From contig JAJEKV010000074.1 in the NCBI GenBank assembly GCA_021234155.1, forward strand, positions 894,154 to 958,153: 64,000 nucleotides of DNA, read 5' to 3'. Under the pieces are notes generated by a model. The model was not told the DNA's origin, searched no databases, and saw only the letters and a program-made list of their open reading frames with translations. Source of the stretch: Isoetes taiwanensis. Lineage: Eukaryota; Streptophyta; Lycopodiopsida; Isoetales; Isoetaceae. Positions 1-64,000 of the stretch are shown piece after piece; position 1 is the first letter of the stretch; the number at the start of each line of letters is the position of its first letter. The position numbers were made by a program, and so were the translations under genes.

Positions 1-225
1 ACGCCATGTTATACCTCTGCCTATTGAGATCTTGAGGCCTTGACCATCAATCGACCTCCATGGAGTCTGAGTCCGGGGTAGAGCCTCGTTTATGGTATAT
101 TGCTATGTATCATGTATTGTATTGTTATTTAGTTGAGGATGATGGATGGGCCACCCTTCGTGATGATATATTATTTTGAGTATATGATTCCCATAGAGGA
201 CATGGGATGAATGACACCTCCATGT

Positions 226-375
226 TCCTCACCCAGCACTTGGCCATCCCAAGTGGTCCGCGTTAGACGGAGGGCCCTTCTAATGTGATATAGTCGCCAC
301 GGGAGGGGAATTCCTGTGTTTATACGATGGGAGCATCGTATAGATTTTGGGAGCGTCACAACATGAATATGATGA
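226..375 (+). repeat. LTR-like dispersed repeat, copy 1
   Basis: This segment aligns by eye with the reverse complement of 56,090-56,245. Shared landmarks, in order, are a TGACACCTCC-like stretch, TTGGCCATC, GTTAGACGG, CCTGTGTTTATAC and GGGAGCGTCACAA. Both copies carry no credible coding sequence. The GC-rich blocks and spacing suggest part of an LTR or of a non-coding retroelement region, but I could not find element ends. A short piece of the same motif (a GTATTAGATGGAGAGCCCT-like stretch) recurs near 1,080. Confidence 0.45.
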
Positions 376-2690
376 ATGGGGAAATCCATCAGAAGCAGAT
401 GTCTTCCACTATATTAGAAGTTAGTCCCCATATGATAATATTATTAGTGGATGCACGTATCCTGGGATGTTTATGACAGCCTCTTTCATGGATACGCGGT
501 AATCTCTTTCATTATTTACGTGGTCTTCTCACCTCCAATTTTAGTCATTTGCCTCGTGTGCATTTCCTTCAACACATTCACTCCTTATTTTTTATCACAA
601 CATACATGAAAATGATGTATATTATTGTATTTTTCACAGCATTTGTAGAAATGCTGTAGATTATTGTATCTTTTCTGTTTTATAACTTTACTGTTCTAAG
701 ATAACAACCAGCCATTTTTAAGGACCCTATATTTGGGATTTTAAGAGGTATATTTTTTCTGTATCTAAATATGCTTAATGGAGGTTTGTTTGTGTAGTGT
801 TGGATTTTGAAAGGCTGCAAAATGGGTGGCTAAAGTACGTGATTGCACTATTGGATGCGCATCCAGACTAGTCTTATTAAAGACAAGCATGTGTGGTGGT
901 CATTTCGGAGAAGGAGGGAGACATGAGCATCTTAGAGACACGGTGTCATGTTATGCCTTCTTAGTACAAACTATGGAGCAAACTCTGGCGCAAGATAATC
1001 TATCAGGACAACGACATGAAATTGTAAGCTCCAATGTGTCGTTTGAGACTTGATATTAGATGATTCATCTAATGTCAAGCGTATTAGATGGAGAGCCCTA
1101 TGGATACACACATACATAGTCAGATGAAGAAACGGCTTATAACAAGTACTCCCACCAACATTTGTTTGAAAACTTTTAGAAAACATCGTGTGATGCATAT
1201 GACATGAGGCGTCATACCCCTAGCTTCATACCCATAGCTTGAACGAGCCTGTAAGTATCATATTTGGCATAGAACGGAACAATTTTAGGAACGCCAAGCC
1301 TTAAAAAATGAGTATGACGAGCTCATTAACACAGAACGGAACGGAATGGAAATTTAAAAAAACCACTTAAAATGATCAGAAACATTGAAATCTATTAGAA
1401 TATGACCTGCAAACATAATATTTACAACAACAAATTCTTAAAATTCATAAAATGTAGACTGTTACTTATTCAGTATTTGTTTCTTTGTTCCTGTATTTCA
1501 GAATGCGTTCGTCTAATTTTTTTTTCAAGCTCACAAAACTTATGCTTAGTTGAGTGAATCTTAGAAGTATTATTTGAATTCGATTAGAGAAGAAGATTTA
1601 AGGCAAGAGCAACTAAACGCTATACAAATCCCACTACTCTAAAACGAAATGACAACATCTTACCTGCTAAAATCCTGTTGAAATCTTGGGCTGAAATCCT
1701 GCTGCAGAAGTGTGGAATCAGAAGTGCGCAAGCCCATTCCAGATCGGTTTTCCTTTTTAGATCCCAATTTAGGTCTTTCCAAAAATCGGATGCCTTATTT
1801 TTTGGTGGTCAAATTAGGATATGGCATTCTTGCCTCAGAGAACGACTAAATTTTGGGGCAAAACGCTGCTGAGAAAGGTGTTCTTGCCAGGGAATACGAC
1901 ACACCAGCACGACAAGCTTCCCAACACGGCGTTCTGCCGTTCTAATGGCATGGAACACCGTTCTATGCCAACTATAATAAGTATGCATCTGCACATTGGC
2001 ATCTACACATCTTCCTTGTCAGATCTTTTGTGTTGGCTCTTCTTCTTAGATCGACCACTTATAGTGCAGCATCTGCAGTTAGACTTACTTCATATCAATT
2101 ACTGTCATTGGAGTTCTTCAATGCACTTTATGGTTACTTTTGCTATGGTATGATGCTCTTTGTACATCCTATACACCACTGTTGAATGCACCATACTCAT
2201 ATTTCCATGTCTTGATTTGGACTTTGACTCAGGCTAGTCAATACTCGACAAAGGGTTTGCAACGAGGGCATGAAACTCTAAAAGAAGCGACAAATTTGAA
2301 GGATTGCTTTGCGATTGTCACCACTGTCAGTCAAAGGGTTGTTGCAACAGCTGCCTCTGCAGTATGGTTGTTTCCAGATGAGCTTGCTCAAAATTATTCT
2401 GAGCCAAGTCTAAACAAGTATTCGATTAATTTAGTACCTTCTTTTGATTTGCTGTTGTTTTTGTATTAGTTTTTCTTGCTGGGCCTTTGTTTTGTGGGTG
2501 TCAAAAAACTGTATCTGATGAGAACAGGCACCGTGCTGCTTTCCAACAAGTGTTGAAGGAGATGGACAAGTGGTACTGTCTCATTTGAAAAGTGGCAGTT
2601 GTTTTGCTATTGTCCATTGACTGCAAAAATATCTGGAAAAAGTGGCCTTAATGTAGAGGGGGGCAAATAGTTTTCTCATATGCAATGACG
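376..2690. other. no gene recognised
   Basis: AT-rich sequence with only short open frames, none with a recognisable domain or codon pattern. The open frame around 2,140-2,469 on the plus strand has no motif I can name. No RNA gene or tandem array was seen. Confidence 0.5.
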
Positions 2691-2698
2691 TGGCTCTG

Positions 2699-2740
2699 TA
2701 TCAAATCCCCCTGGAACCCCTTGTTATTTTGCTACATATT
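2699..2740 (+). repeat. 42-bp direct repeat, left copy
   Basis: This 42-bp segment starts TATCAAATCCCC and ends GCTACATATT. It recurs at 3,135-3,176 with about two mismatches. The two copies bracket a SINE-like insert. They are longer than a normal SINE target-site duplication, so a local duplication is also possible. Confidence 0.6.
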
Positions 2741-3036
2741 CTAAACGAGGTGCACTGGACTACCATAGTCGTCGAATTTGTCGATCCTAGGACTAGATCA
2801 TGTTGGGGCCGTGAGCACCCCTCGTTTAGCTTATAGTCATTTATGATTGGAGGCTCCTATTATTTTGAAATATGAAATACGCTTTCGCATAAGATTTTGA
2901 GGGAATATCGAACCTCTATACGGCTTTGCCTAAGATTTTAGAATATGAAATGCGGGGGCTTGAACCTCTACCAAAATAACTCAATATCCTAATAAGATTA
3001 CTTTAACCAATATACCCAGTGAGCTAATGTGATTAT
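2741..3036 (-). mobile_element. tRNA-derived SINE (family 1)
   Basis: Read on the minus strand, the segment has an A box (TAGCTCACTGGG at 3,026-3,015) and a B box (GGTTCAAGCCC at 2,966-2,956), the internal RNA polymerase III promoter arrangement of a tRNA-derived SINE. Behind the B box the body contains an imperfect tandem copy of about 50 bp, which repeats a B-box-like GAGGTTCGA near 2,913. The distal end forms a hairpin: CTAAACGAGG at 2,741-2,750 pairs with CCTCGTTTAG near 2,819-2,829. A diverged copy lies on the plus strand at 37,970-38,115. The element boundaries are uncertain. Confidence 0.55.
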
Positions 3037-3134
3037 TTTTTTATCTTGAATCTATGTTTTTTTTATAACAACCCATTAAATTGTTTTAGGGATATATAGT
3101 CTATGGTTTCAGGAATTGTTATTTTTTACATCCA

Positions 3135-3176
3135 TATCAAATCCCCTTGGAACCCCCTGTTATTTTGCTACATATT
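3135..3176 (+). repeat. 42-bp direct repeat, right copy
   Basis: Right-hand partner of 2,699-2,740. Together they flank the family 1 SINE. Confidence 0.6.
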
Positions 3177-3543
3177 AACTTGGGTGCGTAGACATAGACT
3201 AGCATTTTATAGAGGAAGGCACATACCTTGCAACTCTAGTAAGAAAAAACTAATGAGGATTTTCCAGATACTGAAGAGTCTCACCCATAAGAGGCAGACT
3301 CCAATTTCCCGTAATTAGGAAGCTTTCCCTTTAGCATCCTTGGCTTCAACTTATTTATCCTTAAAATGATACATGCTATTATATTGCGACAAGCATCCAT
3401 TGTTCCCACATCATCATGACCATCATTCATGTTGCGCATGTGCTTAAAGGTATGTTCAAACAAAATGTTGTTACTAATGTGTTCGAAGAAATGTAGTCCC
3501 TCCAGTGACAAAGTAATGCCATAAAGTCAATAATGGTCGTCCA

Positions 3544-4480
3544 AAGACCCAACGACATTGGCAGCTAGATGGGGTTTTAACGATTGCAGCTTGTTATGAT
3601 TCTGGTCATCTTTTGTCATGGGAGGCTTTTCAGATGAGATTTCTGTTATACAGATGGGATCGGCAAATCTGGGCTGGGGTGGCTGATTTTTTGCCATCCA
3701 TTGTGCAGCAACCACATGCTGATGTGCCTATTTGGATATGTGATACACGTGTTAAGCTAGAAAAATTTGTTTCTTCCACGTACAGGCTGCTTTTGGATTG
3801 TGAACCTCTCCCCCAATCCCAACACTGGCATCTTCAGGTTCCTCAACCATAGTGGAAAAGTGTTTGGATGTGGACATGGGATAAATTGCTCCACCCTAAA
3901 GTGTCAGTGCTGCGATGGCAAATTTTCCATTGATGTGTTCGAGTGAATGTCTTGGTTCACAAGATGAATCCTAGAGTGTCAGATCGTTGCCCTCTCTATG
4001 GCCAACGTATTGAGACTATTGAACACTGCTTCTTCTTATGCAATCATCTATGGCTTGCTTGGGCGTGGTTGTTCACTCTTTTCAATGTGTCTCTCACTAG
4101 CCAGGAGATCCTACTTGCACTTTATCCCCTTGTTTGGCCGAACTTGCGTAAGCAGGCATTTCATCTTGCTTCTAGTTGGATTTTGTGGTCTATTTGGCAG
4201 AGGCGACGTTTATGTATTTTTCAAGGTGCACACATCTCTGATCAGCAGTTTCTTCATTATGCTCAGCAGAAGATCACTAAAGCTTATCATTGCTCATCTC
4301 TAGCTGATGATAAAAAAAAAGATAATTTTGCAAATGTATTTACGGTGTTCTTATGCATAGACAGGTGCTTGTGCCTAGTTGGGTCAGCCTATCCACTAGG
4401 GTTTTATTTCTGTCTGTGTATTGTGTATTGCACCTTTGTTCTTGTCAATAAAAAGAGTCTCACGTCCTTCAAAAAAAAAA
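3544..4480 (+). mobile_element. 5'-truncated LINE with target-site duplication
   Basis: The 3' portion of a non-LTR retrotransposon. Two frames carry the end of ORF2: a stretch near 3,619-3,850, then 3,943-4,470 with the zf-RVT signature CPLYGQRIETIEHCFFLC. The frames are broken by stops, so it is dead. The end is an AATAAA-like signal at about 4,449 followed by poly(A) at 4,471-4,480. The flanks repeat: AATGGTCGTC at 3,532-3,541 and again at 4,479-4,488. This duplication, 5' truncation and tail are what target-primed reverse transcription leaves. Its 5' sequence matches the family members at 18.3 and 19.6 kb. Confidence 0.85.
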
Positions 4481-4868
4481 TGGTCGTCTTAAAAAAGTTC
4501 ATATTGTAATACCGCATAAAGTGATAAAGATCTGACATCAAAGCAGTTCTTGATAGAAAATAACATATCCTGCTTTTATTTTAGATGGAGTATTATTGTC
4601 AACCCCAAAACCAAATAATTCTTTATTTTTATAGGCTTGAAATACTTCCTTTTTTTTTTTTTTTTGAAGAACTGTGTCATCAATATATTAAAAGAATGGT
4701 AATGTTACAAAGCAAGTGAGGAGGAAGGAGAACTGCCCTAAAGAGACAGCGATACCTCGACACTCCACAACAAACTCACAGAAAAACTGCAACTCTACTG
4801 CTGTACAAACTGACCATCACCATCTACAATACCCAAGAAGTCCCGCCAAATGGCAAACTTCCGCTCTA

Positions 4869-7800
4869 CTACTCCTGGGAACACCAGAAAGCTTTGAAAT
4901 AGCTTGTACCTGAGTCGAGGAATCGAGAGAGGCCGCAGTCGCTTGAATCCCCGAAAGATCCACAACCACCGCCTAAATCAGCCACACACCAACCAAGCCA
5001 CGACAGATGCAAGGCTTTTTCGCCGCAAGAGCTGCCAAGCACCGGGATACACATGAAGCAAGAATGGCGGCTAGTCAATCTCACTTGAAACAGAGCCCTA
5101 ACCCAATCCCAGGCAGCCTGCAAGTGAGGGCATAAAACCAGACAATGCTCCACAGTCTCACGATGAAGGCCACAACAAGGGCAGAGAGGGCTCACACCCG
5201 GCCTAAACCGACTCACAAGGGCATTCACCCTGATACAGCGGTGCACCACCTGCCACAGAAGCACCCTAACCTTCGGTGGGGGAAGTGAGCTCCATGTCCA
5301 CGTCCAAACCGAACGCCATCGAGAACCCGGAAGCTGCAGAGACCACTTGCATGAAGGGGCAAAGGTGTCATGAATAGCCAATTGCACGGTAAGAAGACCG
5401 CACAAAGCAAGAAGACACAACATCCGGATGAACCTTCCAAACCTGCACCACCACATCATCCTGAGGGACTATAGGTATGTGTAGCGAATACTCCCCGCCA
5501 TGTGCTCCCAGATAGCCTGCCACGCCTCAAAAAGCGAGCTCGAAGAACTCCCACGGGCTAGGCCGACCACCCCAATACCACTCCTCCAAGGTGAGCACAG
5601 CAGAAGCCTCCAACGGCATCGTCCAGCATGCACAATGGCAGCCAAGGGCAAGTGCGCAGGGGGTAAAGGAACCCACAAGAAAGGAGAAGAGTGGTGATAA
5701 ACTGAGGCATAATCTAGCTGGAAGAGCACACGCACATGATCCCAAGCCCGCAACACTCCTGTGAGAAAAGGGGATGCATGTGGGAAAGGCCGGAGACCAT
5801 ACAACAGTGCCCAGGGCAACTCCACATGCACAGACGGCTTCCCAAATGCCACACAATGGCGAAGAGACTGCAACAACAGCGCCGCACCAGGAGAAGATGC
5901 TCCATCCTGCAGAATGCTCCAAACAAACTTGGAGACCAACACCTTACTATGCAGCGCCAAATCCAGAATGGCCAAGCCCCCATCCTCCCGGGGGCGGAGA
6001 CACTTCCACCAAGCCACTTTAACAACCGCCCCTTCATCATCCCCGCCCCACACAAAATTTCGAACAATCTTATCCAAAGCCTGTATCTTACCCTCAGGAG
6101 CTAGCATCGCAGATGCTGTATACACATGAGTGCTACAAAGTACTGACTTGGCAATAGTGATCCTACCTGCCATGGACAACTTGCTACCCTTCCACCAATT
6201 GAGGTGTTTCTGCAACCCCTGCAAAATCTCATCCCACACCCTCCCCATGGAAACATCCCTCCAAAGGGAATACCCAACAGCTTAGTACACACATTACCTA
6301 GAAGCACCTTCCAAGGGAATGGAGCCAAACAAGGGGGAGGCGGAGTCAGCTGGGCCCATAATGCGGAGCACTTACCCCAATTCGTGAGAATGCCCGAGGC
6401 CAAAGAGAAAGTATCCAACAAACCCTTCACATTCTCAAATTCCTCTCTTACGCCACCAAGAAGAGGAAAGTGTCATCTCCAAACCGGTTAATAATCTGGC
6501 GGCTATCATCCCCGCATCCGAAGCCCATCCACCACTCCCTCCTCCACCGCAGCCAAAACAATCGGGACAAAGCCTCCGCCCACAATCGTAAACAAAAACG
6601 GTGCCAAAGGGCACCCCGACGCACCCTCGCCTAAGGAGAAAAAGGCGGGGGTTCACCCCGCACACACCACCGTAGCCCGTGGCCGACCTATGCGTTTTCA
6701 TGATCGTCTCTATAAAGCGTGGACCACAGCCCAAACGCTAACATCATGGCGATAAGAACTCCCAACGGACACTATCGTAAGCTTTGGCAAAGTCAAGCTT
6801 AAGATAGGCAATGCCTTGCCCTGTTCTTTTTCGGCCCAATAAAGGCCCCTCATAAGGCTGCGGCAACATTAGTCAAAATATTCCTCTCTGGGGACAAACC
6901 CGGATCGCACCTTACTAATGGAAGAAGTCAACACCGGCTTCAACTTCTCCGCCGGGCTTTTCGCCCAATAATCTTATACACAGAGGGACAACAAGGAGAT
7001 AGGCCTCCAATCATTAATAGTAGAAGGTCAAACCTTAGGAATCAAGGAAATGCATGCGGTATTCAAGATCCTATCCATTTGAGAAGACCGCAGCAACTCA
7101 AGGTACACCTGGTACACCGACTCACCAGCCCACTCCCAATAAGTCCGAAAGAACTCCACCGGGGATGCCATCCGGGCCAGGACATTTATCCTTGGCCATG
7201 CACATATATGTCACGCCTAAATCCTCTCCGGAGAGCTCTGCTCCAAAGCTCTCACTGGTTGGTGAGGTAATAGATAGATTAACAGACCCCCAAAACAAGC
7301 TCCTGCATCTCCTGCTCATAGGGAAGAGTCTTGTGTCTTGAAAAAACACGAGAAATGGGCATGCACATACCTCACCGCAAATCGTTGTGGGATCCTCCAA
7401 AGTCGGCCATCGAGGCAAAGCAAGGGACGCCATAGATCTTTATATCGCCCCGCCCTAGGCGCTCACGAAGAACAAAGACGAACTTGTGTCCCCCTCCTTC
7501 AACCAGGTAAGGGCTGCCTTCACACGTGCCTCCCGCACTTTAACCTGCTCCAGAGCAACAATACGCTGCAACACTGCATTCTCCCTAATGCCATCAGAAG
7601 GCTGCGCCCGAATCCTCTCCAACTCCTGATAGAGACCATGCAACTCCTGCCGCTCCTGCTGCACACGCTGCCTACCAAAGACCTTGGCAAAACGCTTCAC
7701 CCTGGCCAAGGCAGTCACCATACCAGACATACCCTTCAGAGATGAAAAGGTATCAAGCCACAACTCCTGGCACTGGGCCGAGAAATCCGCATCAGCCAGA

Positions 7801-8578
7801 AGCCGGGTGTTCAAACGGAACACCGTCCTAGAGGGCCGAGAGGCAACTGCACCCTGACTGGACAAAACCTGAGGGTAATGATCAGAAATGGAGGTAGACA
7901 GAATGTTACTCCGGCGCAAAGAGGGCACACCATCCAGTGCGCATGGGGAAGCATAACACCGGTCATGCCTAGCATACGCCCGGCCCGCACCAATCTGCCT
8001 ATTACAATAGGTGAAAGACAAGTCCCCAGGGACCTCAACCAAGGCCAAATCCTGCAACAAACGAGACCACTGGTCCCTCTCAAACCCATGCACAACCTGG
8101 GTTCCAGAACCAGAGCGATCCTCTACTCGCTCTACCATATTGAAGTCCCCTAACAACAACCAAGCGACCTGCAACCCACCAAGGGCTCGCAACTTATTCC
8201 GAACTGTGGCCCATAAAGCACCCCGCTGAGAAGGCTGATTAGGGGCATAAACATTAACAATCCCCCACTCTTGCCCTCCCTCCAACCACTTAATGATTGC
8301 CCACCGACCAAACCACATGCTCACGCAGAGTACGCGTGACTTGCACATCCATCCTCCAAGCAATAAGAGTACCCCCTCTAGTCCGCCCAGAAGAAGAAGC
8401 AATAGAGGCAAATTGCCTACCAACCATATTCATGAGCCTAGACATATCACCCCTGTGACACTTATGCTCCTGAATGCAAACAATATCGGGGCGAATCGCC
8501 GAAGTGCCAAAGAAACACAGCCCTCTTACTACTAGAGGACCGCACCCCCACATTCCAACTAAGGATCGACCTATTCAT
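4869..8578 (-). pseudogene. LINE ORF2 (endonuclease-RT-zf-RVT), broken
   Basis: ORF2 begins at the ATG at 8,578 and would encode about 1,230 residues if intact, the usual size for plant L1-type ORF2. The endonuclease (EEP) shows WNVG, IQEH, NVYAPN, LLGDFN and SDH, between about 8,560 and 7,850. The reverse transcriptase shows KCPGPDGIP near 7,180, motif A LDFAKAYDSVRWEF near 6,760-6,800, and motif C as FGDD at about 6,470-6,487 where YADD is usual. A C-terminal zf-RVT (CPCCGLHRETVEHCLVLC) lies near 5,180. Several frameshifts (around 8,540, 8,300, 7,440-7,120, 6,430-6,250 and 5,460) split it into separate frames. In life the protein nicks the target and copies the element RNA into the genome. 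Confidence 0.85.
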
Positions 8579-9018
8579 CCCGGAAGGAGAAGTGTCCAGC
8601 CCCACATGCCTACCCACCCGGGCCATCAGCCCCACTCCACGAGTCATCATCTAGAGCCAGAGGATTAATCACAGCAATATGACCCACAACCGCTCTATGT
8701 GAGATTCCACTTCCCACACGTGTTGGAAGTCCCCCAGGCACCTCCATAGAGTCATGGGCAGCACTAGTCTCTACCTCCACCCGGGCTGCTCCAGCCACCT
8801 CATGCTCAGCACATACCGCTACCGGGACATCCCCACCGGGGATCACCCGGCCCCTCCCACGCCCCGTCCTCGGGACCTAGCCACAACCAAATCATCCGAG
8901 CCCTCCCCCGAGCCACCATGTCCCCTAGCCCGCCATCCAATGGGCGGCCCGGCCCGAAGCCTTGCCCGGCCTCGTCCCACACCACCTCTCCCAACCACGC
9001 CACCTCGTCCAACTCCAC

Positions 9019-10334
9019 TCACTGCACCACGCGAAGTCTTGTGTCACGTTGCCTGTGAACAGAGGAATCCCGGGCCCTTGCATAAGCACCCGCAACCCCT
9101 ACCACATCACAACCACCAGCATGATCATCAACATGGTCAGATGGTAGCACAATAGATGGAAACATCCGCCGGATCTCAGAGCCATTCAAAAGCTTCAATC
9201 GGAAGAGAAAATGCCAGGGACCACTATGCACTGGAAGAGAAGTGGGCACAGGCTGCAAAGCAGGCAGAGCAACACAGATCTTGGGGACCTGCACAATAGA
9301 ATGAGCCAAATATACACCCAGGCCATTAGCCATAGAAACCAAGAAAGCAGGCACCATCAAATCAGGAGGAAGATCCTGAATCTGGAACCAACACGGGATT
9401 TTAACCGCTGTCAATGAACTGGTGGACATTGCCGGAGTATAATACTGATACAATACATAAGATTCACCCAAAGTATCCACCCCTCGACTAACCAATTGCC
9501 TCACGGAAGACTCAGCCTCAAACATGATTATGAAGAAATTATTTGGTAGGAATTTCAGAGACTGATACTTGGGCAAACCAATCCGCCTCAGATGTCCGGC
9601 AAGCCAAGAGCTAAACCTCCTCGTGTCCAATATGTAACCCGTGAAGTAGCCCAATGCCGTAAATGAAACTAGATTCTCAATGGTCTGAACATGTCTGGTA
9701 TGATCAATATCTATCCATGGAGTCTCTGCAAGAGTGCTGCGCAGTCAACAGCAGTGATGATCCTCCACAAATTTCGTGAGCCTCTTGAACACGGGCGGCC
9801 CTACACTCGAGCCTTGGCGCTTGATCCAATCTGAAACCACGACCGAGTGATGCGAAAGCAACAGTGTCATTGCTCGCCAAAGCCCAAGACAGAGTTAGGG
9901 CTGCCGCCTGCATCCCTGAGAGGTATCCAAAGGCAACCCAGAGGCACATATCGGCTACATGCACCCTAGAAGAGGGCGATCACCCGACAGTGATCCCATC
10001 CCAAGCACGGGGAAGAGGGCATCACACATCCGGGCCAAAGGGGCATGCTTGATGGGATCAAGACCGAGTCTCCAAAACACAATCATCGGGGTCTCGAATT
10101 ATATTGAGAGGAAGAGCAATCCACATACCTCTCAACCGAAGGGGATTCCAAGAGCTCCCTCATCTCTGCCACCAATTGCATGCCACTTCCTACAGCCCCT
10201 GCCTCTTCATGCATGCCGAGACCCCCGCCCTTCCCCTTTACTGGAGGATTCTTCCTCCTCGCCATCTCCCTTGGCTTCAGCCCCAAGCCATGAGGCTCAA
10301 TCGATCCCCCATCAGCCTGTCTGGCAGGAGCCAT
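9019..10334 (-). pseudogene. LINE ORF1 (gag-like, DUF4283), broken
   Basis: ORF1 probably starts at the ATG at 10,334, upstream of a basic, Gly-rich N-terminus that includes PVKGKGGG. The clearest domain is at 9,654-9,250: a DUF4283-type fold with aromatic and hydrophobic spacing as in plant LINE and gag proteins, including WFQIQDLPPDL and the segment ending in NGLGVYL. A region near 9,960-9,700 belongs to the same protein in another frame, so frameshifts are present. ORF1 products of this type bind the element RNA. A zinc knuckle was not clearly visible. Confidence 0.65.
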
Positions 10335-10539
10335 GACATCCGAACCAGTCCGGAAATCAGCTGTTTGCGGCAAAAAACCACATGCAAAACAGCTGATGCT
10401 ATACACACCGGAAAGAGCTCGGAACAAGCTTTCCGACGAGCCTAAGCACGCCAAAATCTGACACCAGATAAGAGAGATATCGCCGATCAAAGTTTCACCG
10501 TCTGAACCCCAACCGTCCAATTCCGCTTGGAAATACTTC

Positions 10540-11412
10540 TTGATACAAAGAACCTCAAGGCCATGTATATTTACAAATCTCAGAGAATTAAATAAATCAA
10601 TGCAACTAGAAAACGGATACAAGATAAAACGAGAAAGCCTATTTGTTGAACTGGAGAGCTTAACAGATGCTACTTACCTTTAGAAGATTATCTTGGAACG
10701 GTGATAACAGATCCAAATTCATCAACATGAGTTTAGCCAGTGTGGGTGCCCAACGCATCCATGGTCAGACTAATGAAGTTCATCCTCGGCCAGACCAATT
10801 AGAGAAATGGAATGAAGAACTGAAAGGGAATAAAAAGATTATACATAAAATGGAATGAACGCGGCCGAGATACAATTTTTAACGCCATGGCTTAGACAAA
10901 ATATGCTCAAATAATGGAAATATGCCTCTTGTAGTTTGGCCCTTCTACGTGGCTTCTGTGACTGAAAAAACTTGCGAACATAAGTAACAACATCTAGAAT
11001 GTAACAATCACTTGTCGAAGTTAGAGTTGGATCATGCATGAAGTGAAGGAAGTGCGAAATCATGCAGGATGCAGGAGAGGATAAATGAAGAGAGAAAGGA
11101 TATTCGATGTGTTTTGGAGAAAGGCTGAATTTTCAAGAGTTGTTCTATTTCAAAATCGTTGGATTGAAAAATAGAAGATTTTAAACATAATGACATGTCA
11201 CAAAAGCATGATATGGCACGCCACATGGATAGGCTAGGATTTCGAGATTTGTCGTTTTTTTTTTGGGGAGCCGCTAAAAGTTCTTAAAATATTTGTTACG
11301 TTTCAAAATAACAAGCCCTTAAAACGTTCATAAAAAGAGACCTTGTGTTCAAGTCTCTAAAGTCTGCCATATGTCCTCATGGATGATGCCAATATGGCAT
11401 GATGTAAAAATA

Positions 11413-11483
<71 letters not shown>

Positions 11484-12536
11484 AAAAAGTTTGTTACGTC
11501 TATGGCTCTCAAAGTTTGTTAAAAATAACGAATAAAATAATATAAGCCCTGAAATCAATATAAGCTTCTTTATTTCCGTTTTCATTTTTAGCTACATCTT
11601 TTAAAAATTGCTTCTTCTTCTTCTTCTATATTTATATAAACTCTCAATGGTTCGACACGCACAAAAAACCCTATTTTTGAATAAAACTTTTTCCCCTCCC
11701 AAAAAAAGAAAACTTGTAAAAATCATTTATCAATGTAATGGCAAGCAAGAGCCATCTCCAAAAACTTAAAAAACAAAAGAGCTATCTCACCTTTAGCTCT
11801 GAATGTGGGATTGTGCTCTTGCTATGATGTTAATCTCATTGATATTAAATCGTCCAATTATAAAGATGCATCTTTCTTGGAAAAAGTAAAATTTCATTAG
11901 AAAATAGATTCTGTGTATCCTAAAGCTTTCAAAATTTTCTACAAATATAACCTAGCAAGAAAAGACTTGATTAGAGTGAGAAATTTAGGCAACAACTTTA
12001 AGAAAATGGCTTGGGGAATATGGCCTCCATTTTTTGCCAAGCTTCGATGGGTATTTGGATGAGTGGCACAAGGACTTCTGGGCATTGAAAACCTCAATTA
12101 CAGAACTAGATACCCTCAAATCCTAATTCTGTTGTGCTTGGCCATGGAAGAAGCACAACACTAACGCACACTAATATTAATGAAACGCATGTACGCTAGA
12201 AACCACCCCAAACCAAACACCATTGTATCACGCAACATGCACCTTACAACATTCATATGATCATTTAAGGTTGTGATATTTACACACATACCATGTGCAT
12301 ATATTGATCTTCCACACTGGATCAAAGCTCATTTAGAAAAATCAATGGTAATTTTACAAAGTTTTTTGTGGAGTCTAGATTTTTATGCATAGACCAATCC
12401 ATCGAAATCAGGAAACAGGATCAAATGAAAATGATTTAAGATTGCAGGGAATCTACATCAAGTAACAGCTTTCGTGCATCAGGGAATAGGTGAGGAATTT
12501 TTTTTCCCGAATCATGTCAGGAAGCCGTAGTTAGAT
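10540..12536. other. intergenic, with tetranucleotide array
   Basis: AT-rich spacer between the LINE and the PPR gene. It holds the (CTAT)n array listed separately, a TTC-rich run near 11,610 and nothing else I can support. The last few hundred bases form the 5' region of the PPR gene; no convincing TATA box was fixed. Confidence 0.5.
11341..11482 (+). repeat. (CTAT)n microsatellite on a retroposon-like tail
   Basis: About 17 CTAT units run from 11,413 to 11,482. Directly before them is GATGTAAAAATA, the same kind of junction that precedes other simple repeats in this window (near 32,540, 33,855, 38,615 and 62,400). Upstream, near 11,350, is a weak B-box-like TGTTCAAGTCT followed by CTGCCATAT, both shared with the SINE at 58.4 kb. 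The array is therefore probably the tail of a truncated retroposon. Confidence 0.6.
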
Positions 12537-14834
12537 ATGATATTCTCACGAACTGAAAATAGTGTAGCAAGGGCTTTGACTACATTGAACAAACTCTGCA
12601 AGGAAGGGCAATTAGAGGAAGGGTTAGAAATTATAGAACAGCACCAGCTTCCCATATCAAGAGATATCGCATATCATCTTTTGCTAGAGTGCACACGGAA
12701 GAAATGTCTGCATTGTGGAATACGAGTACATGCCCTAATGGTTGTCAATGGGCTAGATCCAACTGCCGTTCTGGGGGACCATCTAATTCGGTTGTACGCC
12801 TCTTGTGGATGCTTGCCTGCAGCTGCATATACATTCAACAAGGTCCTGCAACCTGGGATGCATACCTGGAGTTCAATAATTTCTGCCCATGCTAATCAAG
12901 GTCAAGGTAAGCCTGCACTTGAGCTCTATGGCAGAATGCAAATCTTGAATTTAGAAAATGATGGATATGTTTTTCTTGCTGCACTTAAAGCATGCACAAG
13001 TAATGCTGCACTAATACATGGACGGCATGTCCATCAACAGATCATAGAAAATGGCATGCACTTGGATAGTTTGTTAGGGAATGTCATTGTGGATATGTAT
13101 GCTAAGTGTGGCTGTTTAGAGGAGTCACACAAGACCTTTGACAGTTTGCCAAATCGAGACGCAGTTTCTTGGGGTGCAGTAATTGCAGGATTTACCCAAC
13201 AGGGAGAAGGTTTAGAAGCATTAGATTGTTTCCAAAAGATGCAAGACGAAGGTATCATGCCTGATAATGTCACATTATCCAGCGTACTGAAAGCCTGTGG
13301 TACTGTATGTGCCATACAATCGGGTAGGCTGCTTCATGAGCTCATTTTAAATCAGGAAGTCCAATGGGATGTTGTTGGGCAAAATACCCTTATTGATATG
13401 TACGCTAAGTGTGGAAGTCTAGAAGAGTCATGCAGAGCTTTTGCCCTCTTGTCAAATAGAGATGTGATATCCTGGAATGCATTAATGTCAGGCTATATAA
13501 ACCATGACAAAGGCCCCCTTGCTCTAGATTATTATACACAGATGCGTGAAAATAATGTAAAACCAAATAAAGTCACATTTTTGACCATCCTAGGAGCATG
13601 TAGTATTTCATCGTCATTAGAGCATGGCAGGCTCATTCACAGCCTGCTCTTAGAGTATAAACTTCAGGGTGATGTTGTTATAGGAAGTAGCCTTATTGAT
13701 ATGTATGCAAAGTGTAATAGCTTAGACGAATCATGCAAAGTATTTGGCACTTTACAAAATTGTAATGTGGTTTCTTGGAATGCATTAATTGGAGGATATG
13801 TTCAGCATGATAAAGCTCTCATTGCACTGAATTATTTTGGAATGATGGAAACCAGTAGGGTGAAACCAGATAAAGTCACATTCTCCGTTATCTTGAAAGC
13901 ATGCGGTACTTTAGGGGCAATAGAACATGGCAGGTTTATTGGTAGCCAGATAGAAGTTCATGGGCTGCAGCAGGAAATTCTGGTGGGTAATTCCCTTATT
14001 GACATGTATGCTAAATGCGATAGAATGGAAGAATCATGCAAAGTATTTGACAAATTACTGAATAGAAATTTGGTCTCTTGGAATGTGTTGATTGCAGGAC
14101 TTACCCAGCAAGCTAAAGGCATGATTGCGTTATACTATTTTGAGAGGATGGAAGAAGAAAACATAAAACCAGATGATATTACATTTTCCTGCATTTTAAG
14201 AGCATGTGGCAATGTAGGAGCCCTAAAGAAGGGCCGTCTCATTCATGATCAGATTATGGAGCGTGGGCTCGACTCAGATATTATCATTGGAAGTACCCTT
14301 ATTGAAATGTATGCCAGGTGTGGCAGCTTGAAGGAATCATGCCTGGTGTTTGAAAATTTGACACGTCAGGATTTGCTATCCTGGAGTGCATTGCTAACAG
14401 CATATGCCTTGCATGGTGAAGGTATTCTTGCCATAAACTACTTTGGGAAGATGCAACCAGCAGGCATAATCCCAGATAAGATCACCTTTCTTTCTGTACT
14501 CACTGCATGCAGCCATGCTGGTCTAGTAGATAAAGGGCATTGGTATTTTGAGCATATGAGAGACTATCTTGTTGCACCAGATATAGATCACTGCATGTGT
14601 TTAGTTGACCTTTTGGGCCGTGCTGGGTGTTTAAATGAAGCGGAAGACCTACTTAAAACTTTTAGGAAACCCAGCATTTTGGGATGGAAGTCTCTGCTTC
14701 GTGCCTGCAAAATGCATAGCAAAATGGAGCTAGGGAGACGATGTTTTGATGAAATTATCTGTCTTGATACACAGGCTGCACCTGTTTATGTCCTGATGTC
14801 CAATATTTATGCTGAGGCCCAATTACTGAATTAA
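12537..14834 (+). CDS. PLS-class pentatricopeptide repeat protein
   Basis: An intact, intronless 765-residue ORF. PPR proteins bind single-stranded RNA in mitochondria or plastids and act in editing, splicing or stability. Six PLS triplets repeat at an exact 101-residue step, marked by YASCG or YAKC/YARC at residues 87, 188, 289, 390, 491 and about 592. The C-terminus enters the E1 motif (GWKSLLRACKMHSKMELGRR) and stops just after VYVLMSNIYAEA, so E2 and DYW deaminase domains are absent. An in-frame TAG lies two codons before the ATG, which fixes the start unless there is an upstream exon. No classic transit peptide stands out, though the N-terminus is Ser/Arg/Ala-containing and low in acidic residues for the first 20. 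The target RNA cannot be read from the sequence. A protein of this type would need a separate deaminase partner for editing. Confidence 0.93.
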   Translation: MIFSRTENSVARALTTLNKLCKEGQLEEGLEIIEQHQLPISRDIAYHLLLECTRKKCLHCGIRVHALMVVNGLDPTAVLGDHLIRLYASCGCLPAAAYTFNKVLQPGMHTWSSIISAHANQGQGKPALELYGRMQILNLENDGYVFLAALKACTSNAALIHGRHVHQQIIENGMHLDSLLGNVIVDMYAKCGCLEESHKTFDSLPNRDAVSWGAVIAGFTQQGEGLEALDCFQKMQDEGIMPDNVTLSSVLKACGTVCAIQSGRLLHELILNQEVQWDVVGQNTLIDMYAKCGSLEESCRAFALLSNRDVISWNALMSGYINHDKGPLALDYYTQMRENNVKPNKVTFLTILGACSISSSLEHGRLIHSLLLEYKLQGDVVIGSSLIDMYAKCNSLDESCKVFGTLQNCNVVSWNALIGGYVQHDKALIALNYFGMMETSRVKPDKVTFSVILKACGTLGAIEHGRFIGSQIEVHGLQQEILVGNSLIDMYAKCDRMEESCKVFDKLLNRNLVSWNVLIAGLTQQAKGMIALYYFERMEEENIKPDDITFSCILRACGNVGALKKGRLIHDQIMERGLDSDIIIGSTLIEMYARCGSLKESCLVFENLTRQDLLSWSALLTAYALHGEGILAINYFGKMQPAGIIPDKITFLSVLTACSHAGLVDKGHWYFEHMRDYLVAPDIDHCMCLVDLLGRAGCLNEAEDLLKTFRKPSILGWKSLLRACKMHSKMELGRRCFDEIICLDTQAAPVYVLMSNIYAEAQLLN

Positions 14835-16290
14835 TCTTTAGAAAGGGTGTTCTTCATAAACATTTTACAAGGAACGCCAAGTTCAATACAAATATTAATC
14901 TTGTGAAGGGACATAACTCCAGCCTTCAATGGCCTTCACCTCTAAGTACACCCCAAGTTTTTCAAGGGTATGGGGAGCTCCAATGTGATCCCGGAGGAGC
15001 GAGTGACACCACCCATATCGAAGAATATAACTTGTAAGTCTGGACAGTAGCTTCAGATGGCTTTTTTTTTTCTAAATGCTGCTGCCAATGAAGGCAATGA
15101 CCAAAACACACAGAATACTCTACACAAACAGTGACACTAACATGTTCTTTTATTTTTACTTCATTTCAGTTTTGCCATATAGCAGGCTATCATGCTGCAG
15201 TTTTCTGCAGTTAGGATATACCTATACGGGGTACATACGAGCAATTTCTTTGGTTGATAGTTCTTTACCGTGAAATTGGCATCTGTAAGATATAAATGGA
15301 ACTTACTTCTTATTCTCCATTAACCATCAGCCTTGTGCTTCCTCAACACAAGCCTCGTAGAGTTTACTGGGTGGCAAACCTTCAATGAATTCCACGACCG
15401 AGTTCGGAATTCCATGTTTGAGTTTGGTTGTAACAAAAAATGGGAGTCCAAATTTCTTATGAACAAAACTTTTACCTTAACACGTGCATCCTTTTTGGAG
15501 GGCAGATACCTTTCCAGCACTATGCACTAAATCCTTGTATTGGCAAGAAGCTATAGCCAGCCTGCCCTAGCCACACCCATGCATCTCTTCTTGGCCCTCT
15601 TTGTCTGTTCTCAAGATATTTCTTTGGGTTTGTTCTTACAAATGTTTCTTTCTTGAATGTTTAACCAAAAGCAGAACAGTTATGCAACATTGAAGATACA
15701 TTCTGACCCTGAAAACGCAGCTGAAGTATACATTATTGAAATCAATAAACATAGAACAAAAGGTCCCAAAAGCACCTGCATAGGGGTGACGACTGTTCAT
15801 TAATGACGTGGAAAGCCAACAGCCCATCCAAGCATCTCAGAGCCTTGATACAAGAAATCTCAGAGTAAGGAGGACCTACGAAGGCAAAAACTTGATTTGT
15901 CTATCCTTGCTGCTCTTGATTGTACCATTCTTTCTTCATCCGCACTCACATCCACGAAGTTTGCTGCTCCAAGGTACCATAGGCAGTATTATATCGCCTC
16001 AATACCGAAGTGCCGAAGGTAGTGCATTGCCAGTTTTGCTGCTGCTAAGAAGAAGAACCATTCTCCAAGGCAAGAATTGCATCTATTTTAATTTATTGCT
16101 GGTCTATAAGCCATCCATGTCAATTTTTCTATTCATATTATACAAGGCCAAGTTTACGCTATATCTTTTAGGATCCTGCATTTTTTAGGTAGTTGCACTG
16201 CACGGATGCACTTATTGCAGGCTAATAGTATGTGTTTGGCCTTTGAGATTCACTTCCTTTCTCAGGGGACTGCAGCTCTTGAGTAGGAAG
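14835..16290. other. no gene recognised
   Basis: The 3' flank of the PPR gene and spacer. No other frame after the stop continues the E2 or DYW region. Short open frames near 15.3, 15.7 and 15.9 kb have no recognisable domain. Confidence 0.5.
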
Positions 16291-16294
16291 CCAA

Positions 16295-16640
16295 GACATC
16301 GTTGGATTCCTCTCATCGAGAGTTTCCCAAAGTCTGGTATTTTGTGATTGTTGGAGCTTTCTAAGGACTGGTAATTTGCGATAGTTTTGTCATCGTCGGA
16401 GCCAATGGGATTGAAATAAGAATCTTTATAGAATCTTAAAGAACATATAGAATCTTTATAGAATCGTAGGTAATGTTGAAGAACTCCAGGGAAATCTTGG
16501 TAGAATCTTAGAGAATCTCGAGGAAATTTATGAGAATCTTTGGGAGCCTAGAGGACTTATAAGAGAATCTTGAAGAATCCTTATAGAATATTAGGGAATT
16601 TTCATAAAACCGTTAAGATCTAGGATAATTTTTATAGAAT
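16295..16640 (+). repeat. GAATCT minisatellite with leader, copy 1
   Basis: A leader at 16,295-16,407 (GGATTCCTCTC, then TTTCCCAAAG, then GGAGCCAATGGGATTGAA) is followed by about 230 bp of loosely repeated GAATCTT/TAGAATC units spaced 9-20 bp apart. The same leader and array occur at 41,009-41,905. Part of the leader is duplicated here: TTGTTGGAGC-like and TCGTCGGAGC-like stretches both occur. Confidence 0.75.
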
Positions 16641-16929
16641 ATCAAAGAATCAAGAAGAAGTTTATTGCCCAAAACTAATCCCAAATTTTTCTATGATTTA
16701 GCTAAACTCTACAAATTGCCCCTCTCATACTCTCTAGCTTTTAGCTAAACTAATCTGAAATTCAGATGGTGTGCACACAGTGTGATACTATTATCCAAAT
16801 GCAGCAACAAGATATAATATGCAATTCCAGTTTTTGGCGAACTCGCCGCCCAACAAAACAGAGGATTCCCCTTGAAAAAGCATTTTCCAAAATTTCCAAT
16901 CCATGCTACATATGCTTTAGCAAAATTTA

Positions 16930-17430
16930 AATTTTTTTTTTTTTTTTGGAGAAAAGGAAAAAATTTAATTTAAGATAGAGGATGCGCTGACCTTTGAATC
17001 TAGCTCAATACATATCCTCGTTATTAGACCAACGTTGTCTAAAATGGACTTTCTTAGTAAGAAACCAGATTGAGAGGGAGAGATTGAATTAGTCAAGACA
17101 TCACGAACTTTGTTTGCAAGGGCCTTCGCAAATATTTTATACACGGAAAACAATAATGTGATAGGGCGCCAGTCAGATATTATTTTTAGCTCCTTACACT
17201 TGGGGATAATAGAAATGCAGCCATGATTTAAAATCTTATCCAAGCTTCTGAACCTATGAAACTCACAGAAATCATTGTAAAGATTGCAGCCCAACCAATC
17301 CCAATATTCCTGAAAGAACTCCACTGGGATACCATCTAAACTAGGGAAATTGTCTTTCTTCAAAAGAGAAGCAGCTGAGTGCAAGTCACTGATGGTGATG
17401 TTTGATTCAAGGTATGCATACTGATACTAT
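16930..17430 (-). mobile_element. internally deleted LINE fragment (RT plus tail)
   Basis: Minus-strand reverse transcriptase sequence covering the fingers-palm region: SLDGIPVEFFQEYW, then SIIPKCKE, DWRPITLL, then SPSQSGFL. Close behind the RT frame (near 16,965) the sequence becomes TTAAATTAAATTTTTTCC, then TTTTCTCC, then poly(A) (the T-run at 16,931-16,946). The same kind of A/T-rich terminus with a CTC(A)n end closes the LINE at 46.6 kb. The element therefore seems to have lost the RT thumb, zf-RVT and most of its 3' half. Confidence 0.6.
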
Positions 17431-17459
17431 AGGGTTTATCTTTGAGAAGACTGCAGATT

Positions 17460-17612
17460 GCATAAAAATGGGATATTATCATAGAAAGTTTGCAAAAGAA
17501 TTTGTTTTGGTAGAATACTGCTAAGCTCTCTATGCCAGCACGTATAACTATTGTTAAGCATGTCTTAAGTAGTACTCACGTTTATATGGCCTCAGTCCTT
17601 CTGGCTTCTCAT
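17460..17612 (+). mobile_element. older LINE copy, left part (split by insertion)
   Basis: Plus-strand LINE ORF2 sequence with the conserved SLQKNLFW, KLSMPARITIVKHVL and STHVYMASVLLAS stretches, equal to the region of the 4.6-10.5 kb element near 6,100-6,240. A stop follows SLQKNLFW, so the copy is dead. The reading resumes after 19,285, on the far side of the younger insertion. Confidence 0.75.
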
Positions 17613-19285
17613 ATCAAGTGAAAGATTATTTTCCACAGGTATCCACCAACAAGGAGCACTCAACGGATGACATGCAACAAGATCGACACGAAATACGGTC
17701 CGTACTGTCTCCCAAGACTCCAGTAAGCCTTTCAAAAAAGGGAAGGCATTAGGAAAAGGGCATCGCTGATAAAAGAGACTCCAAGGAAGAAGAGGTTTTA
17801 ATGAAGCCTTCCCAAAAGGAATACAATGTGCAAGTGATTGCTTCACTAACCGCACTCCAGGTGAGTCAACTATATCCTTAAGGATCCTCCAAATGAACTT
17901 AGAAATCAGAATCTTACTCTGCAGATGGAAGTCTGTTATACCCAAACCACCTGCAAATTTTGGCTTAGTGCATTTGGACCATGCCACCTTGACCACAACA
18001 TGCTCCTCATTCCCACCCCAAATAAAATTACGGACAATGGTAACAATCACCTGAAATTTTGACTGAGAAGCCAGAAGGGCAGAGGCCATATAGATGTGGA
18101 AATTACTTAAAACATGCTTAGCAACTGTTATCTACGCTGATATAGATAACTTAGCAGTATTCCACCAAAACAAATGCTTTTGCAGCCCTTCTATGATAAT
18201 ATCCCAAGCATCGGAGGTAGAAATATGAATGCCCAAAAAAATACCAAGTTTAGTGGCCTTCCCATGAGGAAGCACCTTTCAAGGAAAATTAGCAACACAA
18301 GGAGGCACAACACCTTGCGCTTCAGTTCATCCATTAACCCAACGACGTTGGAGGTTAGCAGGAATCTTGATAGTTGCGGCATGGTATGATTCTGGCCAGT
18401 TAGCGACATGATAAATCGTTCAAACAAAATTCTTATTGTCCCGATGGGACAGACCTATTTGGCAAAAGGTTGCTAGTACTCTGCCATTGGTTGCTTCAGA
18501 GGCTATTGAAGGTTGCATGTGGATTTCCCACTAGAGTGTTCATGAGCATAGGCTTGTGAACTCTATGTATGGGCTGCTTGTCAATGGTGATATCCTTCCG
18601 CCATCCATTAAGTGGTCCCTTCCAATCCCACCTCCTAGTTGGAGACGTATGTGGACTTGGGCGTGGGATAAACTACTTCATCCTAAGGTGGCTGTGCTTT
18701 GGTGGCAGATTCTTCACAGATACCCTCGTGTGAATGTGCTTATCCATAGATTTGATCCTCGAGTGTCAGCATTCTGCCCACTGTGCAACTAAAGGGACGA
18801 GACTATTGAGCATTGTTTCTTTTTATGTGTTCATCTCCAGCCTATTTGGTCTTGGCTGCTTTCTCTTTTTCATGTGACATTGACAAGTCAGCAAGTGCTC
18901 CGGGCTATTTATCCGGATGCTTGGAATAAGTTGCAGAGCCAAGCATTTCATTTAGCATTAGAATGGTTGTTGTGGTCCATCTGGAAGTGCTGGAGATTGT
19001 GTGTCTTTCAGGGTTTGGATATTCCTCCTGCAGTTGTCCTCCAGGACGCACAAGCTAGAATTGCTAAAGCCTACCATTGCTCTTGGCTTGCTCCTGCCAA
19101 GCGACAGTTGATATTTGAGTTCCATTTGAGTGTGTTGTCTTATGCATTAGGCTGGTGGTTCTACTCAGTGGATCATGATTATCCTCTGAGATTTTATTCC
19201 CACCTGTGCATTTGTATCTAGCTTTTGGCTTGGGGTTTCAATAAAGTTTGCCGTCCCTCAAAAAAAAAATAAAAAAATCAAGTGA
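17613..19285 (+). mobile_element. twin-primed LINE insertion with inverted 5' end
   Basis: The right part (about 18,316-19,268) is sense LINE with the zf-RVT region, an AATAAA signal near 19,240 and poly(A). The left part (17,622 to about 18,315) is the immediately upstream LINE region in reverse orientation: ORF2 at 18,089-17,592 minus, with FIWGGNEEHVVVKVAW and LPWSLFYQRCPFP. The two parts meet with only about 13 bp of element missing. The whole is flanked by ATCAAGTGA at 17,613-17,621 and 19,277-19,285. An inverted 5' segment inside one target duplication is the signature of twin priming. The insertion lies inside an older LINE. Confidence 0.85.
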
Positions 19286-20285
19286 TAATTATCATTGTCC
19301 GCAATTTTAGCCGAGGTATGATAGACTTCCATTTGCAAAATAAGATATGATCTCTAAGTTCATTTAAAGGATTCTTAAGGATATGGTTGACTCACCTGGA
19401 TTGTGGTTACTGAAGCAGCCGTTTGCACATAGTGTTCGTTTTGAAAAAGATCACTAAAACTTCTTCTTCTTTGGTGTCTCTTTTACTAGCTATGCCATTT
19501 TCTAATGCCTCCAACGTTTTTGAAAGGTTTGTTGAAGTCTTGGGAGATAGTACGGGCCTTATTTCAAATCAATCCTGCTGCCTGTCATCAGTTGAGTGCT
19601 CCTTGTTGGTGGATACATGTGGAACATAATCTTCCACTTTGTGCCTCAGTTCATCCATTAATTCAGCGGCGTTGGAGGTTAGCAGAAACCTTCATAGTTG
19701 CGACATGCTATGATTCTGGACAATTAGTGATCTGGGAGGTCTTTCAAACCAGATTCTTGTTGTCTCGATGGGAGAAACCTATTTGGCAAAAGGTTACTAG
19801 TACTCTGCCACTTGTTGTTACTGAGCCTATTGACGGCTGCATGTGGATTTCTCGCCCAAGTGTTCACATGCATAGGGTCGTGAAATCTCTGTATAAGTTA
19901 CTCGTCAATGGTGATTTCCTCCCGCCATCTAGTAAATGGTCCCTTCAGCTGCTGCCTCTTAATTAGAAACATATGTGGACTTGGGCTTGGGATAAACTAC
20001 TTCATCCTAAGGCGATTGTGCTTTGGTGGCAGATTGTCATAGATGCCCTCGCATTAATGTGTGTGTCCACAGAATCGATCCCCAAGTGTCAGCATTATGC
20101 CCACTGTGTGCACGCAAAGGATTGAGACTATTGAACATTGTTTTTTTTTTGTGCGATCACCTCCAGCTTTCTCTTTTTCATGTGACATTGAGAAGTCAAA
20201 AAGTGCTCTTGGATATTTATCCTGATACTTGGAATAAGTTACGAAAACAAGCCTTTCATTTAGTGTCAGGATGGTTGCTGTTTTT
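19286..20285 (+). mobile_element. older LINE copy, right part (split by insertion)
   Basis: Continues the LINE at 17,460-17,612 beyond the younger insertion: IVRNF, then IDFHLQNKI, then from 19,505 a longer open frame to 19,966 including LSAPCWW and WEKPIWQKV. Stops and frameshifts occur throughout. The zf-RVT end is degraded near 20,080-20,200. Sequence identity to the family stops at about 20,285, where a short minus-strand piece begins. Confidence 0.75.
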
Positions 20286-20425
20286 ATTTTTTTATTTTTG
20301 GACAACAGAGTTTATATTGACAATCCATGCCAAAAGATAGATACAAATGCGCAGGCGGGATTAAAATCCCAAAGGATAATCATGATCCACTGAGTAGGAC
20401 CACCAGCCTATGCATAAGACAACAC
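20286..20425 (-). mobile_element. short LINE 3' end, minus strand
   Basis: Read on the minus strand, this is the 3' untranslated end of the same LINE family: GGTGGTCCTACTCAGTGGAT, then GCGCATTTGTATCT, ending in an A-rich tail (the T-rich run at 20,281-20,299). It matches 19,150-19,230. It is a very short 5'-truncated insertion placed at the broken end of the older plus-strand copy. Confidence 0.65.
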
Positions 20426-23096
20426 ATTCAAATAAATCTCAAAAAAAAGGGGGCGGGGAGGGGGAGGGGGGTAGGGAAAAAAAAAACAACAACAACAACC
20501 ATCAAACACACTCCCTTATATATAATTGCATCCTTTGGGAGCACAACCATTACCTCTTGCATTCATAATCCAGTCCACCTAAAGCCCCTTTTTGTTGCAG
20601 TGCACATTCATACGAGAGCAAGAGCCCAACTTTTTCCATTTCTGCAATTGTACTACATGTACCAAATAGGAACCATTAAGTATGTTTGTTCAAACCTTAT
20701 AGTATCTCATTAATGTCGCCATACAATATAGCCCAACTTGTAGGAGCATACCCCACAAATGAGGACTCGCTATCTAAGCCCAAAGCGAGCTACAACTTGT
20801 GAATAAGCACCCCTCATCTGAAGGCACCCCTCATATGAATATGCACCTAAACAAAAGGAAGTTTTAGGGAGAATTTAATTATAAATGCAAGGGGTAATGG
20901 TTATGTAGTGGAACTTTAGAAGCTTGAATAATATTCCAGCAATCAGACTAGTAGAGACATCATTAGGAGGTAATATATCCCAATATAACATATCTACCTC
21001 TAGTAAACCTATAATTACTGCAGAAGAGTGTTTCGTTCAAGCAAATCTGTGGCCAACTGTCACCACAACCCATTGCCTCTTTGAGATGACAAAAGATAAT
21101 AAAGATTCCACAATCTAGTATTGTTTGTCCATCTTTTTATATTTTATGCCATTGTCCATATTTCTTAATATTTCAAGCCACTTTGTGCATGATGCTAGTT
21201 GGACTTAGTAACATCGCCATCATTGTACACTTTCGTGCTAATAGTACATTCTTTTTTACTTTTAAGCTTGATGTTGAAAGAACTTTAACTCAATATTCAT
21301 GTTAATCTTGGTGAGGACAAAGGGAAGCTTGATCGTAGTTTTGATACATTCCCAAAGGACAAGAAGGTTCACCACGATTTTAATGCATGATATTAATCTA
21401 CAAATTAATGAGCTTATGCTCATACATTAAGATTAAGATAATCATCCTATTTATTCTATTTGTAGTCAATCATTATTTTGAATCTAGATATATGTGAAGC
21501 TCACTCCAATTGACCAAGAAAAGTATAAAGATCATAGAGTCCATATTTCAAGGCAATATTGATGTCAACCAATGGATTGAAATGAATGTTCGAATGCGAC
21601 GACGTGTATGAAATAGGTTGAAAAACAAACAAAAAATTCAATACATGAGATGAAATTGATGTTTTATTGCATGTCAAACGCGTTAATTATTCATGAAATT
21701 TTGATTGAAATAAAAGAAAAAGAAGATAGGTGGAGAAAACATGGAAGTCAAGGATGAAGTGATAATACGGGATGATCCTATTTGTAGTTATGGCTAGTTA
21801 CTAGTGGCCATTTTTTCGTCATCATTTCCACACAGAAACTATCCAAATTTAGGTGTTTATTTCTCTTTGCCTTTTGTTTTTTGTGCCAAACCATATTTCA
21901 ACTAGATTTTTCTATGAGGTTCGATAACCTTTTTTATCCAAAAAAAAGTGGGGAAGTGTGGGCTTTTTTTCTTTTCTCCCTTTTTTTTTGTACCATTATA
22001 ATACAGATGTTTTATAAATTTCTTAGTGCTATTCTAAATTGAGATTGATTATTTAGGGCAGGACTTCTTAAAGAGCCCAAGAACTTCAATGTCATTCCAA
22101 TCAAGATTGAATTAGACTTAGTTAGTTGCTCATTCGATTATGTGGATTTGAATTCTCTTGAGGGTATGCAATATGGGGCATTAATATGGTATATGCATTT
22201 CACAGACTGGCATTACTATTCTAGCATTGAAGCAATAAAACAAGCCACATAAAAGCATAGGGGCAACAACAACCCTAAGCCAAATAGAAGCCAAATATAA
22301 GCGGGGTGCTGGTACTAATAGAAACCAAAAAAAGCCTTCAGAAAAGGCTACAATATACCAGCGTGATGTGCTAATAGCGCCCGTTTGGGAGCTCGCCCAT
22401 GCTACATCAGTCCAGGGGCCTTAGGGCACAAGGGACAATAATTCTATTCTATTCTATTGTAATCAAAAAATGAGTTGCCATCGCCATTTGTAGATGCTCA
22501 TAAGGTTGAATGGACCTAGAGGTTTTACATGCATTATTATTTTCATTCTTTCTTTGTTTCTTCTTCCATTTGGTGATCAAAGAGCATCACTATGTTGTTG
22601 TTTCAACTACTATTCTGAATTTCTTATTTAACTTTGCAATGAGTGTGCAGGAAACATAGAGTATATGACAGAATCCTGCAATGTGCTTTGGGTAATCTGC
22701 TACCGTTGCTTGAGGACCATGATAATATATATTTATTTCCTTGTATACATGTAAGATTGAATTTTTCTGCTGCTTCTAATGGCTTGAACAAGTCCAAGTT
22801 CCAATGAATCACAATTTTTTCAATAAAACAAAAGAAGTAATTCTGAGAAACCTGTGAACGATGAAAAATAAAATTCTTTCACCTAGGAAATAAAAGTAGA
22901 ATATACCATCGAATATTCTTCAAGATCTACGAATTCTAAGTCTTATAACTGAATTTTTCCAGGTGTGTTGCAGGGTGCCAAATGTTCATAATTGCCAAAG
23001 AGACATGAATAATAATAGCTAGCAATTGATACCGAAGACTGGGAGTAGGAGCACCGTTGTATCTGTAAAAATCACTTCATCCATGACCTTCTGGAA
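20426..23096. other. no gene recognised
   Basis: A poly-purine stretch at 20,446-20,490 is followed by AT-rich spacer. Open frames near 20.9 and 22.7 kb have no domain. A retroposon-like 3' end with a (TTCTA)n tail is listed separately at 22.35 kb. Confidence 0.5.
22350..22459 (+). repeat. retroposon-like 3' end with (TTCTA)n tail
   Basis: The stretch ends GGGACAATAATTCTATTCT and continues as a TTCTA array at 22,441-22,459. The GGACAATAA junction is shared with the copy at 62.4 kb, which lies on the minus strand. The 5' limit of the element is not visible. Confidence 0.5.
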
Positions 23097-23618
23097 TTAC
23101 TCGCAGTCCGTGTCTGTTAACAAAAGGCGCACAACTTCTTGCAGCTTCACAAGGCTGGCCAGATCGTCCCGAATAAATTTAAGGTTAATTGCGTGTCTTT
23201 CTATCTCAAGATCCACCAGAGTGAGTGCGTCACGCGATGAAGATGGACCGACACATTCTTCTATGGTCAGTCTGGTGATGTCTCCCGCCGTTGAACACTC
23301 CTTGGAGACAATGGTTGGCGCTTCATATTGGATGACCACATTATCCACTATATATGGTATGGTGCATTGGCCTCGAGATTCTAAATGACTGCCAATCTTC
23401 TTTTCTTCTGGGCAGTTTCCTGCATTTGTGCTTGTCTCTCCATCTATAGCGCCAATTTCCAATTGCCCAAGTTTCTTCGAATGATCCAAGCAATACCTCC
23501 CCAATATTGCTTTAGCTAGCATGATTTGAATAAAATCCAAATAATATTTGAAGCTTGGAATAAAAATGTGATTCAAGTAAGGAAGCAATAGCACCCTAAT
23601 ATTACCTCTAAAACTCAA
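23097..23618 (-). CDS. unidentified ORF or exon, 173 residues
   Basis: A single minus-strand open frame with no domain I recognise. The C-terminal 90 residues (about 23,370-23,097) have even amino-acid use with charged, helix-like stretches such as LVDLEIERHAINLKFIRDDL, which reads more like coding sequence than the AT-rich surroundings. The first 45 codons look non-coding. A possible splice acceptor ends at about 23,521 (TCATGCTAG), so an internal or terminal exon is possible. No matching upstream exon was found. It could equally be a gene relic. Confidence 0.3.
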   Translation of the reverse strand: MSFRGNIRVLLLPYLNHIFIPSFKYYLDFIQIMLAKAILGRYCLDHSKKLGQLEIGAIDGETSTNAGNCPEEKKIGSHLESRGQCTIPYIVDNVVIQYEAPTIVSKECSTAGDITRLTIEECVGPSSSRDALTLVDLEIERHAINLKFIRDDLASLVKLQEVVRLLLTDTDCE

Positions 23619-26600
23619 AGTGAATCATAGTGAGTTGAACGAAGCTAAATATAGTAGAATGGCTCGTAGGACAAAATCTGTGCTTAGAATTGAATTCTAA
23701 GAGCTAAAATAGAGCTATGGCCCCCCTTTGAGAAAGAGAGGACCATGGATAGAGTGAGAAAGAGCAAGCGAAAGAGCATTAGGAGGAAGCCGCTAGGTGG
23801 AGGGTGCTAGAGATCATGTTATAGAAAAGAGCTTAAATAGTTGTTTAATGCAGATCGATCCAACCATAAGATTGAGATTCTTGTGAAAGGGCGAGCGATA
23901 TATATTCGGTCTTTTTGCGTTTCTCCTCATTTGGCATTCTTCTCACATCATCACCTTGGGTTTATCTGCATGATTCTTGTGCTCCTGCCAGATCTTGACA
24001 TGGCCCACCCCTTCTTGAAGATGGCAAAGTTGAGTCCCGGGTAGTCCAATATTGGTCATACGGTTGGATCATCTCAGTAATTCTAGGGGTGGGGTTTCAA
24101 TCCATCATGTTGTGGAAGGTGTGTTCTGTTATATCCAATAACACCAGTTTTTTATAATTCATGGAATCTCGATGATTTTTTACATTCTTTAAGTTGGTTT
24201 GATGCATGAGAAACGGACATCTCATTTTTAGTTGATGCATGCTTTTCAGGGATATTTCTTTTGGGATTGTGCATGTTGTTTATCTGACGTCGGGACATTA
24301 AAGTTGTTATTTGTATTAGATTATGGCTTTGTATCAGTTGTTATTCAGGGATCTCTTCGATGTAGAAGGTTCAGAAGCAGGATCTTTCGCGGCTGGAGAG
24401 GGCTCTTCCGAGCGAGAAGCTCCAGTAACGACCATTCAGGCTTATTTTGCATGCATAATCCTTTAAAATCAAATTGATCCAGTGATATACGATGGGTTGC
24501 AGTAGCTTCTCCAGTGGATTATGCATTGTTTTTCCATCTCTGTGTGTTTTGTTGGATCTCCTTGCACCCATGCAGGATAGCAGAACCATGTGCAGATGCA
24601 GGCACCTGGGCCAACTGCTCAGGTGACAGGGGCAGTTTCCGTCGAAAATTCTGACCCCAGCCCTGCCCACGACCAGGCCTATTCGGCCCCATGCAGCCAG
24701 CATGCTCGCAACCAGGGGCCCTCGATTGGAGCCCTAATTTTGAGTTTCTTTAGCAGGGTTGCCTAACCCCCCCTGCCCGATTTCCTGCATTCCTAGCTAT
24801 GCCACGTGTCGTGCCACATCAGCCAAAAAAACTCTTGTCCATTGGATCTTTTATTTTCTGCATCAACGGTTCTGAAAATTCTAAAAACTCCGTAATTTCC
24901 ATCCCACTCCTTCTGTCGACTTCCATCTCTTCACAGCTGCATCCGGCATAGGCGATTAGCTCTGCTTTGTGCCGCGGATGCTCAACGCTTGGAAGATGAC
25001 CAACGCTACCCAGCTAAACGGGCAGATAAGAAGCTTGTTGTGAGAGTGAATAATTTTGCAGGAGTTTGAAGCAGTTTGTGGGTGAGTTTGAAGGAGTTTC
25101 CTGTCATTATTTACTTTAACTAAAAAAAAAAAAAAAGTTAAGTTCCTAAATTTTTATGAAATCGCAGTTCAGATTTGATTTTCTTTGGAGTCCAACAAAA
25201 CTTATCCCCTTGTATGGTGGACCAGAGTATCACGATTATCATCACTTTGTTGGCGAGAAAACTCAAAGCAATTTTGCTTCAGTGTTCGCCTACTGTGACT
25301 TTATCTATGGAACCGATAAGGTTTATTTCCATACTTTCTTTTGGAAGTTGCTCAGTCCCTGGATATTATGATCTTGACATAACTGTTTGTTATCAAATGC
25401 TTCGAACTATTTTGATATTTGGCTTGTAATGTTCAGGGTTATCGATATCAGAAAAGTCTTCTGAAGGTAAGATGTCATATTTCACTACACATATTGTAGG
25501 TTTTGATCTAATACAATGGTTCTCTGCAAGCACAACAGCAGAAATTGGAGAAATTTTTATAATCAACAAAAAAGTTCTCAGGAAAGTATTTGCTTTACAG
25601 AGCAGGTTTATTGTTCCTTTTAGGTGCGATTCCAATCCAACAGTCTAACTCTAAAGTCATCTAGCATTCCCAACATTGTATTATTAGGTCACGCCTATAT
25701 GAGGTTTTCTTAAGCACAAAATACTTGTTAAATATGAATCGGTGATGTCAAAAACAATTATTTTAATCAGGTTGCAAAGTTGTTGGCAGTAAAACAGAAA
25801 ATAGGTGCTTGGATTTGACAATGGTCTTTTATTGAGATCCCTTGATACTGAGCCGTCGAATTTGGAACACTGCCCGTTTTGAGAAAGCCCTGAATCATTG
25901 GTTGAGTCCACAGTCCTCATTTGGACTGTAAATGCTTTGAATTTCAATCTGAGCTGTTTAGGTGCCAATCTGGGTATCATATTGCAGTCTTCAGTCTCCA
26001 AGGAGTGCATATTTTTACAAATTAGGAGTTGTGCCTGCGTTCTTTGTTATAAGCAATGATTTATGTGCTCTTTGAGAAGCAAAAAGTATCATAGCTCACT
26101 TGATAAAATTTAATGAAGTTTAAGACTTGAAGTTTGATATGTATGAGACGTTTCCTTACTTGACCCATCCTCTTTGCTTCTTACGTTGGAACATGTCCAA
26201 CTACTGGCATATAGAGAAGCGGATGCTTATACTTAATTCGAAGAACTATTTTATAGCTACCAAATTTATAAGCACCTTTTTGTCTAGAAAGAACTCTTTT
26301 AGATATAATATGTTTGTATGAACTTGTACAAAAAAAAGCTGCCAAGTAATGAGTTGGGCAATAAGGTGTTCTTGCTTAAGCCCAAGTATGCATGGTAGGA
26401 GATTAAGTGAGTTAGTTTAGGGTATTCGTTAGATGCCTAATATGACATAACAAGTTGAAGGTGCACATGCACATAACGGCACCTAACATGGGCTGACCGG
26501 ATAATTTTTGCAATGTGCAGCATGCTCGTAAGTTATTGGCTATCATGCTGGACTAAAGTTCACATATGCAAAAAGGTTGGGAATTTCATCGAACCATTTT

Positions 26601-26690
26601 CATCTTTTGTCGATAGAATTTGCAAGAGAATGGAGTGACACCTTTCATGCAGATAACGGAACATATAACACAAGAAGCATTCATGTTGTC
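23619..26690. other. no gene recognised
   Basis: Spacer of mixed composition with a poly(A) run at 25,122-25,135. Open frames around 24.2-24.7, 25.2 and 25.7-26.0 kb are short, overlap on both strands and show no domain. Confidence 0.5.
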
Positions 26691-27280
26691 CAAAAGCTTG
26701 ACTCTGCTGTGCCCAATATGAATCTGTACATGCTCCAATAGAGTATCTAGAATTTCATAACATACTCTTCAAACCAACTATTCCAGTCTTGTTTCTCTGA
26801 CATCACCAAACGATTACATGCTACTAACAATGGTGCTCCAGAGAGTTTAGCATTTTCTTTAAATGCTGATGCATTGTACCTTGTGTCACAATGATTGTAC
26901 GTTAGAAGAGACCCACTTAAATTGTTTGTGAGTCACCCCCCGTATTATTGAAGCTCAGACCACATAGGTTAGATGGAATTGTTTGTATCACTGAACATAT
27001 TCCAGGGAAGATCCAGTGATTCCATAAGCTTAAGATTCCCAAATGGGTGAGGTATTTCTCTGCTGAAGTTTTTAGGGGACAAGTTCAATTGCCTGAGTAC
27101 TACAAGCTTACTCAACTACCAAGGAATGGATGCATTAAAATTATTGTTGGACTGATGAGAAACACCCTTCCAGTTAATAGTGATCTCAGAAAATAACTGA
27201 AACTTAGAATTAATGATTCAATAAAGTCTTAACAGATCTCCTGGCAAGCTGCCTGTAAGTTTATTCTTTGATAGATCTTA
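26690..27280 (-). pseudogene. LRR receptor-like protein fragment, dead
   Basis: On the minus strand one frame, interrupted by several stops, spells the end of a plant leucine-rich-repeat receptor-like protein. It starts with LSKNKLTGSLPGDL near 27,260 and has an EITINWKG stretch typical of the region before the last repeats. Two LRRs follow (LSKLVVLRQLNLSPKNFS, then NLKLMESLDLPWNMFS), and then NAKLSGAPLLVACN, the cap seen before the membrane anchor. Such proteins sense ligands at the cell surface in immunity or development. No signal peptide, transmembrane helix or kinase remains, and no intact open frame exceeds about 60 codons. Confidence 0.7.
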
Positions 27281-29990
27281 TGATGGTTGACATAGTCCCA
27301 ACTAATGGAGAGTACAACCCACGAGATATTCTGCCTTTGCTTGTATTTTTGTGATATTTCTCCTATTTAAAATTAGGTATGCCACTTATCATGTCGTGAT
27401 ACTTGTTACATTCGTTTGGAAAACCAACGCGAACCCGACTGCCTAGCCTTCTTCCCAACCCTGCAGTTCTGCTAGTTTTTTATTTTTTTGTTTCTGTTTT
27501 CCTTTTTTGTCCCCTTCGATTTGGATCATGGGCTCTTTTTGTTGACATGCATGATTAATTTTAGCTTCCTATTTCATTAAGCCTTTCTTAGACATCCATC
27601 CAACTCCATGACTCTACTGGCGACAACCTGAGCATCTGGGGGTGCACACATAGTGCTTTAGATATCAATTGTCCATTCTGGTTCATTAATTGTTTTCCAT
27701 GCATTTAGTTAATTCAATGTTTTTAGCCACATTGTCGTTGCGCTTCAAAATGACCAGGGGACATTCCTGCCCTTTGTAGGGAATGCTCGCATTTTAACTT
27801 TTATATCTTACTATTTATTCATAGCTTCACCATATTAAACCTTATTCCCTCATTTGCCTATGCCTATACATTAGTTTGTGGCAGTCTTGTGGTTTGGTTC
27901 CTATTCCTTTGACTTTATGGCCTTGGTCCTTACTTGTTTGTTAAAGATTGCTAAAGGTTCTAATATAGGGGGTAGGCGGGCATTATCATTTTCGTGCATT
28001 GGATATGGCTACGTTGCCCCTTCTTTAGCCCATCAATGGTGGCATTCTCTTTTTAGGGGGTGCTCACCTTTAAGATAGGCCATAGGTATTCGTTTGGGTT
28101 CTTTTCAAGGTAATATGCCATTTTTTGTTCTTTACGGCTTAAATGTTGGACATTATCCCCCATTGCCTATATGGCTTTAATGGTTAGTCCAGGTTATGGA
28201 CCTTTAGATCACCACTTATTTCTTAGTTCCAACTATTTCATGGTGTGCCTAACCTTTCGAACTTTATCTAGGATTCCAAGAACACCCGCTTAATATTTCT
28301 TCCCTTATTGTTTTGTTTTGGTTTCCTCATGTTTCAAAAGGGGTGACATAACGTCTTTACCAATTGGTTTTATTACCAGTGAAATTCTTAGTTCTTGGGG
28401 GTTGTTATTTATTGGCCATCTGGACGTATATGAAAGATATATAAGGGCTTGAGCAAGATAAGTAGCTATAGAATTCTGGTTCGATATTTAGGGTAATAAA
28501 AAACATTATTCCTTGCTAAACATTAAATTTTGGTTGTTCCTCACTTTCTAACATTTTTTTAGAGTTTTGGACACCCGCTTCATATTTTTCTCCTATTCAT
28601 GGAAAAATTTAAGGGCTAACCTTGGCTATTTGGTGTTTTTTTTAGTACATTTTTAGAAAATATTGTCTAAAGTAAATAAAAAAAATTGGAAAAATAATAA
28701 TAATTTTAGCTTAACTTTTTTCGCAGCCGCACCAACCTTTGATCTCTTTAGCCCAATGCTAGAAAGTAAGAGAGTGAAATTTTAGATTGGTTAGCTAAAT
28801 TATAGAAACTTTTGGAATAAAGTTCGGGCTAGTTTAGTTAACATCATTCTAGTTTATAAGAAATATATGATTAATAAATTATTTTCTAGCATTTATGGAA
28901 TAATTTGAGGCCTAGTCTTAGCTAGCTGGCATTGTTTTAAAATGTTTCCACAAAGAAAACGAATAAAATAAATGGAAACAATTGAAAAAGAGTATTGTAA
29001 TTTTAGCTTAATGTTTTCCTTGATCCCACACCACAAAAATTTTTGGGATGAATTTTGGGTTAGTTTTGCTAAACGCTAGAAAGTATGAGAGGAAAAATGA
29101 GTAGAGTTTAGCTGAAACACAGAAAGTTTTGGAATTAATCTCGAGAAAGTTTAGCTAAAGCCATTTTGGCTAATAAGAAATATGCAATTAATAATTTATT
29201 CCCTGCTCCCATTACCAGCAATTCATGAATTAAGAGGAAAGCAACATCGAACTATAACCGTTGATTTTCCTATAGACTGGTGTGATTGGGGCATGTTTTT
29301 CTTTAACCCTCCAAATATCCTCATGATTCTTATGCATATATTTATTTATATCAGGTGCCATGAATATTTTTAATCAGGGGACTTTCCATCGCGACATGTA
29401 TATTTTGCCAGACTTGTAACGTGTAGCTCTACGAGGCAACATTTTCCATGAATTAGAGTCTTTTTCAAAGCATAACAAGTATTAGGGCATTGTCCATGGA
29501 TCTTCTAAAACAAATTTTGGTTTTGTGATTCTTTAGTCTCAATGGCGAAGGAGGAGCAAATTACGTGATGCGGCCTTGGACGTTCTTTTGATCATTGGCC
29601 ATATTTTTATTATGTTTCTTAAGGTGGCATGTCAAAGGTTTCTTTATGATGAGTGTCATATCTAACTTGGCATTTTATCTTGTTCGCCTCTCCATCTTCT
29701 AAGGCTCGATCCCTATTCTTGCATGACTGTGTCTGTGATTCTGCCTTCTTTAGACCTCGCCCTCGACCCACACTCAACCTTGACTTCTCCTTGTAGTGCA
29801 ATCTCGACTTCGACCCCGATAGTAGATGGACTTCAGGTTGATTTCGACTCTGATACCTCAGCCCTAAATCCGAACTCTCAGATTTTTGTCGACCTCGACT
29901 TTCTTCTTGGTTTTTCATTCATTTGCATCTAATTTGTTCCCGCCATAATTATTCATTTTATCTAGTCTTATGGTATTTTTCTCTTTTATA
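27281..29990. other. no gene recognised
   Basis: AT-rich spacer. An open frame on the minus strand at 29,918-29,619 is rich in Arg, Ser, Lys and Glu but has no recognisable motif. Confidence 0.5.
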
Positions 29991-29994
29991 GGAG

Positions 29995-30085
29995 CTCTCT
30001 CCCTCCCTCCCTCCCTCCCTCCCTCCCTCCCTCCCTCTCCCTCTCCCTCTCCCTCTCCCTCTCCCTCTCCCTCTCCCTCTCTCTC
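29995..30085 (+). repeat. (CCCT)n/(CCCTCT)n microsatellite
   Basis: A pyrimidine array changing from CCCT units (to about 30,036) to CTCCCT units (to 30,085). Polypyrimidine-polypurine mirror sequence of this length can form triplex DNA. Confidence 0.95.
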
Positions 30086-31000
30086 ATCACGAGAATCAAA
30101 GGTTTTAAGTTGTTCCTTGTATCTACAATTACATATCTACATTTACATATCTACACTTACATATCTGTGAGTGGATCGCCAACATTAATGAATTAATTAA
30201 TGAGTTTCCTCTCTCCCTTCCTTCCCGGAAACGGTTTGGACTTGAATGACTATATAAACGATTGGATCTTCTCCGTCAATGAATTGGATAGTGCAACAAA
30301 TATGAGAATCTTTAAAAGGAAACAAACATCGAATTGAGCCATGCATCTACCCCCCAAGATGTTGAAAGCTAAGAAGGTCCAAAAACTGACGGGCACAGCA
30401 TCCCAATGGCTAGTCCAGACCTGGTCATGCTACTTAGACCCTGGAATTATCCACCAAAAGTTGCTTTGAAGAAATGTCATTTGTGTTGGGATTCCTCTAA
30501 TCTTTTGAGATGAAGTTTTGGAGCTCATTGGAGATGGGCGATGGGAACAGAAGGACGGGAGATAAGAATCCTGATAAGTGATGAATCCATTCAGTATACA
30601 TGGGTTTGACTAACCTCAAAGGGGTCGACAAGATCTAGCAGTAGCCTGTAGTCCCGTCCATAACGGTCGATTTTTTCAAATATGTTCAAAATGTTACAAA
30701 ACTTTTCAAATTTTAAAATTTCGAAGAAACGCAACGTGTATTTTCGGAGCCGAAAGAGGAAGGATAGTGTGGTGCTTTTTCGACAGCGAGGTCTGCCAGC
30801 AACAGAAAGCGATAATGGTTACCGGGCTTCAAGGTGGTGAGAGCGGATTGCAAATGCAACATGCGAGAGCACAAGCGATAGTGGATAAGTTGAATGTGTT
30901 ATAAACGGAGGTACTGAGGAAATTCAAGAAGACCTACAAGTCGAGGTTTCTGGACTATGTGGAGCGGCTAGAGGGGTAGGAGCCCTTATAGGTAGAGGTA
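30086..31000. other. spacer, possible gag relic
   Basis: Near 30,370-30,420 a frame reads AKKVQKLTGTASQWLVQTW, faintly like the gag of Ty3/gypsy elements. It is too short and broken to call. Nothing else is supported. Confidence 0.3.
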
Positions 31001-31283
31001 ATGTTCGCCCGTAGGCCCTTAAGCGGGGTAAGGACCTGGCGAGCCCGGCAGGGCGAGCCTGGTTCGCACCCCGCGTAAGGGCCTGCGGGCGAACATTTCC
31101 TCACGTAAAGTTCGGGGGGAGGATTTTTCTTGCCACGTGGCGCCATCGTAGCCAAAAAGTTTGATTACTCCATTATCAGCCAGCATCTGAGGAGATGAAG
31201 CCAACATCGGAGGAGAGGAAGCCATTATCTGTTTTAATCTAGGCCTGAAATATGGCGAAATATCCTCCCCCCGAACTTTACGG
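31001..31283. repeat. nested GC-rich inverted repeats
   Basis: Inner hairpin: 31,001-31,029 pairs with 31,068-31,096 (29-bp arms, 26 matches, 38-bp loop that holds GGCGAGCC twice). Next to it, 31,105-31,124 is a perfect inverted repeat of 31,262-31,281 (GTAAAGTTCGGGGGGAGGAT and its complement). The block is strikingly GC-rich against AT-rich flanks. It looks like a foldback or MITE-type element, or the remains of one; no transposase is present. Confidence 0.75.
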
Positions 31284-32458
31284 AGGGATAGAAAGGGACG
31301 AAGAAGACACGTGGTAAGATGAATTGCTTGATTATTTATAGAAGCTCAAAAAGAAAGTAATGTGTTGCATGGCATTAGAGAAGCTATTGACGAAGGCAGA
31401 TATTTGGAGAGCTAACAACCTGAAGCCATCATGAACTATCATCAGTTATGATAATGCTGGACTTCGGTACTGTAGCTACACATTTTAGCTTTAATAAAGT
31501 GAACACATATTTAAGGTGCGTCATTGACTTGGTTTGTTTTTCATTTTCATCAATGATTTTCAAGGCAATTTAGAGTATCGAATGAAGTATACATATGGAA
31601 CAATTGCCCCACATATAAGGACATAAGACAAAAATGGAATCAAGTTGAGAGTCCCCTATGGGAAAAACTACAAGGAACACAGATACAGCAGAATGTACAG
31701 CAAAAGCTGTGAAGCAGATACTAGAAGAACATGAGAACAGATAAAACATGCTCCAAAGGTCACAAAATATCACCGATGGGGCAAGTTTGGAACCAGCTCT
31801 ATAAGGTCTCAAAGCGAGTATACAGGGAATGGGGAAGTGGTTTTTTTCTAGGTTAAAAATTTGGGTTTTTTTCATCGCTTCCAGATCCTGTGACTTTAGC
31901 AGTCACACTTTTAAATGTCTAAATACAAAATCGTGTGTTGGGAGCTGCGCTCACAAATTATACGCAACGTCATGGGACCTCAGGCCATTATTGATGTTAA
32001 AACTCTATACAATATAATATGCTACAATACAATTTTATATTTTCCTTTGGTCCTCTTCTAGATTTATGAAGGCATTGTACATGTATCATGGTTCAAACTG
32101 TAATTATGCCATATGGCATGAGCTAAAACTTAAAGCAACAGAGAATGTAAACGCTTCAAGCTTGATAAAGTCATGCTATTGTAATGTTATTCGTATAGAA
32201 TTGGTTCCGTGTCTTTTAATTTATATAAGATTTTAATGATATAGCATGAAGCTTTTATATAATCTCCTCTTAGGTTGTCGATTAACCTTTTAAAAGTACA
32301 AGTTTAAATTGCTAAATTAGTTCGATGGACACTTACACTTCACAAATATAATGTGGTCCACACATAGGCTCTAAAATCAACAAATAAATTGTCATTTTGA
32401 CAAAAAACAAACCCACATATAAACACCCATAATAATGATCTAAACTTACCTCTAACTC
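31284..32458. other. no gene recognised
   Basis: AT-rich spacer with short open frames on both strands at 31.57-31.88 kb and no domain. Confidence 0.5.
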
Positions 32459-32600
32459 TTTTTTTTTTTTTTTTTTTTTGAAAGTAAGAGGTGTTTTTTC
32501 ACTTAATTAATTAAAGCCATACAATAGAATAGAATAGAATAGTTTTTTTAACGTCCACGAAGACCAATAGGTCATGGGACCCATACAATGGGCTAGTACA
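32459..32600 (-). mobile_element. retroposon 3' end, (TTCTA)n tail and poly(A)
   Basis: Read on the minus strand: GGGTCCCATGACCTATTGGT, TCTTCGTGGACGTTAAAAAA, a TTCTA array (32,542-32,523), an A/T-rich spacer TTTAATTAATTAAG, then poly(A) (T-run at 32,460-32,479). The GTCCCAT, TGGTCT and GTGGAC landmarks are shared with 62.4 kb. The 5' limit is unknown; the element may extend to about 32,850. Confidence 0.6.
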
Positions 32601-33683
32601 AGAGTCTCACTAATGGGAAAAACTTCCACATTAGCAACAGCCAAACTTAAATAACCTTAGAAGAAAAATTAGTAGTGTGTATCTTCAAGTTTATAACAAC
32701 TTAGCAGCAACTTAGCAGCAACCACACCAAGATTCTGTTACAAATTGACAAGATAAACTGCCTTGCCCTCTATGAGAGAGCTGAAATTGAAGACTCCTGG
32801 TGTGCCAATAAGTCCAAAAACCTGCATTAACAAAATGCCAAGCAAAATGCTAGCGCATGAAGTTAAACAAAAAGAAGATAAGGTATTAAGCATTAGCAGA
32901 TGACCGTGAAACAGGATTTGGAGGCAAATGAGCTAGATAATGTGAAGTTTGGGATAGGTGATTTGGCAGAAGGTGTCTCATTGTTGCATTATCTAATCGA
33001 AAATGGAATTGTAGACCACATTAACTACCATTCAACCATTGAACAAATATAATATATTGAAGCCTTAATGAACCAATGGTTAAATGATCTATTGCATCAC
33101 TGTAGCAATAGTTAAGCTATTATACACCGAAATTTTCAATTAAAACATAAGAAACCTCCGATAGCCCAAGCACCCATATACTAATGGATCCGACACTCTG
33201 GAATGCTGCATATCTCTGCTCATAGTCTCATACTACTTATATTATTGTTAATCGGCACCGATTCATCACAAATCGGCACCAAATTCGTCCGAGCTCTCTC
33301 ATTTCCAACTTGGTCTATGCTAGCTGTTTAAACAGCATTTGACCGCGAACTTTTCAATGGTTAACCATAGACTTTGATTTAATATAACCATTGTAAATGA
33401 AGCACCTTAGGTTAACCTTTAATTTCCCCTTTTCTTCATTAGCTTCGAACCTTTAGCAACCTTAGGTTCAACATAGCAACCTTAGGTTCAACTTTGGTTT
33501 ACCTCCAGACTTTCACACCTCTGCATCTTCACCTGCTGTGTGATCAACCAACCACTGCATATATATCTCTGATATTGCTAATAATTCATGATTATGATCC
33601 GTCATTCTCCATCACCGGCTGCACAGGTAAGAAATCGATTAAAATCATTGATGAAGCGTCTGGATCTTGCGCTCCCCAACTGT
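32601..33683. other. no gene recognised
   Basis: AT-rich spacer with a small duplicated CTTAGCAGCAA near 32,705 and a repeated CAACCTTAGGTTCAAC near 33,470-33,490. No gene seen. Confidence 0.5.
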
Positions 33684-33798
33684 CATATTGTATGGGTAAT
33701 GCAATTGGTCCAGGATTCCGGGTTTGCAACTCCCGGCTCCGCCCGGTGGGTGCCAAACCGGGAATCCCTTCCCAATTGCATTACCCTTATACAATATG
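33684..33798. repeat. 115-bp near-perfect hairpin (foldback/MITE-like)
   Basis: The left arm 33,684-33,725 (CATATTGTATGGGTAATGCA onward) pairs with 33,755-33,798 with few mismatches and about 29 bp of GC-rich loop. Each arm carries GGGTAATGCAATTGG. The open frames that cross this region are by-products of the palindrome. It could be a small foldback transposon or a transcribed hairpin; no transposase is nearby. Confidence 0.75.
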
Positions 33799-33831
33799 TC
33801 GTAATATACGGAAATCCGTAACGAATTGCCA

Positions 33832-33905
33832 CTTAGAGGAAGGAAGAAAGGAAGGTTCTTTTATCGTCCGCGGAGAACAAGGAGATGGGTTTTTTAAAGG
33901 ACAAT
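33832..33905 (-). repeat. retroposon-like 3' end with CCTT tail
   Basis: On the minus strand: CCCATCTCCTTGTTCTCCGC, GGACGATAAAAGAA, then an irregular CCTTCCTTTC run. The TCTCCGCGGACGATAAAA junction matches TCTTCGTGGACGTTAAAA at 32.55 kb and TCTCCATGGACAATAAAG at 62.4 kb. Confidence 0.5.
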
Positions 33906-34435
33906 CCAACAAGGAGATGGTCGATATTGGTAGTCAATATACGACGTTCAGGTTGATAACGGGCATGTGATAACGGGTATGCAGGTCGGAGCTTTTCTAT
34001 GGCGGCAGGGGGCGGGCTTCGCCGGCGGACTTCTTCCTCCTCTTCACGTTTCTTCGCAACATCGCTGTTTTGGACCAAATTTTTCAAAGCGGAGTTCCGT
34101 TTTCTTCCGCGTTCTGAAGACTTCCGTTTGCCCCTCGCCTATATGTATGTAGATCTTCCTAGCCTTGCTCACAAGTGCAGATTTGTGACGTTCCTACCTT
34201 TACCCCTTTCCCAAAAGTCTTACATACCATCAGACTCTTTGTCTCTGCACCTTTTGTCAGATGAACTTCTGTTGTAGTAGCTTAGATTTGCAATTAATTT
34301 GCATTCATCTTGCAGTCACATTTCTCCCCTGGGCCGTTTACATTTTGGGTTTTTGAAAGAATCTTCGAATTCTTAGCCGTAGCCCGGTTCTATAAGTAAA
34401 ATATCTCTGTTGTGAGTAAAAAACTTCCTCAACTG

Positions 34436-35678
34436 ATGACGACTCAGGGTAGTCCCAAGAAATCAAGCTCGCCAAGGCAACTGCTGGTTGTGAGCTTGCT
34501 TTGCAGAAAGTCTGATGGCTCTGTTTTGTATATGGAAGCGGGCAAAGACCTTGTCGATATGCTGCTGAATTTTTTAACTCTACCAATTGGGGCTGCAATG
34601 AAACTAATTGCTGGGAATAGCAGTGTGGAAGATATGGGGGGCATTGCAAATATATACAGCAGTGTTGAAGGGATGAACGATTCCATCATGTATGTGAACA
34701 AGGATAGTTTGTTAAGTCCCCCTGTGGCTGAAGGTTTGGGGGAAGCAGATATGCTTAAGCCAGAAGTCTCAGGTCAAGAGTCAGCCAAGCATATTTTCTA
34801 CAAGTGCTCGAATCATGGATGCTTGCGCATAGTGCTTGATGTTCCTGGCCAGATCTGTCCTGTTTGCAAATTTGCCATGAGTCACAGGCTTGAGGTTGTG
34901 AATCCTTCTAGAGATTCTTCAATTTCTTCTAGAGATTCCTCTAGAGATTCCTCTAGAGAATCCTCCAGGGATTCCTCTAGAGCTTCTATTCCTAGGGCTT
35001 CTTCCATCCCGCAGTTCAAGCGCGAAAAAGAAGGTTATGTGAAGAAGAATAGAACCTATGTCATCACCAATGATCTCCAAATTATGCCATGTACTACCAT
35101 CACTAGTATTATGCTCTTGAACAAGTTGAAGGTGGATTCTCTTGCTGATCTAGAAAGCGTCCAGACCATTGTTGGACGTGATCAGGTCGGTGCTTTCCTT
35201 AGTTTTAAAGTTTTATTCCTAGTCCATTTCTGCCTGCATCATAAGTTGTCAGTAAGCTAATTCTTTGAATGAGATTTCAGTAGTTCTAGATTTCAAGCAG
35301 CACGAGATTTTATCACAGCACTAAAGAACCCATTGTCGATATCTTTTTTTAGTTGCATAAGCAGCATATATCAATTGAGGCAGCGAATCTCTGGTCAAGG
35401 CATAACTATCATTTTGTTTCGGCCGTCTGAAATTAAAATCATCCAGCAATTCTTCTGAATTTTTGGTTAACTGTTTGTTCAAGTAAAGGTCCATTGCTAG
35501 ATTTTTTTTGGGATCAAGTGAAAAGAACTTAACCTTCTTCCACGAGTTTAATGTTTGTCTTTCTTGTGTATTTCAGATCATTGACCTCCTGAAGGCTTCC
35601 TTTGGGTCTAAAACCGCGCTAGATGATGTGTTCAATTGTGTCAAGAAGTCCGAGCTTGATATGAAACCAGAAATTTGA
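34436..35678 (+). CDS. DUF674 family protein, two exons
   Basis: Exon 1 runs 34,436-35,185 and ends CAG|GT. Exon 2 runs 35,577-35,678 after TTTCAG. The junction is in phase and gives 283 residues. I chose the first ATG at 34,436; the open frame extends upstream only through a GTG. This is the plant DUF674 fold, of unknown function: residues 14-95 contain SVLYMEAGKDLVDMLLNFLT and GGIANIYSSVEGMND, residues 124-144 contain four cysteines (C124, C129, C141, C144) in a zinc-ribbon-like array, and residues 200-283 contain YVITNDLQI, then the SIMLLNKLKVDSLADLE block that runs into exon 2. Between these lies an unusual Ser/Arg/Asp repeat (residues 158-182). Location and partners are unknown. Confidence 0.9.
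34907..34981 (+). repeat. in-frame SRDSS coding minisatellite
   Basis: Tandem TCTAGAGATTCC-type 12-15 bp units inside exon 1 of the DUF674 gene encode SRDSS/SRESS repeats in the linker between the cysteine cluster and the C-terminal domain. All units keep the frame. Confidence 0.85.
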
Positions 35679-36780
35679 GATGAATTTGCGGGTCAAAGGT
35701 CAAACCACTCGAACTCTTGGGTTCAGAACTGTACAGTATTAAATTACTCCATTATTTGGAAGGGATAATAGAAACAATTGTATGATATGAATTTATCGAC
35801 CAATTTTTGTGTACAACTGATGTATGATCTTTTGTCCATCATGCACTATTAGGCAAGGAAAATCTGACACAGTCCCCGTGTTACCTTGGGTCTAGTGTGG
35901 CCTAAGTCACAGTTTTCAGCAATAATTTGAGCTGTTTACTTGGGTTCTTTCAATTTAATATTGTTGTGTTTCTCATGTTTAGCACGTTTTTCCAAACTCC
36001 ATTGCAACGTTCCTTGGAGGTTATTTACGTTCATTCATGTGGGACTTGTGTACGTGGATACCCTTTGAACACGTTGCAACCATCTTTGAGGCTGTCTGCG
36101 TTGTAGCTAGTTGGGAATTTTGTGCTCTTGCAATCGATGGATCATTGGTTTACATCCATAAGGTGATTAAGTTCGACAAAGAAGTGACTGGTTTACATCC
36201 ATGGCCATGAAAATCCAAAGATAATTAAGTTCGATAAAGACGTGACTTTGATAGTTTCTGGTGGGGTGCACCCGCCCCCTCTAATCAGCCTAAACTTATG
36301 GCTGTGATTTTTTTTGTCTTCCTTGAAGCTTTCGTCAAGGAAGCTTAGTTGGATAGAGGTAAGATGCATCATGAGGCTATGGAGATTTAAAGCACAAAAA
36401 ATGGCTTTGGGTTCCCAATTGATGACAATTTCTAAGGGAGGATTGCATTTCCAATTTCTTTCAATGTATCAAGGACTTTGATACAACTTCTACGACTTCT
36501 GGAGTCTATCTAACCCTGGACAAATGCAGTACTCTCAACATCAATATAGCGGGATTAAGACGACAACTCCCAATTAAACTATCACACTTCTTGGCTTGCC
36601 TCTTGCTATCAATCTCAGAGCCAAAGAGGCCTGGGAACCAATAATCAATAGAATTAGGAAGAAAACTTACGACGAGAGTTCTCATGCAAACTCAAGCCTG
36701 GCTAGCATGAAAGAATATGTCATGTTAATTCTGAAACAATTGAAACGCTGATGAAAGAAAACATTATTAATGCCATTCAG
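35679..36780. other. 3' flank and degraded retroelement DNA
   Basis: The first 300 bp are probably the 3' untranslated region of the DUF674 gene. From about 36.4 kb the sequence may be the gag part of the copia remnant that follows, but no motif can be named. Confidence 0.4.
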
Positions 36781-37480
36781 AGCAAGCTAGAACACTTTAT
36801 TTGTGGAGGTTGTATACTTTGGGAACACTCCACATTTTCTTTCAAGAAATCAAATAAAAGGGCAAAGGGGATTTTAGACTTGGTTCATTAAGACATTTGT
36901 CGACCTCTCAATGTAACTAGCATGGCTTGAAACAGTTATTTTATAACATTTGTTGATGACTTTAACAGGCGAACAAAATGCTACTGCCTATCAAGATTTT
37001 GAAGCATTTAAGCATTTTATTGTAGAAGTTCAGTGAAGACATAAAGAAGAATGAAGTGTTTGTGCATAGATAGAGGACTGAATTCTTTTCACATGAATTT
37101 AGAATTTTTTGCATCAAGCATAGAATAAAGAGGCAGTTGACATGTAGACATACCCCATAGCAAAATGGTGATGCTGAAAGAAAGAATATAACTAATTTTA
37201 CTATGCTAAAGTAGTCAGATCTACCCAGTTTTCTTTTGGATGAGGCAGTTCAACTGCAGTTCATAGTTACCCTCACTTTGCATTTAAGGTGCAATGCAAA
37301 AAATGTTGTGGTATGGAAAAAGGCCAACCTATTTGCATTCTATGACAAACTTAAGCTTTTGGTTTTTTATCATTTACAATATCATATATATCTTATTTTA
37401 TTGATTATAAGCTGTTTGATCTAACCAACAGAAGATAAATCTTAAGCAGTGATGTTATATTCAATGAGGACAAATTTCAC
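36780..37480 (+). pseudogene. Ty1/copia integrase remnant
   Basis: Broken frames give the GAG-pre-integrase and integrase order: a zinc-finger-like HSTFSFKKSNKRAKGILDLV near 36,830, ITFVDDFNR near 36,950, TEFFSHEFRIFCIKHRIKRQ near 37,080, then TCRHTP followed by a stop and QNGDAERKN near 37,150. The stop codons replace residues that are conserved in live elements. Near 37,430 a stretch ending SSDVIFNEDKFH matches the usual end of the integrase region. No LTRs were located. Confidence 0.8.
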
Positions 37481-37969
37481 AAAAGTAATACCTAAGGTAA
37501 ATGCTCAAGATGTAAGTATTGAATAAAGAAGTTACAAAATAACTAGAAGAGAAGTGATCGACTAGCAAATCAACAAGACCTTGAAAGTGAAGGCTATAAC
37601 TCTGATCATGACTTTAAAACTAATCATCAATCAGAAATGACACTACAAAAAGGAGGAGGGGGATTGAAGCACACATATTACAATATGAAGGCATGATAAA
37701 TGAACAAACTCATGGATGAGGTGAACTTAAGAGAGGTAGAAGGATTCAAGACAATAGAGGTAAGTGAGATAATGCTTTTAAGACTGAAATAATATTTGAT
37801 TCAGGTCTACCTAAGAATCACCTTGAAGCAACCACAATAACAAGTTGTTCCAAGGGATTAGATGTGGATGCATAAATCACCATTCCAGAGACTATAGACC
37901 ATACCCCTGAAGCAATTGAATGGGTAACTATAGATTCAATAGAAAAATTAAGCAAGTTAACTGTTGATT

Positions 37970-38115
37970 GTGCGGGTTAAAGCATTGTCATTAGGATATT
38001 GATTTATTTTGGTAGAGGTTCAAACACGTATCAAGATGATTCCCAATATTTGATATTCTAAAACCTTAAACGAACTCGTATTTCATATTTCAAAATCATT
38101 CCCAGTCGGCAATAT
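37970..38115 (+). mobile_element. family 1 SINE, diverged copy
   Basis: Aligns with the reverse complement of 2,858-3,030. Shared stretches are GGTTAAAG, ATTAGGATATTGA, TATTTTGGTAGAGGTTCAA, and TATTTCATATTTCAAAAT. The A box is degraded and the B box reads GGTTCAAACAC. Confidence 0.55.
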
Positions 38116-38584
38116 ATTTTTAATTTCATTACTTTTTCATAGTTGTGTAGAAGAAGTAATTACATTAATGAAGCATTGTCGAAATGATATATATTTTGAC
38201 CTTTGGACAAGGTGGCATATGACATTTCCATATAAATATTTTTTCAAGTTTTATTTCCATCATTGGAACCACAAGGACATGGATTACTATTAGCATAAAA
38301 AATACCCGAAGGTCAAAGCCAATGCCATTACCAAGTCATTTATTACAGAAAAGTCAAAGATGATGCATCTCAATTACATATGCAATGCTTTGAATGACAA
38401 AGGACATCTCCAATACAAAGCTTGCACAGAACAATGCTCTCTCTGCATCTTGTGTATGTACGTAATGATTAAGTTGCAAACACAACCTGAAGGATTAGAT
38501 CTTAACAATCAATTTCTAATATGTACAGTTTGCACTCTTTAGGTTTGAAAAAGAAATACTCACATATCTACGTGCAAGGGAATG

Positions 38585-38790
38585 AGGAAAGGAAGGAAGG
38601 AAGGAAGGAAGGAAGTATATTTTTACGTCGCACCACAAAGGCAGCGTCACGAAGGACATGCGACCACAAGTACAAAGAAAACAAAAATACATTGCATGGG
38701 CCGAAGCCCGTGAGCACCATGGCCCGGATTAAAAAACCCCACTGGGGAGAAATGCTTGCGGCAGCCCGCCACGATAAATTTTTTGTAGGT
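38585..38790 (-). repeat. retroposon-like 3' end with (CTTC)n tail
   Basis: On the minus strand GTGGTGCGACGTAAAAATAT leads into a (CTTC)n array (38,615-38,585). The GACGTAAAAATA junction resembles those at 11.4 and 32.5 kb. The upstream GC-richer 180 bp has no coding potential. Confidence 0.5.
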
Positions 38791-38799
38791 CTAATTGTT

Positions 38800-41008
38800 G
38801 ACTAATAAATACATTATGTTCCGTTAGAATGAATATGATTAGTGTAGAAACTGGAAAAGAGCATCGAAGACATTATAAACTCAAAATTATTTAAAGTAGT
38901 TTACGGAGATACAACTATTTGCTCTGATGATAGCTATGATCAGATATAATCCATAGGCTTTCTGTAAGATGCTTTTTGTAAAATGTTTATTGTTTATGAT
39001 GACAAACTTTCTTGCAGTATTTCCTCGATCCTTGCCAAAAGAAGTTACCTACGAGATCGCTAAGCCATGGCCAAGCTGGCTAAACCGAACAAATTGATAC
39101 GTGCTATAATTATGGGATGGTGTAAATATTCAGGCATGCTTCACACTAATTGCTTTGATTGTTCAATTATTTTCAAGGACAACATATCTTGAACGGGAGG
39201 CACTAGAGGGAAGTAGAAAACTTACATCCTTTTGCATTGAACCCTTATGTAGAGTTATTTTGAACGACAACATACCTGGAATATGTAGCCATCTCCACGT
39301 AATTTGTGAGATCTGCTGTTGATCCACTCTACTCTGTCTGCCTGTTGTTTTGCAATTTTTTGCACACCATATTTGTTATTCCCTATGAGCACTCTATTTA
39401 AGATCTCTTCATGGATTTACTATTATTGTGCATGATGTTATCACTAATATACTCATAGGTATATCATGCGTCCTGTGATATAGTGCCCCCTTTCTTAACA
39501 TATATAATTGCTTTAGTTTCGATGTCGAGGCACTCATCTGGGCCGTTTATGAAATTTCAAAATAATCTTGACCGTTGCTTAGAATTTGTTTTCCTTGCGC
39601 GGCTATGGCCGATCTCTATTCCAACTATCGGGCAAGGCAACAGGCGTCGTTCTGATGGATGGCTTGCTTAATCCTAGCTACCTGCCTTTAAATTTTGGAG
39701 TTTCTTCTTTTCGCGGCCTGCCGGACAAAAATCGGCTTGCTCTTCCAATTTTTGCAGCCATAAGCTTCCTTGCTTTCGGCCTTCGGCTCCATGCCCACTT
39801 GTGGGATGGGCGAGAGCCTATTTCCCTCTTTGTGAAAAATAACTATGGCTGGAAATGCGGCTCTATTTAGTCTTATTGGATTGACAAGCTTGGATATCTT
39901 TGTAAGAATTGGGCGCTTCCCCTCCGACTGTGTTTTCTTCTGCGCTGCAATTTTTGCGCTAGGGTTCACGTGGTTGACTTCAAGATGGCGTAATCGGTTG
40001 GGAAGCGGTGGCGGATGCATGGCGGCCGGCGGCAAACGTGGTGAAACCCGTGAGCACAAACCCACCGGCATAGCCATAGCCTGCGATGTATAAAGAGGTT
40101 TTAATCAGAGACGATTTTCAAAAATGAGGCAGGTCTCAGATTTTCTTTCATTATCAAAGCCTTTCTGTGAATTTTGTTTAGTTGGCTGTAGCAAAGAGGT
40201 CACATTTCTCGGTATCTATGTGGCAGATTTCTGGCTTTGATATTTTATGGTATGGACCCAAAGCTCTTCTGCGAATTGGTTCTAGCATTTCTTCTTCCGG
40301 ACCATAGTAATCCAAGTTGCATATTTGCCTTTTCTTCACAAGTGTAGCTCGCAAGTGTAGTAACAGATTCCAGATTCCAGGAAGAGTGATGTACTTTCTT
40401 AGCTCTTTATCTCGGAAATAATCACGGAAGCTATCCATGCTTCTGCATTTGGCACACAAACCATTTTTTCCCCGCTCAAATTCCAAATTTAAATGTTTCA
40501 TGTCCACCTTCAACCAAGGGCCAAAAGATTCGATGTTTTAGTGCAACTAGAGACATGCTTGATTTAGACATGCTTGATTTGGACATTAGACATCCTAATG
40601 AGGAAGAATCGAATGCATGCACGAAAGCAATCGGAATAAATATGAGATAAACCCAGAGGTTAAAGGAATATTCATGTTGCTCAACTTGGAATAATGAATA
40701 GAGTGAACTCTCATAAGCTATCAAATGTATTGACTATGCGCTTATACACGTTCCCTATGCAATCACAAGGTATATAATATTCATCCTAGTCGTTAAATTA
40801 CTTAGTCAATGGCTATGATGTAACCACGTAGACATGACGCATGCATGGGTCATCCATGGGCATCACAATTAGGGCAAACAATCTCAATTGTTGATTAGAA
40901 AGAGAGGATTACATTAATGGAAATAATCAACGCATTGACGTTCTAGGAAGCTTCACGTTTTTAATCCTTCAAATGGTCGTAACTCGGATCGAGGTGGTGT
41001 CCACGCCT
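38800..41008. other. no gene recognised
   Basis: Open frames of 80-130 codons occur on both strands at 39.5-40.1 kb and one of 111 codons on the minus strand at 40,513-40,178. None has a recognisable domain. The 39.6-40.1 kb stretch is richer in GC than its flanks and could be a gene relic. Confidence 0.4.
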
Positions 41009-41905
41009 TTGGATTCCTCTCCTTGAGAGCTTTCCAAAGAGTGGTGTTTTGTCGCAGTTGGAGCCAATGTGGTTGAATTCTAAGAATCTCCTTGAAATCT
41101 TAGAATTGAATAGAATCTATCGTATAGTTGGAGAATCTAGGGGAATCTCAATTGAATCTTATGGAATCTATGGGAATCTCAAAATAATCTTTGGGAATCG
41201 AGGAACATCTAAGGGAATCTTCATAAAATCTCTCAGAATCTAGAGGTATCTTGATGGAATCTTGGAGAATCTAAGGATATCTTCATAGAATCTAAGAGAA
41301 TCTAGGCGAATCTACATGGAATCTTGGGGAATATGGAGAAAACTTGGGATAATCTTTGGGAATCTAGAGGAATCTCAGGATAATCTTAAGGAATCTAGGG
41401 GGATTCAAGAGAATCTTCATAGATTCTAAAAGAATCTTGATGGAATCTTTGAAAATCTAAGGGAATCTGGGAGAATCTAGAGGAATCTTCATAGAATCTA
41501 AGGGAATCTAGGAAAACCTACATAGAATCTTAGGAAATCTTAGAAACTCTTGGGATAATCTTTGAGAATCTAGAGGAATCTTAGAAGAATCTTAAAGAAT
41601 CTATAGAAATCTCGAGGGAATCTTTAGGAACCTAGAAAAATCTAAGGGAATCTTTGTAGAACCTAAGGGAATCTTGATGAAATCTTTGAGAATCTACAGG
41701 AATCTTGATGGGATTTTGAAGAATCTAGGAGATCTTCATAGAATCTAACAGAGAATCTACATAAAATCTTAGGATATCTAGAGGAATCTTGGGATAATCT
41801 TTGATCTAGGGGGAACCTTATGAGAATCTTGGGAAACCCTTATGGAACCTTATAGAATCTAAGAAAATATAAGGGAATCTTTAGAAAATCTAGGGAAATC
41901 TTAGA
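41009..41905 (+). repeat. GAATCT minisatellite with leader, copy 2
   Basis: The leader at 41,009-41,067 (GGATTCCTCTCCTTGAGAGC, then TTTCCAAAGAGTGG, then TTGGAGCCAATGTGG) is followed by about 840 bp of imperfect GAATCT units separated by 3-14 bp of A/G/T-rich spacer, such as AGGGAATCT, TAGAGGAATCT and CATAGAATCT. There is no fixed period, unlike a classic satellite. Confidence 0.85.
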
Positions 41906-43120
41906 GGGGATAATTCACTCTGGATGTGTTTCACAGGGTCGGCTGCAGTCATATATAGATTGGCGCTAATTAGGCACAAATTTGCAAGATGCCCAATACA
42001 AAATGCACTTAGAGGCATCTATAAAAGTTATCATTAGCTTCTACATTTTGACATGCATCTATTTTGGCCCAATGGCATCTACCAATGCAATACCCATTAC
42101 CCACAGCACTAAATTCCCCATTATCCAGAAAAGGGCAACCCAGCTTAGATTTTTACCCAGCCCAGATTTTTTCCATTAATACCCAACAACCCTTTGTGCG
42201 GCATCACCTTGTTTTTTGGGTCAAATTTCATGCTTTTTAGGCTCATGCAGTAGTAGTCAATCTTGATCTGCAGGTTCTGAAGCCATGAAGCATGGTCATG
42301 TTGCTCAGAGGACATTAATTTTCTGTGAGAATATGGGCGCTAGAGTATCTGATTCGTTGTGTTTGGTCTCGCCTGATTTTAGAGTAGAAGATGGGATTCT
42401 ATGGTCTGTGCAGATCTGATTCTTTCTTCTTTGACTTCGCTCCTTTTGATAGGCCTGATCTACTGGATTTGGATATTGTGTATTTGCTTCTCGCTTTAGA
42501 GCTGTGATTCTATCGTCAGTGAAGAAGTTAACGAGCGAGGGCTCTGTTGAGGCTAATGAGACTAAAGGTTCGATTCCTTTGGCTCCGTGATTTTTTTGGG
42601 CTTAATACAAAAGCCGACGTAGGTCTTTACGTGTGGGTTTATAGGGGACTCTTGATTTCAATTGAATATCTCTATTTGGTTCTTGATTCGGTAAATGTAG
42701 TTCGTCGCAAATAACTACTGATTTCATGACATATGAAGTGGATCACATAAACCGTTGTTTATTAGCTTAACCTTGTGGCATCACGAGTAGCTTGTATACT
42801 TTTGATTCAGCTAGTAGTCTAAGTCTAAACAATTGAGTTAGATTATCCCTAACAAGTGCATAGCACATAAAGGAACCATCATATTGACATGTTAATATTG
42901 AATTGAGTTCTGCATGGACTGCAGGTTCTAATCCTCCATGCCATGTTTCCTGGTGGCAAGAGCTTCCACCCTATTTTCTGGTTATGGTGAGGTATGTTAG
43001 GTAGAGAGCTTCATGCTTTTATCCTGGAATAATGACACATGTTTTTCTTAGATTGTTAGTCATCAAATATCATGTTTGTAAGTGTTTAGATTCGATGTTG
43101 CAAAAATCATGCTCCTAGCA
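41906..43120. other. no gene recognised
   Basis: AT-rich spacer without a domain-bearing frame. Confidence 0.5.
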
Positions 43121-43124
43121 TATC

Positions 43125-43212
43125 GAGCCTAAGGTGGATTGGCTTCCATATAATATGTAGAATGTAGTCATGATATGATGATGAAGAAAATGGCGTCCTT
43201 CAATAATTTAGA
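43125..43212 (+). mobile_element. family 2 SINE, 5'-truncated copy
   Basis: Matches the 3' half of the SINE at 58.4 kb: GTGGATTGGCTTCCATATAA, TAGAATGTAGTCATGATATG, GATGATGAAGAAAATGGCGT, ending TTCAATAA. No tRNA-like head. Confidence 0.6.
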
Positions 43213-43405
43213 ACAAAAAGAAAAAATCTATGTGAATGTTTAAATTCAATGGTACAAATGCTCTGGTTTGAGCCATTGGCATATGTGCAAATTTATATTA
43301 AAAAGTTAATAGTTTGTTTAAGCATTTAAATTCAACGGTGCAAATGCTATGTTTTGCACCAGTGCCATATATATGCGTGCAAATTTATTGTTAAAGTAAT
43401 AATAG
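43213..43405 (+). repeat. imperfect tandem repeat, ~105-bp units
   Basis: Two diverged units share TTTAAATTCAAYGGT, CAAATGCT, and GCAAATTTAT. A third, more degraded start (GTTTAGATTCGATG) lies near 43,085, before the SINE fragment. Confidence 0.6.
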
Positions 43406-44127
43406 CCTTTCATTTGAAATATGCTATGGATATCCTTCCTATCAAAGGCTCCAAGCAAAGTATGCAAAAAGACCGATGTCTCGAAATTGTCATCTACTAT
43501 GATTTGGGCAAAATTGGCCAAGAAAAGGGGGTTTTTCTTTATAACTTTTTCTAAGTCCTAAATTGAACATTTCTTATGCATGCGATTTTCTATCTATTTA
43601 TATCTATCTGTAAATCTATATTTGGCCTGAGAATCTATAATTTTTCCGCACAGGTAGTAGTGGCGATGCTTATGTAAGTTTATATTCAAAAGAAAACTAT
43701 TGGTGGGAATGTTGCTTCAGCATTAGGCAGAGGTAGTCGAACCTATGTTTTTTATTTGGCAGGACAAATCCGCCCTAATGGACTGGAGATCCGACCATTT
43801 TAACAGAAGTGATCCCACTATTTTCTTCCCCTTTTAGACCATAGAAATACTCTCATGATTGGATTGTAGCCTTCGATTTCATTTCAGGGATGGTGTTGTA
43901 GAATGCCGCGCTATTGAAGAGGTGGCTCCTCTATTTGCAGTGCTGTTTTTTGACGTCGAATGGATGAAAGCACAGACCTGGCGGATTGTCCATACTTGGT
44001 CTGTTAGTTTAACCAATGCATTGGACATCTTGGAAGAAGCTCTCACTGCAATGACGATCCAAATGTCCATGTTTCAGTACGAGATAGAAGGGTTTTTAGA
44101 GGCGAGGTCAATCACGTGTGAGCTATG

Positions 44128-44625
44128 CTTCTCTCTAAGCTCCAGCAAAAGAGTGTAGCCGACAGGCACAGGACCGTAAGGGAATTCAAGGTAGGTGACA
44201 GTGTGTGGCTGAAGATTAAGTTGAAGCAAGCCAAGCTTCACATAGGGAACTGCAAGAAGCTTGCTCCTAGGTGGGCGGGTCCCTTTAAGATCTTGTAGCG
44301 GGTGGGCACCCAGGCCTACAAGCTAGATCTCCCGGCACACCTCAAAGTCCATAAGGTCTTCCATGTGAGCCTCTTAAAAAGGCACAACCCAAATCCTGAT
44401 GAGGTTTTGGAAACTCCAACCCTGTTGGAAATGACGGAGGAACAAGTTGAAATTGTGCCTGAATTGATTCTTGATAAGGCATTCAAGAAGACCATGAGTC
44501 TCAGTTCCTCCAATATTTGGTCAAGTGGAAGCACTTGCCCGTGGAAGATGCAACGTGGGTATTGAAGCAGGAATTAGAGAAGCAATACCCGGACTTCATG
44601 AAAGAGTTCGATGGGCGAGTCGTCC
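44128..44625 (+). pseudogene. Ty3/gypsy integrase C-terminus and chromodomain, dead
   Basis: A frame with the gypsy integrase tail (VADRHRTVREFKVGDSVWLK, then KLAPRWAGPFKIL) reaches a stop at about 44,298. It resumes with YKLDLPAHLKVHKVFHVSLL and changes frame near 44,500 to a chromodomain (QYLVKWKHLPVEDATW). The stop and the frameshift make it non-functional. The GC-richer sequence at 44,630-45,010, with three copies of GCGATGATGGGA-like units, may be the start of the 3' LTR. Confidence 0.85.
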
Positions 44626-46380
44626 GAGCTTGTCGACACCGACTTGCCAGGTTCTTAGCTTACTGTGCTTCTTTATTAGCTCGAGTGGGGCATATGCATT
44701 CTAGCCAGTAGAGTGCATGTGCCAGGATCTTGGACGTGTAGGCGATGATGGGATACGCCCCAAAGGCATTCTCTAGGCCAACACGCACCAAGGGTGCGCA
44801 TGACTAGGAGGGTCATGTGAGAGAGGAAGAAAGGCATGGTGGGCGATGATGGGACATCTGTCGGATGATCTCTATGCCACGATGCAGGGCACGTGCACCT
44901 GACCATAGGGGACTCATAGTGAGGTTTGAGTGATCATGCGCGATGATGGGATCGTGAGACGTTCCCTAGCTTAAAACCCTCCGGGGCATTCCATCACCTT
45001 GCGTCTGCTTATCCCAACACTATGCAGGCATGATCTGATGCTGTTCTTGGTTGGGCATGGAGCTTCTTTTTCTATATGCAGTTTTGTTCCTTCTTGTAGT
45101 ATACAAACGTATATAGTTCTTATCTAGATTTGAGTAGTACAGATTTAGGGAGGAAGGATCTCTAGAGATCTTGGTCCTGGCAAACATTTTGGCCATGATA
45201 AAAAACTGTGCAAGGCGAGCATGCAGAGATCGACATAGCCAGATTCTGAGAGATGTTCAATTCTGCTCTCTGGCTAAGCAATGCAACACCATCGCTAGTT
45301 TCTCCTGCATGCTAAAACCTCTAGTTGTTTTTAGCTCATGCCAGTTGTTTTTAGCTCTGTGCTACCCGATCAATATCCGCCCAAACCTTTCCTATACCCT
45401 TTCCAACACTCCTTCTAGCATATGCTTGAGCTTGAGAAACAGTGACCCAAGATCTCAACCTGCTAAAATTGCGTGTATCCTAGTGTAATTTAGGGTTGTT
45501 TGATCCTCCTGCAGATAAGTTAAACTGTGCATATTTTCCATGTAAAATCATTAACTCCTTAACCTCTGATGTTTTTCAGAACATGATTGACCAGGCTTTG
45601 AAAAGAAGACATGGACTTGAAGCCTTCCTATTTAGGAAACGATTTAAAGACAAAGCCAGAAGAGCCATCTGTTTGTTTTTACATAGCCATAGCTCCAGCT
45701 GCAGGACATGCGGAATCATGCTGCCGCACAAGCCACAAGGAAGGCCAAATCCGTAAACAACCACAATATTTTTTTTCCTTGTTCTACCCCCAGCTGAGCA
45801 TACTATGTACATGTATGCTCAATTCCTACCTGTACCTACAATGTGCGGCGGCTTTGCAATGATCAAATGCCAGAACTGCAAAGACTTTGTGTTCTAATCC
45901 TAGAGCAGGGCTTTTATCCAAGCATTTCTTCTGCAAAATCTAGTGTAAGCTAACCAGCCCGATTATTGCAGGTCTATATTTTCTTAAGCTCAATTCTGAG
46001 GAGAAGAGGAGGCGCTGAGGAATGCTTAGATGCAAAGCTCCCCATATCCGGTTCAACAAAGCCTCCCATAACCGGTTCTACCCCCTAGATCCAACCATAT
46101 TCTGATGTTGCCCTGCTTTAGCAGCAAAACCTTCTGATAACAACATGTTCTGCCTTTTTGGAGATCCCAGAGTCCAGCCCAGCTTCCATCGTGTAGATCC
46201 TACTCCGACATTCTCTGGCTGAAAATTTTGTCGTTGCTTATCCCTCTGCCATAGCCTTTCCTCCTCTGCCATCGCCTCGAATGATATATGACGCCCCCTT
46301 TTAAGGGAAGAATATGTTCGCATGTTTAACCAAAATTTAGAAAAAACATTTTGCCAATGTAATTGCTCAAATTTCATTGC
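44626..46380. other. possible LTR remnant, then spacer
   Basis: The first 400 bp may belong to the gypsy element. The rest shows overlapping short frames on both strands with no domain. Confidence 0.4.
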
Positions 46381-46587
46381 GTGTTAGAGTTGTGACTCCT
46401 TTGCATGTTAGAGTTGTGACTCCTTCGTTCTCCTTCTATTCTGTTGACGCCACGTGCACGCACTATATTTTTTGAATTTGCCAATGGTTGCATAATGAAG
46501 GCCTGGGATTTTTTCTTAATGCTATGGGTAGACCGATTAACATGGGTAGACCAATTAGGATCAGGATGGGTAATGCCATTAGCATTT

Positions 46588-47600
46588 AATTTTTTTTTTT
46601 TTTTTTTTTTTTTGAGGAAAAGAAAGGATTATATTAATCATAAATAAAAAACATACAGGATAAAGTCTCAGAGCCTATACAATAAAGAACAGGGAAAGAA
46701 CTGAACAACAGAACTGTCATGAAAGACAGATTACATAGAGTTTCCAAAATTAGAGCCAAAGAAGCACCATCACAACCAAATTCCACCAGTAAGAGTCGAG
46801 ATCTGCTCAGGGGGACTAGAGGCAGCCACCGGAGGGGAGGAAACAAAGCAGAGACAAGAAGAGATGATAGGTTGAGCCGAGAGGACGAAAATAGCGGGAG
46901 AGATCGGGGAAGGAGGAGTGACAAGAAGGGGCACCTGAGTAGTGGGGGGGAAGGGGGGGGAGGGGGGCAGCCCATTTAATCTACTCAGCCAAGAAGGGAT
47001 GAGCAGAAGCAATTCGTCCAAGGGAACCTGAATTATGTCTAAAAGAACTCCAGCACAGGCTTCACATCTGCCTTTATGATAATAGTACATGGAGCACAGA
47101 CATGAGAATGATTCTCCGTAAGTAACCGATTATGAGCACCAATGAACTTATGGAGGATGTGGGCCAACTTGAGATGTATGGTAGCTCGCAAAACTGTCGG
47201 GAGTCCCGAGAAAAGGTGAACAGTACATCATCCGGAGAGTCGTCCCCACGAATACACGCACAATCAATTCTTTTTTAGGATCGCATCCACAATAGAGTTC
47301 GAGTCAATCAAAGAGTCAAAACGAAGAAAGAAGAAATTAGACTTGAAAGCCCCCCAAAGAAGCCAAGCAGTATCAATTTTCTCTAATTTTAATGCCTTAT
47401 GAGCCAGAGCACATCTGATGAGCTCGAATTGGAAGTCGAGCTTCATCTAGGTGAGATCACATTTCCTATTTGCCAAAGCCACATTATTTCTGTGTTTCCA
47501 AACAATCCATAAGGCCAATTGGAGGACAGTAGTATTAACATTGGAATCCTAGAGTTGATTATATACTATACTTTTAGCAACTTACCAAAACAATTCTATA
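46588..47600 (-). mobile_element. LINE 3' end, different family
   Basis: The minus strand carries the end of a LINE ORF2: ALWIVWKHRNNVALANRK near 47,510, then a frame at 47,446-47,264 including LEKIDTAWLLWGAF. The 3' region is long and G/C-rich (including a CCCCCC-rich stretch near 46,950) and ends TTTCTTTTCCTC plus about 26 A (T-run at 46,588-46,613). Stops interrupt the frame. The 5' truncation point near 47,600 is approximate and no target duplication was found. Confidence 0.7.
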
Positions 47601-47681
47601 GTTCTAGAATGCTATGAATTATTTTCGAGGAAAGCTCTGTAAGGGCAGGCCTTTGTTTTTGTATTATATCAGATCAACAAA

Positions 47682-47837
47682 ACTTCCAATGTCTCCTTGA
47701 ATCTCAATCATGTAGCATGAAATTAAAATTTAGCATGAAATTAAAATTGATTAATCACGGTACTTCCAATGTCTCCTTGAATCTCAATCATGTAGCATGA
47801 AATTAAAATTTAGCATGAAATTAAAATTGATTAATCA
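47682..47837 (+). repeat. 80-bp tandem duplication
   Basis: Two almost identical 80-bp copies start ACTTCCAATGTCTCC at 47,682 and 47,762. Each contains two TAGCATGAAATTAAAATT units. The near identity points to a recent duplication. Confidence 0.95.
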
Positions 47838-48329
47838 TGCTGGTTTAGAACCTCAGGTCCATGCTCGACTTACTTCTATATGATGTCAACTGCAGGAGAA
47901 GGAACCCGAAACCTGCTGTGCTTGCTTTCGTTCATACTCTTCATTGCTTGAAAGAATAACGATATAGAAAGTTATATTAAAGAAAATCTCTAACTTCAGA
48001 TTTTATAGCATACAGTCTATAGATCACCACAATATACTCAATGGTTGGAGTATATTAAGATATGCTCTCCGTGACATACAAAGCTATGAATGACACTATT
48101 ACGGCCAAGGAAATAGTTACTAATGTCAATGTCAAATTTAAAAGCTAAAAACAAGCACTCCAGTTGTAGATTCTTTTCCATTTCATTAACCTACCTCATG
48201 AATTATACCCTTCATCTTCTTATCCATCTTTAAATGTGTTTCCAGTCAAGGAGAAAACATTGATGCACTGCAAAAAAATTTCCATCTTTTGTCTGAGATG
48301 TAGTGAGTTTATCTCAGCATTCCAAAATA

Positions 48330-49413
48330 TCAAGTGAAACACTCATCAAGATTTGTAAAGAAAGGTTGATCACTGTATTCTGTTTCATGTGTCTCGCATG
48401 AGATTGGTTGTGGCAGTACCCATTTTTCATTATGGCCCAACTTGTTTGATATCCAACAATTATCTATATTCTGCAAATGGTCCAAACCTTCAGACTCAGT
48501 GTAATCTGCCCACTTCGATGACTGTTGAACAACCGTAGTATGCCCAACTGATGGTTTAGTTTCAACCTTGGCTGCAAGATTATTTTTATAGGAATTTGGG
48601 ACTGTCTCTTTAGAATCCTTCAGAAAATATCGGTCTATAGAATTTTGATGCAATTTATGTCCACTCTGCAGGTTGCTGACAACTGCACCTTTCCTTACAT
48701 GCTCGGTCTGTTTGACATTTCTTGAGTGAAATGTTTTTGAGCTGCTTTGGCTATCCTTGCGCAATCCTGCATCTGCCACACTGTTGGCCTCCTCAATTTT
48801 ACGTTTGCGCCTTTGAACTTCTGGGATTGAAGTAACATACTTAACATCATCATCACATACCTCCAACATTGAAAACGATGAGCTTGCATTTTCCTACATA
48901 GTCCAAAACATAAGATTGTTAATGCCATTATGTTGTCTATCCAGTTCTACAGATAACCAGTTAAACTAACAAACATTAATCAATTGTACCTGATCTTCGC
49001 AGTATTCAGCCCATTTGCTGTTTAATGTCCGAGGATATACACACGGTGATGCCTTATCTTCATCTGTTACTGGATAATGATTCTCAACTTCGTCAAACAC
49101 ATTAACCAAAGCTTCCCTTTCTGCGGCACCATGGCTGAGATTCAGATCTTGAACTACATTCCTCACGTCCTTGGCATTAAAGGACCTGGCCACAACCTGT
49201 CTGACGGACTGCTTCTCATTGCAAATGGCGCAGACCCACTTGTTACTGGATTTTTTTTCCTGTTTAACCTAAGAATCGGCAGCATTGTAATGCCAAGCAG
49301 AAACTTGAATAAGCAGATCAGACTAAAGACCGTTGTGATTCTGATCAGAACCGCAATGTATTTACCTGAAACATGCAGCATTTGTGGCATTGAAGCGCAA
49401 GGAAGGCCGCCAT
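48330..49413 (-). CDS. MRNIP: MRNIP-like DNA repair protein
   Basis: Three in-phase exons on the minus strand: 49,413-49,366, 49,268-48,990 and 48,893-48,330, each with GT-AG borders, giving 296 residues. It is recognised as a homologue of animal MRNIP, which binds the MRE11-RAD50-NBS1 complex, promotes ATM signalling and protects forks. Residues 9-32 form a split zinc ribbon (C9/C12, C29/C32) within LQCHKCCMFQ and WVCAICNEKQ, followed by VVQDLNLSHG as in the family. SKWAEY (100-105) and SSKWADY (234-240) are paired family motifs, and the protein ends with an acidic-aromatic tail. RRKRK (137-141) is a likely nuclear signal. QNSIDRYF (192-199) fits the PCNA-binding PIP consensus; this is my inference. 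A Mutator-like element ends 65 bp upstream of the ATG. Confidence 0.88.
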
Positions 49414-49466
49414 GTGCCGCTGTAGGGGATCGAATTTGAATTTAGTGCCATTTCCTTACACGGTGG

Positions 49467-49478
49467 AAATTAATTTTA
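49467..49478 (+). repeat. target-site duplication, left
   Basis: AAATTAATTTTA, repeated exactly at 51,608-51,619 on the other side of the Mutator-like element. Because the sequence continues to match for GGAA beyond it, the exact length (9-12 bp or more) is ambiguous. Confidence 0.65.
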
Positions 49479-49719
49479 GGAAACGTACCAAAATAACCTT
49501 AATTGTTCATTCATAATTCGTTTATTGCTATCTTTATCGGGTTTATTCCAGGTTTTATTCAGAGCCATTGATCTGTGGGATATCCCTGGTATTGTGCCAG
49601 ATCAATGGCCATTAAGATTTTCACCCAAAAATAAAAAACCACTTCCTATGGTGTCGATCGAACACATGGTTGAAGCACAAGAAAGAAGCAAAATAAAGAA
49701 GCCAAAACAAAAAAAAAAA

Positions 49720-49905
49720 AAAACCAATAGTCAGAATGAAGACTCGCTCAAGCGACCACACTTGGGACCACTGCATCCTCTCCCTCCACAGATCAATCCT
49801 CTACCACTGCCAAAATTAGGACAAGCAGGGTTGGAGGATTCGAACCTCCAGGCCAAAGCAAAGGCCTCACCAGAACCCTTCCCTCTCTAAACCATGCTTA
49901 ACAAA
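49720..49905 (-). other. tRNA-like / SINE-like segment
   Basis: The minus strand holds a perfect B box with T-arm (GGAGGTTCGAATCCTCC, centred on 49,841) and an A-box-like TGGTTTAGAGAGG about 50 bp before it. An AGGGTT/AACCCT pair closes a shortened, tRNA-like fold without a D arm. A T-run follows at 49,722-49,709 on this strand. It is not a functional tRNA; a SINE head or tRNA relic is likely. Confidence 0.4.
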
Positions 49906-49973
49906 ACATTGCGGAAAGAGCCATTGTTAAACCTGCTAACCGCAACAAACAAAGGTAATGAAATTAGATATAC

Positions 49974-50325
49974 CTTTGGTCTTCACAAGCTTGTTTTCCA
50001 GCTCAGCCTTTGCTCGTATCTGCCTCCGCCTTAAAATTCCATGATATTGCTTTGCATTAACGTAAACAGTTCCTCCTCCATCATCTCGAGAGGGCAAGGG
50101 CATACTGCTCACGGTGCATACCGGCAAGAATGGGTGCATCTTGTATCAAAGAGTCACAAAGATGCGATTTCGGGCAAATATTACATTTGAAAAGCCAATA
50201 AAGAAAAAACAAAATTATCTAACCATTGCTTGAGGCCCATATGCTCGCCACAATACCTCCAAAATCTTGCTTTCTGCATATGGGTATGCTGCCCAACACG
50301 GAATTCAAGGTCGGGTCCATATATC
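49974..50325 (-). pseudogene. NF-YA: NF-YA exon fragments
   Basis: Exon B (50,139-49,974, minus) encodes [20 protein letters not shown] and continues with [20 protein letters not shown], the A1 helix of NF-YA that binds the NF-YB/NF-YC dimer. It ends at a usable donor (AAAG|GTATAT). Exon A (about 50,324-50,224) is a frameshifted version of the preceding NF-YA region (AYPYAES, then AYGPQAM), ending before GT. The next NF-YA block, the CCAAT-binding A2 helix beginning with the KPYLHESRH signature, is not found downstream before the MRNIP-like gene. NF-YA is the DNA-contact subunit of the CCAAT factor; this piece lacks that activity. The position inside Mutator-type ends suggests transposon capture. 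Confidence 0.75.
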
Positions 50326-51152
50326 TACGAAATATTTATTACCACCGGTAGAAGGTAGAAACTAATTTCAATAGGTCATCTCGGTAAATGCCGCACATAG
50401 TAGAAAAAGAGCTAATCGGTCGTTTCTTAACCGGTTAGACTCGAATAAAGATGTAAACTACTCGGTTCGAGGCAATGCCCTTCAAGAACTTTGAGTTTGT
50501 CGACGCAAATAATGTCTCCTTCAGAACTACAAACCCTTCGCCATAATTGTGTGGAATGCCGGAATTCCTGGATCTGCGAATGAAAGCGGTGGCGGGCATA
50601 TATCCACTCGCTAATCCGGCAGTCAAGCCTAACCTGTTGCATGCACAGAGCTCCCGCTGGCCGCCCAGACCCAAAAACGAGGGCTCCAAATAGAAACCAC
50701 CGTCACTTCTTATCCACGCCCATGAAATTCGCTTCTTCCCTTTTTCCAACCATGCCAAGGAAAACCAAGAAAGACCATGGAAAAAGGCAGTTGCCAAGCA
50801 CCCAAAATAGCAATAACCATCCAAGCTCCTCTCACATGGCAAATTATACCGTTTTTCATACAATACTATACGAAAATCATAGTCCAAACCACTGCCTGAA
50901 AACCCTCCCCCAACCCAAAACGAAATTAGCACACTATATTGTTCACTTAATTCCCAAAAAGCCCTTGTATTTTTTAAATTCCCAAAATGCCCTTAATTCT
51001 TAAGTATTTTCCCAAATTCTCTTTGTATTATAAAAATCACTAAAAAATATGTTTTCACAATAGATGCTCATTCTTTACGCAGAAAAATGTTTTTTTACAA
51101 ATCACAAGAATTTGAAACCAAATCATGCTACTTGTTGAGCTCATTTTGCTAA

Positions 51153-51356
51153 TCATATGTTGGAGTTATTTATCCACTAGATATTGAACTTCTTGAAAAC
51201 AATGAAATGCTACCTTCTAAAACATGTCGTTTACCTGGCAGGCGTAAAAGGAAATCAGATAGGACAGAAGACAGGGATAGAGAAAAGCGTGTATACAAGT
51301 GCACACGTTGCGTTGATGGTGGCCATAATGAACGCAGTTGCAGAAATCCTATTTGA
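51153..51356 (+). pseudogene. MULE transposase C-terminal remnant
   Basis: One frame of 67 codons carries the hallmark end of plant Mutator transposases: LPSKTCRLPGRRKRKS, a basic linker, and the zinc knuckle CTRCVDGGHNERSC (C-x2-C-x4-H-x4-C), then NPI and a stop. It sits about 70 bp from the right inverted arm, as expected for the 3' end of a MuDR-like gene. The catalytic DDE part is absent. Confidence 0.85.
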
Positions 51357-51607
51357 TATTTCCATTGCATATTTTGTCTTAATGTGATATTCCAAAATCT
51401 ATTTTCCAGATTGTTGTGATCTGTAAGAAACACTTCCCTGTGTAAAGAATGATCATCTATCGTAAAAACGTGATTTTTGGTAATTTATAAAATACAAGGG
51501 CTATTTGAGAAAATACTTAAGAATTAAGGGCATTTTGGGAATTTAAAAAATACAAAGGGCTTTTTGGGAATTAAGTGAACAATTAAGGTTATTTTGGTAA
51601 ATTTCCC

Positions 51608-51619
51608 AAATTAATTTTA
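51608..51619 (+). repeat. target-site duplication, right
   Basis: AAATTAATTTTA, partner of 49,467-49,478. Confidence 0.65.
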
Positions 51620-52250
51620 GGAAGCGGGTTCCTCTATTAACCTTAGGCGACTATGTGTAAAGTACTTTAAACGTGTTACTCTTGGAAGACTCCAAACAAC
51701 AACAAAACATCATCTCAAGGCCTAGAAGTGAAGTGGCTTTCTGAGCGTCCAAAACACAAGGTGCTGCACACGGAGGGTTGCCCTCCATGGCTGGAGGGTG
51801 AAGTGACTTAAATCATATTTGAAAGTCAAATTCCGACAATCAACCAAATTGCTATTTGAAAACAATAAAGTACTTGATACCGTGACTTTATGAGGATTGG
51901 CCTGAAGAGATCTTTGGTGCTCGGCATGGAACAAGGATGGCAGAAGCATAAGGACAAGTCTAATAGAGGAGAGAATAGAAATACATGTTTTGTCAGTATA
52001 GAAATGAGAGAACTCCTTGAAGACCTCTGATCGATTTTTTGTCACAGAGGACTTCAAACATGTGAGGAGCAGGTTTTGTAGAGAATGTAAGATCTGGAGC
52101 AACACGCATACCAAAAATGCCCGTCTCCATAGCTAATGAAGCTCTCTCTCCCTCTCCCTCGCCCCAGGAATGATAGCGATATATGAGTATTGATGCAGGG
52201 GGTCCGATGGAATTTGTATATTTTAAGTTTGGACCAGTAAATGTAAAGAG
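51620..52250. other. no gene recognised
   Basis: Spacer. The minus-strand open frame at 52,114-51,722 has no recognisable domain. Confidence 0.45.
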
Positions 52251-52254
52251 ACGT

Positions 52255-52338
52255 ATTTGGGAGAACTATCTTCAGATTCACACTTATTCATGCCGTATGT
52301 GGGAGAACTATCTTCAGATTCGCACTTACTCATGAGAT
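52255..52338 (+). repeat. 42-bp tandem duplication
   Basis: Two copies of GGGAGAACTATCTTCAGATT, CRCACTTAYTCATG lie at a 42-bp period. Confidence 0.9.
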
Positions 52339-52339
52339 T

Positions 52340-52484
52340 TTGCTTGCTCTTCATACTGTTTAGATGTTGTATTTGAGTGGGGTGGATTTGCTCTGGTGGA
52401 CATTCTCTCCACTGAGTTTTTAATCCCCATTGTACTTTGTAACTTTCTCTGGATAATAAAGGCTCAAGTCCTTCAAAAAAAAAA
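52340..52484 (+). mobile_element. retroposon 3' end with poly(A)
   Basis: The sequence ends AATAAAGGCTCAAGTCCTTC followed by ten A at 52,475-52,484. The ending closely resembles that of the LINE at 4.4 kb (AATAAAAAGAGTCTCACGTC, CTTC, poly(A)). No coding part remains. Confidence 0.5.
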
Positions 52485-55300
52485 GCACGTGCCTTAGTTT
52501 GAGTTCTACATTTCATTGTAAAGCATGCTAATGTTTGCAAATATGGCATAGAATATTGTGCTTACCATTAACTACTAAATTACTGCAAATGTATAAATAT
52601 TTCTACATCTATAGAGGATGTAAAATTGTAAATCGATGCCAGCTTGGAAAACTTGCAGCAATAGTCTTTAGGCCAACACGGTAGACAAGCCCAGCTCTCA
52701 GAGTGTTAGACAAAATAAAAGTTAAAACCATCCTCTTCTATTTGGGCATTTCTTTCTTTGATCTTTACATTGACCAAATGGTCAGCCAATGGCAAATTTC
52801 AAATTTATTAGTTGGGAATGACAAGTTTGAATTTACTAGTTGGGCTGCAATACCAAATGTAAACTTGCATTAGGGTTTTATGTAGGTGGTTTGAAGACAA
52901 TTGGGAAGGATATATTCTATTATTCTTTTAATTATTGTCTTTCTCATCATTTCTATATCGCTCGCATCTTCAGGGAGGTCCGAGGTTATCGTACACCTAT
53001 AAAGTTTGCGCAATTAGTTTTGTATTGCATGAGGGTATTCTTGTGAAGGTTGAAACTAAGATTCTGGTATAGTATGATATTGAAAATTGTATAAACAAGG
53101 GTGTTTGAGGAGCATAATTTTAGGTGTGGTATGGTTTCTATTTTGAATGTTTTTTGGCCCTTTTGTTTCAATGGTTTGAGGAAATAAAGTATTTGGTTGA
53201 CATTTAGAAAGTGTCGGGCTGAAGACACGACCTGTGCTGATTCCGGTGCAGCTAATGCAGTCGAGTAGTGAAGGAATGCCGGGGCCATAGAGCTTACAAG
53301 TCCATAGTTGTGTGCGTGCAGATCCGGTTCTCTAGAGATGAAGAGCCGATTAGATTTGGTTGCAGTGTGAATAGGTTTGGTTGCAGTGTGAATTTGTGAG
53401 AAGTCTATGGCAAGAAAATGCTTGTGCAAAGAGATGCCTAGTCGACAGTATCTGACGTGTAATATAGCCTTTGTTTTTGCAAAGTTTCTGTTCTTGGTGT
53501 TGTTTGAGTCCTCAAGTTCGTTTATGTTCTCTTTCAAAGTTCAATGGCGGGTAGCGGCCAGTTATGCCGCTCAAGTGTAGCCAATAATATGGCAAACATA
53601 ACTGATGGTTCTTGGCTTTAATTTGCCATAAAATAGTGGACACAATGGTCCTTGTGTCCCATTGATCCGTGCAAGAATTTTTGGGAGAGAAAAAATGCTG
53701 ACTTTCAACGTGGAAGATACCATGATCTAAGGTCCCAAAACCACAACAAAAACCATAACCATAAGGAAAGTGTATGAAATCAAACAGCTCAAGAACAATC
53801 TCATATTGCCCTACACTCCATGTAAATTTTGCAGGCTTTAAAACCGTGTCAAATTAGTGGTTGGCTCCAAGCAAGCTTCACAGCCATAAAGGAGCCAAAT
53901 CATAAAGTATATCACATCTACAACAATCTACACCCGCTTCCAGCACTCTACATTGTCTCCTAGCATTATACATGGTCTCCTGTTGGTCCATTGCTTCAGC
54001 GCGAATGTTGGGAATCTTGAGTTATCCAAATGAATTTGCAGAATCTGAGTAATCTTAAAGGGACTTTGGAATCTGAGTAATCTTAAAGGGACTTGACTAT
54101 TGGATGGAGCCAAACACCAGACACCGAGTCCTAGTTCCCCTGCAGGTCTCACCTTGTAACGACAATAGAAAAAGTTTACTTTAGGTGCATTTGAACTAAC
54201 TGAGTGCAATAGCTCCACCTGTGGCTCACATTATATAATAGAGAAAGTATCAAAATGTGGAACCCGTATGACTGCAACTTGATGTCAATTCATTTGAATC
54301 CATGTCATTGATCCAAGATGCTAGACCATCCTTTCAAACAATGGAGAACCTCCCCAAATAAAACATTGACACAGAAAGGAATAGCCTAAGAAGTTGGAAG
54401 TTATGGATGAGCATAGAGAAAATTAATTGCAAGAACTTATGTCTAATTGCATGACCATACCTTAGAGCACCAAGGTTTGATCATTGTAATTACATGAGGG
54501 AGGGATAATTGTTCCCAACTTGTACAAATCAGAAGGTAGCATCAGTTGCAAATGAGCACCAAACACAGGACAATGTATATGCGAAGCGTTCATGCATCAA
54601 GCAAGCCTAGATGGGAAAAGTAATGACCTTTCATAAAAGGCGCAATCTAGAGATTAAAATCCTCAGTCCATAAAATTTAAAAGAGGAAATGCCAGTACTG
54701 ATAAACCACACTTTTGAGCATTGATGTCGTGACAGTTCAGGGTCTATGAAGCACGAGCATAAGCAAATGGTAAAAAGGGGCTAAGGTCCTCTGTAAATCT
54801 GGTACTATGAACTAGGGTCACGAAGGGTTGGATATTTCTACCTATTTGGTCTAGCAATCCACAGCAAAACTTATAAAAGAAATACCTTTTTGAGAGTGAG
54901 CTCCAGTCATAACGAATGAGAACACGTCCATTTTTATGAAACTGCACATGCTCCTGTATGAAACTGCAACCATTCCTCTGGAACAAACATGAACGCTGCG
55001 CCTGCCAATTAACTAAGGAGATAAAAATTGAACAAAACATATTCTTCTCAACCATCCTTCCATGCAAAATACTTGTCCTTTGGGACAACCTTTCCCTTGT
55101 GGTTTTTGAAAGAGCAAACGACAACCTTTCATGATATCCTCGCAGCAAAGAAGAGACGAACCAGGTAAACACAAGATCGGTAAGACGCATGTGATGTCAC
55201 GTGGTTTAACCTAGAAAACAGGGACATCTAGCTCTGTAGAAAGATGTGGCTTCTTTTAATGGCTCTAAATCAACAAAATCCGGCTGCCAGATACTATGGA
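52485..55300. other. no gene recognised
   Basis: AT-rich spacer. A 183-codon minus-strand frame at 53,537-52,986 lacks any domain and contains simple internal repeats. A 28-bp tandem duplication (GAATCTGAGTAATCTTAAAG, GGACTT) occurs at about 54,037-54,095. The 55.0-55.3 kb part is the upstream region of the SAUR gene; no TGTCTC auxin-response element was seen. Confidence 0.5.
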
Positions 55301-55327
55301 CCATTGGACGTATTCTTCCTTCCTCAG

Positions 55328-55335
55328 TATATATA
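55328..55335 (+). promoter_or_regulatory. TATA box of the SAUR gene
   Basis: TATATATA about 80 bp upstream of the SAUR ATG, at a spacing expected for a transcription start near 55,360. Confidence 0.6.
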
Positions 55336-55413
55336 CCATCTTAGCCCATTTGTGCCTTACCATAACCCAGTTGGGTTCCGTGGATGTAAAATTTCATCTA
55401 TCTTACGTTGAAT

Positions 55414-55749
55414 ATGAGGAAGGGTTTATGGATTAAGAAGAGGTTGCTCAACAAGAGTCCCCATTGCCCAAAGGAGTTGTCTCCCTCTGTAGATGTGCCT
55501 ATGGGATGCATTCCTGTTTATGTTGGAAATGCAACTGAAACTCGACGTTTTGTGATTCCTATTAGTTACTTGTCTCATCCTCTTTTTGAAAGGCCCCTCA
55601 AGCGAAGTGAGGAGGAATTTGGATTCTGTCAAGTTGGTGGTCTTGCCATCCCTTGTGAACCTTCGGCTTTTGTTAACGTTTGTAGTCGTATCTGTCACGA
55701 AATGGGCGGACCTATCCTCAAGGTCAACCGCATGAAGCTGGTGAACTAA
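55414..55749 (+). CDS. SAUR-family auxin-responsive protein
   Basis: An intact, intronless 111-residue ORF. Upstream of the chosen ATG the frame extends only through a TTG. The SAUR core spans residues 27-95: VPMGCIPVYVGN, RRFVIPISYLSHPLF, then EEEFGF followed by GGLAIPCEPSAFVNVC. SAUR proteins are small, short-lived growth regulators that act largely by inhibiting PP2C.D phosphatases and so activating plasma-membrane proton pumps. The N-terminus is basic (KGLWIKKRLLNK), as is common. Absence of introns is typical of the family. A TATA box lies 80 bp upstream and an AATAAA signal at about 55,992. It stands alone, whereas SAUR genes often sit in tandem arrays. Confidence 0.92.
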   Translation: MRKGLWIKKRLLNKSPHCPKELSPSVDVPMGCIPVYVGNATETRRFVIPISYLSHPLFERPLKRSEEEFGFCQVGGLAIPCEPSAFVNVCSRICHEMGGPILKVNRMKLVN

Positions 55750-56089
55750 AAATAACATGTATGATGCTCCAAGTTCATGTAATGATGGGGATACAAAACC
55801 GTTAAATCCAGTTTTGACTAGGCAAAGGAGATTATCCACATATATAAGTGTTTTCTACCATCCAAATGGGATCCATCTAGTGCATTTCCTTTGTGCTATA
55901 GTTAGTTCTAACAAATAGAAATGCTATAGTGATTTTTCATCGCTTACTTAGAGGTTATTATATGAGAAGAACTACTTTGCCACAAAAAAATCAATAAAAA
56001 CAAATGGCTCTTGTACATCTTTTATTATAAAAGACGGGTGGGTGCATGGGACTTCTCCTCTGATGAGTCGGATCACTCCATGTGGTGCA
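55750..56089. other. 3' flank of the SAUR gene
   Basis: Contains an AATAAA signal near 55,992. No gene. Confidence 0.5.
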
Positions 56090-56245
56090 ATTGTGATGCT
56101 CCTTGTGCTATATACGGCAACCCGTTGTATACACTAAAGGACCTTCCCCATACAACGACTCCCTATCGTATGGGCCTCCCGTCTAACTCGTGTGTGAGAT
56201 GGCCAGACAGATGAGCAGTGGACACAGAGACGTCATTCCGGCCCG
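56090..56245 (-). repeat. LTR-like dispersed repeat, copy 2
   Basis: Reverse-orientation partner of 226-375, with the same order of landmarks (TGGCCATC, GTTAGACGGG, GGCCCATAC, GGAGCATCACAA). Confidence 0.45.
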
Positions 56246-58373
56246 TCCCATATGCTCCTACATCAATGAAAGCAAACATATAAACATAAGCACTAGCAAT
56301 AACATAATAACAGTAATACCTTGAAGGGTAGTGATAATTCATCCAACCATAACACACCATCATAGAGATCAAATGGAGGCTCAAGGGGGAGTCTACTAAC
56401 GGCTAGGGGTCTCCAGGTAGATCAGACCAAGCTATGGTAATGACTTGGGTCGGCAATATGAATAGACAATGGCTAGGGTTGACCACTCCATCCGCCCCTC
56501 CTATGCATACTTTGCAGATAAGTTGAATCAGACTCTGTGGTGATTGTAACCTTCCGGAGACGTAATCTCATGGCATCATCCAACGAGTCTATTCCGAATT
56601 GATTCCGAGTTGCATCTCCTCGGTCTGATGAGGTAGGAAAGGCCAGGCCCCTTCTCATAGTGCATTGGTTCCATGGGTGGCCAGAGGATTGTGGCAACAC
56701 ACGTCCTCACTCGACTTGAACTCCCCAAAACAATATCCAGGCCATCACCTACAACTCTGAGAGTTAGAGCGACACTTTTGACTCAGGAAGTGTGGGGCCC
56801 ATACTCGACCCACACGAAGTGACTGTATGAGGACCCCAATAGCCGCGCTCAGCCATGTGGTGGGTTACCTATAGGTGAAGCCATGTAGAAATGGGTTCCC
56901 TCCTTTGGTTAGTTGTTATATAAATAACTTGATCATGCCCCCACACTAGGTGCGTCTACTAATGTAGATTGTATGGTGACGTGGCCTAGAATATATAGAG
57001 CTCGAATAGAATACACATATTTTGTTCAATGGCGGTGGCAGATTATGGTAATGGAGAAGCTCTAAGGGTTATAACGATGGAACTTTAACCATCAGATACG
57101 ACAACGGTACAGCCAGATCTAGCGATAGAGATCCGCATTGGTCATTTTGCAGCCATACCTTAGATGAATCCATTAATTTTTCCCTGGTGGCTATAGCATA
57201 AATGTTTTTTTTTTATAGCACTTTTGTGCAAATGTCCGTCCAGAGTTTCAAGCATTCTGAGGCTATCCAGGTTGCAGCCATGTGGATTTTTTTTAGAATG
57301 TGGATGATTTTTTCATCATTTGATTCCATTCACGGCCAGGGAAATTAATGAAAATTGTAATCAATTATGCGTGCGTTAGGAGAAGGAGTGTCTGGATTCT
57401 TGACCTCCATTTTCATTCGATGTTAGGTTGTTTCCCTCTGCAACAGCTAGATTGTTTCTTTATGTAATAGAGGTGGTTCTCAAGGCCAACATTGCTTGCT
57501 TTAGATGCCAGAAAAAATCGAAAAAGCTCTCAAATCCTACCCTGTGAACCATCTTCATGTTATAAATTCATTTTTCTTAGGTCTCCAGGTGGCCATCAAG
57601 GACTTAATTTAGGATTTTATAGTTTTTATAATGCCTAGACTTGTTTTGTCATTAGAGTAAGATTCGTTAATGAATATTGCATAACGAAATGAAGGATTCT
57701 GCAACAATGCTACAACTCATGAATCTGGAAAGAACTGGTAGTGACACTTGTTTTTAACATTGAGTCTTATCTGCCATCATGTTCAAGGGCAAAAATTGCA
57801 ACAAAAGATCTATGGATTACTGATGGAAGCATTTGTTTGCTATGTATAAAATATCTCCATTCTAGTTTGTGCACAATAATGTGACTTGTATATCATTAAT
57901 TGCAATGGGCTTCTACGATTGTGCATGGGCAACCGGCTTATAAATTGGTTTTAACCTGTGGAGAGAAAAGATGGCTTGCATTGCTATAGAAGTTCTTACA
58001 AGACTATGTTTACTTCGTTTGTATGAGCCACAAGTTGAGATCCTTTTGTTTTGAGCAATTCATATATTTGATTCTTCTCATCCTTATGTCATATAGAAGA
58101 TCGATTCTCGGAAAAATTTCCTTGCCCTGGTCATAAAATCTATCTGATCATACGATATTTAGGCTTGAAGTTAAACATGGCATTTAACTCTTTTGGTTGT
58201 TTCTATGTTCGTGTTTCTATACCTTTGAGCTACTTTGAAGAATGATAATGTCTCTTATGGGACTTTTTTTGTAATTCCATTATGGTGCATATGAGTGAAC
58301 TGTGAATATTGATCAGTGACAAATATAATTTATACCTATATGCGTATATCATAATTTAGGTGTGAGCAAAGAC
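56246..58373. other. no gene recognised
   Basis: The GC-richer stretch at 56.4-56.9 kb probably belongs to the same LTR-like element. The rest is AT-rich spacer without domain-bearing frames. Confidence 0.45.
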
Positions 58374-58613
58374 AACATGGTTTAGCAACATCGGTCTAGT
58401 AATGGGGCGTGGGTTCAAGTACGACAAACCGATCCTATGGTAGAGACCTTAGACCTGCCATATATACTAGATGATCACATGCAAAGAGCTTCTAAGATAT
58501 CATGCTTAGGTAGTGGATTGTCTTCCATGTGATATATAGAATGTGATGTAGAATGTACTCATGATGTGGTGATGAATAAAATGACGTCGTACAATAAGAA
58601 AAACATGGTTTAG
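58374..58613 (+). mobile_element. family 2 SINE with 12-bp target duplication
   Basis: The body, 58,386-58,601, is flanked by AACATGGTTTAG at 58,374-58,385 and 58,602-58,613, an exact 12-bp duplication. The head has a tRNA-like TCGGTCTAGTAATGG (A box) closely followed by GGGTTCAAGTACGAC (B box). The 3' part ends ACGTCGTACAATAAGAAAA. The 3' half also occurs at 43.1 kb. SINEs are copied by LINE enzymes and transcribed by RNA polymerase III. Confidence 0.75.
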
Positions 58614-61600
58614 TTTACCGTGACATTTTATTGAGATATGTTAGTTTTTTTAAGGAGTATAAGCTTTATTTATCAATCAAAACTATAACAATATAAAATG
58701 CAAAATGCTGTGATTTTGGCTGTTATGATGCCTTAAGCTTCTTTTTATCAGTTACCATGTGGTTTTAATCTTTTAGGGTTACACTTCCCTCATCTTTATA
58801 AAAACAAAATATTTCCGCCTCATGTGCTCCAAGAAATACAATTCATACAATGTCTTCTGAGTTCTATAGCATGGAAGAGACCGTTTCACAGCACCCCATG
58901 TGTGTTCAATTATGTTCAAATGCATACCAATTTCTAGATCTCTAAAATGCAAGTTGTGATTAACTGTGCAATGCTGATACTCTATCTGACTTAACCACTC
59001 AAAATCGTATCCTTTTCAACAATCACTATAGAGTCTGATGCTACAAAATTAAAAATAGTCTCTGTGAGAGTCTCCTTTATTTGGTTCTCTACATGCACCA
59101 TAAATATTCTATGGGATCCTCGCTCGATGCCACCAGAAACCTGTTAACCCTCAACTCGTCTACATTTATTATTTTTTCGCTTTTCGAATTTGCTTTCATC
59201 AATTTCTAAATCTTCCCTAGACCACCAATAACATGATTCTGCTTTTGAATAGAGATAGCACAAATATCAACAATAATTATACTAATTAACCATAGTATGC
59301 ATGCTTTGTAAATTGCATTTTGTTCTTGCTTGCCCTTGACTCATCTTCATGCTCAAACAGTACATTAACATGAGCATTTGAGATAAAGTGAGCTTGCTAC
59401 TAGCAAAGCAAGTGCCCTTGCAAAGCGAATAAGTGTAATTGTGCCTGCTCTTGCACTTTCACTTAATCCCGTCACGTGTTCCCTTATTATCATCCCTCAA
59501 TTTCATATATGTCTCACATTTTGCACACTTCCTATGCTCTGGCAAGAATCTGACCTTGATATACAATACAATTGGTTTCCTCCTTATATCTAGTTTTGTC
59601 AAGCAATTCTCTCATGGTGTTGATCCAATTTTTGCCTCATTCTTGTATTTCATATCTCACACAAGCAAGCACGAGAACCTGCACAAGCAAAATTAGGTTT
59701 CCAAAGATACCCAATTGCATTCGAAAGCCGTATTGCATGCTGGTTTTTTTATGAACAGTATTTTTGATATAGAGTTTTCGTCTATTAAACTAATTTGACT
59801 ATTAAAAATTGTGGCAGGTGGCACAATATCATGGTTAGCATGGACCTGTATTAAGATTTTGGGAGTTGGAGGATTGGGGGAGGAGGAGGTTCTGCGATAT
59901 AAGGCATTCTTCCCAAAAAACCTGATTTTTGTCAGTTTCATCTGCCTCATTGCTATTCTTACATTCTTCAATTTTTGAAGCAGCCATAATGCTCGTGATG
60001 CTGGGATTGGATCTACTTGTAATGAATCTCCAAAGCAGGCTTGATAGTAGGAGCAGGCTTGCATAATGCAACAAGATCCAGCTCAATCTCATAAACCATC
60101 ATGTTTACAAACAGATTGGAAACAATCTGCTAAAGCGTTCCCTCATTTGGTAGCAAGAAAAACTTTTCTATCTGGCAAATCTGTTCATGAGGTCCTCTCA
60201 TGTCTACTGCATGTGTGATTGCAAGACTAAGCATCCTCAATCATTCTTTTACTGCAAGCTATTTTTTTGAAGTAAAATGGCAGACAGACAGATGCAGCGG
60301 TGATTATTCTTGTGGGATTGATGGCAATTGTTCCAGATTACGCAGGTACAAACATCCTGCTAAAGCGTTCCTTCATTGATAAGAAAGCAATTTATATGTA
60401 GAACATAAGGCTAAAAATCATTTTCTATTAGTTCAAAAGTGAAACGAAATAGAGGTGTTCCTCAAACCTCTAAAGTTTTATGACTTCTTCGCATATTAAT
60501 TGCCTGGATACTGCCTTCTTTATCTATCATAATATGCTACATAGCTTGCTGATAGTGTCGTTGCTCAAGGAATGGCTTAGAAGAAAAAACCCCATTAAAG
60601 AATATTTCGATACACCGAGTATCTCTTTGACTTTGAGTAATTTCCTCGCTTTGTTGAGTAGAAATAATGTTGCTATAAAAAATAATGAGTTATTATACAA
60701 GTCTCTGCTTAGACTTTGCGCTTTTGGCAAGACCTCTTCGCATTTTTGCTGCATGTGTGACTGCAAGACTCAACATCCCCAATCTTTTTAAGTCCCGTTG
60801 AGTGTTCTTAAAGGAAATGCCCAGATCCATACCCTACTACAAATTCGACCACTATAGACGTGAAAAAATCGATTGGGAGCTTTCCTTCCAGTTCGAACAG
60901 TTCAAAAAGCCAAAGAAAAACCTAAAGACACCTTGTTCGAGTTGTGCATGTTTTGGTTTTGAATTCATAGGTGCAACCATTGGAAAGTGTCACAAAAATC
61001 AATGTGATCTTATGCACACTCTAGATGTATGCATTAGTACGTCTCACAAAATACGGCCATCAAATTATATGAAAACCATAGCAAAAAATGCACAAAAATA
61101 CAAAACAGCCCCCCTGCTATTATGCTAGATATTGACACATAAGTTACTAAAAGAAGCAGTTACATTTAAAAAAAATAGCAAAACCTACATTGGACTTCAG
61201 CATTATTGTGGCACATACTTGTCTACCAACTTTACAAGGTACTGATGTAAGCATTGTACCTGAATTTTTATCCCATGGAAAAAAATGTCACCTCCTCTCA
61301 TACTGTATATGTCTGGAATCCTTTTAAATTAATACTATCACATGCCATATAAAAGAGGTGGAGAAGCCGAGCAGACATCTCTAATTATGGATGTGCATTT
61401 GTTTCCCTTTTGAAACAGGCCCTAAAAGGTAACCAAATTCCTCTAAACTCTTTTGGAGGCAAACGAGAAGGATCATGCATAACCTGCAAAAGCTCTCATA
61501 GCTTAATCAAATTTTAAATAAAATAAAAAACTACATGAAATGGACTTGCAAACAGAACCAAGAAGTCAGACCATGCAAATGGCTCCGCAAAGCTTTATAA

Positions 61601-62370
61601 TCATGCCACAATGTTGCATAAAATAGTAAGATGAAGTAAAGAGTAATAAGAATGTTTAGTATGAAGGTAACACATGTTAATAGTGCAAGAATTATAAGAT
61701 AAATGAGATGTACAACATTGGAAACTTGTTAGGGAAAATGTGATGCAGCCTGTTTGCAAATCTAAGGCTCTAGCAAGTAACCTAAAAGAAAATATCCATT
61801 CTATAGGGCTGGAGTATATATCAAATGAGCATGATCAAATAAGATAGTTCCAGTTCGTGATGGAAATGCTTTGAATTCTTATATTGCTATATGGAGCTAA
61901 GAACAACCCTTTGCACTAATATTCTAGTTCAACAATAGGCCATCTACCTATCCTTGTGGAAAGATGACCTAAAGGGTCGTTTTACTTATAGGGGCATAAG
62001 TCACTGCAGAGACCTTGGAAGCTTTGTACCTATATCAAGAGCATTGCAAATGCTTACAACTTGAAGTTAACTAGCAAAATGTGCTTTCTTTTTAGTCCTC
62101 CCTTTCAAGAATAGGCCTTCCATAACATCATGGATAAGCTCACTAAACATCATGTCATGACTAATCTAGCATAGTGCAAATTTTTTATCTTCCAGGATTT
62201 TTTGACAATGTACATCGATTCACCCTATTGTGAAGTTCCATAGACTATCTCTAGGTTTTAAATATCAGGGTGCAACATGTGAAGTTACAATTTTTCCCAA
62301 TAAATGCAACTTGACTCCCAAGAAACTCAGTGGATCAGAGACTCATCCTCCTTGCATGTTATATTAGAAA
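58614..62370. other. no gene recognised
   Basis: AT-rich spacer with overlapping short frames near 59.5-60.1, 60.5 and 60.8-61.1 kb; none shows a domain. A direct repeat of about 57 bp is listed separately. Confidence 0.45.
60191..60787 (+). repeat. pair of ~57-bp direct repeats
   Basis: 60,191-60,246 and 60,730-60,787 share CATGTGTGAYTGCAAGACT, CATCCYCAATC and flanking bases. CTGCTAAAGCGTTCCYTCAT likewise occurs at about 60,130 and 60,358, so the surrounding 600 bp may derive from an older duplication. Confidence 0.6.
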
Positions 62371-62480
62371 TGAAATCCTTGATGGAATAGAATAGAATAA
62401 ATGCGTCTTTATTGTCCATGGAGACCAATTATGGGACCAAGCAAAGAGAGCATCAAGCGTATTATTGTTAGGATTAAAAA
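62371..62480 (-). mobile_element. retroposon 3' end with (TTCTA)n tail
   Basis: On the minus strand: TTGGTCCCATAATTGGTCTC, CATGGACAATAAAGACGC, then a TTCTA array (62,400-62,385). It matches the junction of the copy at 32.5 kb. Confidence 0.55.
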
Positions 62481-62517
62481 AACCCTCGTCTAAAAGGTTT
62501 TTCTTTTTCTTTTTCCC

Positions 62518-64000
62518 TTTTTTTTTTTTTTTTGGGGAGGGTCCCGGCAAGAAACACTAATAAACTATATAGAATTGTACAATGATGTATTTTGGATGTA
62601 ATATGGTACAATTCAGTGTCACGTCAGTGAACATAGCTGAGTGCATGTATCCATGATCTCTTGAAGATATGATCCGATATGATCCCAGCAAGCGCACAGA
62701 GGCCGTGTCTAGCAGCACATGTAATGGATGATTAGGCAGGACTAACTGAACATAACATGCCCAGATATGGTCATAACGTGCCTTGTGGCCCCAGTGCCAC
62801 AGCATAAGCAAGGTTGGGGAGACGGCCATCGCTCATACCGACCACTTTCTAAAAGTAGATGATGTGTCAGTCCAATGTGGCCCGTTGAAGGGGCAAGAAA
62901 CCCCCCTTTTGAGGGTAAGACTATGTTATATTAGTTATTATAGTAAATATAATACGTGTATCCCATTTACGGGCCAACCTTTGCATATTTGAGCACTGAT
63001 CATCCACAGCTAACCAATGGCACTTGAAAAACATATAGAATCCTTGGATCTTACCAATCTCGTCTAGAGCTTTATTATAATTGTGCCCAAATTTTCGATG
63101 ATGGGCTAGAGCCATAAGTGCCACCTCCATGTTGCAAATATTCTTCATCTTGTTCAGAGAAAATTGTTGTCCACCCATAGCAATTCCACATCTGTGTTTC
63201 CATATTGCCCACATCCCTATGTTAACAAGGGATGCTGAGATTATATCTCCATCAGTAGCCGCCACTATCCCTGGCCATTGCAGAACATTAGTGCCAATGA
63301 GTGGACACACCCACTCCCAGATGACCACTATCTTGGGGCAAAAGAACAAGGGAGTGAGGGTTTCTGTGGTATTGCAACCTAGTGGGCAACTGCCAATAAG
63401 AAGAATCCCCTTTCTGTGGAGCCTCTCCATAGTGCTCAATCCCCCTTGTAATGCTATCCATCTAAAAAACTGCAACCTTCTTGAGCATATTGAATCCCAT
63501 GACTTAACCAAAAGTTGTTTTGCCTTTAGCCCTGTCAGCAGCTTTGATAGGAGAACCAACACGGAGACGACGGTAGATAGTGCTGACAACATATTTCTCC
63601 TTTTCGTTACAAGCCCATCTGTCACTGAAGCCAACTTTTCCTAAGAGGTCAGCCAATGTTCCACGTAGTTCATTATAGATCCTCCTATCACCCTCCACTG
63701 CACCATGCACCTTTTCTTTAAAACGAGACCAGGATAGCCACCGCATACCATCCCAGAGATGTCCAACTTTGGTAATTCTTGATAGCCTCCATTTAATGAA
63801 AATACGGGGGTGTGAGAGAGCAAGGGGGAGGCTATTTCTCATCCATATCTGTGTATTCCTAAAAATACTCAGCTTGCCAGCCTCCGAAGGAGCTTCCATC
63901 AGCGCAAATAGACTTTGAATTTCTAACCAAGCAATTTTATAGCGAAAAGAAAAGGGAACCCACTTAGCTTACTTTTCAATGTACAACACTGAAGCCAATG
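62518..64000 (-). mobile_element. LINE ORF2 C-terminal part, runs off the window
   Basis: A third LINE type on the minus strand, cut by the window edge. A frame at 63,899-63,504 (RFKEKVHGAVEGDRRIYNEL and further) is followed, after a frameshift near 63,520, by a longer frame to 62,921. The latter holds the zf-RVT region: RLQFFRWIALQGGLSTMERL, then CPLGCNTTETLTPLFFC and MWAIWKHRCGIAMGG. The 3' end is ACCCTCCCC plus poly(A) (the T-run at 62,518-62,534). It differs clearly from the 4.6 kb family and has the longest surviving open frame of the LINE remnants, 237 codons. Confidence 0.8.

Follow-up and report, generated by a model that had tools for sequence, protein, structure and literature searches.

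An NF-YA fragment in a mobile element probably nested within a MULE derivative of the lycophyte Isoetes taiwanensis

The stretch of DNA analysed here, referred to as the window, comprises 64,000 nucleotides (C1083:894154-958153) of the Isoetes taiwanensis genome, which was analysed as 1,658,258,908 bases in 1,110 contigs. An earlier sequence-only reading of the window had entertained a fern as host; the host is a lycophyte. The window includes a 767-aa open frame with pentatricopeptide repeats (12531-14834, +), two pieces of zf-RVT, a domain associated with reverse transcriptase (4869-5468 and 62921-63640, both -), a DUF4283 piece (9019-9744, -) and a DUF674 frame (34400-35260, +). No tRNA was found in the window by ARAGORN, and a search of Rfam at gathering scores returned nothing there.

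The features that had been picked out from the letters between 49479 and 51607 are all present, and none looks like chance. The outer inverted ends are identical at 29 of 31 bases and are flanked by the repeat AAATTAATTTTA, which occurs at 49467 and again at 51608. The inner inverted pair extends over 143 nt at 83% in an ungapped search, and over 180 bp at 86% in a gapped genome search (query positions 1539-1718 against 2005-2184). Between the outer ends lie the NF-YA coding pieces, which match PF02045 with an E-value of 7.1e-11. In addition, an 8-bp duplication, ATTGTTCA, splits the interval into two elements. The best reading, with a probability of about 0.88, is one of two nested transposable elements, in which element B, derived from a Mutator-like element (MULE), is interrupted by element A, which carries the NF-YA sequence. 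On this reading, the features are as follows.

49467-49478 (no strand): left copy of the outer target-site repeat AAATTAATTTTA; 11 bp if 49478 is the first, mutated base of the B tip
49479-49509 (+): outer part of the left terminal inverted repeat of B, with the same start in uninterrupted B copies elsewhere
49502-49509 (no strand): left copy of the 8-bp target duplication ATTGTTCA attributed to the insertion of A; also part of the B repeat
49510-50937 (+): inner element A, 1,428 bp, carrier of NF-YA; its two parts, left and right, are found as a pair at other loci in different flanking sequence
49517-49882 (+): conserved left part of A, of which the first ~190 bp are the most repeated
49881-49947 (+): short inner part of A, common to sister copies, up to the capture junction (query 482-548, 92-99%)
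49943-50468 (-): putatively captured NF-YA fragment, with two exons (placed by eye against C913) together with the intron that separates them and part of each outer intron
49943-49947 (no strand): 5-base overlap CAACA at the capture junction, a microhomology of A and NF-YA, read by eye
49978-50070 (-): part coding for the NF-YA A1 helix, Pfam positions 2-32 of 56, without A2
50480-50937 (+): conserved right part of A, with the end CGAAATTAGCACACTAT; this 24-mer occurs at 139 exact places
50938-50945 (no strand): right copy of the 8-bp target duplication ATTGTTCA, where B restarts
50946-51607 (+): rest of B, with the inner left inverted repeat, the centre and the right inverted repeat
51180-51353 (+): C-terminal zinc-knuckle remnant of a MuDR-type transposase
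51608-51619 (no strand): right copy of the outer target-site repeat AAATTAATTTTA

The left end of uninterrupted B copies reads about GGGAAATTTACCAAAATAACCTTAATTGTTCACTTAATTCCC. At the left end of B in the window, sequence of this type is broken after the ATTGTTCA at 49502-49509 and restarts with the second ATTGTTCA at 50938-50945. When the two flanks in the window are joined, with one base lost at the join, 100-106 columns of the first 110 bases are identical to the better-fitting end of each of 17 other B copies. As the joined flanks restore the uninterrupted repeat, A is placed as an insertion into the left inverted repeat of B. Taken by itself, the 8-bp duplication in the window gives p = 0.01 in a cross-paired test. 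The nesting is argued from B, which supplies the empty site. In a genome search with window 49400-51700, for which the best 40 of 2,330 candidates were scored and all counts are lower bounds, 50938-51607 recurs as one unit, and 49517-49947 and 50480-50940 recur together elsewhere without the NF-YA piece.

Element B, which in the window consists of 49479-49509 and 50946-51607, is an internally deleted derivative of a Mutator-like transposon. A genome-wide search for other copies of the ends, which had been proposed as a check on the sequence-only reading, yielded 17 further full-length copies of B. These remain from 19 loci after exclusion of L014 (right end not found) and L026 (misfit), and they carry both ends, measure 663-698 bp and have the tips GGGAAATTTACCAAAATAACC. 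Exact 9-bp target duplications are found at five of the 17 (L012, L015, L016, L021 and L029), and the flanks of L011, L013, L017, L023, L027 and L028 match by eye at 7 or 8 of 9 bases; the window copy itself is flanked by a duplication of 11-12 bp. Like MULEs (MuDR) and their non-autonomous deletion derivatives, this multicopy family has long terminal inverted repeats, target duplications of about 9 bp and a remnant of a MuDR-type transposase, and it is related to MuDR-type transposase genes with the same ends (L099 and L100).

The Mutator zinc knuckle noticed earlier is borne out, as the frame at 51153-51353 aligns with the C-terminal end of MuDR-type transposase frames from this genome. At least 150 scored matches were obtained among 618 candidates, some of them in open frames of 336-518 aa; the Pfam match of the window frame to zf-CCHC_2 is weak and below the cut-off (E 0.072). 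B was rejected as a carrier of coding capacity, this C-terminal knuckle being its sole coding remnant. At L099 (C1055:1131500-1137500), the B tips enclose 3,085 bp with the exact 9-bp TAATTTTTA on both sides, and a 518-aa frame contains DBD_Tnp_Mut and SWIM domains. No MULE catalytic domain was detected in this frame, so L099 may be defective itself. The 498-aa frame of L100 contains MULE and SWIM domains, and neither of the two frames alone holds all three. Both loci share their ends with B, along with a collinear 3' part at 76-82%. Given the sister copies and the presence of the same ends around the MuDR-type frames of L099 and L100, B is interpreted as an internally deleted MULE, with relatives in the same genome that provide DBD_Tnp_Mut, MULE and SWIM domains as in known MULEs. 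Nothing sets B apart from MULEs other than its left arm, which can be aligned over 151 bp (79%) with the right end of L099 in inverted form, as against 46 bp for the left end of L099 (79 bp in the sister copy L019). As the left arm follows the inverted right end further than the left end, both arms of B may derive from a right end.

Element A belongs to a family of its own, with a left end of about TTCRTT(T/A)ATTGC, in which sub-families occur, and the right end CGAAATTAGCACACTAT. The exact 24-bp right end is absent from the genome in its reversed form, used as a control. A query with the left 373 bp gave 822 candidates and a query with the right 299 bp gave 901, the best 40 being scored in each case; most of the scored left matches cover only the first ~190 bp. 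Among 28 other A loci (L040-L049, L051-L058 and L101-L110), the right part is present in all 28 and the left part in 27, the exception being L102. Judged by their flanks, L042 and L045 are duplicates of L041, L043 of L040, and L052 of L051. The centres vary from copy to copy, and the family is one of two long, unrelated, conserved ends around a variable centre. In L051 (486-510) and L052 (446-470), the 190-bp left part is immediately followed by the right-end sequence in inverted orientation (ATATAGTGTGCTAATTT), which makes an internal inverted repeat. By eye, a box-B-like stretch near 49820-49860 had suggested a tRNA or SINE head in A, which neither ARAGORN nor Rfam supports; a relaxed Rfam scan of L010, L041, L044 and L048 gave a sole match to mir-455 (E 0.12), far below the gathering score.

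The NF-YA piece is absent, on either strand, from all 28 other A loci, in a search that does detect NF-YA in L007 and L008. Ten stop-free frames from the centres of A copies were scanned against Pfam as possible cargo, and six of the ten gave no match. In L057 (348-1054, -), two frames match GH17 glucanase above the cut-off (E 4.5e-7 and 8.4e-7). Below the cut-off lie a weak GUB_WAK match in L058 (349-591, +; E 0.0025) and a weak Jas motif in L056 (495-824, +; E 0.006).

Flanking duplications of A were evaluated in a test anchored at the right end, with 27 copies set against 702 mismatched left-right pairs, for which the null maximum was 9. Scores above the whole null were obtained for L047 (19), L051 (15), C913b (12) and C1050b (22). 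The window copy has a score of 8 (p 0.01), and the remaining 22 copies score 4-7, with a best p of 0.04 (L101). The duplications measure 23 bp in L047, 15 bp in L051, 12 bp in C913b, 26 bp in C1050b and 8 bp in the window; all five start 0-3 bases past CACACTA, and 7-26 filler bases stand to the left of the conserved left end. A further repeat, of 20 bp, in L106 is not flush. In total, six of the 27 copies have a flanking duplication, irregular in length (8-26 bp), and no convincing duplication was found in the 21 others tested. A has no terminal inverted repeats. A simple MULE is thus excluded as the class of A, a canonical Helitron does not fit, and a retroposon fits partly.

Helitrons capture host gene pieces, and canonical Helitrons have a 5' TC and a 3' hairpin with CTRR and insert between A and T; they are not known to make a target-site duplication. 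It is conceivable, as a tentative assignment, that A is a non-autonomous Helitron-like element that acquired NF-YA. Like gene-capturing Helitrons, A combines the lack of inverted repeats with conserved ends around variable centres that hold more than one kind of host fragment, and the host genome is rich in Helitron replicase domains (PF14214; 1,813 candidates, with 150 of 150 scored above the cut-off and some frames of more than 1,000 aa). Unlike them, however, A runs from TTCRTT to CACACTAT rather than from TC to the canonical CTRR, forms no stable hairpin close to its left or right end in the window copy (z-scores of DNA folding 0.05, 0.23, -0.77 and -0.26), and has irregular target duplications in six of the 27 copies.

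The near-flush position of the five duplications after CACACTA, with filler on the left, would suit a retroposon moved by LINE-type machinery, as variable-length duplications that are flush at one end (the right, or 3', end) and have filler at the other (the left, or 5', end) are found in LINE-mobilised non-LTR retroposons; the zf-RVT pieces within the window itself point the same way. Such an origin of A is possible though doubtful, given that most copies have no such duplication, that the repeat of L106 is not flush and that the right end has no tail, whether poly-A or simple repeat, CACACTAT being followed by varied sequence. The NF-YA piece also retains its introns, and retro-elements usually capture exons only, as stated in passages of PMC4717578, though its antisense placement could hide the introns from splicing.

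An unlikely third alternative is that A represents a lineage that is neither Pack-MULE nor canonical Helitron, with two unrelated conserved ends, neither inverted repeats nor a hairpin, irregular 8-26 bp duplications and one-sided filler, which takes in host gene pieces in a lycophyte (the intron-bearing NF-YA, GH17 glucanase and, possibly, a Jas motif and part of a wall-associated kinase). The literature searched contained no account of gene capture of this kind in Isoetes.

The NF-YA match extends over 49943-50468 on the minus strand, antisense to the left-to-right order of A, and is about 90.5% identical to sequences on C913 and C908, introns included. The piece meets A through the CAACA overlap at one junction and through an 11-base filler (50469-50479) at the other. 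According to passages of PMC4717578, a survey of TRIM elements that includes Selaginella, Pack-MULEs carry exons together with introns and retro-elements carry exons only; by this contrast, the introns of the NF-YA piece make a DNA-type capture a good fit. An intact NF-YA protein has both A1 and A2, and the window copy has A1 without A2. The genome NF-YA profile search, in which all 24 candidates were scored, gave six HMM matches, with A1 at four loci and A2 at two (C913 and C1044). The separate parental gene anticipated by the sequence-only reading is thus represented by the C913 locus, with A1 and A2 exons. That reading had also named a continuous NF-YA transcript joining these exons to a downstream A2 exon as evidence against capture, and the profile search found no A2 exon downstream of the window copy.

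The C908 copy, which lies at about 2562-4004 of L008 (C908:5078000-5085000), is 98-99% alike to C913 over about 1.4 kb, with two extra stretches of about 187 and 115 bp in C913. In L008 no A2 exon and no match to the ends of A or to B were detected, and the 7 kb read at C908 contain no N bases. As the only two A2 matches of the assembly lie on C913 and C1044, the C908 copy seems truncated too. In a three-way alignment, the window agrees with C913 and not with C908 at three bases, and C908 is accordingly not favoured as donor; the window copy is without the ~115-bp stretch present in C913. From these comparisons, the C908 and window copies appear to have arisen separately from a single NF-YA lineage.

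As the window piece is antisense, has no A2 and is broken as assembled, it is most likely inert. The suggestion that an A1-only peptide might sequester NF-YB and NF-YC is speculation and finds no support here, the reading frame being broken as assembled; with one copy, antisense and without an A2 exon, nothing was found that favours an active product.

The broken frame must itself be viewed with care. Between C908 and the window NF-YA, 31 of 38 difference events lie within 3 bases of CAG/CTG, which cover 42% of the columns (binomial p 1.1e-6), and identity is 305/312 away from these sites and 181/224 near them. Of the 26 CAG/CTG sites in the NF-YA piece, 21 are changed, as against 4 of 64 control trinucleotides; in the control comparison of C908 with C913, 1 of 25 CAG/CTG sites is changed. 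The same signature appears within the A family, with 29 and 28 of the 38 sites of L048 changed in L054 and L053 (controls 20/144 and 18/143). In the reverse direction it is weaker, at 7/16 and 8/18 for L054 and L053 against L048, and at 2/7 for sites of the window changed in C908. Milder pairs are L041 to L045 (14/45), L041 to L042 (10/45) and L040 to L043 (10/33). The pattern is not always one-sided, as the duplicate pair L051 and L052 is altered both ways (22/33 and 24/35), with raised controls (39/191 and 35/187).

Plant transposons are methylated at CHG. The changes in the NF-YA piece are probably due to nanopore miscalling at methylated CHG, and on account of this pattern its frameshifts are not to be trusted. 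The alternative, that the changes are real mutations, for example methylation-driven ones, and that the NF-YA piece is a truly decayed pseudogene, is improbable. It draws on the B copies, where 50 of 77 CAG/CTG sites altered relative to L011 are C>T or G>A, the spectrum expected for real methylation-driven decay, and on the rest of A in the window, where the odd pattern is scarcely seen (compared with L041, 3 of 10 sites in the right part are changed; for the left part the figure is 4 of 15). Among the 21 altered NF-YA sites, however, just one is C>T or G>A, the others being 8 indels, 7 middle-base changes and 5 of other kinds, and the signature is shared by L053 and L054 relative to L048. The assembly, moreover, was made from nanopore R9.4.1 reads called by Guppy 3.1 with Illumina polishing, as given in the relevant passages of PMC8566536. 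The weak pattern in the rest of A sits ill with a simple account of miscalling at methylated sites, which would need to explain it; polishing by cross-mapped Illumina reads might account for the difference between NF-YA and the rest of A. Methylation differences are described as likely to reduce nanopore accuracy in passages of PMC9749173 that do not mention CHG, and no account of CHG-related nanopore errors was found in the literature searched.

The single Pack-MULE first proposed, in which MULE ends would have taken up NF-YA and carried it along, is very improbable and was rejected. In its favour are the matching inverted ends, the repeat outside them and the knuckle remnant, but ATTGTTCA is duplicated within the left repeat, A sequence is found apart from B with ends of its own, neither NF-YA (searched on both strands) nor the end parts of A occur in any of the 17 other full-length B loci, and the empty-site alignment contradicts it. 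What holds from that proposal is the MULE outer ends and the presence of an intron-bearing NF-YA fragment in a mobile element; what falls is the single capturing MULE, as NF-YA sits in an unrelated element within the left repeat of the MULE derivative. The locus resembles Pack-MULEs in having a host gene fragment that retains introns and is associated with a transposon, alongside a separate intact-looking gene, and differs from them in that the fragment lies in a second element inserted into a MULE end, not between MULE ends. No report of NF-YA within a Pack-MULE was found in the literature searched.

For the two nested elements, the following history is the most likely. B, a MULE of about 690 bp with an internal deletion, inserted first, producing the AT-rich duplication of 11-12 bp, as its ends, this duplication and the sister copies show. 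Later, the different element A entered the left inverted repeat of B and duplicated ATTGTTCA, as flank joining shows. The centre of this one A copy also received a 526-bp genomic piece of NF-YA, probably through capture at the DNA level or from an unspliced template.

The locus carries a caution for annotation, in that a gene piece between matching ends does not make a Pack-MULE when an insertion lies in one of those ends. The CAG/CTG pattern points to a hazard in this nanopore assembly, where frameshifts, pseudogene calls and divergence-based ages may be artefacts in some copies. The locus also points to a family of mobile elements that carry gene fragments in a lycophyte.
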